Assembly: GCA_947381435.1 (NCBI GenBank)
Contig: CANCVE010000007.1
Coordinates: 21,826-85,825 of the forward strand
DNA length: 64,000 bases
Direction: 5' to 3'
DNA from: Chitinophagaceae bacterium
GTDB taxonomy: Bacteria; Bacteroidota; Bacteroidia; Chitinophagales; Chitinophagaceae
Numbering within the stretch: the stretch's first letter is position 1; every line of letters starts with the position of its first letter. A program made the position numbers and the translations under genes. Below, piece by piece: positions 1 through 64,000 of the stretch. The notes under the pieces were generated by a model. That model ran no database searches. It was not told where the DNA came from and saw only the letters and a program-made list of their open reading frames with translations.

Positions 1-1272
1 AGTGTTGCAACTTCAAACCTCGAGGCGGACATGGAGCGCTCTTCTGTATTAATGCCGTGGGATGACGCAGATAAACGCATTAAGGAAAATATATTTGTTA
101 AAGTAATTGCCAGTAAAAAAATTTGCTTTGTTGGAGAACCATTGTTGGTTACGTATAAACTATTTACACGACTTCAATCGCATTCTAAGATTATTGATGC
201 TCCTGCATTTTCAGGTTGCAGTGTGATTGAAATGACCACAAACGATCTAAAAGAGGAAAAGGAAATTATAAACGGCAAACTTTTCAAGACATTCGTAATA
301 AGAAAAGTACAGGTGTTGCCTTTACAAGAAGGACCACTTACCCTTGGAGAAGTAGCGGTAGACAATAATATTAACTTTTACCAGACAACAAATGGCAGAC
401 TAGCAAGAACAGAAAAACAAGCAAGATTGGTTAATGCACCGCTAGTGATTACTGTAAAACCTCTTCCTACAGATAGCACCAAACCAACTATTTCAGCAGT
501 GATTGGCAAATTCTTTATGATTGGAAAAGTTGCTAAATCTGTCGATACCGCAAACGACAATAACTCGCTAGAACTCATAATAACGGGCAGCGGCAACTTC
601 ATGAATATGTCTTGTCCATCAGTTCAATGGCCAAATGGCATCCAAGCTTACGAGCCAAAAGTGACGGAGATGTTAGATAAGTTAGCCTTCCCTGTATTGG
701 GTGAAAAGAAATTTATTATTCCATTTACCTGCAAACATCAAGGTCAATTTAGTATTCCAGCAATAAGTTTTACCTATTTTGATGCAGATTCTGGTCGATA
801 TGTATCTTCAACTATTGATAGTATTCAACTTAAGGTGCTTGCAGAAGTGCCAATAATTGATCCAGAAAAGGTATCAGATGGCATTACCAATATTAAGTAT
901 TTATGGATCATACCCGTTATTGCGGCAATAGTGGGACTAATATTAATTTATTTCTCATACAAAAAAAGGAATAAATTTAATCCAACTACTATAATAGCAA
1001 ATTATGAAAAAGTTATTGATAAAAAGAATGCTATAGCCGAAAGTAGGGTTATCTATCACGAGAAACTGGCGCTATTAGCTTTGAATAAAAATGAAACCAA
1101 CTTTTACAAGGATGCAAAAGAATTAGCCACCTATCTATTACAAAGCAATATAAATGATGATAAAAAACAACTAAATGAAGTTATCGCATTATGCAATGAA
1201 GCCTTGTACGCTTTTAGAGATAGCGACAGAGAACATATTTTAACGATACTTAGTTTTATTACAATCGATTAG
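1..1272 (+). CDS. BatD-like (oxygen tolerance) membrane protein, 5'-truncated by window edge
   Basis: Frame is open to base 1; beta-rich repeats, then a C-terminal TM (IIPVIAAIVGLILIYFSY) followed by a cytoplasmic tail as in BatD proteins. Confidence 0.65.
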   Translation, partial: SVATSNLEADMERSSVLMPWDDADKRIKENIFVKVIASKKICFVGEPLLVTYKLFTRLQSHSKIIDAPAFSGCSVIEMTTNDLKEEKEIINGKLFKTFVIRKVQVLPLQEGPLTLGEVAVDNNINFYQTTNGRLARTEKQARLVNAPLVITVKPLPTDSTKPTISAVIGKFFMIGKVAKSVDTANDNNSLELIITGSGNFMNMSCPSVQWPNGIQAYEPKVTEMLDKLAFPVLGEKKFIIPFTCKHQGQFSIPAISFTYFDADSGRYVSSTIDSIQLKVLAEVPIIDPEKVSDGITNIKYLWIIPVIAAIVGLILIYFSYKKRNKFNPTTIIANYEKVIDKKNAIAESRVIYHEKLALLALNKNETNFYKDAKELATYLLQSNINDDKKQLNEVIALCNEALYAFRDSDREHILTILSFITID

Positions 1273-1486
1273 TTATTTAAATGGCAATGCTAACATTAGC
1301 AGCCTGTCGGCCTGTATTCATTTGTTCACAATAGTGTATCCTATTTTTAATGGTGAGATAGGAGTTATGAATTAAGAGTGTGAAGCATAAATATTATGAC
1401 TAAGGCCATTTTTTATTTTGATCCACCTATAGCTATTATCATTTTATCCTAAAATCGACGTTCTTTGTCTAATATTAGATATACAT

Positions 1487-1590
1487 CTTTTAATCAAGCT
1501 ATATTGACTTTTCATCAAGCTTTATTGGCTTTTCATCAAGCTTTATTGTCTTTTCATCAAGTTATATTGACTTTTGATGTTGCTTTAATG
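1487..1590. repeat. 21-bp tandem repeat, ~5 units (consensus cttttcatcaagctttattgg)
   Basis: Read directly: units start at 1487, 1508, 1529, 1550 and a degenerate one at 1571. Confidence 0.85.
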
Positions 1591-1741
1591 CTCTAGTGGA
1601 GAAAATTGACTGTTGAAATTTGTTAAATAAAAAACGAAAATGCAGCTTTAAAAAATCTATGTCGCATTAGATTTCATGGTGCTAGTAATACCTACTAATC
1701 TTTTATAATGAGTATTTTTCTAAATTGCTTATTGAATTGAA

Positions 1742-1835
1742 GGGGTGCATAAAAGATTTTCGCTTTTAAGACGTATTGATATGCGTCTCTACATTCGCAA
1801 CATAATTTATAAAGCGAAAAACTTTTATGCGCCCC
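1742..1835. repeat. 94-bp palindromic/MITE-like intergenic element with 25-bp imperfect terminal inverted repeats
   Basis: ggggtgcataaaagattttcgcttt (1742-1766) versus reverse complement of 1811-1835 (ggggcgcataaaagtttttcgcttt): 2 mismatches in 25. Confidence 0.75.
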
Positions 1836-1928
1836 ATTTTTACTATCTAGTATTGTAATTCGTACATTTACCCTAATTCAAAATCAATTGAACAATCAGG
1901 AGGAAATGATTTATACGAAATAAGGAAA

Positions 1929-3692
1929 ATGGAACTTACAAATGAGCAAATAGAGATTATTAATTCAACAGGAAATATAAAGATCAACGCTGTTGCTGGC
2001 TCTGGGAAAACCACTACCATCATAGAATATGCAAGAACAAGGCCGCATCAAAGTAAAATTCTTTATCTAGCCTTTAATAAGTCCGTAAAGCAAGAAGCAC
2101 AAAAGAAGTTTATAGAGAAGGGAATCAACAATGTAAAAGTGCATACTGCCCATTCGCTTGCTTTTGGCCGAATGGTAATGGGAACTATTTATGAAAATAA
2201 GGTAAAGAGAACCGAATATAGAAGCTACGAGATTGCTGAAATATTGGAACTAAGTGGTAATGGCGAAAAACATGCGGAGTATATAGTTGCCAATCATGTT
2301 CAGAAGTTTTTAGCCTATTTCTGCAATAGCAATAAGAAAAATATACAGGAGTTAAACTACCTAGATATTGTTGCCGATAACAAGGCAAAAGCGTTTGTGA
2401 GGAATTTTTATGAATACATAGAAACTGCCACCAAACTGCTTTACGACAAGATGGATAAGGCTGAAATAGAAATAACCCACGACTTTTATCTGAAGAAATA
2501 TCAGTTGTCTAATCCCAAACTAAGGGTCGATTATATACTTTTTGATGAGGGACAGGATGCTTCCCCTGCCATGCTTGATATATTTTTAAAGCAAGAAGCC
2601 ACAAAGGTTATTGTGGGCGATGCGCATCAGCAAATATATGCCTGGCGCTTTGCCGTAAACTCTCTAGAACAAGCAGAGTTTAAGTCGTATAACTTGTCTA
2701 CAAGCTTTCGGTTTAGTCAGGACATTGCAAACTTGGCCATTGAAATACTTAAATGGAAAAACAATATTGCCGACTTTAAGCCAATCCCTATTATTGGTAA
2801 AGGCATTACAAAAGAAACAGTTACGCAAGCAGTGCTAGCCCGAACCAACTTGGGGCTTTTACAAAAGGCAATCAGATATGTTACAGAGAAGAATAAGGTG
2901 AAGCAGATTTATTTTGAAGGCAATATCAATTCCTATACTTATGCCGATGATGGGGCATCTCTTTATGATGTTTTGCATCTTTTCAACAACAAAAATGCTT
3001 TTATAAAGGATAAGTTGATTAGGCAAATGAACGATTTGAAAGAACTAGAAGACTATATTGAAAAAACAGAAGATGTACAACTTGGGATAATGGTGGACAT
3101 TGTGAAGGAATTTGGCAATGAAATACCGGAAAAGATAAAGGCACTAAAAGATAGGCATGTACTAAATGATGAACGAGAAAATGCTGAAATAATATTCTCT
3201 ACCGTTCATAGAAGTAAAGGAATGGAATATGACGCGATAGACCTTGTAGATGATTTTATAACTGAGGAGAGACTGATTGATGAACTAGAAAAAGAAGGAC
3301 ACAATATTGGCAAACTAAACGAAGAAATTAACCTTCTATACGTTGCAGTTACTAGAACCAAAAACATAATTCATATTCCTTCTACCCTGATGCCTAAAGA
3401 TTTTCCGGCTTCTCCGCAAATAAAAATTAGAATAATAAAACCAAAAGAAGAAAAAGAAAATGTAGCTACTACCAACAGCACATTAAAGAAAGAAAAAGCA
3501 TATTCTGTAGAAGGTGCACGATTGGTAAATGTAGCAGCGTACAAACCCTGGACGCAAGAATTGGACGAAGAACTAACAGAAATGTTCTGCGAAAATGTTT
3601 CAATAGAAATAATGGCAAAGCATTTCGGCAGAACATTGGGAGCCATAAAATCAAGGATAGAAAAGCTTGAGTTGGAAGACCTTTATCGTTGA
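1929..3692 (+). CDS. UvrD/REP-family (SF1) ATP-dependent DNA helicase
   Basis: Walker A AGSGKTTTI, FDEGQDASPAM, motif III/IV-like GDAHQQIYAWRFA, VHRSKGMEYD, LLYVAVTRTK. Confidence 0.9.
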   Translation: MELTNEQIEIINSTGNIKINAVAGSGKTTTIIEYARTRPHQSKILYLAFNKSVKQEAQKKFIEKGINNVKVHTAHSLAFGRMVMGTIYENKVKRTEYRSYEIAEILELSGNGEKHAEYIVANHVQKFLAYFCNSNKKNIQELNYLDIVADNKAKAFVRNFYEYIETATKLLYDKMDKAEIEITHDFYLKKYQLSNPKLRVDYILFDEGQDASPAMLDIFLKQEATKVIVGDAHQQIYAWRFAVNSLEQAEFKSYNLSTSFRFSQDIANLAIEILKWKNNIADFKPIPIIGKGITKETVTQAVLARTNLGLLQKAIRYVTEKNKVKQIYFEGNINSYTYADDGASLYDVLHLFNNKNAFIKDKLIRQMNDLKELEDYIEKTEDVQLGIMVDIVKEFGNEIPEKIKALKDRHVLNDERENAEIIFSTVHRSKGMEYDAIDLVDDFITEERLIDELEKEGHNIGKLNEEINLLYVAVTRTKNIIHIPSTLMPKDFPASPQIKIRIIKPKEEKENVATTNSTLKKEKAYSVEGARLVNVAAYKPWTQELDEELTEMFCENVSIEIMAKHFGRTLGAIKSRIEKLELEDLYR

Positions 3693-3753
3693 TCCAATTA
3701 GGAATTGCTAGCAACTAATACTAAAACTTCACTTCTTCATATCCTATTCCATA

Positions 3754-5091
3754 TTAACTATTCATCAATTTCCTAAACCAATAGCCTGAGTTCTTAATGG
3801 TTCTTAGTTGCGTTTTAAAATCAACATGTACCAGCCCAAAGCGAACTTTAAAACCTTCTGCCCACTCAAAGTTATCCATAAGCGTCCAGGCAAAGTACCC
3901 TTTTACTTTTACCCCCTCCCCTTTTGCCCGTAGAAGTGCCTCCAAATAATCTTGAAAGTATTGAATACGTTCTGCATCATTTACTACACCATTCACCAAA
4001 TGATCTTTAAAGAAAGCGCCCCCTTCGGTTATAATAACGTCTTTAACACCTTCGTAAGCACTAAATCTTTTCACCATTTTATAAAAACTATCGGCATTAA
4101 TCTCCCATCCAAAAGCGGTATGAGGCACTTTACGCTTAATAGCAGAAACTTCACTAGCTTGTATGTAAGGAATGATCGGATTATGCTTTACTGTAAGTGC
4201 AAAATAGTTTTGAATACCAATAAAATCGAAATCAAACTTCATCCTTTCGGTATATTTCCAAGCCTTATTGTGGAGATGAATTCTATCTGTCAAATTAAAA
4301 CCTTCTTCATGCGGATATCCCAATCCCAAAGAGGGTTCAATAAACAACCTATTCAATAGGATATCCATTCTGTTGGCCGCTTTTACATCAGCCTCCTTAT
4401 CAGAATAGGGCATAATCTCACTACACGAAAAACAGGTTCCTATATAGGCATCTTTTACCTCAGTCCTAATGATCCTTCCCCCTTCCGCTTGTGCCATTGC
4501 TGCATTATGAACAGCCGGTAGAAAATTGTCAATTCCTAATCTTCCAGGCGCATGTTTTCCAATCATATAGCCCAATGTTGTGAATCCCATCGGTTCATTA
4601 AGTACAATCCAGTTTTTAACTTTGTCGCCATATTCATGTGCACAGACAGTAACAAATCTAGAAAACCACTTCAACATCAAGTGACTTGTCCATCCACCTT
4701 CTTTTTCTAGTTCGTAGGGCAAATCCCAGTGGTAAAGTGTTACAAAAGGTATCATTCCAAGTTCCAGACATTCATCTATTACCTTATGATAAAATGCAAT
4801 GCCAGCCTTATTTACACGACCAGTTCCTTCGGGCAAGATCCTTGTCCAAGAAATAGAGAACCTAAATACTTTAAACCCCAATGCCTTTGCTAAGAGAATA
4901 TCATCTTTATACCGATGATAAAAATCGCATGCGTGTGATGGCTTGTCACCATTCTTTATTTTGCCTTGCTTTCTGGCAAATACATCCCAAATAGACAGTC
5001 CTCGACCATCAATATTATAAGCCCCCTCATTTTGCTGAGCTGCAATAGCTACACCCCATAAAAAATCATTGCCAAAATCGCTACCTTTCAC
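3754..5091 (-). CDS. Glycoside hydrolase family 1 beta-glucosidase
   Basis: FLWGVAIAAQQNEGA N-terminus, NEP acid/base motif (VLNEPMGF), nucleophile region ITEGG, C-terminal WTLMDNFEWAEGF. Confidence 0.93.
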   Translation of the reverse strand: MKGSDFGNDFLWGVAIAAQQNEGAYNIDGRGLSIWDVFARKQGKIKNGDKPSHACDFYHRYKDDILLAKALGFKVFRFSISWTRILPEGTGRVNKAGIAFYHKVIDECLELGMIPFVTLYHWDLPYELEKEGGWTSHLMLKWFSRFVTVCAHEYGDKVKNWIVLNEPMGFTTLGYMIGKHAPGRLGIDNFLPAVHNAAMAQAEGGRIIRTEVKDAYIGTCFSCSEIMPYSDKEADVKAANRMDILLNRLFIEPSLGLGYPHEEGFNLTDRIHLHNKAWKYTERMKFDFDFIGIQNYFALTVKHNPIIPYIQASEVSAIKRKVPHTAFGWEINADSFYKMVKRFSAYEGVKDVIITEGGAFFKDHLVNGVVNDAERIQYFQDYLEALLRAKGEGVKVKGYFAWTLMDNFEWAEGFKVRFGLVHVDFKTQLRTIKNSGYWFRKLMNS

Positions 5092-5409
5092 AGAATCCCT
5101 ATTGATTGATAAATAAAAAATGAAAATAAGGGAATAAGGTAAAAGGATATATTAAATAAATGGTTTTTCAGGAGAATTTATTTTGCCCAAGTAGACTTAT
5201 TAATAAATTGCAATATCATTAACATTGAAATATTCACAATGGCATATTATCAGTGAGTTTAAAACATAAAATAACTATCTATCCAACTATTGTGATTAAA
5301 AAAGTGATAGAAATTAGAAAATTCAATTTTTGTATATCGTTTGTGGATAAAACCCTCTTTCTACTCCCCTATTTTTAAACGACCTTTGGAGGCGAAAACC
5401 AGTTAAAAG

Positions 5410-5463
5410 TAAGCAGTTACCAGTAAATAATGTAGCGAAATGGCATTTACTGATAACTGCTTA
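5410..5463. repeat. Inverted repeat/hairpin (19-bp arms, 1 mismatch) upstream of dnaE
   Basis: taagcagttaccagtaaat (5410-5428) versus atttactgataactgctta (5445-5463). Confidence 0.8.
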
Positions 5464-5489
5464 CTGATAACTGTCAACTGAAAGAAATT

Positions 5490-8400
5490 ATGTGTCAATT
5501 TTCTCATCTTCACGTGCATACCCAGTACTCCCTTTTGGATGGTGCGGCTAACATAAAGGACTTATACAAAAAGGCTGGCAAGTATAATATGCCTGCCATC
5601 GCCATTACCGATCATGGTAATATGTTTGGTGCGTTTGAGTTTGTGGCGCAGGCTTGGAAGGACACTAAAGTAATTGGCAAGGATGCTAATGGTAAGGATA
5701 TATTAGCCCCAAAAATAAAACCAATCGTTGGGTGCGAGTTTTATGTGGTGGCTGATAGACATGCAAAAGCATTTACCAAAGGTGAGAAAGACCATCGTTA
5801 CCATCAGGTGCTATTGGCAAAGAATAAACAGGGTTATCAGAACCTGATAAAGCTTACTTCGCTAGGTTATATTGAGGGAATGTATAGCAAATATCCGCGT
5901 ATAGATAAGGAACTGATACTTAAATATCATGAAGGATTAATTGCTACCACCTGTTGCATTGGGGCTTATGTGCCGCAAACCATCTTGCATAAGGATGAGG
6001 ACGCAGCCGAAAAAGAGTTTAAATGGTGGCTCGATTTGTTTGGTGAAGACTATTATATAGAGATTCAACGCCATGAAATAAAGGAACAGGAGATAATAAA
6101 TCAGACTCTTTTAAAGTTTGCCAAGAAGCATAATGTACCTGTTATTGCTACCAATGATAGTCACTACACCAATCAGGATGATTATAATGCACACGATATC
6201 TTGTTGTGTATTAATACAGGCGAAAAGCAAGCTACACCAGGTTTTGACGACTTCGTGAATGATGATACGCTGATTAAGAACCGCCGATTTAAGTTTCCGA
6301 ATGACCAGTTTTATTTCAAGACTCCCGACGAAATGAAGAAGCTGTTTAGTGATATACCGGAAAGTATTGACAATACAAATATGATTGTTGATAAGGTTGA
6401 AACACTGAACCTCAAGAAGGACATCCTATTGCCCAACTTCCCGATACCAGAATCGTTCAAGGTGCATGAAAGCGATACGCTTAATCAGTGGGAATACCTT
6501 AAACACCTTACCTATGAAGGAGCTAAGGAGCGTTACCACGAAATTAGTAGTGAGGCGCAGGAAAGGATAGACTTTGAACTTTCTACCATTAAGTTCATGG
6601 GGTTTGCAGGTTACTTCCTTATTGTAAGCGACTTTATCAAAGCAGGTCGGGATATGGGCGTGTTTATTGGTCCGGGTCGTGGATCGGCGGCTGGAAGTGT
6701 GGTTGCCTATTGTACTGGTATAACCAATATTGACCCAATTAAATATAACTTACTATTTGAGCGTTTCTTGAATCCTGACCGTAAGTCGATGCCGGATATT
6801 GACACTGACTTTGACGATGAGGGAAGGCAAAGAGTAATGGATTATGTGGTGCAGAAGTATGGCAAGTCGCAGGTGGCACAGATTATTACTTATGGCACGA
6901 TGGCTGCCAAGAGTAGTATTGCCGATGTGGCGCGCGTGATGGATTTGCCATTGGCTGAAAGCCGCGCATTGACAAAGATGGTTCCTGATAAACCAGGTAC
7001 CGACTTAGGTAGGGTATTGCAAGCACCACTAACCAAGAAAGATGGCGAGAAAAGCTTGGAAGAAAAAGAAGGTCTGCAACCAGAAGATTTGGATAATGTA
7101 CGCCAACTAAGAGAGATTTATAAAGGAACGGATATCAGGTCACAAGTACTGCACGAGGCCGAAAGACTGGAAGGAAGTGTGCGGAATACGGGCATACATG
7201 CGGCGGGAATTATCATTGCACCGCAAGATTTGACAGACCTTATTCCGGTTGCTACTTCGAAAGAATCGGAGTTATGGCTAACACAGATAGAAGGAAACAG
7301 CATTGAAGAAGCTGGGGTAATTAAGATGGACTTTTTGGGATTGAAAACCTTATCCATCCTAAAGACTGCCTTGGAATTGATAAAACAAAATCATGGGGAT
7401 GATATTGTAATTGATGATATTCCATTGGATGATGAGCTTACTTTTCAGTTATATCAAAAGGGAGAAACCAATGCCACATTCCAGTTTGAAAGTGTGGGAA
7501 TGCAGAAGTATCTACGCGAACTTAAGCCCGATAAGTTTGCGGATTTGATTGCGATGAATGCTTTGTACCGCCCCGGTCCTATTGCCTATATCCCTAAGTT
7601 TATATTGCGTAAACATGGTAAAGAAGAGATTACCTACGATGTGGATGATATGGAAGAATACCTAAAGGAGACTTACGGTATTACGGTGTATCAGGAACAG
7701 GTGATGTTGCTATCGCAGAAGTTGGCAGGGTTTACCAAAGGAGATGCAGACGTTTTGCGTAAGGCTATGGGTAAGAAACAGATTTCGGTACTTGATAAAA
7801 TGAAGAAGCAGTTTATTGATGGAGCAACTGCAAAAGGGCATCCAGCAGATAAACTAGAAAAAATATGGACGGATTGGGAGGCTTTTGCACAGTACGCCTT
7901 CAACAAATCGCACAGTACCTGTTACGCCTTTGTGGCTTATCAAACAGGATATTTAAAGGCACATTACCCTAGCGAATACATGGCGGCAGTACTTAACCAT
8001 GCAGGAAGTATTGATAAGATCACTTTCTTTATGGAAGAATGTAAGCGTATGGGAATCAAAGTTTTGGGCCCCGATGTTAACGAGTCGTTGAAAGGATTTG
8101 CAGTAAACAGTAAAAGACAGATACGATTTGGTTTGGGTGGACTAAAAGGCGCTGGTGATGCGGCAGTTGATTACCTAATAACTGAACGAAAAAAGAACGG
8201 ATTATATAAGGATGTATTCGAGTTTAGTGAACGTGTGGTAGGCAAAAGCGTTAATAAGAAATCGTTAGAAACATTTGCTTATAGCGGTGCTTTCGATTGT
8301 TTTCCTGAATTGCACAGAGCACAATACTTTTATGTTGCAGATGGGGATAGGACATCAGGACTGGAAAAGATAATTAACTACGGGCAATCAAAACTGTCTG

Positions 8401-9164
8401 CAGAAGCAACAACAGGAAGTAGCTTGTTTGGCGATTTACCTACAGCAATGGATGTCCCCAAACCTAAGATTGCTCCTTGTGAAGAATGGAATCTCACTGA
8501 AAAGCTGGACCACGAAAAAGAAGTAACGGGCATGTTTATGAGTGGGCATCCTTTGGATAATTATCGATTTGAATTGAGGCATTACGGTATTATGTCTTTA
8601 GCTGACTTCAATGAAATAAAGGAAAGTTTGACACTTTCACAAAATAATGCAGGGAAGAACTTTAAGTTAGCCGGACTAGTATCTGGCGCACAACACAGAA
8701 CAACCAAGACAGGTAAAAACTTCGGAATACTAGCCATTGAGGATTATACTGGCAAAACAGAACTTGCTTTGTTTGGTGAAGATTATCAACGATACAAACA
8801 ATACTTAGATCTTGGCAGAAGTGTATTGGCAACAGGGACTTTTAAAGCACCTTGGAAAGAAGGGGCAGCTTATGAATTTAAAATTAGCACCATGACACTC
8901 TTGGAAACTGCGAAACAAACAATGACTAAGAATGTGGAAATAAATATAAAGCCTGCTGCAATATCCAAAGACTTTGTTGATTTCATAACGCAAAACATCA
9001 AAAGTAATCCAGGTAAATCGTCACTTCGCTTTCATGTTTATGAACCAGAAGAAGACTTGAAGGTAAGCCTATTCTCAAGCGAAAAAGGCTTTACCATGAA
9101 TGATGATATGGCAGAGTTTCTACTCAACAATCTGGATGTAGAAGTAAGTGTAGGGCTAGCTTAG
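5490..9164 (+). CDS. dnaE: DNA polymerase III subunit alpha
   Basis: PHP domain start FSHLHVHTQYSLLDGAA; GPGRGSAAGSVVAYC; PDIDTDFDDEGRQRVMDYV; ALYRPGP; C-terminal OB fold. Confidence 0.98.
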   Translation: MCQFSHLHVHTQYSLLDGAANIKDLYKKAGKYNMPAIAITDHGNMFGAFEFVAQAWKDTKVIGKDANGKDILAPKIKPIVGCEFYVVADRHAKAFTKGEKDHRYHQVLLAKNKQGYQNLIKLTSLGYIEGMYSKYPRIDKELILKYHEGLIATTCCIGAYVPQTILHKDEDAAEKEFKWWLDLFGEDYYIEIQRHEIKEQEIINQTLLKFAKKHNVPVIATNDSHYTNQDDYNAHDILLCINTGEKQATPGFDDFVNDDTLIKNRRFKFPNDQFYFKTPDEMKKLFSDIPESIDNTNMIVDKVETLNLKKDILLPNFPIPESFKVHESDTLNQWEYLKHLTYEGAKERYHEISSEAQERIDFELSTIKFMGFAGYFLIVSDFIKAGRDMGVFIGPGRGSAAGSVVAYCTGITNIDPIKYNLLFERFLNPDRKSMPDIDTDFDDEGRQRVMDYVVQKYGKSQVAQIITYGTMAAKSSIADVARVMDLPLAESRALTKMVPDKPGTDLGRVLQAPLTKKDGEKSLEEKEGLQPEDLDNVRQLREIYKGTDIRSQVLHEAERLEGSVRNTGIHAAGIIIAPQDLTDLIPVATSKESELWLTQIEGNSIEEAGVIKMDFLGLKTLSILKTALELIKQNHGDDIVIDDIPLDDELTFQLYQKGETNATFQFESVGMQKYLRELKPDKFADLIAMNALYRPGPIAYIPKFILRKHGKEEITYDVDDMEEYLKETYGITVYQEQVMLLSQKLAGFTKGDADVLRKAMGKKQISVLDKMKKQFIDGATAKGHPADKLEKIWTDWEAFAQYAFNKSHSTCYAFVAYQTGYLKAHYPSEYMAAVLNHAGSIDKITFFMEECKRMGIKVLGPDVNESLKGFAVNSKRQIRFGLGGLKGAGDAAVDYLITERKKNGLYKDVFEFSERVVGKSVNKKSLETFAYSGAFDCFPELHRAQYFYVADGDRTSGLEKIINYGQSKLSAEATTGSSLFGDLPTAMDVPKPKIAPCEEWNLTEKLDHEKEVTGMFMSGHPLDNYRFELRHYGIMSLADFNEIKESLTLSQNNAGKNFKLAGLVSGAQHRTTKTGKNFGILAIEDYTGKTELALFGEDYQRYKQYLDLGRSVLATGTFKAPWKEGAAYEFKISTMTLLETAKQTMTKNVEINIKPAAISKDFVDFITQNIKSNPGKSSLRFHVYEPEEDLKVSLFSSEKGFTMNDDMAEFLLNNLDVEVSVGLA

Positions 9165-9172
9165 TTATTAGA

Positions 9173-9210
9173 TAGTAGATATTTTTCACTTTACAAATTA
9201 ATATCTACTA
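9173..9210. terminator. Inverted repeat between convergent dnaE and radC, possible bidirectional terminator
   Basis: tagtagatatt (9173-9183) / aatatctacta (9200-9210), 11-bp perfect arms. Confidence 0.4.
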
Positions 9211-9215
9211 ACTAT

Positions 9216-9977
9216 TTAAATAAGACCCTCATCTGCAAAACTAAAATACCCTTCACTACTTACTATTATATGGTCTAGTACCTTGATGTCGAACAATATT
9301 GCGGCATCGTTTATTTTCTTGGTTAATGATTCATCAGCTTTACTCGGTTTCAAATTCCCGCTAGGATGATTGTGGCAAAGGATAATAAAGATGGCATTGT
9401 ATGCCAAGGCTTTTTTAATAATAATGCGAGGATCAGCAACTGTGCCTGTCATTCCTCCTTCGCTAATTATTTCATGGTGTAATATTTTGTGGGCATTGTT
9501 TAGATAGACGGCGATAAAAAGTTCGTGGCTTTTGTAAGCAAATTGTGCCTGCATAAATAGGGCAATGTCCTTGCTTTTTGTTATAATATCCTTCTTCTGT
9601 TCGGTTGCGTTACGTCTCACTCCAAGTTCTAATGCTGCAACAATACCAATTGCTTTTGCTGGTCCTAGTCCTTTAATCTTTAGTTCCACTATCTCTTTGT
9701 AGCTCAGAGAAGCAACGTGTTTAAGGTCGTTATTGCACCTAGAGAGCAGTTCCTTGCCAAGATCTACCGCACTTTTATCAACTGTTCCATTGTGTATTAA
9801 TATGGCAATAAGTTCTGAGTTACTAAGAGAGTGAGCTCCTTTAACCATTAATTTCTCTCTAGGCCTATCGTCTTCAGCCCAATCTTTGATGGTTGACATT
9901 TGCTCATTATGTTGATAATTATACAATGTTGGTACTTTTTTTCGTAAAACCACAAATAAATTAATATTTAAAACCAT
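9216..9977 (-). CDS. radC: RadC/JAB-domain DNA repair protein (start probably at MSTIKDWAEDDRPREKL)
   Basis: RPREKLMVKGAHSLSNSELIAILI; JAB motif HNHPSGNLKPSKAD. Confidence 0.95.
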   Translation of the reverse strand: MVLNINLFVVLRKKVPTLYNYQHNEQMSTIKDWAEDDRPREKLMVKGAHSLSNSELIAILIHNGTVDKSAVDLGKELLSRCNNDLKHVASLSYKEIVELKIKGLGPAKAIGIVAALELGVRRNATEQKKDIITKSKDIALFMQAQFAYKSHELFIAVYLNNAHKILHHEIISEGGMTGTVADPRIIIKKALAYNAIFIILCHNHPSGNLKPSKADESLTKKINDAAILFDIKVLDHIIVSSEGYFSFADEGLI

Positions 9978-10008
9978 TAAAAATTATCTTCGTGGCTCAT
10001 TTATAGAT

Positions 10009-10959
10009 ATGAACCCCTCCGTAAAGATTTTTTCAGGCACAGGATCACAACATTTAGCGGCTAAAATTGCACAGCGTTTTGGCGCCCCATTGGGTAAGAT
10101 AAACATCCAAAAATTTAGTGATGGAGAGTTTCAGCCAATTTTCTTAGAAAGCATTCGTGGTGATTATGTTTTTTTAATTCAGAGCACATATTCTCCTACA
10201 GATAACTTGATGGAGTTGCTGTTGATGATTGATGCAGCAAAAAGAGCTAGTGCTTATAAAATCATCGCGGTATTGCCTTATTATGGCTATGCTCGACAAG
10301 ATAGAAAGGATAAGCCGCGTGTAGCCATTGGCTCTAAATTGATTGCTACTCTTTTGGAGTCGGCAGGTGCAGATAGGGTTATTACCATGGATTTACATGC
10401 GCCGCAAATACAAGCCTTCTTCGATGTGCCAGTAGATCATTTGGATAGTTCGGCTATTTTTATTCCGTATATCCAGCAGATGAAGTTGAAGAACCTGTGT
10501 TTTGCTGCTCCAGATGTAGGAAGTACCAATAGAGTAAGAGAAATAGCTAGCTATTTCAACACAGAGATGGTTATTTGCGATAAGCACCGTAAACGCGCTA
10601 ACGAGATAGCTAGTATGGTGGTTATAGGTGATGTAGCTGGAAAGGATATAATATTGATTGATGATATTTGCGATACTGGTGGCACGCTTGCCAGAGCAGC
10701 AGGGCTATTGAAAGAAAAGGGTGCAGTTAGCGTAAGAGCCTTGTGTACGCATCCAATATTGAGTGGTAAGGCACAAGAAAATATTGATAATAGCGAACTT
10801 GAAGAATTAGTGGTGTGCGACACCATCCCATTAAGGTTTCAGAGCAAGAAGATAAAAGTGCTTTCGGTGGCTGATTTGTTTGCTATTGCAATACGTAATG
10901 CTTATGAAAATAAGAGTATAACAAGTTTATTTATCCACTCTCAGCTGAAAAATAAATAA
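10009..10959 (+). CDS. prs: Ribose-phosphate pyrophosphokinase
   Basis: KIFSGTGSQHLAAKIA; PYYGYARQDRK; PRPP-binding loop IILIDDICDTGGTL. Confidence 0.97.
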   Translation: MNPSVKIFSGTGSQHLAAKIAQRFGAPLGKINIQKFSDGEFQPIFLESIRGDYVFLIQSTYSPTDNLMELLLMIDAAKRASAYKIIAVLPYYGYARQDRKDKPRVAIGSKLIATLLESAGADRVITMDLHAPQIQAFFDVPVDHLDSSAIFIPYIQQMKLKNLCFAAPDVGSTNRVREIASYFNTEMVICDKHRKRANEIASMVVIGDVAGKDIILIDDICDTGGTLARAAGLLKEKGAVSVRALCTHPILSGKAQENIDNSELEELVVCDTIPLRFQSKKIKVLSVADLFAIAIRNAYENKSITSLFIHSQLKNK

Positions 10960-11021
10960 GAATTAGGGAAGATTAAGACGATTAGTTTCCTTAATACCCC
11001 TATATTTGCACCCCGATTTAA

Positions 11022-11095
11022 GGCGAGGTAGCTCAGCTGGTTAGAGCATCGGATTCATAACCCGAAGGTCGGCAGTTCAAGTCTGCTCCTCGCTA
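11022..11095 (+). tRNA. tRNA-Met (CAU), elongator type; prophage attachment site
   Basis: Cloverleaf GGCGAGG/CCTCGCT, D-arm, anticodon loop TTCATAA, T-arm GGCAG-TTCAAGT-CTGCT. Confidence 0.95.
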
Positions 11096-11101
11096 CAAGA
11101 T
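11054..11101 (+). repeat. attL, 48-bp direct repeat with attR
   Basis: ttcataacccgaaggtcggcagttcaagtctgctcctcgctacaagat, identical to 62415-62462. Confidence 0.95.
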
Positions 11102-11135
11102 GAAACCCTTTCTAGTAAAGGGTTTCATTGTTTTT
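11101..11135 (+). terminator. Rho-independent terminator directly after tRNA-Met (inside attL)
   Basis: tgaaaccctttctagtaaagggtttca + ttgttttt. Confidence 0.85.
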
Positions 11136-11189
11136 AAGACCTCACTTTTGCCCTGTAGTATTACTTAACAGTTAATAAATAAGTTAATA

Positions 11190-12365
11190 ATGCTACAACT
11201 CTTTAACGGCTGTTCATGCAGCGAACCATCAGTTTTCCCAAAGAATTGGGATAAAACAGGCGCAAAGCTTGACAAAGACTGGCGCATTCAATACTACTTC
11301 TACGATCCCATCAATGCACCACAGGGAAAGCTATTTATACTTAAAGGAGGAATCAACCGCTTCAATACATTAAAGGAAAGAAGGGAGGGTATTAAAGTGA
11401 TAATGGATGAACTTCTTTATCTTCTCCAATATGAAGGTTTTAATCCGATCACAAAGACCAGATACGTTCCTACCAAGTCAATTGACATTGAAGCAACCAC
11501 CAAGTGGCTGGATGCGCTCAAATATGCCTTTGGAAAGATAACTGTGGAGAAATCTACTAGAAGTGATATGAAGTGCTGCTTAAAGGCAATAGCCGGAGCC
11601 AGTGATGAACTTCGCCTAAATGCTATGCAAGTAAGTCAGGTTAGAAGAAAGCATATAAAGTTGGTGCTGGAGCATCTAAACTCATCCCCACACAGATTTA
11701 ATAAGTTCCGATCATATCTAATGAGTCTTTTCAAAGAACTTGTTGAGATTGAGGCCACAGATTTAAACCCGGTTGTGGGTATCAGTAAAAAGAAAACAAT
11801 TGGCAAACTCCGGGAAATACTAACGCATGATGAACGCATACTTATTAATAACCACCTGAAGGAAAACTATTACAGCTTCTGGCGCTTCATGCAGATATTC
11901 TTCCACTCTGGTGGACGAATTGTGGAGCTGCTGGCCGTGAAGTGCTCAGATGTGGACTTAACAAAGCAACGCTACAAGACAATCATAAAGAAAGGTAGTC
12001 AGCAAAGAGAGGCATGGAAACCAATAAAGGATATCGCTCTTGATTTATGGAAAGAAGTAGTAGCCACTGGCAATGAAACTGATTATGTTTTCAGTGATGG
12101 GTTAAAGCCTGGTCCGCGATTAATTCGCTATGAACAGATTACAAGGAGATGGCGTGAGCATGTGAAGGTAAAGCTTGGCATCAAAGCAGACTTTTACAGC
12201 CTCAAGCATCTTAATCTTGATGAGACTGCCGAAGCACTGGATATTCAAGCTGCAGCAGCAATGGCTGGCCATACAACAACTGTTATCACAATGAAGCATT
12301 ATGCACTAGGGGAGAAGGAGCGCGCAATGGATAGGTTAAGGAAAGTGAGTAATGATTTTGCGTAA
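11190..12365 (+). CDS. int: Tyrosine recombinase/phage integrase
   Basis: Catalytic-region motifs HSGGRIVELLAVKCSDVDL, SLKHLNLDETAE, AGHTTTVITMKHYA; adjacent to attL. Confidence 0.93.
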   Translation: MLQLFNGCSCSEPSVFPKNWDKTGAKLDKDWRIQYYFYDPINAPQGKLFILKGGINRFNTLKERREGIKVIMDELLYLLQYEGFNPITKTRYVPTKSIDIEATTKWLDALKYAFGKITVEKSTRSDMKCCLKAIAGASDELRLNAMQVSQVRRKHIKLVLEHLNSSPHRFNKFRSYLMSLFKELVEIEATDLNPVVGISKKKTIGKLREILTHDERILINNHLKENYYSFWRFMQIFFHSGGRIVELLAVKCSDVDLTKQRYKTIIKKGSQQREAWKPIKDIALDLWKEVVATGNETDYVFSDGLKPGPRLIRYEQITRRWREHVKVKLGIKADFYSLKHLNLDETAEALDIQAAAAMAGHTTTVITMKHYALGEKERAMDRLRKVSNDFA

Positions 12366-12368
12366 AAA

Positions 12369-12393
12369 AAGCCCACCGATTAGGGTGGGCTTA
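12369..12393. terminator. Bidirectional terminator between int (+) and hicB (-)
   Basis: aaaaaa GCCCACC gattag GGTGGGC tt. Confidence 0.85.
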
Positions 12394-12424
12394 AACTATA
12401 GAAAGTTTTAACGTCAATTAAAAA

Positions 12425-12832
12425 CTAAAGTTCTACAGCCATAAGTTCGCGTCCAAGTTTATGAAGTGAATCTTGTATTTTTTTTGCTTGTGCAGGCCTT
12501 GGCTTTCGGTAACCTGTTGAATAATGTTGAATTTGCTTTTGTTTTATACCAGTAATTCGTTCAAATGCAGCATTAGTAAATACACCCTTATAGGTAGCCA
12601 ATACAGCAGCGGTATCATACTGAAAGATTAACTCGTAATTCCCCCCAACAAATACTTGTGGCAGAGGGTCATTATCCTCCAAACTACCCTCAATATGAAA
12701 CTTCACAGCTTCATTAATATTATTCTGAATTTCTTCACGTGTTGTACCAGTAGCTACACACCCTTCTAATTGAGGTAGGTATGCGGTGTAATTTTTACCA
12801 GTGTGGCTAATTTTTACAATTACTTTTTCCAT
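12425..12832 (-). CDS. hicB: HicB-family antitoxin with C-terminal HTH
   Basis: HTGKNYTAYLPQLEGCVATGTTREEIQNNINEAV; HTH-like GIKQKQIQHYSTGYRKPRPAQAKKI. Confidence 0.85.
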   Translation of the reverse strand: MEKVIVKISHTGKNYTAYLPQLEGCVATGTTREEIQNNINEAVKFHIEGSLEDNDPLPQVFVGGNYELIFQYDTAAVLATYKGVFTNAAFERITGIKQKQIQHYSTGYRKPRPAQAKKIQDSLHKLGRELMAVEL

Positions 12833-12886
12833 GATTAATGTTTAACTAGTTTAATAAATTTAATGATAAGAAAGGTAAAAGCGGGG

Positions 12887-13081
12887 TTATTTCAACCCCG
12901 CTTGTTTTAAAATGCTGTTTACTAAGAAGTCGTCCAAATCGTCACTAAGTTTACCATTAATTGTCACTTTTCCTTTTTTAATTGGGTGAGTGTATTGTCG
13001 GTGACTTGTTGATTTGTGCGCCTTTAAGTACCAACCGTCATTTTCGATGATTTTAATCATCTGTTTTACTTTTCGTACCAT
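12887..13081 (-). CDS. hicA: HicA-family toxin (mRNA interferase)
   Basis: IIENDGWYLKAHKSTSHRQYTHPIKKGKVTI...SILKQAGLK; immediately upstream of hicB. Confidence 0.85.
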   Translation of the reverse strand: MVRKVKQMIKIIENDGWYLKAHKSTSHRQYTHPIKKGKVTINGKLSDDLDDFLVNSILKQAGLK

Positions 13082-13187
13082 AAAGAACTTGTTTTTAATT
13101 GACTGTACAAAGATAGTAATTTTACTATCATTAATACAATTGCATAAAATTATTTTTACTTATTCACCGATTATTTTAAAATAAAAA

Positions 13188-13215
13188 TCCCCTCGAAAAA
13201 ACGAGAGGATTAATT
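13188..13215. terminator. Hairpin terminator downstream of the secreted nuclease gene
   Basis: cccctcgaaaaaacgagagga. Confidence 0.5.
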
Positions 13216-13248
13216 AAACAACAATGATTGCTTTATGAGTACCTATTT

Positions 13249-13920
13249 TTAAAATGGAAAGTATAAATTTGGATAATAAGTCTTAATCTTTTGTTTCAAT
13301 GCCTCTGAACTAATATGATAGCTACTATAATCAGTAGAATTTGTTTCTTCATTGGGCCCAAGCCAACATTCTTCTCCATTCTTATATTCTATCACCTTCC
13401 AATAGAAGTCTGGTACTGGTACATCATTCATTTTATTGTTACCATATAAACAGCCAGTATAAACGTAGATACTGTCATGTTCAGGCGACAATACCTTCAG
13501 TACATATTGTTCCAGCCTCTCCCATGAATGACGATTAAAGAAGCTGTACTGAGGAGCAGTATTTGTATAGTACATTGATTCTTTAGCAGCCATCAAATCA
13601 AAATAGAAAGCCGAGTAAGGAGATAGATGCCCTTTGTCGTAATGACCATTATTCTTATATTCATTATTTGTTGCTACCTGGTACTTAGCATCTATCAAAG
13701 GGTCTTGATGGAAAGATGATACTGATTTTCTTTCAATTTTTACATCACTAGTAGCATGTGCAGTAGTTTGGATATACCAGCTAATCAATGGAGACTTTAA
13801 TAGGGTATCATATTCCAAAGTGTAATAGGTATGCTTTACGGTGATAGTGTGCTGCCCCTTCGCTCCCAATGTGATAAATAGTGCGATAAATAGCGATAAT
13901 CTCGTAAGTAGTTGTTTCAT
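13249..13920 (-). CDS. Secreted DNA/RNA non-specific endonuclease (NUC1-like)
   Basis: Signal peptide MKQLLTRLSLFIALFITLGAKGQ; YDKGHLSPYSAF (DRGH-like) and NTAPQYSFFNRHSWERLE. Confidence 0.8.
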   Translation of the reverse strand: MKQLLTRLSLFIALFITLGAKGQHTITVKHTYYTLEYDTLLKSPLISWYIQTTAHATSDVKIERKSVSSFHQDPLIDAKYQVATNNEYKNNGHYDKGHLSPYSAFYFDLMAAKESMYYTNTAPQYSFFNRHSWERLEQYVLKVLSPEHDSIYVYTGCLYGNNKMNDVPVPDFYWKVIEYKNGEECWLGPNEETNSTDYSSYHISSEALKQKIKTYYPNLYFPF

Positions 13921-13995
13921 AATTCTTTTTTAATTTGCTTTTTTTATGCCACAAACCTATCAACATTTCTATCAACAAAAGCAGTTTATTTCACA

Positions 13996-14559
13996 CTATT
14001 TTGTTGATAGAGCCTTTAGCAGTAAAGCCGCTCCTATTTGTTTACTCACTAGCTCAGTATCGTACTTACCATCGGCAGCATACTTGCCTTTAGTATAGTG
14101 GTTACTTCCTGCCCATAGGTAAGGAGTATTTATATTTCGGTATAATCTATACCCCCATCCGTTGTATGCTTCTAATTGGTAAATAATACCTTCAGTACTC
14201 CATTCGTTTGCCCCACTAAGTTTTTTCATAGTAAGTGCATCTACGGCACTATCCTTCCAAGTAAATGGCGGCTCTCCCTTCAATGGTCTTCCGGCTGGCA
14301 CCTGAATAGTTCTTGCAGTCAATGGATCACCATTGTGTAGATGCTTCTTAAAAGAACAGTCACACTCTAGCGAGTGGATTATGCCAATAAACATCCAAGG
14401 AACACCAGTGATTGCTTCAACGGCCTTGTATTGTTCAATCCCTAATTTTATCCTGGCAGCCTGTGTATTAACTACACTCATCTTCTGTGGATTGATTACC
14501 ATAGAAGCCCACAAACTAGTGTATGAAGGTTTTAATTGAACGAAGCTTGTGTTTGACAT
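13996..14559 (-). CDS. Endolysin / lysozyme-family protein
   Basis: VPWMFIGIIHSLECDCSFKKHLHNGDPLT...EAYNGWGYRLYRNINTPYLWAGSNHYTKGKYAADGKYD. Confidence 0.8.
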   Translation of the reverse strand: MSNTSFVQLKPSYTSLWASMVINPQKMSVVNTQAARIKLGIEQYKAVEAITGVPWMFIGIIHSLECDCSFKKHLHNGDPLTARTIQVPAGRPLKGEPPFTWKDSAVDALTMKKLSGANEWSTEGIIYQLEAYNGWGYRLYRNINTPYLWAGSNHYTKGKYAADGKYDTELVSKQIGAALLLKALSTK

Positions 14560-14565
14560 GATAAT

Positions 14566-15153
14566 TTATTTAAAGAAACCGACTCTTTTACCAATGATAT
14601 ATCCTGCAATAATTATGAGTAGGATGATACCACCAATAAACAATGGTGATGTTCGTTTACTCTCTTTATCCTTTTGGATAGTCTTTGAGGATTTTAAGTC
14701 CTTAATACTATCATAAGAAGAATGAATATTACTGTCCAGCAACTTGACTTGTAAGGAATCCTGCTTTAGTTCCTTGTGGGTAGTACTTGCATCATCCTCG
14801 CTGATGTCATTTATTACAGCCGACTTTATCTTTTGTGGCGATTTGATGATGTTACCACCAATAGAGTAATCGTAAGAACTACCATTACCATAGTTAATAG
14901 CCGTATCAAAGTTTATTTGAATCTGCTTATTCTTTTTGTGATGCTCACCAAAAGAATCTGTTTTGATAGCCAAGCTGGTAGCAGTGCTGTCCTTGCTAAC
15001 TACATGGGCACTATCCTTACTTACTACATGGGTACTATCCAAGTTTTCTTTTACTACTGATTTATGCCGGTTAACAATATTGCAGCTCGTAAAATAGTTG
15101 GCTACTAAAAAGACAGTAATTGATACCAACAAATAGATGATGAAATTTTTCAT
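14566..15153 (-). CDS. Membrane protein in lysis cassette: lipobox-like N-terminus plus C-terminal TM (candidate unimolecular spanin)
   Basis: MKNFIIYLLVSITVFLVANYFTSC and SPLFIGGIILLIIIAGYIIGKRVGFFK; next to endolysin. Confidence 0.5.
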   Translation of the reverse strand: MKNFIIYLLVSITVFLVANYFTSCNIVNRHKSVVKENLDSTHVVSKDSAHVVSKDSTATSLAIKTDSFGEHHKKNKQIQINFDTAINYGNGSSYDYSIGGNIIKSPQKIKSAVINDISEDDASTTHKELKQDSLQVKLLDSNIHSSYDSIKDLKSSKTIQKDKESKRTSPLFIGGIILLIIIAGYIIGKRVGFFK

Positions 15154-15280
15154 AATGTACGTTTTAAATTACTACCTGCCGTTCTTATGGTTGACAGGTA
15201 GCGCATTTGCAAACTATAATTCTAGACTACCTACAAATACTGATAAGTAATACTTACCCATTCGGTAGTGCCAGAACTAA

Positions 15281-15556
15281 CTATTTTATTGCACCAGGGT
15301 CTTCTACTGTACTCTTACTGATAATACCTCCTACTGCACCAGCCACAATCATATATGATGCAAGCTTAGTGAGTATTGCAGGAAGCACAAATACTATTCC
15401 TGCACCAGCTACAGCAGCGGGAATACCTATAATACCAGCACCTACTACGGCAGCTGTTGCGCATAAGTTTGTAATCCTTTTAAAAACCTTTGGGCTTGGA
15501 TGTGAAAGCCTTAGAAAAAACTGTTTCATACTTTTATTTTTTGTGTGTAATTGCAA
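15281..15556 (-). CDS. Small hydrophobic protein (holin-like candidate)
   Basis: ATAAVVGAGIIGIPAAVAGAGIVFVLPAIL...YMIVAGAVGGII next to lysis genes. Confidence 0.5.
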   Translation of the reverse strand: MQLHTKNKSMKQFFLRLSHPSPKVFKRITNLCATAAVVGAGIIGIPAAVAGAGIVFVLPAILTKLASYMIVAGAVGGIISKSTVEDPGAIK

Positions 15557-15776
15557 TACCTCTTTGTGCCTTCTTTCTTTTCTTTTCAGAATAATAGTAG
15601 CTAAAGGCCATTAATCCAGAAGCGCAGGCAATACAAGATGCAGCCAAAGAAGCTACCTCTGATAAATCCTTTAGTGTTACAGATAGTATCCACCCAAATA
15701 CACTAATGGCTATTCTAGCTATTCCTACAAAAGCATTATGCGGCGTTCCTGTATCAAAGTTTTGTCCATGTTCCAT
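15534..15776 (-). CDS. Small two-TM protein (holin-like candidate)
   Basis: IARIAISVFGWILSV and VASLAASCIACASGLMAFSYYY, charged C-terminus SEKKRKKAQ. Confidence 0.5.
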   Translation of the reverse strand: MEHGQNFDTGTPHNAFVGIARIAISVFGWILSVTLKDLSEVASLAASCIACASGLMAFSYYYSEKKRKKAQRGIAITHKK

Positions 15777-15785
15777 TGAATTTTA

Positions 15786-16118
15786 TTATTTAAAGGTTAC
15801 ATTAAGATTGTACTGAAGAATGCCAAGTATATCGCCAATACTCCTGTCGTCTGCATCATCAATAACATATACACCACCCTTCACATTACGGGATTTATTA
15901 CCTAGATAATAGGTAATGTTCGTTTTGCATGTGGTGTAATCATGCTCCACCTTAATTACTCCAAGATGCGTGCATGTATCATAATCAGGATAGTTTACCT
16001 GTAGTACCAAGTTTTCAATTTTTGCAGCCTTGCAATAATGAAAAGAGGTGTCAATTGTTTGAGAGCTTGCTTTAAAAGCGATGAGCGCAAATAGCACTGC
16101 AATAAATGTGTATTTCAT
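15786..16118 (-). CDS. Small secreted phage protein
   Basis: Signal peptide MKYTFIAVLFALIAFKASSQ. Confidence 0.6.
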   Translation of the reverse strand: MKYTFIAVLFALIAFKASSQTIDTSFHYCKAAKIENLVLQVNYPDYDTCTHLGVIKVEHDYTTCKTNITYYLGNKSRNVKGGVYVIDDADDRSIGDILGILQYNLNVTFK

Positions 16119-16128
16119 AATTAAGAAT

Positions 16129-17856
16129 TTAAAATGTAGATAATGCTGTTCTCACCCAAGTATTAGTGGTAGTACAGATGTATATGTAAGTTGATGTTAC
16201 CCTAATCTCTCCTGTAGTACCTGTATCGGTTGATGATGCTGGGGCTGTGTTAAGCGCAGAAAGTCGGTATTGAGTTGCCTTAGCACTACCATTGACTTGT
16301 AATTGGTTTACACCATCATCAGAAGTTGTGTTAAGTAGAAGTTTTCCACCATAGGTAAACCTTGCTTGTTCTACAAATATTCCGTTAGTTATCGGACTAG
16401 TTTTGAATATAATACTAGCTGACGAGTTAGCATAACCATTTTGAATAATAGTTTGTCCGCTACTATTCATTGGAAAAATATTACCTATAGTTCCATTTGG
16501 GGCAGTAGCTGTAAGACTTCCAGTATTTCCGATATTAGCTGAACCATTACAAAATAAATTTCCACCACCATCAAAATAAGAAGTGTTACTTCCTACTACA
16601 AAATTAATTTTACCCGAATTATAGGTTGTGCCAATAATTGGACTCGCTGATAAATTACTCAATTGCATATATCCATAATAACTATTATTTGAATTAAATG
16701 CGGATATTAATTGAGTATTTTGCTTTAGAATTACATCAGTACTACCATAACTAGACGGTAATACACTTCCCCTTTCAACTATATTTCCATTAGCCCATCT
16801 TAAAACAGCATTAGTTAATCCTGTTTTTCCATTAGAAATAAATGTAGGAGCTAGTTCTAATGCGGATAGCGTATCACTATTAGCTGCTGCCTTTAAAGTG
16901 TCTGTAACTATTGTGCCTATTGCCTTCGCCCCTGATGCAGTAACACTTGAATTAAAGGTTATTTTTCCAGATGTAGTATCTTCTGTTAAATATGTTGACG
17001 TGTTGCTTAATTTGCTATTTGTAATACTCCATGTGGCAAATGGTACTATTGAACTGCTAACCGTTCCTGACCCTGTTAAACCGCCGCTACTCCCAACTGC
17101 TGCATATTTAGTATTGTAGTACCCCTCACTATGCAATCCGCTTACATTAGTACTATCTAGCGTATTAATACTAAACGACCCTGTGCTTGAATTATAAACC
17201 AATGGCGAAGTAGCAGATAAACTACTTCTTGCTCTTGCATCTGTATAATACTTATTTGCGCTACCCTCATTTATACTATCAGTAAGTAATGAGGCAAATG
17301 TCTTGTAGCCATTCCAGTATTGTTTAACTGTGCTGCTTGGTGTTATAGTTGCCTGTTTGCCATTTATTGCAGTAGCAAGAATAATGCTATCAGATTTCAC
17401 TTTGTATGGTGTAGCAAAGGTGTAAATACTGTCTTTAATATTTCCTCTAATCAAAAATGAATATGCAGTTCCGTTTATCTTAAAGCCAATGGTACTATCG
17501 TTTACTTTATAAACGCTATCCACCTTTTTGTTTATTCTGGCGCTTAAATTAGATGTATCAGTAGTTGCCGTATTGCTACTATCGACACAAAGCCAGCTAC
17601 TGTCTTTTGGATTGAAAGCATATAAGTGATTATGGCAGCTATCAAATACAAAAGCTGACTGATTATATACGTTGTCTTTCAGTGCAGCTCTACCAACTGG
17701 CTTACCACAAACAGTTGGATAATGTAGAGTTGAATCAAACTTACCTCTATTATATCTGATGCCATAAAGTGTAGGATTGGGGTTTTGGTAGATTTGACTA
17801 AAGCCAATTAAGCTTGTAAAAAATAATAATAGTATCAATAAAAACTGTTTCATCAT
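16129..17856 (-). CDS. Putative tail fibre/host-interaction protein with N-terminal signal peptide
   Basis: MMKQFLLILLLFFTSLIGFSQ, then long Ser/Thr/Asn/Gly-rich beta-repeat protein (DARARSSLSATSPLVYNSSTGSFSI) at tail end of structural module. Confidence 0.6.
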   Translation of the reverse strand: MMKQFLLILLLFFTSLIGFSQIYQNPNPTLYGIRYNRGKFDSTLHYPTVCGKPVGRAALKDNVYNQSAFVFDSCHNHLYAFNPKDSSWLCVDSSNTATTDTSNLSARINKKVDSVYKVNDSTIGFKINGTAYSFLIRGNIKDSIYTFATPYKVKSDSIILATAINGKQATITPSSTVKQYWNGYKTFASLLTDSINEGSANKYYTDARARSSLSATSPLVYNSSTGSFSINTLDSTNVSGLHSEGYYNTKYAAVGSSGGLTGSGTVSSSIVPFATWSITNSKLSNTSTYLTEDTTSGKITFNSSVTASGAKAIGTIVTDTLKAAANSDTLSALELAPTFISNGKTGLTNAVLRWANGNIVERGSVLPSSYGSTDVILKQNTQLISAFNSNNSYYGYMQLSNLSASPIIGTTYNSGKINFVVGSNTSYFDGGGNLFCNGSANIGNTGSLTATAPNGTIGNIFPMNSSGQTIIQNGYANSSASIIFKTSPITNGIFVEQARFTYGGKLLLNTTSDDGVNQLQVNGSAKATQYRLSALNTAPASSTDTGTTGEIRVTSTYIYICTTTNTWVRTALSTF

Positions 17857-17922
17857 TGTAAAATTAGAAAGTAAATATAATGTTTACTTTAAGTAAATAC
17901 TAAGAATTGTTAATAAAGCTAT

Positions 17923-19362
17923 TTATGTATGAATAAAATGATTGAATGTCACATTCTTAGGTCGTGTTTCTGTATCAATATTGCTAGTTAAAACAGTTCC
18001 GCTACTATCACAAGGATCTGATGTAAGTGGATTCTTATTTGTGCTGCTAGTGCCAGTGCCAAATATGGTAGCATTGATAATATTCAATAAAGATTTACCG
18101 AATGGGAGATAACCATTATTAGATGCAGCCGGGTTAATATGTCTGTGACTCATTAAAGCATGGTCCTGAAATGTTGCAGCAGCTCTGGCAGTCCCTGAGT
18201 TCCTAATAAACATATCTCTGGTATCTGGGATTCTAAACAGACCAGAAGTAGCATCTTTATAGGAATATTTATACTTATTGTTGCCCGTTGACCAATCAGC
18301 ATAATTACATACTAATGATGGATCTAAGCTTAATACATATTCATACAATCTGGCATAATCTGTTGCGCTGATACCTTCTTCTCCTCCGCCATCAAGAAGA
18401 AGAGCGTTCAAAATATCACTTGCATCAGTGTAGCTATGGAAGTGATTGCCAACTGTTTTTATGTTAGAATCATTGTCATTTAAACGCCATACTTGTGTAG
18501 TATCCGCTTGAATCTGCTTATAAATAGAGATAGTTTCGCATTTGCCAAGGTAAATACTTGTCTTATTAGGCATAAGATACTTAAAGTATTGGCTATTGCT
18601 GTAAGTATTGAGCGCAATGTTGATGTGATTGCCTATTCCAGTCTCAATAAATAGCAATTTGTTTTCAGGGATAGTCGAAATATCTGGTAAAGTAAGCGTA
18701 AGAAATGTTCCGCTCGCCTCCACTATCAGCTTCTTCCCAAAATCAGAAGTAGTAACAGTATAATCGCTAGTTATAACCTTATTGGCAGAAAACAATGTGC
18801 CTGCATCATTAGTGCCTCCTCCAACTTGAGTCTGTAATATGAATGTTACATTGAAATATTCCAGCGAGGCAAATACATCACCTGTAACCAATAAAGTAAA
18901 TACACCAGTATTTTTATTAAAACTATAGTCTACTCCTGGCTTCATGGTACCGATACCAATACGCTCTATTTCAATATCCCATCCACGCCAATCATCTTTA
19001 TTTACTCCTCCAACAGCAGAGCCATCGAAAGTGACGGAATTAGTATTGGAAACAAATCCAGTCGTAACATCTGATTGTATTATTACTGGAGGGCGGTAGT
19101 TGATGCTACTATCGCCACTTGTAAAAGTGAAGTTGAATCCAGGAATATCAATCCAAACACCTCCTACGTGTTGCTGAATCTTGAAAATGTAGTTAGTATT
19201 GTTAGGCAAACCATAGAATACCCATTCCCTGTTGTTATGTGTACCAGATTCTGTTATTGACTGAATTACAGCAGCAGAATCATTGGCCGCAAATACTGCA
19301 GCTCTGATATCATTTGTTATACTTGTTAGCCCTATCGTTGAAACACCTAATCTTTTGCTCAT
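17923..19362 (-). CDS. Tail fibre/collar-domain protein
   Basis: C-terminus DTRDMFIRNSGTAR...FQDHALMSHRH...ETRPKNVTFNHFIHT resembles phage tail-collar domains. Confidence 0.65.
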   Translation of the reverse strand: MSKRLGVSTIGLTSITNDIRAAVFAANDSAAVIQSITESGTHNNREWVFYGLPNNTNYIFKIQQHVGGVWIDIPGFNFTFTSGDSSINYRPPVIIQSDVTTGFVSNTNSVTFDGSAVGGVNKDDWRGWDIEIERIGIGTMKPGVDYSFNKNTGVFTLLVTGDVFASLEYFNVTFILQTQVGGGTNDAGTLFSANKVITSDYTVTTSDFGKKLIVEASGTFLTLTLPDISTIPENKLLFIETGIGNHINIALNTYSNSQYFKYLMPNKTSIYLGKCETISIYKQIQADTTQVWRLNDNDSNIKTVGNHFHSYTDASDILNALLLDGGGEEGISATDYARLYEYVLSLDPSLVCNYADWSTGNNKYKYSYKDATSGLFRIPDTRDMFIRNSGTARAAATFQDHALMSHRHINPAASNNGYLPFGKSLLNIINATIFGTGTSSTNKNPLTSDPCDSSGTVLTSNIDTETRPKNVTFNHFIHT

Positions 19363-19365
19363 AAT

Positions 19366-22300
19366 TTATTCTTTATTAATTGTTATTTGAATTACAGAAT
19401 CAGCCTGACCAAATGCAGCACCATCAAGTGTAGCAACCATACCGCCAACAGGAACAGTCAAGTCAGTATCATTTATTGTGAGATTACTATCGTTGATAGC
19501 CTTCATTATAGTAGTCTTATACCATGCCATTGTATAGCCATTGAGAATATTCTCTTCAAACTTGCTATCTGGTGTTCTAACATAGCGTATACCATCAAAT
19601 GCCCATCTGTTTAAAAGTAGTATTTCATTAAGCTTTCTAGTCATCCAATCTGGAATGCCTTGTGGCTTACCAATGATGAACTCATATTTTTCATAAGGTA
19701 CTGCATGTAAGAGCTCTACATCCTTACGCTCGTTTTCATAGTCTACAAAGTCTGAATCAGGTTTGCAAGGAGACAATAAACCTTCAACTCTTATCATTGG
19801 TCTCCATCCATCACTGAAGTAACCGTTTAGTTTATTGAATGTGCTGTAATATTCAATCAATCCTGTACCATAATGGAACTCAGCAACATGGCACCATTCA
19901 GATATACCTAATATTACTCCGTCTGAAACTATAACAAAGCAATAATTGTCCTCGGAAAATTCACCTAGCGGAATTGATACTTCATATAAATTATATGGGC
20001 CATTTACATAGGTAGTAGAAGCCACCATATCATAAGTGCCAGTCTTAATCAACGATGAATTATAGACCAGAATTGATAGGCTAGCAATATTGGCCGTGAT
20101 AAACTGATTGCGTATTGTATCAGACTTTTGCCACTTTTGGAAGTAGTTTGGCCTCGAAAGATAATTTTTGAATCTATTGATAAATAAATCATCGCCAATA
20201 CCAACGGTATTATATTTTGCATCCTGTTGAAAATTATATTTAACCCAGCAAAGCGGATTAAGATTGGATATACTTAGCATATTTTTATTGTATGTTTCAA
20301 TGAATAAAAACGATTCGCTCAACTGCATGAAGGTTGAAAGGCTATTTTTAGCACTGGCCAACACCTTCCAAGTCTGTGCCGACTCTTCAGCAGGCTTGTA
20401 TGACATTTCTCCAAGTGGCAAAGCATATAACGGGAATCCTTTAACTGTAAACTTGATTAGCCCTTTTGGTATTTGCGCCATTATTTGGTCAAACGTATAG
20501 GGAACATTCGTTTTTAAATTAAATACCCAAGGAAGGAAAAAAGGATCTGCAAGCTTACCAATGTTAATGCTTTCACGTTCACTATAGGTAACACCCCCAG
20601 TTACAGTTACTAGATTCTTATTCTTAGCAGCTGTGGTGAGAATGATTTTTCCATTCTGTTGCTGATAGTTTACTGACCTTATATAGCTGCCATGAGCTAA
20701 AAGGCATTGTTTTGGCGTCATACCCTCAATATTGAATATAGTTCCATCAACCACGCCAGATATACTGTCGTAAGCCCCATAAAGAAGCTTGTAACCGCTT
20801 TGTAATATATCAACTTGCTCCACATCTGGGGTTGTAGAAATTTCATGATCACCATCGCCAATAGCATTTGTAATTTGTACGCTCCAATTGCCATTTGAAT
20901 CTGCTGTAGTAGTAGCTAGATGTGTTGGATGCCCACTATCATCTGTAGTAATAAAATCAAGATAGAGAGTAACATTAGCATTGGGCGATGCTACTCCTGA
21001 AATTAATGGAAGATTAGAATAGATAAACTGGCCATTAGTTAAAGAGGTTATTAATGGAATGGTAGCGGAACTTGATGCAACATTAAAGTTGATTGTAACA
21101 CTTTTTGAAAGAGATGCAATTGTTGCTGTGACTACATGACTATTATTTGCAAGTGGAGTTGTTACCTTATACTCCCAATTGCAAGAATTATCAATTGTAA
21201 CATTGCCAAGTAGACCTGAATCTAAATAAATAGCGACTATAGCTCCATGAGGGCCGATGCCTTTTATTAGTGGTTTATTATCAATTAATGTTTGATTGTT
21301 GTACAATGATGTGATAGTGAAATTAGAATCTACCATTGTATTAACTACAATATTGGCAGTAGTATTTGATGAGCCGCCATCTATAACTACCCCACTCCCA
21401 TCAGTGTATGATGCAGCAATTGAGTGCTCCCCACTTGCTGTGATATTCCCATCCCCATCAAGTTCAAAACTAGAAAGTGATGCTACTATTTGATAACTCC
21501 AAAATCCATTAGCATCACTGGTGCAAAATCCTTCCTGTATTCCATCTATCAAAATGCCAACCATTGTACTTGGTATGGCATACCCGCTAACCAAAGGCTT
21601 ATCATTATAAATGGTATCAACCGAATTAATAGATGGGAAAACAATTTTAGGGATAGAAAGAATTGTATCAACGGTAATTTGAATAGAAGTTAAAGTGGGA
21701 ATTGCCAATTGTTCAACTTCATTACTAACCTTTATCAGAAATACATCATTATCACTGGAGTTATAAGATGCTCCAGTTGATGGCAATGATTGACGAATAA
21801 ACTCAATACCCAATGCATCCTTTCTGGCTTTACTAGTAATATCATACTCTTTCTTCATGGAAGTAATAGGCAATAACCATTCTTGTGTAGAATTCACCTC
21901 AAGTTTACCATCATTCTGTGTTACACCCTGATAACTTTGGTCTGGGCTTCCTGTTTTAATAGTATTGAAAACATGCTCCATATCTGGAGTAATGCTAAAT
22001 TCAGATACCTCACCTAAATCGAAGATGTCACTTCCGTCATCTCCATATAGGCTTTCCTTTGGTTCTACCCAAAGTATATTGTTAACAATTTTGCACCCTA
22101 AACAATTTCCGCTATCATAATCTTTAAACCATTCTGAAAATGATTTCTTAATATTATACCCGTCAATCCCTGCTGTTGTTGGATCTATATTCCGCAAGGC
22201 ATCTCCACATGTTGCCACTTCGTTGTTCAAATCTGAGAAGTAAATGCTATTAGCTGTATACTTGCCATAAGTCATTTTATTTACGATAGATTTTAATAAA

Positions 22301-23406
22301 TCTAATGGGCGTATAAACCAAGCTGTAGAAGGAGATACTTTACTTTTTACTACGCATTGTAATCTTGAATTAGTAGTAGGTGTTAAATTAATAGCCGGGC
22401 GACTTCCCCAGCCATTGCCCAATTGGAAAAAGAAATATATAAATACTCTAGCATTTTGTGGGAATGTAGCTTTGTAATGTATTGGAATAGAAAACTTATA
22501 ATCTGACCAGGAAGAATTATTTTGATCCCCAATAACATAAACATTTCCATTGTAGGCACAATAAACACGTAATCTCCCTGACACTCCATTTGTCAGCCAA
22601 GTAATATTTCCATTACTATCATAAGAACTATTCTGTAGTTCCAAAATGCCAGATATTTCTACTTCTGTTGGTGCAGCAAAGCTTAAAAGGTAATTGTTGT
22701 AATTTACGTCAGTCTTATCAGTCATAGCATTGTGTGGACTACTACTACTACCTAAGAATTGAAATTGTGCTTGGTCTGCTAGTATTACATTTGCAGTATC
22801 ACCTTGTACAATAGTCTTAATGAATCCAACTAGATATGTTTGAAAAGAACTTCCCCCACAAGGATAATTTGATTGAGGTGCCTTATAGTTTACATCAGCC
22901 TTTAGATTAACACCGTCAAATATTACCTTCTGTGCTTTTGGATTCCTTCCATCACAAGGTATTTCATAAGTCACGTTTTCATTGGCATTCAGATAACGCA
23001 ATAAACCACCTTCCAATGTGCTAATTGTTACACCGGTGTATGGATCATCACTAAACTTAATAAAATCAAGTTTACCTCTATACTCAAGATGATATTTGTT
23101 GTCATCCCTATTCCATTTTAGAATGATTATATACAAGTCTTCCTCAAATCCTTTTCCCATGTACCCATAATGACGGATAATATTGGCTCCATCATTAACA
23201 AACTTTAGCTGAGTGGAGAATGAACGTTGTAGACTCCAATATTTTGCATTAGTACCAAACTTAATTTCAATGTCTTTCCAGCCAATTGGATGTTGAGGTA
23301 ATGGTGTAGGAATGTTATTCTTTATCACGCCACCATTTACCCAGCTAAGCGTTCTATTGCTTGAGTCTGCCAAAAAGTATAGCCATATATTAGTAGGTGC
23401 AATCAT
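19366..23406 (-). CDS. Large tail/baseplate-type structural protein with internal Ig-like repeats
   Basis: 1346 aa directly downstream of tape measure; three repeats of P-L-(V/I)-x-G...D(S/A)NGxW(S)xxI type. Confidence 0.65.
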   Translation of the reverse strand: MIAPTNIWLYFLADSSNRTLSWVNGGVIKNNIPTPLPQHPIGWKDIEIKFGTNAKYWSLQRSFSTQLKFVNDGANIIRHYGYMGKGFEEDLYIIILKWNRDDNKYHLEYRGKLDFIKFSDDPYTGVTISTLEGGLLRYLNANENVTYEIPCDGRNPKAQKVIFDGVNLKADVNYKAPQSNYPCGGSSFQTYLVGFIKTIVQGDTANVILADQAQFQFLGSSSSPHNAMTDKTDVNYNNYLLSFAAPTEVEISGILELQNSSYDSNGNITWLTNGVSGRLRVYCAYNGNVYVIGDQNNSSWSDYKFSIPIHYKATFPQNARVFIYFFFQLGNGWGSRPAINLTPTTNSRLQCVVKSKVSPSTAWFIRPLDLLKSIVNKMTYGKYTANSIYFSDLNNEVATCGDALRNIDPTTAGIDGYNIKKSFSEWFKDYDSGNCLGCKIVNNILWVEPKESLYGDDGSDIFDLGEVSEFSITPDMEHVFNTIKTGSPDQSYQGVTQNDGKLEVNSTQEWLLPITSMKKEYDITSKARKDALGIEFIRQSLPSTGASYNSSDNDVFLIKVSNEVEQLAIPTLTSIQITVDTILSIPKIVFPSINSVDTIYNDKPLVSGYAIPSTMVGILIDGIQEGFCTSDANGFWSYQIVASLSSFELDGDGNITASGEHSIAASYTDGSGVVIDGGSSNTTANIVVNTMVDSNFTITSLYNNQTLIDNKPLIKGIGPHGAIVAIYLDSGLLGNVTIDNSCNWEYKVTTPLANNSHVVTATIASLSKSVTINFNVASSSATIPLITSLTNGQFIYSNLPLISGVASPNANVTLYLDFITTDDSGHPTHLATTTADSNGNWSVQITNAIGDGDHEISTTPDVEQVDILQSGYKLLYGAYDSISGVVDGTIFNIEGMTPKQCLLAHGSYIRSVNYQQQNGKIILTTAAKNKNLVTVTGGVTYSERESINIGKLADPFFLPWVFNLKTNVPYTFDQIMAQIPKGLIKFTVKGFPLYALPLGEMSYKPAEESAQTWKVLASAKNSLSTFMQLSESFLFIETYNKNMLSISNLNPLCWVKYNFQQDAKYNTVGIGDDLFINRFKNYLSRPNYFQKWQKSDTIRNQFITANIASLSILVYNSSLIKTGTYDMVASTTYVNGPYNLYEVSIPLGEFSEDNYCFVIVSDGVILGISEWCHVAEFHYGTGLIEYYSTFNKLNGYFSDGWRPMIRVEGLLSPCKPDSDFVDYENERKDVELLHAVPYEKYEFIIGKPQGIPDWMTRKLNEILLLNRWAFDGIRYVRTPDSKFEENILNGYTMAWYKTTIMKAINDSNLTINDTDLTVPVGGMVATLDGAAFGQADSVIQITINKE

Positions 23407-23409
23407 AAA

Positions 23410-26400
23410 TTAATTCTTTCCGTAAACTTGTTGATTAATGTAATTAGTCCAGCCAATATCTACAGTTATTTTGTTTACTGTTTTAACCTGAGTCTCTTTA
23501 TCCGCTATCTTCTTCAATAGCTGATTATTCTCCTTCATAACGGCTTCAAGCTTATCAATTCGCCTGTTTTCCCTTTGTTCAGCTAGCAATGCCATCTTTG
23601 ATGTTCTATGAAACATGGCATTAGACATCATTGTATCTATAGCATCTGATGTAATCGGATCTACCGATGTTCCCATTGGCAAATTCAATAGCATAGGCTT
23701 ATCAGCTATAAAGCTTTCACCAGAAGGAAGTGTTACATTTTCCTTGTATTTACCTTCACCAACAATTGCTAGACCACCGGGGTGGTTATCGGTACCCTCA
23801 GCATATTGTGGGATTGGCTTGGATAACACAGTTGCCAATTGGACTGCTCCGATTGCTCCCACAAGGCTTGCTAAAACAAGATTTGCAGGCGTAAAAGGAA
23901 AACTGCCCAATGCATTTACTACTGCAACACCAGTGCTTTCAATTATTTGAGCCACTGAAAATGCCCTATCAGCTTTTGCCTGCCTATTTTTAATTTCCCT
24001 CTGCTCACGCTCTAGCTCCTTATCTCTAGCCTTTTGTTCAGCATGCAATTGAGTAGTCCTAGCGGCTTTGTCCTGTTGTGACAGGCTTGACCCTTCAATA
24101 TTCTTTAATTCAGTTGCGTAGTTTTCATCTGACTGATCTTTTACTTTTTGAAGAGCGTTTAACTCATTCTCATAGCCTGAATCAATTAATGTCTTTATAA
24201 GATTTATTGATTCATCAACTAGCTGTTTAGTTAATTCAAATGCCTGAGCTTTAAATGCTTTCTTTTTTTCAATCTTATCTTTTTCAATCTGCTCTGAGTT
24301 CTTTGCAGATTGAGCATCAAGATTATTCATTTTAATTTGATGATCTTTCAATGCATTTTCTTCATCACGATACTTTTTATTGAGTGCATCTAGCTCTATC
24401 TTCTGCTGGTCATCAAGACTGCCATCTGCATTATTCCCATTTACAAGTAAGTCAGCTTTTTGCTTTTCAATTGCAATAAGATTCTTCACAGAATTATCAA
24501 GTCCTATCTTTTCGGTGGCAATTTGCGCTTGAATATTAGCTTGAATATCTTTTAACGATTGCTTTGCGGCATCCTGCTCTAATTTCTTAGCCTCAATATT
24601 GTATTTACGTAATCCAATTGTGCCAGCAAGGAATTTATCATTCAAAGCCTTCTTTTCCTCCGAATACCTAATCTGAGTATTAAGAAGTTGAACAGAGTTG
24701 GCTAATTCGGCATCCTTGGCTGTGTCCTTGTAATACTCCTCAGCATCTTTCTTTAGTTTCTCATAAGTGGACAATTGAATAGAAATCAAATCACTTTCAC
24801 TCTGAATGGAAAGTGCTTTAAGTTTTGCCTTATGGTCTGCATCTAAAGCCTTTAGTTCACTAACCGATAATACTTTTGTAGCTTTTTGAGTTGCATAATC
24901 CTTGTCTATTATTGCTTTCTGGTCCTCGTTAGATTTTTCCAACGCAGCTGCTCTTTCCTCATAGCTAAATACATCACTGGAAGATATTCTTTTATTTGCG
25001 GCAATCCTTTCATTTGCCAAGATGCCGTCGTAGTTCTTCTCGGCTTCTAATTGCTTATTATGGTATTCAAGGTTTAGTTTTCTTTCATCTTCCTTTTCAG
25101 ATAATGATAGCTTTTTATTTTCATCAATGAATTTCTTCTTTGCCAGAGTAATGTCAGCATTAGAAGACGATGGATTATTCAATACATCGTCACGTTCTGC
25201 TTTAGCAATTTTCTTTTGTTGCTCCAAGTTAGAACGCATGGCCGCAATACGCTGCGCCTGTGTACTACGTTCATCACCTAAAATAATAGCATTCTTAGAC
25301 TGTACCAAATCGGATTCCAATCTTGTAGATTCAAGTGTTATTTTCCTTTGCTCGTCAGCTGTGAACTTGGATTGTTCAATAGCTAATTCATTAGATGCCT
25401 TATCAGCATTTGCTTTATCATCCCTAAGTTTCTTTTGCTGATCAAATTTTGCTTTGTCTGTATCTAGCTCTTTTTTAGTTTGTTCAAGCTTTTTCTCAAG
25501 AAGACCAATATCCTCATGTCCATTATTATTCCCATTCAAAGCATTATCAGATTCTATCCTTTTTGCTTCTAAAAGTCTTTCAGAATAATTCTTGACCGCC
25601 AATGCCCTTCCCTCGTAGGTAGTTTGAATAAACCTGAAATTCTTATCATTCACACCATTCCTACTTATGGCATCGTCCGCAGCTTTCTTGTCGAATTCTG
25701 CTATCTTCTTTTTGATGGCAAATATTTTTTCTTGATTCTGACCAGACTTTTCTGCAGCAGATAATTCATCAACCAAAGATTTTTTCCTTTGTTCAGCAAG
25801 GACTTTTACTGCCTCTATTTCTCCGTTGATGGCATCAATTACAACTTTAGAAGCTTCTGTCAATTTAGCTTGGGATTCTGCAGCTCTTTCATCAGCATTT
25901 ATCCAGTCGTAAGTTTTAACAGCAAGATATGCAATGCCAGCAGCAAGAGCAATTACAATAGCCCCAATGCCAGTAGCTGCAAATGCTGTGGCTAAGCTTA
26001 CTGTTGCAACCTCAGCACCTTCTGTGACCGCCGTTTGAACTGCCAATGCCCCACTTGTCACTATCGATACTGCCTCTAATCCCTCATTTGCCACAGTAGC
26101 TTCAGTAATTGCAATGGCAGATGCTTCTGTAACAACCGTATTCTCAACAGTTGCCGCAGTCAACACCTGTTTTGATGTACCCAATATATATTCGCTTGCT
26201 GCTAAAAGTTTAGTTTTAATTGCAAGAAAGCCCTGAACAGCAGCCCCATCAGTTTGAATGGCATTCATCATTGCCTGTAATGAAGTTACCAAAGTCATAA
26301 TGGCTTGCATCTTGGCCATCCCTTTTTGCAATTCTTCATTATCTGCGCCAAACAATTGTGTAGCTGCTTGTGCTGCACCATACGCGCCTGCCAACCCTGT

Positions 26401-27315
26401 TACTGCCCCAACAATACTATCTAAGTATTTAGTATCCGATGCAGAAAAATTTATCGTGTTTTGAATATCTTGTAACTCATCTTTCCGCTCACCCACTTGA
26501 TTTACAAACTCTTGGAACCTTGTATCAGCTACGCCAAATTCACTACCCATTTGCTTAGCGGCTTCAGTAAAAGCTCTTAACTCTGACTTAGTAGAAGTGA
26601 ATACTTGACTTAAGTTTTCTGTGAGTTGGGAAAGTAGTTTTTCTTCATTAGCCAACTTTTCAAAGCCAGAATCAGTAGGCTTCATATTACCTAATTGCTT
26701 TCTAATACGCTCTAGCTCTATACTTAATGTGTCGAAAGCTGGTTTCATAGATCCAGCATAATTACCAACATTTTGTTTTTGCTGTTCCAATGCAGATGAA
26801 TTTCTTTTTATGAACTCATTATTCTGATTGATAACCGCATTTAATTCCTTGACCTTTTCTGCATTCTTCCCGTCAGCATCGCCAAGGGCATTTCTTTCTG
26901 CAACAAGTCTCTTATTAGCTGCAATAGCTTCGTTAACACTGCCAGTAGAAGCTACTAGGTAAGCCGCCGCATTTTTCAACTCTGCATTTTTCTGACGCAA
27001 TTGTTCTTTTTCTATAGCTAAATTTTCAGCAGCCGTGCTAGAAGCTGCATTTTGCTTGGCTTGAGTAGTAGCCATATCAGAAAGGACTTTGTTATATTCC
27101 TTTACAGCCAACCCAATATCATCCATAGCCTTTTTTGAAGTGGCTTGTGCTTTATTGAAATCTTGGATACCAGTAATATCAGGTGCAATCTTTCTTCCAT
27201 CCAAATTTTCGGATAGCTGAAACACCTCATTAAGGCAAGCAACAACCACCTTCTGCTGTGCAGTAAGCTTTTCTACATCATACCCTAAATCAATAATATT
27301 TTGTCCGTCTGGCAT
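23410..27315 (-). CDS. Tail tape measure protein
   Basis: 1301 aa, extended coiled coils, central hydrophobic segment TGIGAIVIALAAGIAYLAV, position in tail module. Confidence 0.9.
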   Translation of the reverse strand: MPDGQNIIDLGYDVEKLTAQQKVVVACLNEVFQLSENLDGRKIAPDITGIQDFNKAQATSKKAMDDIGLAVKEYNKVLSDMATTQAKQNAASSTAAENLAIEKEQLRQKNAELKNAAAYLVASTGSVNEAIAANKRLVAERNALGDADGKNAEKVKELNAVINQNNEFIKRNSSALEQQKQNVGNYAGSMKPAFDTLSIELERIRKQLGNMKPTDSGFEKLANEEKLLSQLTENLSQVFTSTKSELRAFTEAAKQMGSEFGVADTRFQEFVNQVGERKDELQDIQNTINFSASDTKYLDSIVGAVTGLAGAYGAAQAATQLFGADNEELQKGMAKMQAIMTLVTSLQAMMNAIQTDGAAVQGFLAIKTKLLAASEYILGTSKQVLTAATVENTVVTEASAIAITEATVANEGLEAVSIVTSGALAVQTAVTEGAEVATVSLATAFAATGIGAIVIALAAGIAYLAVKTYDWINADERAAESQAKLTEASKVVIDAINGEIEAVKVLAEQRKKSLVDELSAAEKSGQNQEKIFAIKKKIAEFDKKAADDAISRNGVNDKNFRFIQTTYEGRALAVKNYSERLLEAKRIESDNALNGNNNGHEDIGLLEKKLEQTKKELDTDKAKFDQQKKLRDDKANADKASNELAIEQSKFTADEQRKITLESTRLESDLVQSKNAIILGDERSTQAQRIAAMRSNLEQQKKIAKAERDDVLNNPSSSNADITLAKKKFIDENKKLSLSEKEDERKLNLEYHNKQLEAEKNYDGILANERIAANKRISSSDVFSYEERAAALEKSNEDQKAIIDKDYATQKATKVLSVSELKALDADHKAKLKALSIQSESDLISIQLSTYEKLKKDAEEYYKDTAKDAELANSVQLLNTQIRYSEEKKALNDKFLAGTIGLRKYNIEAKKLEQDAAKQSLKDIQANIQAQIATEKIGLDNSVKNLIAIEKQKADLLVNGNNADGSLDDQQKIELDALNKKYRDEENALKDHQIKMNNLDAQSAKNSEQIEKDKIEKKKAFKAQAFELTKQLVDESINLIKTLIDSGYENELNALQKVKDQSDENYATELKNIEGSSLSQQDKAARTTQLHAEQKARDKELEREQREIKNRQAKADRAFSVAQIIESTGVAVVNALGSFPFTPANLVLASLVGAIGAVQLATVLSKPIPQYAEGTDNHPGGLAIVGEGKYKENVTLPSGESFIADKPMLLNLPMGTSVDPITSDAIDTMMSNAMFHRTSKMALLAEQRENRRIDKLEAVMKENNQLLKKIADKETQVKTVNKITVDIGWTNYINQQVYGKN

Positions 27316-27320
27316 AATAA

Positions 27321-27947
27321 CTAGTTTATGTTTACTTGTGAACCTTCATTTAGTACGCAGATCATCAATGCTAATTCATCTACATAAGTCTTGTCATTGT
27401 CAATCTGATAACCTTCTTTCTGGAGACTATTCTTGGTCCTTAAAAACCGTTTTCTTCTATCCATTGGAGAGCTGTCGTCAATATTTTTCATTGCATTAAT
27501 CTTTGCCATGTCAGCTTGCTTTTCATCAAGAGTTATTTTATGGCTTTTTTCCAATATCTCAATTTGCTGGATCCTATCCAAAAAAGACTGTATATCTGGA
27601 TTATCTTTATCCCAAATTATATTATGGCCATAACGTTTCAATGGTATTAGTCCAGGATAGAATGGTTGACCAGTTTGCTCAATTGACTCTCTTTGTATTG
27701 ATATTAGAATCTCCATTCTTCTTACTCTTCCACTGAGGTAAAAGATAGATTGCATTAGTGCAAACTCCTCAGTCTCTATTAGCTTGCTTAAGTCAAGGAA
27801 TTCAGCATAAATAACTTTAAATGCATCTGAACATTGCTCAATAGTAAACTTCCCACTGTTAACAAGTACCTCATACTTCTTATCAAAGAGACATTTAATG
27901 AACTGCCCAACTGTACACTCGGATGCGTTATCTATTAATCTATCCAT
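27321..27947 (-). CDS. Phage protein immediately upstream of tape measure (possible tail assembly chaperone)
   Basis: Position only; open frame of 208 aa. Confidence 0.45.
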   Translation of the reverse strand: MDRLIDNASECTVGQFIKCLFDKKYEVLVNSGKFTIEQCSDAFKVIYAEFLDLSKLIETEEFALMQSIFYLSGRVRRMEILISIQRESIEQTGQPFYPGLIPLKRYGHNIIWDKDNPDIQSFLDRIQQIEILEKSHKITLDEKQADMAKINAMKNIDDSSPMDRRKRFLRTKNSLQKEGYQIDNDKTYVDELALMICVLNEGSQVNIN

Positions 27948-27948
27948 T

Positions 27949-28410
27949 TTAACTTATTTCAAATCCTGTTTTATCCTTAAAGCTTTGTTTTATTGAAGGA
28001 AGTGTCACATCATCAGCAAATACCTGTTTTTGATAGTTATTCAGTCCGATTACATCTTCACCACTTCTTTCAATCATTGAACTAAACTTCTCCTGCTCAC
28101 TTTTAGAATCTATAGTGAAAGTATCTCCTTTGACAATAGCTTCCAATGAAGCATGTAGGTCACCAGTATCATTCCAAGTAACCCTATCAATTGGTTGCCC
28201 TTTTTCCTTTTTTATCTGCATCGTTACATAAGAATACCCATTGCCTTCAAGTGTAATTTCTGCTCCTTTACTATCTATACCAGCGTATAATTGATTTGAT
28301 TGCAGATTGGCAATTTCTTCCACATTACTTTCAACGATAGTTTTTAATTCGCCTCCCCAATCAAAAGCAGAAAGTCTGGCAATATCTGTCCGGAGGCTAT
28401 CTAGTGGCAT
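27949..28410 (-). CDS. Phage virion morphogenesis / HK97 gp10-like protein
   Basis: EIANLQSNQLYAGIDSKG...VTWNDTGDLHASL pattern. Confidence 0.45.
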   Translation of the reverse strand: MPLDSLRTDIARLSAFDWGGELKTIVESNVEEIANLQSNQLYAGIDSKGAEITLEGNGYSYVTMQIKKEKGQPIDRVTWNDTGDLHASLEAIVKGDTFTIDSKSEQEKFSSMIERSGEDVIGLNNYQKQVFADDVTLPSIKQSFKDKTGFEIS

Positions 28411-28601
28411 AACTTATGTTTTCTAATCCCTTCTCTTGCAAATATTTTTTCTTGAATTGCATGAATATGCATTCTCATTTCGTTGCAATCATCCGGGTGC
28501 ATTTCTGGCAGCTTTAAAAACTCACTCCACAATTGAACTGTTATTTCAATAACCTTTTTCTCTTGTTCAATTGGTTCGTTTATATCTGAAATGTTGCTCA
28601 T
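28401..28601 (-). CDS. Hypothetical phage protein
   Basis: 66-aa ORF in gene order. Confidence 0.5.
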   Translation of the reverse strand: MSNISDINEPIEQEKKVIEITVQLWSEFLKLPEMHPDDCNEMRMHIHAIQEKIFAREGIRKHKLCH

Positions 28602-28612
28602 AAAAAAGAATA

Positions 28613-28645
28613 AAAAAAAGGCAGCAGCTTTACACTGCTGCCTTT
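28613..28645 (-). terminator. Intramodule rho-independent terminator (minus strand)
   Basis: minus strand AAAGGCAGCAG tgtaaag CTGCTGCCTTTTTTTT. Confidence 0.85.
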
Positions 28646-28662
28646 ACATGAATCACATTTGA

Positions 28663-28875
28663 TTATTGAGCATTCGGTGAAGCCTCCGGAACTACTTCCT
28701 TTGGCTCTTTGGGTAATAAGGTAATGAGTCCGAAAAGCTCCTGATGTGCAGCTTCCTGATCTTCCAGTGAAAGATGAGCAAATATTTTTCGCTCATCAGC
28801 TTTCAGACTCTTTACATTTTTATGCTCTTTGAAATGGGTAACATTGATGTGCACCCCTTTGATTCTTGCCTGCAT
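28663..28875 (-). CDS. Hypothetical phage protein
   Basis: 70-aa ORF in tail module. Confidence 0.5.
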   Translation of the reverse strand: MQARIKGVHINVTHFKEHKNVKSLKADERKIFAHLSLEDQEAAHQELFGLITLLPKEPKEVVPEASPNAQ

Positions 28876-28920
28876 CTTAACTGCTTTAAATATGATTTAA
28901 AAAATATTGAAAATCACCTA

Positions 28921-29841
28921 TTAAGGGATAACAATATCTATACTTTGAACAATCTCATAGCCGCTAACATTCAAAGCTTTCAAAGCTGTAGCACCAGTAC
29001 CACTCACTGTATAAGTCTTACCAGACGTGTAAGTCCCTGTTACATTCAATTGCCCACCAACAATGCTTATTGCACTAGGGGTAACAACTGTGCCAGCTGC
29101 CTTATCAACTACTTTCAACGCACTCAAATCAGCAATTGCAGGGAAAGCTGCAACTAAATCAGTTTGGCTACCAATAGTCTGAACGCCAAGCTTGATTATA
29201 GTAGTAGAAGCTGCTGCTGGTTTGGTGAATTGAGCATCAACTAAACCAGCGATATCCAAAAGATATTGGTCAGACTGAGCAATGCTGAACTGCTGAATAT
29301 AAGGATCAGGTGCAATGTTCAAAGTGAACGGGATTTGATACTCAGTCTTTAAGGTTGCGTTTTCTGGTGTAGGTGCATAAGCAACATTCAAAGGAAAACC
29401 ACTGAATGAACCATCACTATTTGCTTTTCTGTTTACCCTTCCAAATTTATCCACTTCAATAAAAGCCCAATTTCCAAAAGCATTGAAGCTGTTCAAAGCA
29501 CGAGCGTATGCTGCCCCTCCTTTGTTGGTTAAGAAAGTTCTTGTTATAGTGCCATTACGAATAAAGGCCATGCTGCCATCATCATAAGTAACTGTTACAT
29601 CACTTTCCTTGCCATCAGTAATAGTCCTGATATTGGCAACATTGCCAAAAATTGGAAAGAACCTTTTCAACGTAGCGTGAATCTGGGTGATCAGATAAGC
29701 TAGAAAATCTACCTCATCCGATGCTTGCCATTTTACGGTTGCAGGCATCAATATTATAAGCACCGGTGCGCCCATTCTCACTGCGCAATCAATACCTGTA
29801 TTCTTTGGTGCAGAACCAACTGCACAAGGTTGTAATAACAT
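28921..29841 (-). CDS. Putative major tail protein
   Basis: 306 aa, beta-rich, between tail-terminator-like gene and tape measure region. Confidence 0.5.
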   Translation of the reverse strand: MLLQPCAVGSAPKNTGIDCAVRMGAPVLIILMPATVKWQASDEVDFLAYLITQIHATLKRFFPIFGNVANIRTITDGKESDVTVTYDDGSMAFIRNGTITRTFLTNKGGAAYARALNSFNAFGNWAFIEVDKFGRVNRKANSDGSFSGFPLNVAYAPTPENATLKTEYQIPFTLNIAPDPYIQQFSIAQSDQYLLDIAGLVDAQFTKPAAASTTIIKLGVQTIGSQTDLVAAFPAIADLSALKVVDKAAGTVVTPSAISIVGGQLNVTGTYTSGKTYTVSGTGATALKALNVSGYEIVQSIDIVIP

Positions 29842-29871
29842 GATTTAAAAATTAAAATTGTGAAAAATTGA

Positions 29872-30429
29872 TTACCCCGTTGGTAATTGAAAGGTGAGCT
29901 GTAAGTCGTAAATCTCTATTGCATCAACATAATCTCCAAAAATAATACCTCCGCCATCCTTTGGAGGTGGTGAACCAGGATTATCCCTTTTCCTGTGAGG
30001 GATATAATCTGGATGCTCCAAAACAATATTCTTATTCCTTGCAAGTTGTTTCTTGAACTCCTGATAAACAGGATAAAGAACATTCTTGAAAGTCTGTTGA
30101 TACCTTGCTTCTGGAGTATCTGTATTGTTAGAAAGAACTGCAATGACAATTTTTGGAATCTTTACGTTTACATAGTAATCACCTCCAACTACTTCATCAA
30201 AAGGCATAAACAATGCGAATAGTGGATACTTTGAGTTTTTTATTGTCTGATCAGTGCTATTATTCATTTTTTGTAAGGCAGTCAGTATTTGTAATGATCT
30301 ACCATAAGAATAATTCAGGGATAAAGACTTAGACTCTAAAGAAACTATCATAGCATCGGTAATGTCTTTGAAAACATCAACGATTACCAATGACTCCTGG
30401 TTCCCACTATTCACATTGCTTAAAGCCAT
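29872..30429 (-). CDS. Putative tail terminator / head-tail joining protein
   Basis: Position between connector and major tail protein. Confidence 0.4.
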   Translation of the reverse strand: MALSNVNSGNQESLVIVDVFKDITDAMIVSLESKSLSLNYSYGRSLQILTALQKMNNSTDQTIKNSKYPLFALFMPFDEVVGGDYYVNVKIPKIVIAVLSNNTDTPEARYQQTFKNVLYPVYQEFKKQLARNKNIVLEHPDYIPHRKRDNPGSPPPKDGGGIIFGDYVDAIEIYDLQLTFQLPTG

Positions 30430-30860
30430 TATTCAGTAGTTTTTCTGGCTAATAATGTTCCTGTGAAACTTCCAGACATTGTACCCGTGCCGGTCCACTT
30501 CACACCATAATACTTGTAGCCTCTCTGCAGGCTATATGCTTTGCCTTGAGAAGAAGTATTAGCAACTGTGAAAGTATCTTTTGATACAGTACTGATATCA
30601 TAGAAGTTAGTCCCATCGTTACTTGCAATAGGAACAATCGTTCCGCCAAGAGTACCGCTTATACTAGTCACCTTAACCGTAATGGTTACAGTTTCTTTGT
30701 AGCCATTTACCTGTTTCCACAATACCTTACTGGCTGTGTTTGTTACAGTATCTATGGTATTGCCATAAGTAGGAGATACAAGCGCAATCTGCGCCTTTGT
30801 TTGTACTGCTGCCATTAATAAGCCAATGGCAAAAAGCTGAATTAAAAGTATTTTTTTCAT
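30429..30860 (-). CDS. Phage protein with signal peptide in head-tail module (decoration-like?)
   Basis: MKKILLIQLFAIGLLMAAVQTKAQ; C-terminal YYGVKWTGTGTMSGSFTGTLLARK. Confidence 0.5.
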   Translation of the reverse strand: MKKILLIQLFAIGLLMAAVQTKAQIALVSPTYGNTIDTVTNTASKVLWKQVNGYKETVTITVKVTSISGTLGGTIVPIASNDGTNFYDISTVSKDTFTVANTSSQGKAYSLQRGYKYYGVKWTGTGTMSGSFTGTLLARKTTE

Positions 30861-30890
30861 TGTAAAATAATTTGCGGATTTCAGCCGCCG

Positions 30891-31436
30891 TTAAAAAATA
30901 GGGTTCATAAAACCAAAATGCTTAAGTGCGTGAAACTTATCAATTGGATCCCACTCTGGGTAGACTGTTGGGTTTTGCTCAATAAACTCAACCAATATCA
31001 TTACTTGTGTTCGCATTTCATTCCAGGCACTTGCCATTTTCTTTCTTGGAGAAACGGTAGTTGCATTTTCAGAGGAAGCTATTACTTCAGCTACCCCGGT
31101 TGATTGGGTGATATTATTGCGAGTATACCAGTAATAAACATAGTTAGCTATTGGGCTAGTCTTCTCAGTATCGCTAAGGTTAATCACCAATCCATCCCAT
31201 TTTGTTGTACGGCCATTCCAATCAGTATATTCCTTTCCGTTCAGAATATCCTGAAAACGAGCAGCACTTGGTGTTGCCAAATAAGCCTTGTATAATGGGT
31301 ACCCTAAAGCATTTTGTAAAAACCTAGTCTCATATTTTTGTATGAACCAGTTAATTGTAGAAGCAATAGAAGCATCACCACTATTTGGAATGTTGATGTT
31401 TGCAACAAAAAAGGAAGGACTGATGATATTTGCCAT
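30891..31436 (-). CDS. Putative head-tail connector protein
   Basis: 181 aa; NTINWFIQKYETRFLQNALGYPLYKAYL-type start (IASTINWFIQKYETRFLQNALG); position after capsid gene. Confidence 0.45.
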   Translation of the reverse strand: MANIISPSFFVANINIPNSGDASIASTINWFIQKYETRFLQNALGYPLYKAYLATPSAARFQDILNGKEYTDWNGRTTKWDGLVINLSDTEKTSPIANYVYYWYTRNNITQSTGVAEVIASSENATTVSPRKKMASAWNEMRTQVMILVEFIEQNPTVYPEWDPIDKFHALKHFGFMNPIF

Positions 31437-31439
31437 GTC

Positions 31440-31847
31440 TTACTCAGTTACCAGTGTAGCAATTCCTTGCTTGATGAATATTTCAGCATTATTCCTGTGA
31501 ACTTCTTTTATCTCTCCATCAAGAAAAAACTTGGACTTGCTCCAATCTGCAGGATATGCTATTTGCACTTTTACAAGTTCGCTTTCGGTAGCTGCCAAAT
31601 GTTCAATCGCCAACTCAACGGAAACATAAGTAGTATTACTGGCAATAATAACGGCATCACCTTCATCCGCCTTTACCTCCGGCGAATCCTGTTTTGCCTC
31701 TAATTCTTCAGCAATAGATGAATCATTAATATCGCCAACTACTTCATCTACTTTATCAGCAGTCTCAACAGTTGTTTGATTTGGTAATTTATCTTTTACT
31801 ACTTCATCCGCCTTTACCTCCGGCGAATCCTGTTTTGCCTTCCTCAT
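31440..31847 (-). CDS. Hypothetical phage protein with internal duplication
   Basis: AKQDSPEVKADE occurs twice. Confidence 0.55.
   Translation of the reverse strand: MRKAKQDSPEVKADEVVKDKLPNQTTVETADKVDEVVGDINDSSIAEELEAKQDSPEVKADEGDAVIIASNTTYVSVELAIEHLAATESELVKVQIAYPADWSKSKFFLDGEIKEVHRNNAEIFIKQGIATLVTE
31661..31699 (-). repeat. 39-bp perfect direct repeat, copy 1 (copy 2 at 31802-31840)
   Basis: cttcatccgcctttacctccggcgaatcctgttttgcct. Confidence 0.95.
31802..31840 (-). repeat. 39-bp perfect direct repeat, copy 2
   Basis: identical to 31661-31699, offset 141 bp (47 codons). Confidence 0.95.
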
Positions 31848-31891
31848 AAAATGAAATTTATGTGGTTATTTAAAAATTGTTTAAATCAATC

Positions 31892-33211
31892 TTACGATGT
31901 GATCAATGCCTTAACGGTTGCGAAATCAGAACCTGATACAATCGCTACTTTTCTAATTGTAGAAATGTAGTTAAAGTAGTATTGCTCCATAACGATGCTG
32001 AAAGCGTTGTTGCCAAAGTCATTGCCATTGTAACCAACTTTCACAATCAACCCACCACGAAGGATAACATTGTATTGTTTCAAGTCGCCTACTAAAATGG
32101 CATCGGCACCCATTGTAGGATTACCTACAAAACCAATACCTGCAAGAACATCTGGAGGATTCAAGTAAGCACCTTGGGTGTTCTTGATGATACCCATACG
32201 ATACTTCTTATTAGTGCCCATTACAGCAGCATTTGCTTTAGCGCCGAAGGTTGCATTTTCAACCTGTGCAGCCATGGCAGCAATAACATCAAACTCATTA
32301 ACGTTTGCGATTCCATCAGTGCCTTTAAATGCAGCAGCTTCACCATTTGCATTGTATGCAGTAGCATTTGCAATGATGTCAGGCAATATTGCTTGGTTAA
32401 CACGATTGATAACATCAATACGTCCTACATTCAAGATATTGCTTTCCAACTGACCAAAGTCCATTTGAAACTCTTGAGTCATACCAATCAAAGTAGCTTC
32501 CTTTTTATAAGTCGCACTCTTCAATTGATACTTGTATTGAGTTGCTGGCTTAGTAGCACCTTCAGTAGTTGTAGCAGATGCACCATCTTTTGCTTGTTCA
32601 TCAAACCACATTACAAATGGAGTTGCGTTAAAGTCAGCAGAAATAGTGTTTACTAAATCAAATACCCATGAAGTATTACGGTATTGGTTGTTAATCATCG
32701 CGCCAGCTCCTACACGCAACAACGTTGCTGCATCTAAAGACTGTGTAATAGAAGAAACACCACCACCAATGCCATCAATAGTACCGATAGTGCCAGCAGT
32801 TTTATTGGTTAACTCAACAGCTTTCATGACAGGTTGACCCTGTGCATTGAACTGAACCATATAGGTTTTAGTTCCAACACCATTGTCATACACCTTTCGC
32901 AAAGCTTCCTCATCATCCTTCAGCGTTTGCGCTATACTCTTTTTGCCTTCACTTGCGTTGCCTAATTTCAAAGCAACTTCTGCAAGTGTAGTACCTTGCT
33001 TTTCAGCAATTGTTTTAACTGCTTCAATAGCAGATTCAGCAGATTTCTTGTACTCTGTAAACTGCGCCTCAGTGATGCCACCGTTTTGCTTTGCTACCTC
33101 TGTAGCAAATGCCTTCATCTTAACATCGTAAGCTTCCAGCTCTTTTTTAATTGCAGCGGCGGCATCTGCGCCAACCTTTACCTGCAATGCATTTAATTCT
33201 TCTTGAGTCAT
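31892..33211 (-). CDS. Major capsid protein (HK97-like)
   Basis: 439 aa with N-terminal coiled coil (delta-domain-like) then TTEGATKPATQYKYQLKSATYKKEATLIGMTQEFQMD, directly downstream of protease. Confidence 0.85.
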   Translation of the reverse strand: MTQEELNALQVKVGADAAAAIKKELEAYDVKMKAFATEVAKQNGGITEAQFTEYKKSAESAIEAVKTIAEKQGTTLAEVALKLGNASEGKKSIAQTLKDDEEALRKVYDNGVGTKTYMVQFNAQGQPVMKAVELTNKTAGTIGTIDGIGGGVSSITQSLDAATLLRVGAGAMINNQYRNTSWVFDLVNTISADFNATPFVMWFDEQAKDGASATTTEGATKPATQYKYQLKSATYKKEATLIGMTQEFQMDFGQLESNILNVGRIDVINRVNQAILPDIIANATAYNANGEAAAFKGTDGIANVNEFDVIAAMAAQVENATFGAKANAAVMGTNKKYRMGIIKNTQGAYLNPPDVLAGIGFVGNPTMGADAILVGDLKQYNVILRGGLIVKVGYNGNDFGNNAFSIVMEQYYFNYISTIRKVAIVSGSDFATVKALITS

Positions 33212-33228
33212 CTCAATGATTTTTTTTG

Positions 33229-34203
33229 TTAAATAAATTTTGTTTCTGTAATGGCTGTCAGCAAATCAAATGTTCCCACCTCCGCAGCCGTGTTGGATGG
33301 TGATACAAACTGACCGCATGTTGGACAACTTGCAGGGCCTTCATTGGGCACTTGTATTGTTGCTGCACATATTGGGCAGATTGCCACTTGTTTGTTATTA
33401 TCTGTAGTTGACGGCTGATGCTTATGAGTGCCTTCAGGCGGCTCATTACCAGTGTCGGTTACTTCCAATGTTGGTGTAAGTTGATTTGATCCAAACAAAA
33501 CACATGAATTCTCCATTATTTTTATTTCTGGAACTATCCAGAAATAGCCACGTTCATCAATTACATCTTTGTTAATTACCTTGTCGTAATATTTCTTCCA
33601 TAACTCATAATGAGGTAAATCATCCTTATCATTAATGCAAAGACCTATTGATACATAGCAAAGACCAATGGAGTGCTGGTTTATCTTTCCATTTTTGTAG
33701 AACTTATAAGTGTCCTCATTGTAATCCTCACGAACATCTGTTTCCATTACAAATGCAGTAGTGGTGCCAGGAACAGACAACCCAAGTTCCTTCAATGAAA
33801 GCTTTTGAGTATAAACAGCAGTAACGTCACCTACATGATTGGTGGATGTATGAACATGGTCAGCAATATGAGGAATCAATATCCCTTTTTCAGAAATTGA
33901 CTTGTCGTAGCAGGTATCAGTAAGTACATCCATTTGCGAATCGCACCACCATGCCGTATTGCCTACTACTTTAACGTGCAATGTCCCGTTTTCCATTTCA
34001 GAATCATTTCCATCACCATCGCCGTCTTTCTTTGATTTGGTTGTAGCAAACTTTGTCTTAGAAATGATGGAAGGCTGACAAACAACAGAATCTGTGTATT
34101 TGATGCCTGCTTTCTTTTGGGCAATCAATTGTTTTTTGTTTGCAGTTATGAACTGAAACAATGCTTTGCCTGTGATGCCTTCTGGAATGATGATTCTACT
34201 CAT
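33229..34203 (-). CDS. Prohead protease-like protein with C-terminal zinc-ribbon
   Basis: NQHSIGLCYVSIG and upstream H/S context; C-terminal CPICAATIQ...CPTCGQF; upstream of MCP. Confidence 0.65.
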   Translation of the reverse strand: MSRIIIPEGITGKALFQFITANKKQLIAQKKAGIKYTDSVVCQPSIISKTKFATTKSKKDGDGDGNDSEMENGTLHVKVVGNTAWWCDSQMDVLTDTCYDKSISEKGILIPHIADHVHTSTNHVGDVTAVYTQKLSLKELGLSVPGTTTAFVMETDVREDYNEDTYKFYKNGKINQHSIGLCYVSIGLCINDKDDLPHYELWKKYYDKVINKDVIDERGYFWIVPEIKIMENSCVLFGSNQLTPTLEVTDTGNEPPEGTHKHQPSTTDNNKQVAICPICAATIQVPNEGPASCPTCGQFVSPSNTAAEVGTFDLLTAITETKFI

Positions 34204-34208
34204 TGCTG

Positions 34209-34328
34209 TTACTTTTTTACAATTTGACCACTCTTGACCTGACTATCCTTGATAGCCTTTATTTCTGCCAATGCCTGCTTATCAATTTCAGGCTTAGGCT
34301 TTTCTGTGCTAATTGTTGCGTTACTCAT
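34209..34328 (-). CDS. 39-aa small phage protein (not in supplied track)
   Basis: MSNATISTEKPKPEIDKQALAEIKAIKDSQVKSGQIVKK*. Confidence 0.45.
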   Translation of the reverse strand: MSNATISTEKPKPEIDKQALAEIKAIKDSQVKSGQIVKK

Positions 34329-34341
34329 GACTGATTTTTTT

Positions 34342-34662
34342 TTAATCAATAATTATCCAATCATCGCAGAATATATCTTCTACTGTTGGTACCCATGTTG
34401 ATATTACATTACTACTATTTACCCAACAAATCTGGTTAGTATAATAGATAGCATCAATTTGGACATTAGTATTGTTAAACCTTTTTTCAAATTGATCTTT
34501 CACAACTTGTGGCAATGATTGCATCTTAGGAACTATCTCTTTGCCGATTGTAGCAGGAACTTGTTTAAAAACAAATATTCCACATTCAAACCAGCCAACT
34601 CTTGATATTACTTTACCACTTTTAAGGGCTTCAATAGCCTCTCCGAATTTCAAAATATCCAT
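34342..34662 (-). CDS. DUF2829-family protein (Tad2 anti-Thoeris family)
   Basis: MDILKFGEAIEALKSGKVISRVGWFECGIFVFKQVP...IDAIYYTNQICWVNSSNVISTWVPTVEDIFCDDWIII matches the DUF2829 architecture. Confidence 0.8.
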   Translation of the reverse strand: MDILKFGEAIEALKSGKVISRVGWFECGIFVFKQVPATIGKEIVPKMQSLPQVVKDQFEKRFNNTNVQIDAIYYTNQICWVNSSNVISTWVPTVEDIFCDDWIIID

Positions 34663-34664
34663 AA

Positions 34665-34967
34665 CTAACTATTTACGTTTGATTTGACAACATTTAATAC
34701 TCCATTCATATACGCCCTGATTCCTTCCTGACCATTCTTTAACCAAGCATTCTTAAACCTTCTGCCATGATTCCTTGCTACTTGCAAAGGAGAATTGTAT
34801 AGATACATTTTATCAGGGTCAATAGGCTTCCCATCAATCTCTTTAATCGTTCCCCACTCCAGAATCTCACTGCCCTTTAGCAAATGCTTTTCATGAGACT
34901 CAGTCATAATCAATGGCATATTCTTAGCCATGCTCTTGATTGCCTTCAATCTTGCTTTCTTACCCAT
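34665..34967 (-). CDS. Hypothetical phage protein
   Basis: 100-aa ORF between portal and DUF2829 gene. Confidence 0.55.
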   Translation of the reverse strand: MGKKARLKAIKSMAKNMPLIMTESHEKHLLKGSEILEWGTIKEIDGKPIDPDKMYLYNSPLQVARNHGRRFKNAWLKNGQEGIRAYMNGVLNVVKSNVNS

Positions 34968-36516
34968 TTGAATTTGAATTATCTTGAGTACTATTATTAC
35001 CAGCAGTCATTAATGAAGCAGTGTTGGCATCAATTCCAAATAATATCTGAATGGTGTTTGACCTCGCTTCATCACTCAATCCGGCAGATGTCAATACATT
35101 AACAAGGCTTTCAACACCACCCACACCAATAATGCTTGCTAATGGGACATCTGTCTTTTTTAAGTCGGATGCTCTTATGTCTCCATCCGCTCCAATCCCT
35201 GGCCTTCCTAATGACTCTAGCCATTGGTTATGCGTAATTAATCCTGCCTCAAATTCAATTTTCAAAGCTTGATTAAGGATTAGTTTTGCAGTCGCTCGCT
35301 TAACATCATCTTCCTGCAATGCAGGTAGATGAGTAAAATCAGTAGTTATTTTTAATCCTAAAGATTCCAATCCTAGCAATGCTCCAAGTTGCTCATCATC
35401 GCTATCGCAATCGGGAATGATTGCATTTGTATAGAGGTTTCTTTCTGCAATATCTTGATTATCAAACTTTGCATCAACCAATCCCATTAAATAAGGAGGA
35501 TAGTTTAACTGGTCGCAGATAATCTTTGCGTCTTGGAGTTCACCTTCTAATAATTGTAATTCCTGAACATTGAATCCAACTGTTTGAAGCTTCAGTTTAG
35601 CATCAGTAATGATTGCTTTTCGCTGTCCAGACATGATACCGTACTGAAGAAAGTCTTTGTGTAATTCTTCTTTTGCATCTGAATCAATTGGAAATAACCC
35701 TTGCTCTGGGTTATCTGCACTATCATTTGTTAATAGCCATTGTGGGCCACGCTCCTGAGTAAGACTACCACGACTATTTAAAGAAGATATAAGGTTGTTG
35801 ATTGGCTTCTCGATTGCAAATAGTCTTGAATCTGGAAGGTGCAAGGAAACATTATTAGTGTTGCCATTATACATGTAAGTACCGGTACTTATCTGATTTT
35901 CTTTGATGAAGAAAACTGAATCAGTATTCAGATAAACTGAATGCCCCATGTAAGTAAGCAATATGGAAGTAAAAGGCTTGGCGTCGGACTCATAAAACAG
36001 GTTGGTGTTCGTTTGAGCCAATATCATCCAAGGTGGCAAGTTCCAAAGCTTCCATTTGCTAAAATCATTCTCAAATCCTACTGGCTTGATGACCAGTACC
36101 GGGCAATATCCATAAATCTGTTTGTATACTGATTGTTGAGCCTTGAATTGTTTGCCACTCTGTATAGGGTTTGGTTTCTTTAAAAGCTTTCTGAGCGCAA
36201 TAGCTTGTGTAGTAGTAGCCTCTTGATTATTCTCATCAACTACCTTGGTAACACCATTGATTATGCAGCTTGCTTTTTTGTTGATGATACTCGAAACTAC
36301 AGGGCATTGCTGATAAGCAACTAATGATGAATTGAAGTTTCCCCAGATGAAAGCCTTATCAGCTCCATTAACACCAAAGAAAAAAGAACCATTACGATAT
36401 CGTGATGGTTGTATGAGTTCTGACTCAACAGACTTGGTATTAATGGCAGCTATTTTGATTGCATTGCCAATATTACCCTTCATTAATTCTTTGCCTGCGG
36501 CTGCGAATTTGCTCAT
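34960..36516 (-). CDS. Portal protein
   Basis: 518 aa; YQQCPVVSSIINKKASCIINGV... SRGSLTQERGPQWLL... position after terminase. Confidence 0.85.
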   Translation of the reverse strand: MSKFAAAGKELMKGNIGNAIKIAAINTKSVESELIQPSRYRNGSFFFGVNGADKAFIWGNFNSSLVAYQQCPVVSSIINKKASCIINGVTKVVDENNQEATTTQAIALRKLLKKPNPIQSGKQFKAQQSVYKQIYGYCPVLVIKPVGFENDFSKWKLWNLPPWMILAQTNTNLFYESDAKPFTSILLTYMGHSVYLNTDSVFFIKENQISTGTYMYNGNTNNVSLHLPDSRLFAIEKPINNLISSLNSRGSLTQERGPQWLLTNDSADNPEQGLFPIDSDAKEELHKDFLQYGIMSGQRKAIITDAKLKLQTVGFNVQELQLLEGELQDAKIICDQLNYPPYLMGLVDAKFDNQDIAERNLYTNAIIPDCDSDDEQLGALLGLESLGLKITTDFTHLPALQEDDVKRATAKLILNQALKIEFEAGLITHNQWLESLGRPGIGADGDIRASDLKKTDVPLASIIGVGGVESLVNVLTSAGLSDEARSNTIQILFGIDANTASLMTAGNNSTQDNSNSNG

Positions 36517-36599
36517 TTGAAAATAAAGATAGGATGTAAATATAATGTTTACTATTTAAAACATATTCACAAGTGTTTAAAAGTTGGAATTAGCAAGAT

Positions 36600-37898
36600 T
36601 TATTCGTCTTCTTTGCTATCATCTTTTCCAGAATATCTCATTCCAAATGTGAAATTGAAGTACCTTATCGCTGCGAGCGCGTGATCAGGCATCCCATCAA
36701 TTGGAATGTTTGTTGTCACCTCATCACCAGTGAGCTGGTCTATAGCCGTCTGCCATATGTAAGTTTCTAGTTCTGCCTCAAGCTCTGGAGAATCTATGTA
36801 GTAGTTTTCGCATTCCTTAACCTTACTTATACTCATAATGACAGAGTTAGGCCCTTTGCGAGCCATACGATAAGGGATGCCAAGTTTTCTTAACCCATTA
36901 CTATAGTTCTTATCATGATCGCCCCAAACTAGGGTAGAAGTAGTACATCCGTTTTCTTTAAGTATATCAGCCATGTACCTAAACACCGACTTTTCTCTCC
37001 ACTTGTTTAATTCGTCAAGGTTTTCTTTTGATTGGCTTTTATTATAACACTCCTGGGCTTCTCTTGCTTTAGTTTGTATTAGTTCCAGAATTTCACTTTC
37101 AGATTTATAGAGAAGAACTTTGTAATATCTCTTCCTGCCATCATACCAAACTTTTACTATGGCTGTCTTATCGCTGGTATAGCCTATGTCTATTCCAAAG
37201 CCAAATGGTAGGCCATCAGGAATTGAAGTAACTTTAGTAAAGTGGAATATCTTGCCTTTTACCTTGCCAGTCTTGCCCCTTGCGTAAACTAGCCATAATT
37301 CAGGATCCTTAATCCCTTCAATCTTTTCATGATCATCTTTAGTCAGAAAACAATTATGCCGGTGGTCAGAAATGATTAGCTCAACTGTGGCTGATAATTC
37401 ATTTGTTTCAGGTATGGTTCCAATTAGTTTCTTATTAGCCCAGAAAGGAGCTGAAGGATTATAATCAAGGAATATTTGTTTTTTAGTTCTAATAGCAAGC
37501 TGCCAAAATACTTTCCAATTGATACCATTGGCTTCATTGATGAAAAGGTAATCCCTTTTACCATTCTTTGCAGACTGCTCATCAAGGTTTGATATAAACT
37601 CAATCAATGAACCGTTTTTAAAATGAATGATACGTTCGCTTTTGTTCCAGTCTTTTACATAATGCTTTAGCTCTTCTGTATTGGAGTAGATATTTTCTGC
37701 ATCACGATATGCACCTTTTTTAAGGTTGGGAATGGATTCCCCGGTAATGGTTATAATTATCCTCCTATTTAGTATTGCATACAAAAAAAGAAGCTGTACA
37801 ATAGAGTAGGTTTTTGAACTTGAAGTACCTCCCTGATTAATTACAACCTTCGCCTTTGAATTTTTGTTGGCATAAAAAACAGGTGTACAATTAAACAT
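36600..37898 (-). CDS. terL: Terminase large subunit
   Basis: Walker A INQGGTSSSKTYSIVQ, YLFINEANG, FGIDIGYTSDKTAI nuclease motif. Confidence 0.95.
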   Translation of the reverse strand: MFNCTPVFYANKNSKAKVVINQGGTSSSKTYSIVQLLFLYAILNRRIIITITGESIPNLKKGAYRDAENIYSNTEELKHYVKDWNKSERIIHFKNGSLIEFISNLDEQSAKNGKRDYLFINEANGINWKVFWQLAIRTKKQIFLDYNPSAPFWANKKLIGTIPETNELSATVELIISDHRHNCFLTKDDHEKIEGIKDPELWLVYARGKTGKVKGKIFHFTKVTSIPDGLPFGFGIDIGYTSDKTAIVKVWYDGRKRYYKVLLYKSESEILELIQTKAREAQECYNKSQSKENLDELNKWREKSVFRYMADILKENGCTTSTLVWGDHDKNYSNGLRKLGIPYRMARKGPNSVIMSISKVKECENYYIDSPELEAELETYIWQTAIDQLTGDEVTTNIPIDGMPDHALAAIRYFNFTFGMRYSGKDDSKEDE

Positions 37899-37902
37899 AG
37901 AA

Positions 37903-38364
37903 TCAGTTTATGTCGTCTTCTGACCTTGCAAGTGGCGGCCCATCTGAATATATATTGATTTGTGGGATAGGCATTTGTACATCGTTGCCATCCGTATCAG
38001 TTAAAGAAATTTTTGAAGGCATTCTTAAGCCCTCCAAAAGAATTATTTCTTTTTCAACAGCCATCAATGCCCTCACGCCTCCTGGTGTTTTCTTAAATTC
38101 ATCAGACATATTCCTTTTAATCTGCTGAAGCTCTACAACTTTCAATGCCCTTTTTTGCTCCAGCTTCATCTCTGGCATTTCTGTCCATAAATCTCTAGCC
38201 TGTTGTAGGTATCGCTCTGCCTGTCTTTGACTTGTACACCATTTATGATTAAGTATTTGTCTGATAATAAGTGAAGACTGCACACCTTCAACTATCCATC
38301 CTTGTACAATGAATAAGCGTCGTAAAAACTCTGTTTTATCAGTCTTAACTTTACTATTAGCCAC
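37903..38364 (-). CDS. terS: Putative terminase small subunit
   Basis: N-terminal HTH-like segment, upstream of terL. Confidence 0.65.
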   Translation of the reverse strand: MANSKVKTDKTEFLRRLFIVQGWIVEGVQSSLIIRQILNHKWCTSQRQAERYLQQARDLWTEMPEMKLEQKRALKVVELQQIKRNMSDEFKKTPGGVRALMAVEKEIILLEGLRMPSKISLTDTDGNDVQMPIPQINIYSDGPPLARSEDDIN

Positions 38365-38605
38365 TTGGATACATTTTCTTGATTACAGAAATATGCCTTT
38401 TTAATTCAATCGTTCTATCTCTAAGTTTTATTGCCTCGCGTTCTCTCATTCTTCTGATTTCAGGATCAGAATCTTGTATTGGCTGGGGATCATATGCTGT
38501 CAATGCATCTTCATTGATGCTTTTTTCATTTTCCAAATAGGAAATTATATTTTCTACGATCTCTTTCATTAGTAACAGCTTTTCATTAGTTGATAATTGA
38601 TTCAT
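38357..38605 (-). CDS. Hypothetical phage protein
   Basis: 82-aa ORF. Confidence 0.5.
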   Translation of the reverse strand: MNQLSTNEKLLLMKEIVENIISYLENEKSINEDALTAYDPQPIQDSDPEIRRMREREAIKLRDRTIELKRHISVIKKMYPSG

Positions 38606-40034
38606 TCTTGAAGTCCCCGATTGTTAAGTTGCCATTTAAATGGGCGAAATTAACATCAATGCCTTTTTTGTTACAATATGAAATGAACCTTACTATTGCT
38701 GATTGAACATATTTTGGCTCTATCTCTGTGAAGCGTCCAAATCTTTTGGTATGTTCACATGCTATAAGACAGGTACCACTACCCAAAAACCAATCAATTA
38801 CAATATCACCTTCATTTGTAGTGTCCAGAATCGCATCTGCAATCATTACCACTGGTTTGGGTGTTGGGTGGTTCTTTAACTCCAACCGATCAGGATTAGC
38901 AGTGGAAGTAGCAGATGGGTATCGCCATACATTTGTCCTGATTCTTTTCTCCAATGCCAGGTGTGATAGATGCTTTACTTCATCACCACCATTCTTGAAG
39001 ATATAGCATAGTTCATTTTCATTCTTATAGAATCCGCCAAAGTCTACAATATCATTATTCCATAGATGCTTGGAATTTACATCATTGAATATGAAACAGA
39101 GTTCATGCTGGGCACGGTAAAAAGAACCATTCGCCATCATGTCTTTTACCCATACACAAACCTGTTTTGGTTCTGGATTATCATATATCCTTCTTGCAGC
39201 TTCTGTCATGTGCCACATGTGACGGAAATCCATGAAAATATAATGGATGGCACCAGCAACAGAATTATCCTTGCTTCGCATCATTATCAATGCCAGGAAC
39301 TCCACAAACTCATCGTGACTCATTTCACCAGCACCCATAGCGAAATTGGTGTGTCTCTTCTCTTCCTTGTTTGTGAAAAAGTTGGCAGGAAGATTATAAG
39401 GTGGGTCACAGTTGACAATGCGTGCCTTGTCATCCTGCATCAAAGCTCTTACATCGCTCTCTTCACGGAAGCTTCCACATATTATCCTATGGCCATTAAT
39501 TTCGAATATATCACCAGCTTTCACGATTGGCTCTAACGGGATTTGCGCTTCTGGCTCTTCTCCATTATTCACATCAAACAAATCGAAGTTCTGCTCAAAT
39601 CTTTCATTGCTAAAGTCTGGTAATTGTATTACATCCTTCAAATCAGGAAATGACAGATTGAACTTCTCTATGTAGTTATACAATCCCTGATGGGTTATCT
39701 TTGCATAAGCGGAAGAATACACTAATACAAGTTCTGCCGCTTCATTAATGTCGGCACAAGTAATGAACGTTGCCGGTAATAAGTTAGGAACTTCAACGCC
39801 GTTTGCTTTTGCTTTCAATAAGTCCATCCATCTATGCTTGCCATCTAAGCAATAGATGGATTCACCATCCTGCCAAACTTTAAATGGATCAACAAACTGA
39901 TATTTAAGTATTGATTCTAGCAACTTCTTGTCACCATCTTTTATCCACTCTTTGAAATCATCATCCTGAATGAATTTTAATTTTTGCCACTCAATTGCTT
40001 CTGTCTTTTTAATCCTAGATTGTATTGCTTCCAT
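38586..40034 (-). CDS. ParB-like nuclease domain fused to DNA methyltransferase
   Basis: N-term DGKHRWMDLLKA ParB-like; DPPYNLP motif and WFLGSGTCLIACEHTKRF SAM-binding motif. Confidence 0.9.
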   Translation of the reverse strand: MEAIQSRIKKTEAIEWQKLKFIQDDDFKEWIKDGDKKLLESILKYQFVDPFKVWQDGESIYCLDGKHRWMDLLKAKANGVEVPNLLPATFITCADINEAAELVLVYSSAYAKITHQGLYNYIEKFNLSFPDLKDVIQLPDFSNERFEQNFDLFDVNNGEEPEAQIPLEPIVKAGDIFEINGHRIICGSFREESDVRALMQDDKARIVNCDPPYNLPANFFTNKEEKRHTNFAMGAGEMSHDEFVEFLALIMMRSKDNSVAGAIHYIFMDFRHMWHMTEAARRIYDNPEPKQVCVWVKDMMANGSFYRAQHELCFIFNDVNSKHLWNNDIVDFGGFYKNENELCYIFKNGGDEVKHLSHLALEKRIRTNVWRYPSATSTANPDRLELKNHPTPKPVVMIADAILDTTNEGDIVIDWFLGSGTCLIACEHTKRFGRFTEIEPKYVQSAIVRFISYCNKKGIDVNFAHLNGNLTIGDFKNESIIN

Positions 40035-40090
40035 TAATTACGTCTTATTATGTCACAAATGTAAATATAATGTTTACTTTTTTTGGCATT

Positions 40091-40123
40091 AAAAAACCTG
40101 CCTGTTTTTAAAGCAGACAGGTT
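40091..40123 (-). terminator. Rho-independent terminator separating early genes from ParB-MTase/terminase genes
   Basis: minus strand AACCTGTCTG ctttaaaaa CAGGCAGGTT TTTT. Confidence 0.85.
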
Positions 40124-40148
40124 AGTATTATATAAAACATGCGTGGGG

Positions 40149-40451
40149 TTACAAAATTGAAATATGTTTATGCTTTAATAAGTCCTCAAAGAAGTCCATT
40201 TCATTTGTGGCGCGGATATCTTTATCCGATGCAATCACAGCACGCCGGGCATAATTCAGCATGTACTCACTATTATTATCCTCCCTAGTAAAAGACATCT
40301 CACGCATGACAGTAACCATTTCAAGATAGTTGTCAACCGTCACCACTGTTCCATTATCGCTGAATTTTACCGTCATGCGGTAAAGATAAGGCAGTTTGTT
40401 AAGCTGCCAAATCCACTGCCCTATCGCTGATATAATCCTGTAAGCTTTCAT
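40149..40451 (-). CDS. Hypothetical phage protein
   Basis: 100-aa ORF overlapping 3' end of the amidoligase-like gene. Confidence 0.5.
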   Translation of the reverse strand: MKAYRIISAIGQWIWQLNKLPYLYRMTVKFSDNGTVVTVDNYLEMVTVMREMSFTREDNNSEYMLNYARRAVIASDKDIRATNEMDFFEDLLKHKHISIL

Positions 40452-41334
40452 TTAAGAAGAAATTTATGTCGTTAGTAAATCCGTTTGCCTTAGTGTATTC
40501 AATCATCCTTGCACAAATCAATATCCAGTTCTTAATTTTAGAGAAAGTAGTTGTACCACTGTGCTGCCTGAATTCAACTGTGCCTTGTCTGGTGTAAGAT
40601 TGGAAGTTCATCTTCACATACCTACTAGTAAAGATGCCAATGAAATTGCTGATTGAAGTTGCATCGTTTATTTTATTGATAGCCAGTGTTTTGTTAGTTG
40701 CAATAGATGTGAGGCTTTTGCAATAAGTGTTGTTGTTTTTTCTCCTGCTGTCTGGAACGATTGAATCAAACTTGTCTTCAATTGCAATGTGAGTCTTTGC
40801 AAGATTCTTAATGTTGTCGATTGTCAAATCAGTGATGCCGAAATGAACATGGAACCCACAGCTGTTATTCACCTTGGCACCTGCTTTGTTTAAAGCAATT
40901 GTTGCTTTCTTGATTTGCTCAATGCCGTCCAAACCGAAAAGAACAGGACTAACAATCTCGTTACCATTACCACCTGATATAGATGAATCACTTACTACTT
41001 TCCAGTGTGAGCGGGTTGTGTGGTTATATGACTCATCAACCAATGTCAATCCTTGTTCCCTGAAGGCATTGATTAATGCACTCCTAGTTGTACCATAAGT
41101 CTCAAGTTCGATACCAAAAGAACGGTTGAATGAGAACTCGAAAGGGAGTGCCACTACATTAGCGGGCTGTGCGGATACTTGTTCGCACCATTTTTTCCAA
41201 ATGTTATGAGCGAAGCCATAGTTGCCGTTTGTAATGAGCTCAGATACTTGAGTCCTTGTGTAACCCAAATCGAATAGTAGAAATGCTTTTTTTGTTTTGG
41301 TAAAGTTGCTTACTAAAATTTGTTCCTGTGTCAT
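40399..41334 (-). CDS. Amidoligase-family protein
   Basis: FNRSFGIELETYG, NGNEIVSPVLFG, NNSCGFHVHFGI motifs. Confidence 0.85.
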   Translation of the reverse strand: MTQEQILVSNFTKTKKAFLLFDLGYTRTQVSELITNGNYGFAHNIWKKWCEQVSAQPANVVALPFEFSFNRSFGIELETYGTTRSALINAFREQGLTLVDESYNHTTRSHWKVVSDSSISGGNGNEIVSPVLFGLDGIEQIKKATIALNKAGAKVNNSCGFHVHFGITDLTIDNIKNLAKTHIAIEDKFDSIVPDSRRKNNNTYCKSLTSIATNKTLAINKINDATSISNFIGIFTSRYVKMNFQSYTRQGTVEFRQHSGTTTFSKIKNWILICARMIEYTKANGFTNDINFFLNESLQDYISDRAVDLAA

Positions 41335-41419
41335 ATACCCTCGTTTTTTATTACAAGGCTAAGTTAACAGCGTTCAACTAGTGTTCAAAGGCTTTATAAT
41401 TCGTTAGCTTATCATTAGC

Positions 41420-41800
41420 TTAGTAGTGTATCTTCTCCTTTGTTTTGAATGGTTTCTCGCATTTTTCATCACCGAAACCCACCCATTTCCCATCAGCATC
41501 AAGTCCACGGTTGCGCAATTCAGACCAGGCTAATTCGCGTGGATCAATCTCCCCTTTCACAATCAAGGAAAGTAATTTTGTATTTGTACATGAAAACAAG
41601 AACTTCGGGTTCTCTTCATCCGGAGTGGACGGTCCAAAACATTCTTCCATAAGTATGATATTCAATTTACTAGCTTCTACGCCGGCGGTAATCATCCTTT
41701 TCATTCGGATAAGATATGCGATATGCTCTAGTGCCTGCTTGTCTTCACCTTCATACTTTTTTGCCGCTGCGAGTATCTCTCGTGTTGTTTTTAATTGCAT
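41420..41800 (-). CDS. Hypothetical phage protein
   Basis: 126-aa ORF. Confidence 0.55.
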   Translation of the reverse strand: MQLKTTREILAAAKKYEGEDKQALEHIAYLIRMKRMITAGVEASKLNIILMEECFGPSTPDEENPKFLFSCTNTKLLSLIVKGEIDPRELAWSELRNRGLDADGKWVGFGDEKCEKPFKTKEKIHY

Positions 41801-41810
41801 AATATCTAAT

Positions 41811-42485
41811 TTATTCTCCCCACAATTTTTTAGCTGTATTTACTTTTTCTTCCATTTCCTTCACCGCCTTAGTAGCGTAAGTTAGAGAGAATGAATGCCC
41901 CCGGGGAATCGTGCCATTTTTCAGACCTTCCTGTTTCATTTTTGCCTCTTCCAATTTGTACTCATAATACTCCAGACTTTCAGGCATGGAAAGGTTTATG
42001 TCTTTGGCTTTACTTTCCCAATAGTCAATGCGGCTTTCATATCCTTTCGCTTTTTTATCAAACTCAATAGCTTTATCCATTCTGTTATGGTTCCGCTCAA
42101 TTAAAGCCCGGTGCCTTTTTTCAGAATGATGCCCAATCTTAATAGGTTCTGCAAGTCTCAAGAAATCAGCGCCTTCGTTTGAAGCTTCCCAATACTGGTC
42201 GCTTTTCTTTTCGGCACTTGCAGCCCAGCTTGCCAACCTTTCGGCTTTAGCTTTTGCCCTTTCCTGAACGTTGTAACCATCTGCCCGGACAATTGAATAA
42301 TAGTAGAAGGGAAAAACTTCGGCAACTTTATTGAATACCATACACTCATGCTCCTGTCCGTACTTTGTGGTAAGTATAATCACTTCTCCCTTTTCGTGTT
42401 GCGCCGGGCATTTTGCCACGAAAACATTTGGGCAATACTTAGAGTATGTATTTTTTCCCGTCTCTTTAATTTCTAAATTTTCCAT
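41811..42485 (-). CDS. DUF3560-like coiled-coil protein
   Basis: GHHSEKRHRALIERNHNRMDKAIEFDKKAKGYESRIDYWESKAK. Confidence 0.75.
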   Translation of the reverse strand: MENLEIKETGKNTYSKYCPNVFVAKCPAQHEKGEVIILTTKYGQEHECMVFNKVAEVFPFYYYSIVRADGYNVQERAKAKAERLASWAASAEKKSDQYWEASNEGADFLRLAEPIKIGHHSEKRHRALIERNHNRMDKAIEFDKKAKGYESRIDYWESKAKDINLSMPESLEYYEYKLEEAKMKQEGLKNGTIPRGHSFSLTYATKAVKEMEEKVNTAKKLWGE

Positions 42486-42547
42486 TTGTATTTATTTAAG
42501 GCTAAGTAAAAGCTTTGTTGGCAGCTGTAGTAATGGTCTGGATGGCA

Positions 42548-43018
42548 TTAGCTTATGATTAGCTTTTCATCATAGTTCCATATCCCCAACTGTCCTTTTG
42601 CAGGAATTGGTTTATCAAACATGACGGGGTTTGCCAATAGCCAACCAAATCTACCAGTAGTATAGTCGCCAAATGCAAGTTCTTGAGGAGTATATTCAAA
42701 CAAACTTCCATAATGAAAATCCTGTTCTCTATTAATAGTATTTTTATCAAACTGAATCGTCTCAACCAAATCAACCTTACCGATTATAGCTCCGAAAGGA
42801 AGTTTTTCCATGGGCTCAATTTTGTTATAGGCAAATAGTGGATGATAGAACCTATATAAAGGATCATCAGCTTTTAGCTTCTTATAATTCTTACCCAAAC
42901 TCGCATGGATATACAGCTCACCCCTGTACTTAGTATTCCAGGATCTTGTTTCAATACGCTTGTGTCCTAGAACAGCCAATGATGCCCATGGCTGTAGGAT
43001 TGAAAGTACTTTAATCAT
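42548..43018 (-). CDS. ASCH-domain protein
   Basis: VLSILQPWASLAVLGHKRIETRSWNTKYRGELYIHAS. Confidence 0.85.
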   Translation of the reverse strand: MIKVLSILQPWASLAVLGHKRIETRSWNTKYRGELYIHASLGKNYKKLKADDPLYRFYHPLFAYNKIEPMEKLPFGAIIGKVDLVETIQFDKNTINREQDFHYGSLFEYTPQELAFGDYTTGRFGWLLANPVMFDKPIPAKGQLGIWNYDEKLIIS

Positions 43019-43305
43019 AATAACTTATTTAATAGAAATTTATAAAAGATGCGTAAATGGAAATTGGCAATAGTTGGATGCTCTTTATATGTTGCAATGT
43101 TCTTCTTTGCCTCAATTAATTTAGTTTCAATCTCAAAAGCTAAGTCAGAAATATTATATAATTTCATTGCATCCCGTTTCTCTTCCTCCCTTATTTCTGA
43201 CACCACATTGGCTAATTTGAATTTAAGTTTATCAATCAGTTTTTGATTTAAGATTAAACCCATACCATCCAGCATTTCACAATATTCTTGGTACTCACAT
43301 TTCAT
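43015..43305 (-). CDS. Hypothetical phage protein
   Basis: 96-aa ORF, 4-nt overlap with ASCH gene. Confidence 0.5.
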   Translation of the reverse strand: MKCEYQEYCEMLDGMGLILNQKLIDKLKFKLANVVSEIREEEKRDAMKLYNISDLAFEIETKLIEAKKNIATYKEHPTIANFHLRIFYKFLLNKLL

Positions 43306-43309
43306 AATA

Positions 43310-43483
43310 TCAATTTTTCAATTCTTTAAGTGACCAATTGTTTTTGAATGTTGCATTGCCTTCTTCCTCCATTTCTATCATCTTATCCAAAAGCTCTGGA
43401 CGTTGAATAGCACCTACAGATAAATCATTTTTACTACCAAGAATGCAGAAGACACAAGACACCCTATCATTTTGCTTGCAGTA
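43310..43483 (-). pseudogene. C-terminal remnant of a second PAPS-reductase-like gene
   Basis: Minus-frame translation YCKQNDRVSCVFCILGSKNDLSVGAIQRPELLDKMIEMEEEGNATFKNNWSLKELKN*; no upstream start, stop codon just before; contains DRVSCxFC motif. Confidence 0.6.
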
Positions 43484-43510
43484 TTATAAAACTCATTTTG
43501 CTTTTTTTAT

Positions 43511-44323
43511 TTAAAAGAAATCTTCTCCGTTACCACAGGTGCAATCAATCGTTTCATTATCCTCTACTTCAATTTCTCCTTTTATTGCTCTCATTAAATC
43601 TCTAGGATTATTAAGGCCACGGAACATAATGTGAGGATCTTGCTCCCAAAATTCCCACTGAAGTTCATCCCACCATAACACCCTTCTCGGATGTTTATTT
43701 ACCATACTCTTTAAGGCGCCCCAACTTTTTTTAACACAGAAATCACAATTACCCTCCCAATCTTCAAGTCTTAATGCAAACCTTTTTCTATACTCTTCAT
43801 TAAAGAAATCATTAACATCCTCCTTAGTAATGCCCAATTCATATAGCGGGTAGATGTAGTGCGGATTCTGTTTTAACCTTTTTGGCTCATCAGCTCTGTA
43901 ACCAATTGCTTGATAACAGTTATATTTAGTCAACCCCAATTCATTCTTAATAAATTTTTGAATAGGTACTACTTTCAATTCCCTTGTACAATGTGGAGCT
44001 GCAACACTTGGGTACCCATATTTTTTTACCATTGCTCTAAATGGCTCGCCATCTAAGTCTAACTTATCATAGCTGGGTATTACCTTGTAATTAGTGCCAA
44101 TACCCATTTCTTCATTAATATTCGCCTCAATTAGATGTATATTAACTCCTAAGTCTCTCTCTACATCACGAATAAAAATTATGGTGTCGCTCAGTTCTCT
44201 GCCAGTATTTGCAAAAACATAGTGTTTTTTATACGCTTTCCATTTTGGCATTTGTTCAAGTAAATAAACCATCATTGCTGAACTTTTCCCCCCAGAGAAA
44301 GATGCTACAATATTTTCAATCAT
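43511..44323 (-). CDS. Phosphoadenosine phosphosulfate reductase-family (PP-loop) protein
   Basis: VASFSGGKSSAMM PP-loop, FANTGRELSDTIIFI, CTRELKVVPIQKFI, CDFC. Confidence 0.88.
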   Translation of the reverse strand: MIENIVASFSGGKSSAMMVYLLEQMPKWKAYKKHYVFANTGRELSDTIIFIRDVERDLGVNIHLIEANINEEMGIGTNYKVIPSYDKLDLDGEPFRAMVKKYGYPSVAAPHCTRELKVVPIQKFIKNELGLTKYNCYQAIGYRADEPKRLKQNPHYIYPLYELGITKEDVNDFFNEEYRKRFALRLEDWEGNCDFCVKKSWGALKSMVNKHPRRVLWWDELQWEFWEQDPHIMFRGLNNPRDLMRAIKGEIEVEDNETIDCTCGNGEDFF

Positions 44324-44724
44324 TTCAGTATTGTTTCAATTTCCAAATAATTAAGCGCGGTGTAACGGAAGACAGACCAACCACACTCTTGAGCCAAATT
44401 GTATTTTGTAGTGTCAGTGGTGAAGCCAGACTTTGTGGTATGCCTTGATTTTTCACTATTTAGACCTTCATACTCTATTGCAATCATCTTTTCCTTAATC
44501 GCCCAATCAAATCTGAACTTTCTTGCATCATGGAATCGGTGTTCCGTAAGAAGTGTGTACCCTTTTTCAATGCAGTAGTCTGATAGTACCTGATGGATAT
44601 GAGCTTTGTACTTGCTAAACTTTTCAACTTTCTTCGCCTTTATTGGAGTAATCTCCAATAGATGTTGATTGATAGATGCAACTGGGCTTTTGGCAATCAT
44701 TTGGGAGAGCTCTTTAGCTGTCAT
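44320..44724 (-). CDS. PD-(D/E)XK-like endonuclease / Holliday-junction resolvase-like
   Basis: FRFDWAIKEKMIAIEYEGLNSEKSRHTTKSGFTTDTTKYNLAQECGWSVFRYT. Confidence 0.7.
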   Translation of the reverse strand: MTAKELSQMIAKSPVASINQHLLEITPIKAKKVEKFSKYKAHIHQVLSDYCIEKGYTLLTEHRFHDARKFRFDWAIKEKMIAIEYEGLNSEKSRHTTKSGFTTDTTKYNLAQECGWSVFRYTALNYLEIETILK

Positions 44725-45202
44725 GGTTAACCATTTTCATAAAGCATAACCAAATTGTCCGACCATGTTTCCCCGTAGTATGACCAAACAATGGCTTGTA
44801 AGGAATCAATGAAAGCACCTGTGAAAGTTTTATTTGTATCTCATTCCATTTGAAAATAAGTATGCCATTTAGCTCAAGGACTCTAAAAGATTCAGAAAAC
44901 CCTTGCTTAATATCTGATTCCCAAGTATTGAATAGAACACCATATTTTTTTGCCATCCAAGTATCTTTGCCTAAGTCTTTTAAATGAGGTGGGTCAAATA
45001 CAATCAATTTAAAACTATTATCTGGGAATGGGATATTACGAAAGTCCATTTTTATATCTGGATTTATTTCCAATTGCCGGCCATCACATAAAATGTGAGA
45101 TTCAACCCTAATATCTCCAAAAATTACATCTGGATTGTTTTTGTCAAACCAAAACATTTTACTCCCACAGCATACATCTAGTATCTTTTTATTTGATTTC
45201 AT
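44714..45202 (-). CDS. Class I SAM-dependent methyltransferase (DPPH motif)
   Basis: ILDVCCGSKMFWFD, FKLIVFDPPHL, FRVLELNGILIFKWNE. Confidence 0.8.
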   Translation of the reverse strand: MKSNKKILDVCCGSKMFWFDKNNPDVIFGDIRVESHILCDGRQLEINPDIKMDFRNIPFPDNSFKLIVFDPPHLKDLGKDTWMAKKYGVLFNTWESDIKQGFSESFRVLELNGILIFKWNEIQIKLSQVLSLIPYKPLFGHTTGKHGRTIWLCFMKMVNHDS

Positions 45203-45208
45203 AATTTA

Positions 45209-45496
45209 CTAATAATGCTTTCTTAAATACCCTTGAATAGGATCCAACAATGTTGCATTATCCCAATCGAAGAACTCAGTGAACTTTTCCTCTTTCTTAT
45301 TAAATACCCTAACCTTTTTTGGTAGATTATTTTCCCTGACAGCCCTATCTAATGTGGCAGATGAAATACCCATTGTAGCTGATAATGCTCCCATTGTCAT
45401 CGCAGCATTATTATTAATATAAAACTGTTTTTGTTCTTCCGTCATAGCGAAACTGTTGTACTTGCTGTACGGTGTTTTTGCAATTTGTTCCTTCAT
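45209..45496 (-). CDS. Hypothetical protein with HTH-like segment
   Basis: MTMGALSATMGISSATLDRAVRENNLPKK. Confidence 0.5.
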   Translation of the reverse strand: MKEQIAKTPYSKYNSFAMTEEQKQFYINNNAAMTMGALSATMGISSATLDRAVRENNLPKKVRVFNKKEEKFTEFFDWDNATLLDPIQGYLRKHY

Positions 45497-45498
45497 GT

Positions 45499-45702
45499 TT
45501 AACCTTTTAAATTTAATTCGTATTTAATTTTATAGTTTTTTAAACTTGCACCTGGAGCCACTATGAACACAAGCCTATTATGATTATCAATGCCTACAGT
45601 TTTGTTGACCCGTCTCATCCATTGTTTCCTATTGTAAGAACAACTAAAAGTTCTAGTTTCAATATGTTTTCCATCAATGTAGTAACTCATTACACCATTC
45701 AT
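45499..45702 (-). CDS. Hypothetical phage protein
   Basis: 67-aa ORF. Confidence 0.5.
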   Translation of the reverse strand: MNGVMSYYIDGKHIETRTFSCSYNRKQWMRRVNKTVGIDNHNRLVFIVAPGASLKNYKIKYELNLKG

Positions 45703-45709
45703 AGCTTTA

Positions 45710-46669
45710 TTATTTTCTCAAACTTTCGCCCTCCAACAAAATGGGGTTCATCATTTCCCGAAGTCTGTCTCTAATACGGTTACCGTAAAGCTGCTCAATG
45801 CCGTTACCATCACAGTTGGTAGTAATAATCAGTCTGGTAAATGGTTGGCCTTGACTGTAGTAGTCCTCAATGAACTCCTTGAACCAAAAAATATCGGTAC
45901 CATAATGCTTAATTGGGTTCTGCTCTGTACCAACATCATCCAGCATCACCATCCCGTAAGGATTGATTGAGAACTTGCCAACCTCTTTCACTTTGTCACA
46001 TATCCTACCCATTGGGTAAACTTGGATAGGGAATATGGGATTCTGGCTAATTGCCTTGATGATTTCAGTTTTGCCGAGGCCTGCATCACCAGCTATCATC
46101 AACCCTTTTTTGAAGGAAAAGCCTAGCTCACTTTCGAATCGAATATCATTGCCAAAGAAGAAGCAGATGGATTTAATAAAGTCCTGCTGAGACTCTACAA
46201 TTTTGAACTCACCATGCTTTTGAAGAAAATGACGTTTAATAAGATTGTAGAAATAGTTAGCATCACATTGTCTGTACAGCTCTCTCCACTTTTCCACCTC
46301 TTCATCCTCTCGCTTCTTCCGATCATACTCAATACCAATAGCCCTTATTTTCCTTTTCAAAGCATCGGCAAGTACTGTATCATAATTTTCAAGCAATGAA
46401 TCTTTGTAACTGTCCCATTTAAGTTCAATATCCTGTGGATGTTCTCCCATTGAAATCCTGTTATTGAAAAAACGTTTCTTTTCACTCTCTAGGTAGTAGT
46501 CAATAGAAGATTGTTTTTCCTGTTCGGTAAGGCTACAATGGAGCTCTTGTTCCTGGTTGTGTTCTTGATGTATCGTGTGGCTTTTTTGCGCTATTTCCCC
46601 AACTGTTTTGAACTCCTCCATTTTGCTGATTGTTTTTTTTATTAAAATCATTGTTAGCCCATCTTTCAA
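45710..46669 (-). CDS. DnaC-like ATPase / helicase loader (start likely at MEEFKTVG)
   Basis: Walker A GDAGLGKTEII, Walker B MVMLDDVG, RLIITTNCDG. Confidence 0.85.
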   Translation of the reverse strand: MKDGLTMILIKKTISKMEEFKTVGEIAQKSHTIHQEHNQEQELHCSLTEQEKQSSIDYYLESEKKRFFNNRISMGEHPQDIELKWDSYKDSLLENYDTVLADALKRKIRAIGIEYDRKKREDEEVEKWRELYRQCDANYFYNLIKRHFLQKHGEFKIVESQQDFIKSICFFFGNDIRFESELGFSFKKGLMIAGDAGLGKTEIIKAISQNPIFPIQVYPMGRICDKVKEVGKFSINPYGMVMLDDVGTEQNPIKHYGTDIFWFKEFIEDYYSQGQPFTRLIITTNCDGNGIEQLYGNRIRDRLREMMNPILLEGESLRK

Positions 46670-47354
46670 GCCTTAGCTTCAGCTCCCAAGTTTTCTCTTG
46701 CTCGAATTTCATCTTGCTTTTTGACTTGTTTGGCTCTCGCCAATAGTCGAAGAAAGCTCTTAGGAGTTCTTTAGGGTAAACGTCTTTGTATCCGGCAATT
46801 GAATTGTAAAAGTCAGTTTCCCTTTTTTCTAAAGTCTCAATTGATTTTGGTGGGTGTTTGGGTGCGTCAGCACCAATAACAATTTCTTTTTCTTTAATTT
46901 CCTTTACTTTCCTTTGTGCTAATTCTTCCGTATTTATGGGCATTCCTTCCGTATTATTGCCCAATTCTTCGGAATTAATCAAACTAAATTCAGAAATTTC
47001 AGCCTTTTTCTTTGATTGCTTACAGATTAAGGAGTACCTATCTTGAATCCCTTTTGATGTTATTACCTTATTTTCATCGTACATATTTTTATTAAAAAGC
47101 CCGATACTGAAGCAACTTAAAATCACTTCCTTTATGTAGCCTTCTTCATACCCAGTCTTTTCCGAGATTATGAAGGGCAACTCATTATCCCACAACATGT
47201 AATACCCATTCTGATAGATATTGCAAAGCAGGAGAGTATAAATAGAAATCGATTTGCACCCCTGATATTTTATCAGCTTCCTAATTTTTATGTCGTCAAA
47301 AAAATTTACTTCCAAAGGGAAATAAGTCAATCCAACTTTAACTTTATTAGCCAT
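46533..47354 (-). CDS. DUF4373 (Lin1244/Lin1753-like) replication-initiator protein
   Basis: GLTYFPLEVNFFDDIKIRKLIKYQGCKSISIYTLLLCNIYQNGYYMLWD. Confidence 0.8.
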   Translation of the reverse strand: MANKVKVGLTYFPLEVNFFDDIKIRKLIKYQGCKSISIYTLLLCNIYQNGYYMLWDNELPFIISEKTGYEEGYIKEVILSCFSIGLFNKNMYDENKVITSKGIQDRYSLICKQSKKKAEISEFSLINSEELGNNTEGMPINTEELAQRKVKEIKEKEIVIGADAPKHPPKSIETLEKRETDFYNSIAGYKDVYPKELLRAFFDYWREPNKSKSKMKFEQEKTWELKLRLERWANNDFNKKNNQQNGGVQNSWGNSAKKPHDTSRTQPGTRAPL

Positions 47355-47357
47355 CTC

Positions 47358-47651
47358 CTACAATTCAGTTTTCCTGCTAATCCACAACTCAATGGCATCA
47401 TACCAATTATCCATGCCAAGTAGTACAAATTGTTGTTTGGATGAATCCCATCCATCCCAATGGCCAGTGGAATCCTTAAAAACTATCATGTAATCTTCTG
47501 CTTTAAGTTTCTCCAGACGAGAAATGTCTGATACTACATTCTCAATGTCATTTGTGACAGAGGTACTTCCAAGGTTCAAATCCTTGATGGTGATTACATC
47601 AACTTTGTTCTTGTATTTACCTACCTCGTAGGTATAATCAGCTCTTCTCAT
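47358..47651 (-). CDS. Hypothetical phage protein
   Basis: 97-aa ORF. Confidence 0.5.
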   Translation of the reverse strand: MRRADYTYEVGKYKNKVDVITIKDLNLGSTSVTNDIENVVSDISRLEKLKAEDYMIVFKDSTGHWDGWDSSKQQFVLLGMDNWYDAIELWISRKTEL

Positions 47652-47661
47652 TTTTAAACAA

Positions 47662-48180
47662 TTAATCAGTAATTAAATTTCTTTTCTGCTTTTCTTCGAA
47701 GTAACCACCCTTACTTGTTGTTTTTTTTCTACCAACCGGCACTGGCTTGTATGCTTCCTGTTTAAACCTGTTTAGCCTTTCAAGACATGCTTTCCTTGCT
47801 GCAGCAGCATCTTCTCCTGGTTTAATGAAGATGATTGTCTTTTCATCCACTTTCACCGCAACAAGTTTGGATGGGTCGAAAGTCTTAGTCTCATATTGCG
47901 GCTCTCTTCCTTTACGCCTTTGTTCAGACTGCCTTGCTTCAATATGCCTGCTGACAATAACTGCCTGCTTGTTTTCTGGCTTAACCTTGGATGGTTTGTT
48001 TTTCTCTTTTGCAACTCCCCCAAAAAGTGTTAATCCTTCCTCTTTTGCAAGTATTGTAGCAAATTCTGCCACTTCATCAATGGGCCTGTTAAGAATACTT
48101 GCTATGTCCTTAAATGACTTATTTGAAAGTTCATTTCTGATAAGAACAGTCTCAAAGAAGGAGAATGATACATTAGCCAT
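47662..48180 (-). CDS. Hypothetical phage protein
   Basis: 172-aa ORF. Confidence 0.5.
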   Translation of the reverse strand: MANVSFSFFETVLIRNELSNKSFKDIASILNRPIDEVAEFATILAKEEGLTLFGGVAKEKNKPSKVKPENKQAVIVSRHIEARQSEQRRKGREPQYETKTFDPSKLVAVKVDEKTIIFIKPGEDAAAARKACLERLNRFKQEAYKPVPVGRKKTTSKGGYFEEKQKRNLITD

Positions 48181-48424
48181 TGCCTAACTGATTTTGCTTT
48201 TTCCCACTGTTCAATGCCATTCTATGAGCTTTTAATTGTTCTCTCATTTCCTTTTCGGCATTGATAATTACTGCACCAGCTTTAGCCATGGCAGAACTCC
48301 TTTCAATCTCATTTTTCAAATCAAGTTTGGAAGCACTAGAGAGCTTCTCCATTTGTTTAATCATGAGTGAGGACACTGTCTTAGCCTCACTCACTACTTC
48401 AATCTGATTCTCGTTGCTGTTCAT
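48173..48424 (-). CDS. Hypothetical phage protein
   Basis: 83-aa ORF. Confidence 0.5.
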   Translation of the reverse strand: MNSNENQIEVVSEAKTVSSLMIKQMEKLSSASKLDLKNEIERSSAMAKAGAVIINAEKEMREQLKAHRMALNSGKKQNQLGNG

Positions 48425-49178
48425 CTTTTACCTTGTTTAATTGTGAAATAAATTGTTTGTATGTGCCTATTAACTCTTTCAAATCTGGAGGATAGCTTCC
48501 TAAATCTTTATTCCTTCTTGCATGTTCAGCTCTATCAATAAGCTCTAGGTTTTCGGGGACTACGTTCAAACTATCTCCATCTTTAAATGTTACAATGAGA
48601 CCTTCTGGTATTTCTCCGAAATGCTTTCGGTAAAGCCATGGAGCGTAGTGTACAAACCCTTCATCTGTTTTTATTACCTTGAACTTTCTGCTAGTGGGAG
48701 AATAACTGTGTTGCCATTCTCTTATTTCACCATTCTTTGCTCTGCCAATTTTATCCCACATTTTCTTGTGGCAATCCTTATAGCAACCCAACTCATAGTT
48801 TCTTACATGAATAGCTGCTTTCTCTTCTTCAGTACGTTTTAACCCTAGATATCTCCTCTTTTTTTCTACATGCTTTTTTGACCATCCTTTATTCTTTGGA
48901 TCAACTGCCTGAAGGATATCAGCTATTTCGGAATCCCCCATCTCCTTGTAATTGTCTAACAGGAAAGTAACATGATATTCATCCCAATATTCAAGATCCA
49001 TTCGCTTCAGTCCTAACTCATAGCACTTAGTCCTTACTGTTGTAATTTTCATTCCTAAGCTATCAGCTAACTGCTTGTTGGTCATTTTGAAGAAGTTATC
49101 CCTAATGAACTGAATATCATTATCAGACCAATGAATCTTATTATGAGGGATGAACCCTTTTTTGATTGGGCTGGGCAT
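48399..49178 (-). CDS. HNH endonuclease with N-terminal HTH segments (homing-type)
   Basis: HYAPWLYRKHFGEIPEGLIVTFKDGDSLNVVPENLELIDRAEHARRN. Confidence 0.85.
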   Translation of the reverse strand: MPSPIKKGFIPHNKIHWSDNDIQFIRDNFFKMTNKQLADSLGMKITTVRTKCYELGLKRMDLEYWDEYHVTFLLDNYKEMGDSEIADILQAVDPKNKGWSKKHVEKKRRYLGLKRTEEEKAAIHVRNYELGCYKDCHKKMWDKIGRAKNGEIREWQHSYSPTSRKFKVIKTDEGFVHYAPWLYRKHFGEIPEGLIVTFKDGDSLNVVPENLELIDRAEHARRNKDLGSYPPDLKELIGTYKQFISQLNKVKDEQQRESD

Positions 49179-49180
49179 GA

Positions 49181-50956
49181 TTAACTAATTAATCCAATTC
49201 CAAACTTTCCTTCCAAGTTTGCTGCTATTTTTTTAATTCCTAATTCAGGGAAAGACTGGTTTCTACTCACAATCGAATCAGAAGTCCACCAGCTTCTATA
49301 GAATAAAGAGAGGGTATCAACTAGAATGTAGATGTCTTTAATAGCTTCATAATTAAATCCGTAAGAATCAATTTTTGCCCAAATGGTTTCCTTCCAAGAA
49401 ATATCATCTTCTATTTCTTCGCCATCAACATTTTTTGATAACTTGATTTCCCAACCCAATAATTCACATAGTCTCTTGACGAATACATCATCATCAGAGA
49501 ATTGCGTACGGGCGATATTTTCCTTTACAGGAGCTTTTAATAATTCAATATCAAAAGCTCCTCTTTGATAACTGCTAACTATTTCCTCCATTATGGAATA
49601 ATTCAGCAGTTTCATAATGTCTTGACGATTAACCGACTTTCCAACCTCTTTCTTTCTTAAAAGAAAATCCTCTAATTGTTCCCCATCTTCCTGAATTACT
49701 TCAATAATTTCTTCCTCTTCTTCTTCCTCCGAACCTTTGTTATTGATTGCATCATCAAGCCAAATAGTATCTCCGATTTTAATCTTTTGCTGGTACCATT
49801 TTGTAATTTCAGTGTAAATCCCAATTGTATTTGTCTCCTCCTCTGAAACATAATCTCTATATTCACCTTCACCCATCAAAAGCGGATCATTTGGGCTGTA
49901 AATGCATGAAATCAATTTTACCGTTTTCCCTTCTCCCTTATATTTTTCAATCAATCTATCTATGTGAGCAGTTTCCTTTTTCTTCCAGCAGTCTATATCA
50001 AAACACACATCATCATCCTTTACTTCCTCAAATAACAACTGGCGACACCCACTATGCTTAGTGCATTTTAAACAACTACCTGCAGCAGGAACTAATTGTG
50101 AATCTCCAGTAGGGAAAATAGCTTCACCTAATTTCAATTTGAAGGTGTCATTGATTAAGCGACGTATATAGGCAGGGTCAATTTCCTGACTGTTCTTGTT
50201 TGATATTACTGCCCATAATTTGGTTTGGTCTTCAATTGTAATCCTCGCAAATTGTTTTGCATGAGTAATAGAGAATTGACCAACTCTTACTGCGGCTTGC
50301 ATGTGAGGTATTACTTGCTGAAGTATAACTCTGTCATATACATACTTTGGACTTTTCCCAATTTTATCAGCAATCATCTCTGGAGTAGAAAGTCCTTTTT
50401 TAATCAACTCCTGAAAAGCAAAGCTTTCGTCCATCGGGTTCACATCTTCTCTTTGAAGGTTTTCAATGATCTGAAACTCAAAAGCTTCATCATCACTCAT
50501 TTCCTTCACTTGTGCCGAAATGGTTTCCATCTTCAAGTACTTAGCAGCCCATAACCTTCTGTGGCCATAAACAACCACATACCTTAATGGCTCAATACCA
50601 GAAGCAGGACGAATCATTATAGGCTGTAACAATCCGTGAAGCTTAATTGATTTTGCCAGTTCAATGCCAGTACTTTCATCCCAATTTGCTCTTGGGTTGT
50701 TACAATCTGGTAGAATCAAATGGACAGACACTTCCATAATTTCTCCAACTTTTTTCTCTTTACTCATCGTTACTTTTTTATGAATTTTTAAAATGTATTT
50801 GTTACAACTGTCTCGCTTTCTATATCGCTTTACTATTTGCCAGTTTACCTGCAGCTCGTATCTTTTGTCACATACCCTATTGATATAAATAACATGTCCT
50901 AACTGGTCAAGCTCTCCAAGAATCTTTCGGTATTTACGCTGGTTTGTTTCAGGCAT
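49181..50956 (-). CDS. ParB/RepB-like protein (start probably at MSKEKKVGEIMEV)
   Basis: GIELAKSIKLHGLLQPIMIRP, VVYGHRRLWAAKYL, IENLQREDVNPMDESFAFQELI. Confidence 0.88.
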   Translation of the reverse strand: MPETNQRKYRKILGELDQLGHVIYINRVCDKRYELQVNWQIVKRYRKRDSCNKYILKIHKKVTMSKEKKVGEIMEVSVHLILPDCNNPRANWDESTGIELAKSIKLHGLLQPIMIRPASGIEPLRYVVVYGHRRLWAAKYLKMETISAQVKEMSDDEAFEFQIIENLQREDVNPMDESFAFQELIKKGLSTPEMIADKIGKSPKYVYDRVILQQVIPHMQAAVRVGQFSITHAKQFARITIEDQTKLWAVISNKNSQEIDPAYIRRLINDTFKLKLGEAIFPTGDSQLVPAAGSCLKCTKHSGCRQLLFEEVKDDDVCFDIDCWKKKETAHIDRLIEKYKGEGKTVKLISCIYSPNDPLLMGEGEYRDYVSEEETNTIGIYTEITKWYQQKIKIGDTIWLDDAINNKGSEEEEEEEIIEVIQEDGEQLEDFLLRKKEVGKSVNRQDIMKLLNYSIMEEIVSSYQRGAFDIELLKAPVKENIARTQFSDDDVFVKRLCELLGWEIKLSKNVDGEEIEDDISWKETIWAKIDSYGFNYEAIKDIYILVDTLSLFYRSWWTSDSIVSRNQSFPELGIKKIAANLEGKFGIGLIS

Positions 50957-52662
50957 TACAACTTAGCTTTTGTAAAGAGATTGATGAATTCATCTACCAT
51001 GTTAGTCTCTACCTCTTCTACTGCACCAGTTACCTGATTAGCAATATTTCTCTTCTTATCAATAAGCTCATAGATGTATTCATCAATAGTATTGGCTCCA
51101 AGGAAATAGCCACTTTCAACAGGAAACCTCTGGCTAATACGGTCACAACGGCTTTCATCCTGTTCACAGTCAGCAGCGGTCCAGGGCAACTCATGGTGAA
51201 TAACCCTAGATGAAGCAGTAAGTGTAATCCCTACGCCACCAGACTTAATATTACAGATAATGACTTTTGTATCACTTGGGATGAAATCGTGACCAGTATC
51301 TTTATGATTCTCCAATCGAATGTTGCATTTTTTACATTTTTGGAAATCATGAACTGCTGCTTGTCTTTTTTCTTGTGGATCAGAACCAACTACTGTTACT
51401 GCATGAGGTAGGTGCTTTTTTAATTCGTCTACAATCTCTTTATGCCAACAGAACACAACTATCTTTTCGCCTGCATCGGTTACTTCTTGGATATGCTCCA
51501 AAACCTGTTCAATCTTTCCTCTGGCAGAAATCTTCTTTAGTATTCCAATTAATACCATAGCCTGACCACGAAGAGCTGTATCAATTTCACCTTCTGTTTT
51601 TTGAAGATTCTCTCTCAAGTATTCAATGAAGTTGTTTTCAGCTTTCACATACTCAGTACGATTTGAGATAGAAACCTTATGAATGTTTCTAGTCATTTTT
51701 GGCAAATCTTTCAACACATCCCTTTTTGCTCTTCTATAAAAGCAATGCTTATTCAATAAGTAATTGAGCTCTTTTAGGTTACTTGACTGAGTAGGGCCGT
51801 CACAATACCTGTCTACAAATCCTTTATATCCTCCAAAATTGTCAATCTGCTGTATGATTCCTAATTGTGGCCACAAATCAGCAGGTTTGTTTTGGATGGG
51901 AGTTCCTGTTAATCCAAGTATGTATTCTTTGCCTTTACAGATACCTGCTACTAGCTTTGATTGCATAGTTTTAGATGACTTACATCTATGAAGTTCATCA
52001 ATAATTACTGCATCAAATAGATTGATAGTATCTCTGAATTTGATATGATTCAACCTAAGTGGCTTGTCTTCTGGCTTATTAATGCTTTCAACAAAGTATT
52101 TTTTTAAGCTCTCATAATTAACTACGAAAACCTTACATATCCCAACACGGTAATATTGACCCCAGCTTATTTTAATCCTGTCGGTGATTTCCATTGCAGA
52201 CCATCCTGCATTCATTTTCCATTCATTAACCCAGTTCTCTTTTAATGTAGCTGGGCAAATGACCAATACACATTTAACATTAGCAGCAACAAGGGTTGCG
52301 ATACTTTGAAATGTTTTTCCGAGACCAGGCTCATCACCTACTATCACCTTCTTATGTTTCAATGCGTAAGCAACCCCTTGTGCTTGGTAGTGATATAATG
52401 AACGCTTTAAAGGAATTTCAATATCGAGTTCTGGTAATGGTTCAATCTCACCTATCTCAATGTTTTTTGTAGGTGCTGCTACTTTACCACCAATTTGCTT
52501 AGACCAATTCAATAATGCATTAGATGATTCTTTTGGTACAAACCAATTTTTCCTTGAAGGATTCCATTTTGCGCCGGGGATCATCTTTATTGCATCAACA
52601 AGCCAAGGCTTATAAACAAAGCTGACTTCATACCCCGTACTGATTTGTGTAAGTTCAAGCAT
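50956..52662 (-). CDS. SNF2-family DEAD/DEAH helicase
   Basis: VGDEPGLGKTFQSIATL, VIIDELHRCKSS, LTGTPIQNKPADLW, SGGVGITLTASSRVIHHELPW. Confidence 0.95.
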   Translation of the reverse strand: MLELTQISTGYEVSFVYKPWLVDAIKMIPGAKWNPSRKNWFVPKESSNALLNWSKQIGGKVAAPTKNIEIGEIEPLPELDIEIPLKRSLYHYQAQGVAYALKHKKVIVGDEPGLGKTFQSIATLVAANVKCVLVICPATLKENWVNEWKMNAGWSAMEITDRIKISWGQYYRVGICKVFVVNYESLKKYFVESINKPEDKPLRLNHIKFRDTINLFDAVIIDELHRCKSSKTMQSKLVAGICKGKEYILGLTGTPIQNKPADLWPQLGIIQQIDNFGGYKGFVDRYCDGPTQSSNLKELNYLLNKHCFYRRAKRDVLKDLPKMTRNIHKVSISNRTEYVKAENNFIEYLRENLQKTEGEIDTALRGQAMVLIGILKKISARGKIEQVLEHIQEVTDAGEKIVVFCWHKEIVDELKKHLPHAVTVVGSDPQEKRQAAVHDFQKCKKCNIRLENHKDTGHDFIPSDTKVIICNIKSGGVGITLTASSRVIHHELPWTAADCEQDESRCDRISQRFPVESGYFLGANTIDEYIYELIDKKRNIANQVTGAVEEVETNMVDEFINLFTKAKL

Positions 52663-52665
52663 TTA

Positions 52666-53154
52666 TTAAATATTTTCTTCGCTGAATTTTTCAGTTTCTT
52701 CTTCAAACAATGAAAGCTGTTGTTCTGGAGCTTTCTTGCCATTGAATAAATACTCATTGATTTCATAGATGGCAGCTTCTATTTCTTCTCCGAGAACACC
52801 AATTGCATGATATTCACTCTTTTCCCATTTTTGGAATGGGGTATTTAGGTTCACTATACCAAAATCATTCTCTTTACTACCAGATAGCGTGACACCTTCG
52901 TTTTCATTATTACCACCAATTGAGAAGCCTTTTACATCATAGATTTTATCATCCTCATCTATTTCTGTATTGTCACATAAATAAGCTAAGTGTTTAGGAA
53001 ACTTACTAAAGGCATCCTTTAAATCATTGTGGATGGGTACTGTGCAGGAAAGCTTTGTATCCTTTTTACTGTGCCATTGCAATTCTTCTGTGTACTCAAC
53101 TTCAAGGAATAGATCATCCTTGATTTTTGCTTTTTTAATTTTAACTGAATTCAT
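52666..53154 (-). CDS. Early phage protein with C-terminal beta-clamp-binding motif QLSLF
   Basis: KAPEQQLSLFEEETEKFSEENI*. Confidence 0.6.
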   Translation of the reverse strand: MNSVKIKKAKIKDDLFLEVEYTEELQWHSKKDTKLSCTVPIHNDLKDAFSKFPKHLAYLCDNTEIDEDDKIYDVKGFSIGGNNENEGVTLSGSKENDFGIVNLNTPFQKWEKSEYHAIGVLGEEIEAAIYEINEYLFNGKKAPEQQLSLFEEETEKFSEENI

Positions 53155-53156
53155 AA

Positions 53157-53441
53157 CTAGAATAATGAGGGTATTTGTGAAGTGGAAGTCTTCCTCGTTT
53201 TTTTAACTTCCACTGGGGTTACGATTAATTTTTCTGTATTTACTATTGTATGTTGGCTTATTTTTGAATCGATACTACTCAGCTTATCTGCAGGAACTGG
53301 ATAGATGTTACCTTCTAAATTTTCCACTATCACCACATTCCCATGTTCATCACTAACAATACTCACTTCTTCACCTTTATAGCCATAGTAATGTGATGGT
53401 TTACAGCTGCTCTTAATATCTTCAGTTAGGTATGGCATCAA
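53157..53441 (-). CDS. Early phage protein ending in clamp-binding-like QIPSLF
   Basis: KKTRKTSTSQIPSLF*. Confidence 0.55.
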   Translation of the reverse strand: MMPYLTEDIKSSCKPSHYYGYKGEEVSIVSDEHGNVVIVENLEGNIYPVPADKLSSIDSKISQHTIVNTEKLIVTPVEVKKTRKTSTSQIPSLF

Positions 53442-53634
53442 TTGTAATAATTATGTCGTAGTAATTATCCTTGGATGAATTCTCGATTATTAAATAATAC
53501 ATAGCCATTTTCAATTGCCTATCATTTCTATTAAAGAAACCCTCCACAGACCGGAGAAAACCATTGGTATAAAAGGCTATTTTACCAGTAACCTTATTGG
53601 CAGCTAATCCATATTGAGAGCTTGAGCGTGCCAT
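53422..53634 (-). CDS. Hypothetical phage protein
   Basis: 70-aa ORF. Confidence 0.5.
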   Translation of the reverse strand: MARSSSQYGLAANKVTGKIAFYTNGFLRSVEGFFNRNDRQLKMAMYYLIIENSSKDNYYDIIITIDAIPN

Positions 53635-53638
53635 AATT

Positions 53639-53956
53639 TTAGGCTACTGCTTTTTCGAAATACCCAATAATGTGTGTCAGTATTACTCTAACATTGATAT
53701 TATCAGCATGAATCCTTTCCCAAACTGCTTTATTATCTTTCCATCTGTACACTTCAATAACGTGAGGCTCTATGGTGCGAGCTTTGTAAATGATGATGGG
53801 TTGCCTGTTATTTATTGGCGCAGTAATTATCCTTGATTGAAAGGCTACTTCCTTATTGGGGAACCCTCCTATAATCTCAATTAAGGTATCAATCTGTTTT
53901 ATTGCACTATCTTTTGTGTAAGGCATGTTAAAAAGGTTTTTTGTTGAAATTTTCAA
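53639..53956 (-). CDS. Hypothetical phage protein
   Basis: 105-aa ORF. Confidence 0.5.
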   Translation of the reverse strand: MKISTKNLFNMPYTKDSAIKQIDTLIEIIGGFPNKEVAFQSRIITAPINNRQPIIIYKARTIEPHVIEVYRWKDNKAVWERIHADNINVRVILTHIIGYFEKAVA

Positions 53957-54671
53957 TTACAAGTCCAGCATCAGCAACATGTACTCTTTTTCCTGTCTGA
54001 CTTTCAACAGCAGATTTAAACTGGTCCGCATTGCTATTACCATCACTCAAGTGAATCAGCACAATGTTGTTAACCTGGCTTAAATCATTTGCTTCTAAAG
54101 TCTTCAGAGTAGTCTCAATACTCATGTGACTAGTGAAAATTCTATCCTGTAAGAACTCTGGGAGCTTTCCATCCTCAACTCTCTTTTGAATAATCCCTTC
54201 ACTAAAGTTTGCCTCAATTATTATGTTATTGATATTCCTGAATTTGTTACTTACATAGTAACTGTCGGTGATGAAAAGAATATTACCTGTCTCAGGGTGA
54301 TTGATGATGAATCCTAAAGGTTCAACACAATCATGCTGGATGGCGAATGGTAATACCTTAAATGAACCAACCTGAAACAATGTATTAGCAGCAATATGTT
54401 TAATGCGATGGTGCTGCTTATATCCCAATGCTTTGAAAGTACCCTTGGAGGCATAAACATCCACCCCGGCTTTTAATAAGTCTATCAATGAGAAACTATG
54501 GTCTTTATGTTCATGGGTAAGTATGCACCCAGATACTTTGTTAAAAGAAAAGTCCAAAGCCTTTTTGATATCCTTAATATTCACCCCACACTCAATGATG
54601 AGTGCTTCCGTATCATTCTCCAAGATGTAGCAGTTTCCTTTAGAACTGCTACCTAGTACTTTCAAATCCAT
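53928..54671 (-). CDS. MBL-fold metallo-hydrolase
   Basis: KVLGSSSKGNCYILEN, LTHEHKDHSFSL, IIEANFSE, HMSIETTLKTLE. Confidence 0.9.
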   Translation of the reverse strand: MDLKVLGSSSKGNCYILENDTEALIIECGVNIKDIKKALDFSFNKVSGCILTHEHKDHSFSLIDLLKAGVDVYASKGTFKALGYKQHHRIKHIAANTLFQVGSFKVLPFAIQHDCVEPLGFIINHPETGNILFITDSYYVSNKFRNINNIIIEANFSEGIIQKRVEDGKLPEFLQDRIFTSHMSIETTLKTLEANDLSQVNNIVLIHLSDGNSNADQFKSAVESQTGKRVHVADAGLVIENFNKKPF

Positions 54672-54689
54672 TGTGATTAGTTGAAATTG

Positions 54690-55343
54690 TTAGAAACGAC
54701 GTGGCTTACCTCCATTTGCAGTACTGCCACCCGCATTATTTGCAGTATCATGAGCTGTAGTGTTGGTTTCTTGCTGAAAAGAGGATTGTTGTCCAGATTC
54801 TGAACCTTCATCATCAATACCAATCTCACTACCATTTCCATGTTGACTAATATCGTCTTTCACTTTTTCAGCAATAAAGATTGTCTTTGTACTTAAAGGC
54901 TTTACTGACCAAGTATCACTTGAGAATACATTGTTCTTATTCTTAACTTTCCCAGTGTACGTCACCAATAATGGTGTCATAGGTTTGATAAAATTACCCT
55001 GTAGAGTACTTACTAATCTCTTTGAAGCATTACATAGTTTTACAACTCTATCCTCTCCACTAGTAAGGAAATAAGCACATGGAAGCATTACCATTCCATC
55101 CTCATTTAAATGAGCCTTATCTTCATTCCCAATTGGAAGCATAGGTACTGTTTCAATTCCCAGAAAAACAACTCTAAAACTATCACCTGCTTCTGGTGTC
55201 CAATAAAAAGATGTTAGTTCTATCGGCATTACCTCTGCCGATTCAAGGTCTTCTATTTTGAAGGTATTTAAGTCCACTGTAGGAAATGATACCTTCGAAA
55301 TGTTGGTGTCAACTGTAGCCAATTGGCTGTCTGTGTTTGTCAT
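54690..55343 (-). CDS. Hypothetical phage replication/recombination-associated protein
   Basis: 217 aa between MBL hydrolase and SbcC-like ATPase; disordered Gly/Asn-rich C-terminus. Confidence 0.5.
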   Translation of the reverse strand: MTNTDSQLATVDTNISKVSFPTVDLNTFKIEDLESAEVMPIELTSFYWTPEAGDSFRVVFLGIETVPMLPIGNEDKAHLNEDGMVMLPCAYFLTSGEDRVVKLCNASKRLVSTLQGNFIKPMTPLLVTYTGKVKNKNNVFSSDTWSVKPLSTKTIFIAEKVKDDISQHGNGSEIGIDDEGSESGQQSSFQQETNTTAHDTANNAGGSTANGGKPRRF

Positions 55344-55372
55344 TGTAATAATTATTAAAAGTGAAAAAATAC

Positions 55373-57670
55373 TTATGCTGCTTTTTTGATTTTTGGTTGG
55401 CCGACACTCAGTGAGGATCCTTCTGAAACAATCAGGTTGACTATTTGCGAATCACTGTCTATCAGCTTCACAACTGATTCCCGGTTGTCGATGAAGATTG
55501 GTGCAGAAACACCATAATGACGGCTAAGTGCATTGATAATATCTATCCCGGCATTGATACGGCTTGCATTGTTGGCATCAGAGAAAGGAACACCATTGAT
55601 AAGTGTCTCACAGCATTCCGTCTCACCACCGTTTACCTGAGTTGCAAACAGTTTGAACTTCACCATTGAGAACTTACCATTGAGCTTTGCTTCCATTGCT
55701 TCTATCTTAGCCTTGGTAAATTGCATGATGGCAAACTCAGTTCCTTCCAATGCACTAAGTTCCTGAACTAGTTTAGTCTCCTGTTCCCTAAGTTCTTGAA
55801 TACGGTTATTGCATCTGGCAATGGTATCCTCATCATTCAATTGCTTGTTTAATTCCAGGATCATCTCAGTTGCTTCATTGCGCTTTTGCCTGAGTTCCTC
55901 ATTGGAAGCAATAGGAGGGAAGACTAATTCAGCTATCGGATTGGCTTCCAGTTCGGCAAGTTTTAATGACAATGAATTATATTCTGCATTGTATTGAAGT
56001 ATAGAGTAAACGATGCTTTCAATTGAAGCTTTCGGTGCATTGGCTTCTAGTTTAAGATTATCAATATGCTTACCCTGTACCAATAACTCAGCTTCCAAAT
56101 CCGATACAACTTTGCTACCATTTGTTATGCGAGTATCCAAGGCAGCTATTTCAGCTTTGACAGCATTTATCTTCTCAATAAGTTGGTTAAGCTTCTTTGA
56201 CTTATTAGAATTGAATACCTCAGCATAATGAGTGCGTTCGTTTCTTTTGGCTGTAATCTTTCCCTCAATATTGTCAATTTCATCATACGCACTATTGCCC
56301 TTAGCTTTTATTTCCTTGAGGCGCTCTTCTTTATCGGCATTGAATCTAGCTTTCAATTCAGCCTTTTTAAGAACTATATTGTCAGTAGGTAGTGACTGAT
56401 TACATGATGGACAAGAGAAATCTACATTATCAAAGGAAAGTTCCTCAGCGTTGATTCTTTCAATTTCTGCAGCAATATTATCAATCAATTGATTCTTTAC
56501 TGCAATCTGTGCTTCAAGTCCAGCAATCTCATTGTTGAAACCTTCCTCATTGAAATCATTGGTGCTAGCTTCTGTAGTTTGATACTGAAGTTTTAAATCA
56601 TCCAATTCACCCTGCTTAGTTTCCCTGTCTTTTTTAAGGCTGTTCAAGCTAGATGTATACTTGTCCTTTTCAGCAACCTTATCATCGTATGTGCGAGTAG
56701 CTGAATTTATGTCAGCCATTAACTTATTACCAGCTTCCGATGCCTCAGTCTTGGCAGCAAACTCTATATTTTGAATTTCAGTCTTGATACTGAAGATTGA
56801 ATTCTGCCTTGCCTCTTTCTTTTGTTGATGCTCATTGATGAGCTTTGTGCGCTTATCATTTTCAAGTACAGCCAAAGCAGACTCATCATCAATAGACTTC
56901 TGTAGTTTTAATGACTCTTGGGTTAAGTCGTCAATTTTGAAGCGTATTGCTTCAAAGTCCCTATCCTCCGGCTTTCCTTTCGTAACTTCATCGATACGGC
57001 TGGGGATGCTTTCAGCCTCATCTTTAATCCTTTTCTTTTTTGCAGCAATTTCACGTTTGAACTCATCAACAGATTTGTTCTGGCTAAAAGCTGTCTTTAG
57101 TTCCTCAAGGTGTGGCTTGCTTTTGCCATTGATTAATGACTCAAGTATCACATTGTTGTCAATTTCGCCTGCAATAGAGGTAAGAGTGTTTCTACGGTCC
57201 TGCCAAGGAACAGAGTTGAAATAGAAAGGGTTAGTGATTAACTTGAATACTGGCTCATCAACTATGGCCTTAATCTTAACCTTGAACTCAGACTCTTTTA
57301 ATGGAACATCATTCCAGAAATATATATTCTCATCACCAGAGTAATCCGTTTCAGTGGATCCACGTCGTGTAACCCACTTTTGCCTTAATACTTTACGAAC
57401 TACGATATCCTGACCATCAATATGGATGGTTGCAGCAACTTCCGCTTCTAAATTCTTGATGAACTTGTTGCTTGAGTCCAGGCGTTTGATTTCAAACTTG
57501 CTTGCATCATTGCTATTCTTACCAAAGAACAGCCAAAGGAAGGCATCCATGATGGTTGTTTTGCCTGTACCATTGTCACCAAAGATGTTAGTGACATGGT
57601 TAAAATCTGATTCAAAGCACTGAATGCCCTTGAAATTTGTAATCTTTACTCTTTTTAAGTAGATTTGCAT
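55373..57670 (-). CDS. SbcC/Rad50-like AAA ATPase
   Basis: GDNGTGKTTIMDAFLWLLFG, long coiled coils with CPSC hook-like motif, coupled with MBL hydrolase. Confidence 0.88.
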   Translation of the reverse strand: MQIYLKRVKITNFKGIQCFESDFNHVTNIFGDNGTGKTTIMDAFLWLFFGKNSNDASKFEIKRLDSSNKFIKNLEAEVAATIHIDGQDIVVRKVLRQKWVTRRGSTETDYSGDENIYFWNDVPLKESEFKVKIKAIVDEPVFKLITNPFYFNSVPWQDRRNTLTSIAGEIDNNVILESLINGKSKPHLEELKTAFSQNKSVDEFKREIAAKKKRIKDEAESIPSRIDEVTKGKPEDRDFEAIRFKIDDLTQESLKLQKSIDDESALAVLENDKRTKLINEHQQKKEARQNSIFSIKTEIQNIEFAAKTEASEAGNKLMADINSATRTYDDKVAEKDKYTSSLNSLKKDRETKQGELDDLKLQYQTTEASTNDFNEEGFNNEIAGLEAQIAVKNQLIDNIAAEIERINAEELSFDNVDFSCPSCNQSLPTDNIVLKKAELKARFNADKEERLKEIKAKGNSAYDEIDNIEGKITAKRNERTHYAEVFNSNKSKKLNQLIEKINAVKAEIAALDTRITNGSKVVSDLEAELLVQGKHIDNLKLEANAPKASIESIVYSILQYNAEYNSLSLKLAELEANPIAELVFPPIASNEELRQKRNEATEMILELNKQLNDEDTIARCNNRIQELREQETKLVQELSALEGTEFAIMQFTKAKIEAMEAKLNGKFSMVKFKLFATQVNGGETECCETLINGVPFSDANNASRINAGIDIINALSRHYGVSAPIFIDNRESVVKLIDSDSQIVNLIVSEGSSLSVGQPKIKKAA

Positions 57671-57722
57671 AACATTTAATTTGTGTTTTACTAATGGCCC
57701 TGTTACAGCAGGGCTGTTTTAT

Positions 57723-57803
57723 TTAAAATCGTTTATACCATTCCTTGTAATCGTGGTAAAGCCTTAGTGCTTTAATCCCCAACATAATCTTCGCTATAAT
57801 CAT
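57723..57803 (-). CDS. 26-aa candidate microprotein
   Basis: MIIAKIMLGIKALRLYHDYKEWYKRF*. Confidence 0.3.
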   Translation of the reverse strand: MIIAKIMLGIKALRLYHDYKEWYKRF

Positions 57804-58193
57804 AAAAAGAAGTTTTAAAAGGTGGTTCTGGCATCACTCACACCAGCACCCGTACGTCTTTCCGTTCTTGTCAACTAACCCAGACTAATCCTCTGAATTA
57901 GATTTTTTCGTACTGTTTGCTGTCTTTCCAAGCTGTCAACGAATCCCGCGGCCGTACGCTCCTTTCGGACTTATAGCCAATCTATCTGGCTGATGGTTGT
58001 CCATGTAGTGGGTATCGCTCCCACCCATCTGCCTTGTACTTTAGCAAACTGCCTCGCTGGCTACACTTCCCATTTGTCCACCATCTTAAAGTAGTATCCT
58101 GTTTTCACGTTGGCTACTAAACCTAGGCTAATCTTACAGGCAATAAAATGGCGTGAGGTCTGTCTCATCTTCTTTCATCATCGGGGGTTCGTT

Positions 58194-58289
58194 GCGAGTG
58201 TAAGGGAGTCGAACCCTTGTTAGTTAGTACCTTAGTTGATCCATCTAGTTTGCCCTAGCCTACATCAAATAGTAGCTAACCCCACTCAC
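58194..58289 (-). ncRNA. tRNA-like element (intact T-arm and acceptor pairing, no canonical anticodon arm); candidate pseudo-tRNA
   Basis: minus strand GTGAGTG...AAGGG-TTCGACT-CCCTT-A-CACTCGC. Confidence 0.4.
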
Positions 58290-58439
58290 TCATATTTAAA
58301 AGAACTGTTTTAAAAGTTGGCTCACTAAGCCACCGATTTTACCCCTTTCTGGTTATTTCTTTAACCGCCATAAGCTGTAGGGGCTTAGCCGCATATCTAC
58401 CTTCTACGTTTGCGATTCCACATAATGAAGGGGAATAAG

Positions 58440-58511
58440 TTGCGAGGATGGGACTCGAACCCATGACCTTCGGGTTATGAGCCCAACGAGCTACCGCTGC
58501 TCTACCTCGCG
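58440..58511 (-). tRNA. Phage-encoded initiator-type tRNA-fMet (CAU)
   Basis: CGCGAGG...CCTCGCA-A with C1:A72 mismatch; anticodon arm TTGGG-CTCATAA-CCCGA with three G:C pairs; T-arm ATGGG-TTCGAGT-CCCAT. Confidence 0.93.
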
Positions 58512-58587
58512 ATATTTAAAGAACTTTTTAAAAGGTTGGAAGCGGTAGAAACCGCCTCCTTGAAAGGTATATCTCTGAAAACCCTCT

Positions 58588-58689
58588 TTAAAACCACTCA
58601 TCGTGGCTATTAATCATTTTACTGTCAAATTTCATTAGTAGAATATCACCCAAAAGAGTGACTCCAATCACAATGGCAAGCGTTAGCAT
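58588..58689 (-). CDS. 33-aa candidate single-TM microprotein
   Basis: MLTLAIVIGVTLLGDILLMKFDSKMINSHDEWF*. Confidence 0.4.
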   Translation of the reverse strand: MLTLAIVIGVTLLGDILLMKFDSKMINSHDEWF

Positions 58690-58720
58690 AATCGTTATTT
58701 AAAATGGTGAAAAAATTGTT

Positions 58721-58810
58721 TTACTTTCTGCCTTTTACGATGGCGTAAGAAACTAAGCAGCAGATTCCGATATAAAGCAGATAAAGTATTCCTAATCCAA
58801 ACCCTTCCAT
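58721..58810 (-). CDS. 29-aa candidate single-TM microprotein
   Basis: MEGFGLGILYLLYIGICCLVSYAIVKGRK*. Confidence 0.4.
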   Translation of the reverse strand: MEGFGLGILYLLYIGICCLVSYAIVKGRK

Positions 58811-58812
58811 AA

Positions 58813-59109
58813 TCAGTTATTTGTGTGGTTAGTGACTACTCCGGAGGACATGATTAATTTATTCATATCCATTTCAGAGGTTGGTTCAAGTACTGTTAAT
58901 CCAAATAAGGGAATTGCAGTGTTTCCTTTGTTTTCTGTAATCATTGCAGCACCCAGATTACATACACTTTCAGCAAAGTCTGTATACAAATCAAGAGTTG
59001 CTTCTTTCTTAGTTTCCCATCCATTATGGAAGTTTGCCTCTTTTTCGTACACCATGAATGTTGCGTTTACGATGTCTAGCAATTCCCGAAATTTCTTAGT
59101 GTCTGTCAT
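58813..59109 (-). CDS. Hypothetical phage protein
   Basis: 98-aa ORF; opposite-strand ORF 58823-59113 judged spurious. Confidence 0.55.
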   Translation of the reverse strand: MTDTKKFRELLDIVNATFMVYEKEANFHNGWETKKEATLDLYTDFAESVCNLGAAMITENKGNTAIPLFGLTVLEPTSEMDMNKLIMSSGVVTNHTNN

Positions 59110-59140
59110 TTAATTTAGTATTGAAGCTTTGAGTATGTAA

Positions 59141-59401
59141 TTATTGATAGCAATCTGCTGTTTGTGTCCGTAAGGAATTTTTACGAGGTGCAAGACGGGC
59201 AAACTGTAAACTTTTAAAATCTTTACTTTTTTCATTTTTACCTCCATTAATTTGACGAACACGAGTGTTTAAATAAGCCTCTTCACCTTCGAACTTTTCA
59301 CCATAAGTTTCTACTTCCTTTAATCTGCTAGGGTAATGAATGCTGATAAACTTCTGATGTTCAAACGGTTTCAATTGTGGCTGCAATCCTTTCATAATCA
59401 A
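59141..59401 (-). CDS. Hypothetical phage protein
   Basis: 86-aa ORF. Confidence 0.45.
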   Translation of the reverse strand: MIMKGLQPQLKPFEHQKFISIHYPSRLKEVETYGEKFEGEEAYLNTRVRQINGGKNEKSKDFKSLQFARLAPRKNSLRTQTADCYQ

Positions 59402-59648
59402 TTTGTTTTAATTGCTGAACGAACATTCAATTTCAACTTTGCCTTTTGTTCATCGCTTAAAGCGCTTCTCTTCTTTGCGACTGGTGGAGCAATCTTTCTT
59501 TCCAAACTTTCGCAATAGGAGAGAAGCTGCATCGCCTGTTTCTTAATCATCCTTATTTCTGCACCTATTTCCATAGCTGATGTTTTTTAAAAGAAGGAGA
59601 GTGTAGAGACACCTCCCGTGAACTACGCTTGCCCTGTAGTAATTATTT

Positions 59649-59966
59649 TTAAGCTGGGGTTTTATCCTCAACCAATATTTCATCTTCTGTAAGGCCCGTT
59701 TCTGCAACTAATATTCTAAGTGCCGCCCTAGTAGTCAACATCGGGTCTTTTCTATCGAACCAGTTGTAGATGGTCTTTTCAGTTTTGTCAAACTCTGCCA
59801 TCATTTTGCCAATCAGCTTGCTATTCCCCTTTATTTTACTTAATGCTAATTTTGAAATCATTTCCTTATCTTTGTTACTGTAATATTGTACAGCAAATAT
59901 ACGAAAACATTTCAGAATTACTGAAATAAAAATCAGTAATTCTGAATTAATATATTGTATTAACAT
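59649..59966 (-). CDS. HTH DNA-binding protein (Cro-like; start likely at MISKLALSK)
   Basis: KLIGKMMAEFDKTEKTIYNWFDRKDPMLTTRAALRIL; first gene of the leftward transcript. Confidence 0.65.
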   Translation of the reverse strand: MLIQYINSELLIFISVILKCFRIFAVQYYSNKDKEMISKLALSKIKGNSKLIGKMMAEFDKTEKTIYNWFDRKDPMLTTRAALRILVAETGLTEDEILVEDKTPA

Positions 59967-59983
59967 TTTATTAAGAAATCGCT

Positions 59984-60313
59984 TTGGAATTAAAAGAGTT
60001 TATAAAGGAGACGTTAACGCAGATTGTCGAGGGAATTAGTGAGGCTAAAAAGGCAAATAAGAATAGTATGATAGAGATAGCTCCAGAAGGTGTTTATGGA
60101 GATAGGCCACTTAAATCAAATAGAGGAGAATCATCTATGAACACCAGAATGGTGGATTTTGAAGTAGCGTTAAAACAAACAGAAGGGAAGGCAAATCAGG
60201 TTGGAATAGGTGTAATATTAGCTAGCATTGGTAGCAAAGCATCAAGTTCAGATAAGAATGATAATGAAACTGTTACTAGGATTAAGTTTTCAGTTCCTAT
60301 TTTGTTTAAATAG
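59984..60313 (+). CDS. Uncharacterised conserved-looking protein
   Basis: LKEFIKETLTQIVEGISEAKKA...VDFEVALKQTEGKANQVGIGVILASIGSK...TRIKFSVPILFK. Confidence 0.6.
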   Translation: MELKEFIKETLTQIVEGISEAKKANKNSMIEIAPEGVYGDRPLKSNRGESSMNTRMVDFEVALKQTEGKANQVGIGVILASIGSKASSSDKNDNETVTRIKFSVPILFK

Positions 60314-60536
60314 TTATTGATTGCTCTTTTAACAATGAAGGTCCATATCGTTCTTCTAGTTCTTTAATTACACCATATTTCATGAATATATAAAAGTCAT
60401 TTGCTGCCGTTAGTTCGCATTTGTTCTCATTAGATGGTGTCATGTGTGGATATTCGGTTGTATAATGTTGGCGTGTTGCAAAGTCAACCGCTTTGATACG
60501 AAGTTCCAAATCTGAGATAGCATGATTGCTCGACAT
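60306..60536 (-). CDS. Hypothetical phage protein
   Basis: 76-aa ORF in control region. Confidence 0.45.
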   Translation of the reverse strand: MSSNHAISDLELRIKAVDFATRQHYTTEYPHMTPSNENKCELTAANDFYIFMKYGVIKELEERYGPSLLKEQSITI

Positions 60537-60574
60537 AAATAATAGTTTAGATTACAAAATTACAGAAATACTGA

Positions 60575-60997
60575 ATGAAAAGTGGTTCGGATATATTAAA
60601 AGAGATTTTAGAATTTACTGGTGAGTCTAAAAATTCACTGGCTAAATCTATTAAATTGAAGCGAAGCCAAAATTTATATGACATAGAAAGTGGCAAAGTA
60701 AAAAATATATCTCTTGAACTTTCGGAGAAAATTGTTTTAGCTTACCCTAATATTCGTAGGGAATATTTACTTACTGGTATTGGAGAAATGCTTAAAAATG
60801 AAATTACTAATGCAAACAATAAAGACTTATCATTTCCCATCGAATTAACACCAGCAGATAGAGCTATGATATTAACCAACAGAGATTGGTTAATTAGGGT
60901 TGTTTCTGAGGTGTTTCAGATGCCGATTGATAAGGCAAAGGCACTTCTCGATCAAGATACAATTTCAAAACATGATGAGATTGTAAAACAGCCTTAG
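60575..60997 (+). CDS. HTH repressor-like protein (CI-like candidate)
   Basis: SKNSLAKSIKLKRSQNLYDIESGK... REYLLTGIGEML. Confidence 0.75.
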   Translation: MKSGSDILKEILEFTGESKNSLAKSIKLKRSQNLYDIESGKVKNISLELSEKIVLAYPNIRREYLLTGIGEMLKNEITNANNKDLSFPIELTPADRAMILTNRDWLIRVVSEVFQMPIDKAKALLDQDTISKHDEIVKQP

Positions 60998-61126
60998 GAA
61001 TTTTCTTTTTGTGTTTCTTAGATTTAGACATAAAGGAATTATTTAGAGTTCAAAGGAAATATAAATACTAACAAGTTTAGCAAACAGTGCTAAAAATATT
61101 TATCAACAATTAAATAAACAAACAAA

Positions 61127-61669
61127 ATGAAAAGGTTTACGCAAATGTCCTTAGGAGTTCTCAGCATGTTTTACATTTTCAGTTGTACTACTACTAAAAT
61201 CATTCCGCTCAAGGGTAATTATTTACATAATCAAATTGAGTTTAAAACCGAAGTGACATACGATGAAGTATGGACAAAAACTATTGAGATTTTTGCAAAA
61301 GAAGGCATTGGTGTAAAACTAATTGACAAATTAAGTGGATTAATCATTGCTGAATCTAGTTCCATAATACTTACAACTGAAGGCAAAGATGGCAAGCCAA
61401 TAAATACTAAAGCTTATGGAATTGCGCCTTTAGTATATTATTCCGGTACCAATAAATTCTATCACTCCAAAAATGGGATTATGCAATGGAATGTATTTGT
61501 AAAAAAGGCTCAAGGTAATTCGACGGTTGTTATGATAAATCTGGTAGATATTACAACGAATGGAACATATGAAACGAAAGGCCATTATCTACCAACAGCA
61601 ATTGGTAAAATGAAAGCTTATTCATTAGGGGTTTTCGAAAATGAATTATTAAATAGAATTAAACAGTAA
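61127..61669 (+). CDS. Prophage lipoprotein
   Basis: MKRFTQMSLGVLSMFYIFSC lipobox-like; on the putative lysogenic transcript. Confidence 0.6.
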   Translation: MKRFTQMSLGVLSMFYIFSCTTTKIIPLKGNYLHNQIEFKTEVTYDEVWTKTIEIFAKEGIGVKLIDKLSGLIIAESSSIILTTEGKDGKPINTKAYGIAPLVYYSGTNKFYHSKNGIMQWNVFVKKAQGNSTVVMINLVDITTNGTYETKGHYLPTAIGKMKAYSLGVFENELLNRIKQ

Positions 61670-61707
61670 AACAGAAGTGGCAATAAATACAATAAACACA
61701 AAGTTGT

Positions 61708-62037
61708 ATGATACACTTCGGGAAGAATAAAACCCCCAAACTTATGCCGATAAAAAATGATGAGTTAAAGATTTACTACGAGTTGCCAGAAGAAGGCGAA
61801 GAGCCTGAAAACCCTAGATTAATGATATTGCTATATGAGAATTTCAAGTATAGAATGATGTGGCAGCTTAGATCTATTGAAACTATCATAAAAAAAGAAG
61901 GAGGTGTGATTTTTATAGATAGAAATGAAAATGGGCCTGAGTTGCGTTTCGAAGGCTTTAGCGATAAACTTGTAATAGTCATGAAAGGACTTTTAAGCTT
62001 AATGCCAAAGAAAGAAATAATGGATAATGAGTACTAA
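61708..62037 (+). CDS. Hypothetical prophage protein
   Basis: 109-aa ORF, overlaps next ORF by 11 nt. Confidence 0.5.
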   Translation: MIHFGKNKTPKLMPIKNDELKIYYELPEEGEEPENPRLMILLYENFKYRMMWQLRSIETIIKKEGGVIFIDRNENGPELRFEGFSDKLVIVMKGLLSLMPKKEIMDNEY

Positions 62038-62296
62038 CCCCCTTCCCATATATGACAAGAGAATGCTGGAGCTTATTGATTTACTGATTAGTTTAAGAAC
62101 AATAAAATCTAAGCAGGATTTTTATAATGTTATTGGAATAGCTAAACAGCAGGGGAATAGTATAAAGAATGGAATAGGGAGTTTTAAATCTGAGCATATT
62201 CTAAAAGCTTGCATTGAATTCAATGCGAATCCAGGATGGATATTTGGCTTTGAAAACACTGTTTTCAGGATAAAATCAGGTAATAAATCTGGTTAA
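62027..62296 (+). CDS. HTH-like regulator candidate
   Basis: IKSKQDFYNVIGIAKQQGNSIKNGIGSFKSEHILKACIEFNANPGWIFG resembles Bacteroidota phage HTH proteins. Confidence 0.5.
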   Translation: MSTNPLPIYDKRMLELIDLLISLRTIKSKQDFYNVIGIAKQQGNSIKNGIGSFKSEHILKACIEFNANPGWIFGFENTVFRIKSGNKSG

Positions 62297-62414
62297 TGAT
62301 TTCGTTAATAACGTTAATAAGAAATGACATTTCGGACACGTTTTGATATAAAATAGATTTTTTAAATACGCTACAGGCTTGAGTTTTAGCTTACAAAATG
62401 GCAGAGTTACAGCC

Positions 62415-62462
62415 TTCATAACCCGAAGGTCGGCAGTTCAAGTCTGCTCCTCGCTACAAGAT
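62415..62462 (+). repeat. attR, 48-bp direct repeat with attL
   Basis: identical to 11054-11101. Confidence 0.95.
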
Positions 62463-62466
62463 TACA

Positions 62467-62498
62467 ACGACACTGATTATTCAGTGTCGTTTTTTTTT
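62467..62498 (+). terminator. Rho-independent terminator after attR
   Basis: ACGACACTGA ttat TCAGTGTCGT tttttttt. Confidence 0.9.
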
Positions 62499-62603
62499 AG
62501 GAAATATATTCGGTATATAGTATAAATATTATTAATTAAGGCATTAAAACTTCCTTATCTTGCCGCTGTGATCTTTTTATTATTTAATCAAACAATTTAT
62601 TTT

Positions 62604-63782
62604 ATGAAAAAATTCTTTACTTTACTATTTATTGCTTCTACTGCAACATTTGTGATTGCAAATGCCAACTCAACAAAAGACATTCACCGCCCCAAAAGTA
62701 CAAGGATCAATCATTCAAATGCCTTCATACACCATAAGGGAGGAGGAAGTGCTTCGAATGATATCTATGTTGCATTAGCTGCCAAGATTCCTGCTGATTC
62801 TCCCTTTGCACCAATTGCTGGATCTAGTGTTCACATTGCTTTTGACAGTAGTTTTGATAGTAATGTTTATGGACCAGAAGATGCCCAAGACTTTAATTCA
62901 GGATTTGGAGGATTTGGAGGAGCGGGTAATAACGCCTTTGCTATTCCTCAGGGTAGTTTATTTTTATCAATAGAAGGACGTCAATTACCAACTGTTAACG
63001 ATACTATATCTTTTACATTTCAAAACCCTACTGTTTCAAATTATCAGCTTCAAATTGATGCCTCATCATTTAAAGCAAATGGCTTAAATGCTTATTTATA
63101 TGATAATTTTTTGAAAAAGAGTACTTTGTTACCAGATACACTATCGCGTTATAACTTCTCTGTTGATGCTTTTAATAATGCAACTTTTATGAATAGGTTT
63201 AGTATTGTTTTCAAAACTTCTGCTCTATCTATCAATAGTATTTCTTTAAGTAGTATCCTAAACGAAAATGCAGTTACTTTAAACTGGAAAACAGTTGGAG
63301 AAAGTAATCTTGCCAGCTATATTATACAAAAATCAGTTGACGGTGTTAGATACACCTCTTTAGGTACTATTGCCGCTAAAAATGTTTTTGCAGCCACCTA
63401 TAGTTTTGTAGATGCAAACGTTTCGGTGGGTAATTCTTATTATCGCATTAAGACAACTGACAAAAACGGAAGAGTATCATACAGTACAATATCTTCTATT
63501 ACTAAGGGAGATTTAGGAATTGGCTTTGGCGTATATCCAAATCCAATTAAGAATAAAATTGTCAATGTTAAGTTTAGTCAAATAGTAAAAGGAAACTTTA
63601 TAGTTCGAATTTATACTAGTTTGGGCAAGCTAGTTTCTACCAAATCAATTCAACACAATGGTGGAACTGCAACTTACAGCACACCTATTGATGCTGCAAT
63701 TAAGAGTGGATTGTATAAGTTAACACTATATACAACTGGGAGCAACGCCGTTTACACAACTAATATTCTGGTTAATAACTAA
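62604..63782 (+). CDS. Secreted protein with T9SS type A sorting domain
   Basis: Signal peptide MKKFFTLLFIASTATFVIANA; VYPNPIKNKIVNVKF...GLYKLTLYTTGSNAVYTTNILVNN. Confidence 0.88.
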   Translation: MKKFFTLLFIASTATFVIANANSTKDIHRPKSTRINHSNAFIHHKGGGSASNDIYVALAAKIPADSPFAPIAGSSVHIAFDSSFDSNVYGPEDAQDFNSGFGGFGGAGNNAFAIPQGSLFLSIEGRQLPTVNDTISFTFQNPTVSNYQLQIDASSFKANGLNAYLYDNFLKKSTLLPDTLSRYNFSVDAFNNATFMNRFSIVFKTSALSINSISLSSILNENAVTLNWKTVGESNLASYIIQKSVDGVRYTSLGTIAAKNVFAATYSFVDANVSVGNSYYRIKTTDKNGRVSYSTISSITKGDLGIGFGVYPNPIKNKIVNVKFSQIVKGNFIVRIYTSLGKLVSTKSIQHNGGTATYSTPIDAAIKSGLYKLTLYTTGSNAVYTTNILVNN

Positions 63783-63806
63783 TTATTAAAATTCTAAACT
63801 TAAAAA

Positions 63807-63835
63807 GGCAGCTCAAAACATTGGGCTGCTTTTTT
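63807..63835 (+). terminator. Rho-independent terminator after T9SS protein gene
   Basis: GCAGC tcaaaacattgg GCTGC tttttt. Confidence 0.75.
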
Positions 63836-63862
63836 AATATCAGAGAATTTTATTAATAGAGT

Positions 63863-64000
63863 TTATGTCAGTTTAATTACAGGGTAATTAAACGGCTTTC
63901 TTTCCACCCTAAAGTTATGCAAGGCGGCACAAATGGCAAATATCTTGTACGGATATTTGTTTTTTCTTAACCTGCATTCATCCTTTACAATTCTGTACCT
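63863..64000 (-). CDS. C-terminus of DDE-type transposase, truncated by window edge (not in supplied track)
   Basis: Minus-strand translation RYRIVKDECRLRKNKYPYKIFAICAALHNFRVERKPFNYPVIKLT*. Confidence 0.6.
   Translation of the reverse strand, partial: RYRIVKDECRLRKNKYPYKIFAICAALHNFRVERKPFNYPVIKLT

Follow-up and report, generated by a model that had tools for sequence, protein, structure and literature searches.

The window analyzed here is a stretch of 64,000 nucleotides (G000:C7:21826-85825) from the 4.88 Mb draft genome of a member of the Chitinophagaceae; relatives and gene content likewise indicate a host within the Bacteroidota. It contains two identical 48 bp repeats, the left of which lies over the 3' end of a tRNA-Met gene and has a phage integrase gene just inside it (Table 1), and these perfect attL/attR repeats at the tRNA gene, together with the adjoining integrase, identify the DNA between them as a temperate prophage, some 51.4 kb in length, that uses the tRNA-Met gene as its insertion site. 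Just beyond the prophage lies a host gene that we take to be dnaE, encoding the alpha subunit of DNA polymerase III. A further tRNA-Met gene is located inside the prophage, and a 30 nt repeat with the 3' end TGTAAATATAATGTTTACT occurs in three intergenic copies in the late region; these copies may possibly serve as operators or late promoters.

Table 1. Features of the window and of loci carrying relatives of the two proteins. Positions without a locus prefix are those of the window.
Feature	Position	Strand	Remarks
Host DNA polymerase III alpha (dnaE), presumed	5490..9164	+	read from sequence
tRNA-Met	11022-11096		insertion site
attL	11054..11101		prophage left end
Phage integrase	11190-12365
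30 nt repeat, three copies	17859-17888, 36524-36553, 40049-40078
DnaC-like helicase loader	45710-46669	-
Replication initiator	46533-47354	-
ParB-like protein	49181..50956	-	ParB_N + HTH_ParB
SNF2-family helicase	50956..52662	-	next gene downstream of the 162-aa gene
162-aa protein	52666..53154	-	phrog_9513/phrog_6141 family; globular domain (4-138) and disordered acidic tail with motif
QLSLF	52705..52719	-	residues 146-150 of the 162-aa protein; CAG CTT TCA TTG TTT, read 52719 to 52705
93-aa protein	53157..53438	-	SH3-like barrel (~1-50), low-complexity linker, C-terminal motif
QIPSLF	53160..53177	-	last six residues of the 93-aa protein; CAA ATA CCC TCA TTA TTC TAG (53177-53157)
Metallo-beta-lactamase-fold hydrolase	53928..54671	-	same strand and gene run as the 162-aa and 93-aa genes
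SbcC-like ATPase	55373..57670	-	same strand and gene run as the 162-aa and 93-aa genes
Extra tRNA-Met	58439-58511		inside the prophage
attR	62415..62462		prophage right end
Divergent phage beta sliding clamp	L022:10144-11232		contig IMGVR_UViG_3300049825_000986
PRTRC system protein E domain	L022:11237-12598		downstream of the phage clamp gene
N6 DNA methyltransferases	L007:491-1243, L015:6508-7269, L025:7014-7829, L026:8877-9695, L028:7861-8673, L034:6648-7460
Coiled-coil-like proteins	L009:3161-3403, L022:15792-16037, L032:9606-9833, L036:10540-10737
RecT	L034:4943-5890
PcfK-like protein	L050:11083-11502		Bacteroides phage BS-TP3
RuvC-like protein, presumed	L051:3072-3611		Croceibacter phage P2559S
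DnaB-like helicase (~516 aa), presumed	L032:10864-12369		and three other loci

The early operon of the prophage holds two small genes, for proteins of 162 and 93 aa. Also among the early genes are those for the SbcC-like ATPase, the metallo-beta-lactamase-fold hydrolase, the SNF2 helicase, the ParB-like protein, the initiator and the helicase loader. The ORF of the second spans 53157-53441, and an in-frame ATG at 53438 is the likelier start, giving the 93 aa product. The 93-aa, 162-aa and SNF2 helicase genes are arranged head to tail with gaps of only 2-3 bases, so they almost certainly share one transcript. The phage carries its own replication initiator and DnaC-like helicase loader, which implies that it relies on the host replisome for replication. 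A scan of larger prophage ORFs revealed no polymerase among those covered, and neither Pol A nor Pol III alpha is present in any of the 22 records that contain relatives, all of which is consistent with the view, put forward in a sequence-only reading of this DNA, that the phage encodes no polymerase.

The same reading had drawn attention to the motifs QLSLF and QIPSLF in these adjacent early proteins, and both were confirmed on the minus strand. Published clamp motifs have the form Q-aliphatic-x-[L/M]-[F/L] or Q-aliphatic-x-[L/M]-x-[F/L], the tightest being QLxLF and QLxLxF, and are flanked by acidic residues or a carboxylate (PMC11139829). The QLSLF of the 162-aa protein is of the canonical beta-clamp form, and the same pentamer is given for PolC in PMC3919608 and PMC12309361. 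It is found near, rather than at, the C-terminus (tail peptide KAPEQQLSLFEEETEK), and the 12 residues that follow it, which include EEETEKFSEE, are mostly acidic.

Homologues of the 162-aa protein were drawn from viral contigs, genomes and named phages, and dereplication at 70% identity left 39. Their tails were scored for Q-x-x-[LMI]-[FL] or Q-x-x-[LMI]-x-[FL], with composition-preserving shuffles of the same tails and the reversed motif as background. The motif is present in 31 of the 39 tails, against 1.8 ± 1.3 in the shuffles (maximum of 7 in 1000) and two for the reversed motif. Five-residue forms (QLSLF, QLDLF, QLELF, QLEMF, QMEMF, QVDMF, QQELF) and six-residue forms (QLSLEF, QLELDF, QLDLDF, QQELPF, QLEMAF) both occur, and the family alternates between precisely the pair of forms published as binding with high affinity, QLxLF and QLxLxF. 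The variant QLELDF, present in L004, is also that of the phage-display winner LQLELDF quoted in PMC11139829. The eight tails that do not match the strict pattern are mostly near-misses (QLELDI, QTIDMF, QPELDM, QLGFDF), with the motif lost in three homologues (L038, L052 and, effectively, L011). All 36 aligned members of the family (alignment A3) match phrog_9513, the function of which is unannotated, and in this alignment Q146 is nearly invariant whereas the flanking tail is not.

The AlphaFold2 model of the 162-aa protein has a mean pLDDT of 86, with residues 4-138 predicted at high confidence to form a beta-beta-beta-alpha-alpha-beta-beta-beta-alpha fold, while the tail falls below 70 (mean of 66 over the motif block, then 49). 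The fold is shared with unannotated phage proteins only; no solved structure matches it, and no relative was detected in Pfam, NCBIfam or the PDB (sequence search of the PDB at E ≤ 1, fold search at E ≤ 0.001). Human PURA was the top Foldseek match to the domain, and was rejected at a TM of 0.16; matches to PCNA and UL42 were dismissed as noise (E ~0.3), and an internal duplication of the domain was rejected (hhalign probability of 0.1%).

For the 93-aa protein, AlphaFold gives an SH3-like barrel and a disordered tail (pLDDT 47-65). Foldseek assigned the barrel a probability of 1.00 against isolated SH3 domains, with a target TM of 0.65-0.79 over matches of about 55 residues, but with E-values of only 0.006-0.05; a search of the phages collection with this protein gave no match. 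The tail peptide, KTSTSQIPSLF, ends in a free carboxylate, so that both motifs stand in disordered tails with the kind of flank that known clamp motifs have. QIPSLF itself misses the canonical form, since it has a serine at position 4, and if read as a pentamer, IPSLF, it lacks the glutamine, as does AMSLF of the clamp-loader delta subunit. The likeness to a Q-x-x-S-L-F form of the delta subunit, claimed earlier, is a loose one, because the 2024 review (PMC11139829) gives the delta motif as AMSLF and does not count a glutamine.

With this atypical QxxSLF spacing, QIPSLF is the odd one of its family. Relatives of the 93-aa protein carry QKTLF, QTSLF, QNTLF, QINLF, QTNLF, QSTLF, QTTLF or QCSLF, that is Q-x-x-L-F mostly without an aliphatic second residue, like the QGSLF of the host Pol IV. 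Thirty distinct members were sampled, of which 17 have a linker and tail, and 13 of these 17 terminate in the motif (0.06 in shuffles). Short members of the family stop directly after the barrel and have neither linker nor motif, which indicates that the motif is a detachable module. Conservation in homologues, on which the earlier proposal had been staked, is thus beyond chance in both families. The two genes are found together, both with the motif, in L002/L018, L003/L020, L009, L015, L016, L063 and others.

The host genome has a single match to DnaN. Although it shares only 27% overall identity with the E. coli protein, its peptide-binding pocket is identical at R152, T172, H175, R176, L177, P242, V247, N320, V361, M362, P363 and L366, and the changes L155M, V360L and M364L are conservative. 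Motifs of the host's own clamp clients are QGSLF (Pol IV), QGNLF (UmuC-like) and QQSLF (MutL), and this Q-x-[S/N]-L-F dialect is close to the QxSLF, QxTLF and QxNLF of the 93-aa family. In the presumed host DnaE, GSSLF is found at what we take, by eye, to be the expected site of the clamp motif.

A conserved Q-x-x-L-F might instead pack against its own domain or a phage partner. The site does lie directly past the last helix, at a fixed place 2-8 residues beyond the last helix-capping lysine in the 31 matching tails of the 162-aa family, and the AlphaFold2 confidence there is intermediate rather than very low. However, the switch between five- and six-residue spacing runs in step with the clamp-motif classes, the motif also ends, at a free C-terminus, the proteins of at least three unrelated families (the 93-aa proteins, N6 methyltransferases and coiled-coil proteins, see below), and host clamp clients have the same form, all of which makes such packing very unlikely. 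Given the conservation and form of the motifs, the disorder of the tails, the host pocket and the phage-encoded clamp described below, both tails very probably bind host DnaN. This upholds the first part of the earlier claim, that these are host-clamp motifs; a block of the clamp is unsupported.

The neighborhoods of the relatives are conserved. In 29 of 34 loci a homologue of the SNF2 helicase is no more than eight genes away from the 162-aa family member, a ParB-like neighbor is seen in 19 of the 34, and RecT, exonuclease and NinB genes are also found. These surroundings bear on the other suggestion of the sequence-only reading, that the proteins redirect host DnaE. They would in that case be surrogate adaptors for processivity that bring DnaE, or Pol IV, to the phage DNA, and this would suit a phage in which no polymerase has been found; clamp motifs are common to polymerases, and a DnaQ-like exonuclease adjoins the 162-aa family gene in P2559S and FL-1 (genes beside it in L009 and L011 were read from sequence and are presumed to be of this type). 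A clamp client, however, competes with DnaE for one pocket and does not recruit it, no DnaE-binding element was identified, and the genes constantly nearby encode the SNF2 helicase and ParB-like or recombination proteins rather than polymerase factors. Steering of a host polymerase is accordingly considered unlikely, and redirection of DnaE is unsupported in the form proposed; the neighborhood points to tethered accessory factors of recombination and replication.

One relative encodes a sliding clamp of its own. In L022 the 162-aa homologue is followed by the SNF2 helicase and then, two genes further downstream than the homologue itself, by a divergent beta clamp. The clamp scores 55.9 bits to PF00712 and 39.3 bits to PF02768, above the cut-off, and matches solved clamps to an E-value of 6e-17. 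Its peptide pocket has diverged, with most canonical residues lost, and the tail of the accompanying 162-aa homologue reads QIEIAF. The gene downstream of the clamp has a PRTRC system protein E domain, which connects this group of phages with the PRTRC cassette of plasmids.

In the full set of retrieved loci, which comprise 1094 ORFs (834 when dereplicated), the motif terminates 26 proteins, compared with 5.1 expected and five for the reversed motif. All six members of an N6 DNA methyltransferase family end in QLLLF, QLSIF or QASLF, and small coiled-coil-like proteins of 65-81 aa end in or near QGKLF, QQNLF, QGEIF or QKELF. The C-terminus of a RecT protein in L034 is QSTLFPY, that of a PcfK-like protein of Bacteroides phage BS-TP3 is QQMSLF, and a protein of Croceibacter phage P2559S that we take to be RuvC-like ends in QKELFKDAN. 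From their termini, these three are possible additional clamp clients. A class-wide look at PcfK-like proteins yielded two genomes only, with the ending ALTLFDL, which has no glutamine. A different type of ending, resembling the acidic tip of SSB (DDLPF, EDLPF or EMPF), is seen in a cluster of proteins of about 516 aa that are presumably DnaB-like helicases, and RecT homologues often terminate in DDDF.

Taken as a whole, we think it fairly likely that both proteins are host-clamp tethers of the phage recombination and replication module. Each would consist of a small folded domain and a flexible tail with a clamp-binding motif in or near its end, and the motif would dock into the hydrophobic pocket of host DnaN, on which the phage would depend because its own initiator and DnaC-like loader work with host Pol III. 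The folded domains would then hold the SNF2 helicase, the ParB-like protein and the SbcC-like ATPase at clamp-loaded DNA on phage forks, and in relatives the cargo may be RecT, exonuclease or NinB. The identity of the delivered partner is a guess from synteny.

Tethering or recruitment is more likely than inhibition. Tails that fill the DnaN pocket could displace host Pol III as well as repair factors and so stop host replication, and small early proteins with motifs of the high-affinity type would be suited to this; phage-made clamp inhibitors are known from the literature, and the inhibitor gp168 of the staphylococcal phage Twort is likewise a small early protein aimed at the host clamp. Even so, gp168 acts by occluding the DNA channel and not via a peptide motif, and no gp168-type link emerged from PDB-wide searches by sequence (E ≤ 1) or fold (E ≤ 0.001). 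Moreover, blocking is made less likely because phages that are temperate or lack a polymerase themselves need the clamp for their own Pol III replication, the genes belong to a conserved recombination cluster rather than to a takeover region of accessory genes, and the motif is carried by several gene families of these phages that are unrelated to one another. We regard a role as clamp blockers as improbable.

As tethers, the proteins resemble bacterial clamp clients (Pol IV/DinB, Pol II, PolC, Hda and, with an internal motif, MutL) in having Q-x-x-[LM]-F or Q-x-x-[LM]-x-F on a flexible segment, an acidic or carboxylate flank and a conserved host clamp pocket to bind, but differ in being phage-encoded, by two adjacent genes, with domains unrelated to polymerase or repair families. 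Transposases of insertion sequences and transposons also bind the sliding clamp, a use of the clamp motif by mobile elements on host replication (PMC4549789, PMC5371812), and the likeness lies in mobile-element proteins that bear such a motif; the 162-aa and 93-aa proteins, in contrast, are not transposases and sit within a phage recombination and replication cluster. An interaction of E. coli RecBCD or RecF with the beta clamp is described in two papers (PMC13254535, PMC10287930), and recombination machinery is coupled to the clamp there as well, although by host enzymes rather than by phage tethers with conserved tail motifs. No description of either family, or of clamp tails in Bacteroidota phages, was found in the open-access literature searched. 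Both families add new clients to a kind of interaction that is already known, and their folded domains are undescribed.

More tentatively, and with somewhat less than even confidence, several unrelated protein families in a large group of polymerase-less Bacteroidota phages may each have acquired clamp tails, making the clamp a scaffold of the phage DNA factory and the organizer of its recombination and replication module. This would take in the 162-aa, SH3-tail, N6 methyltransferase and coiled-coil families, and sometimes RecT and PcfK-like proteins, and the clamp would be that of the host or, in one phage, perhaps a self-encoded one with a diverged pocket. The analysis provides a testable function for two phage families without an annotated one (phrog_9513 among them), and a likely route by which Bacteroidota phages that lack a polymerase plug accessory recombination and replication proteins into the host replisome. 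Should several phage genes without common origin indeed converge on the clamp, it would serve phages in general as a docking hub, in the way that it already serves transposases.
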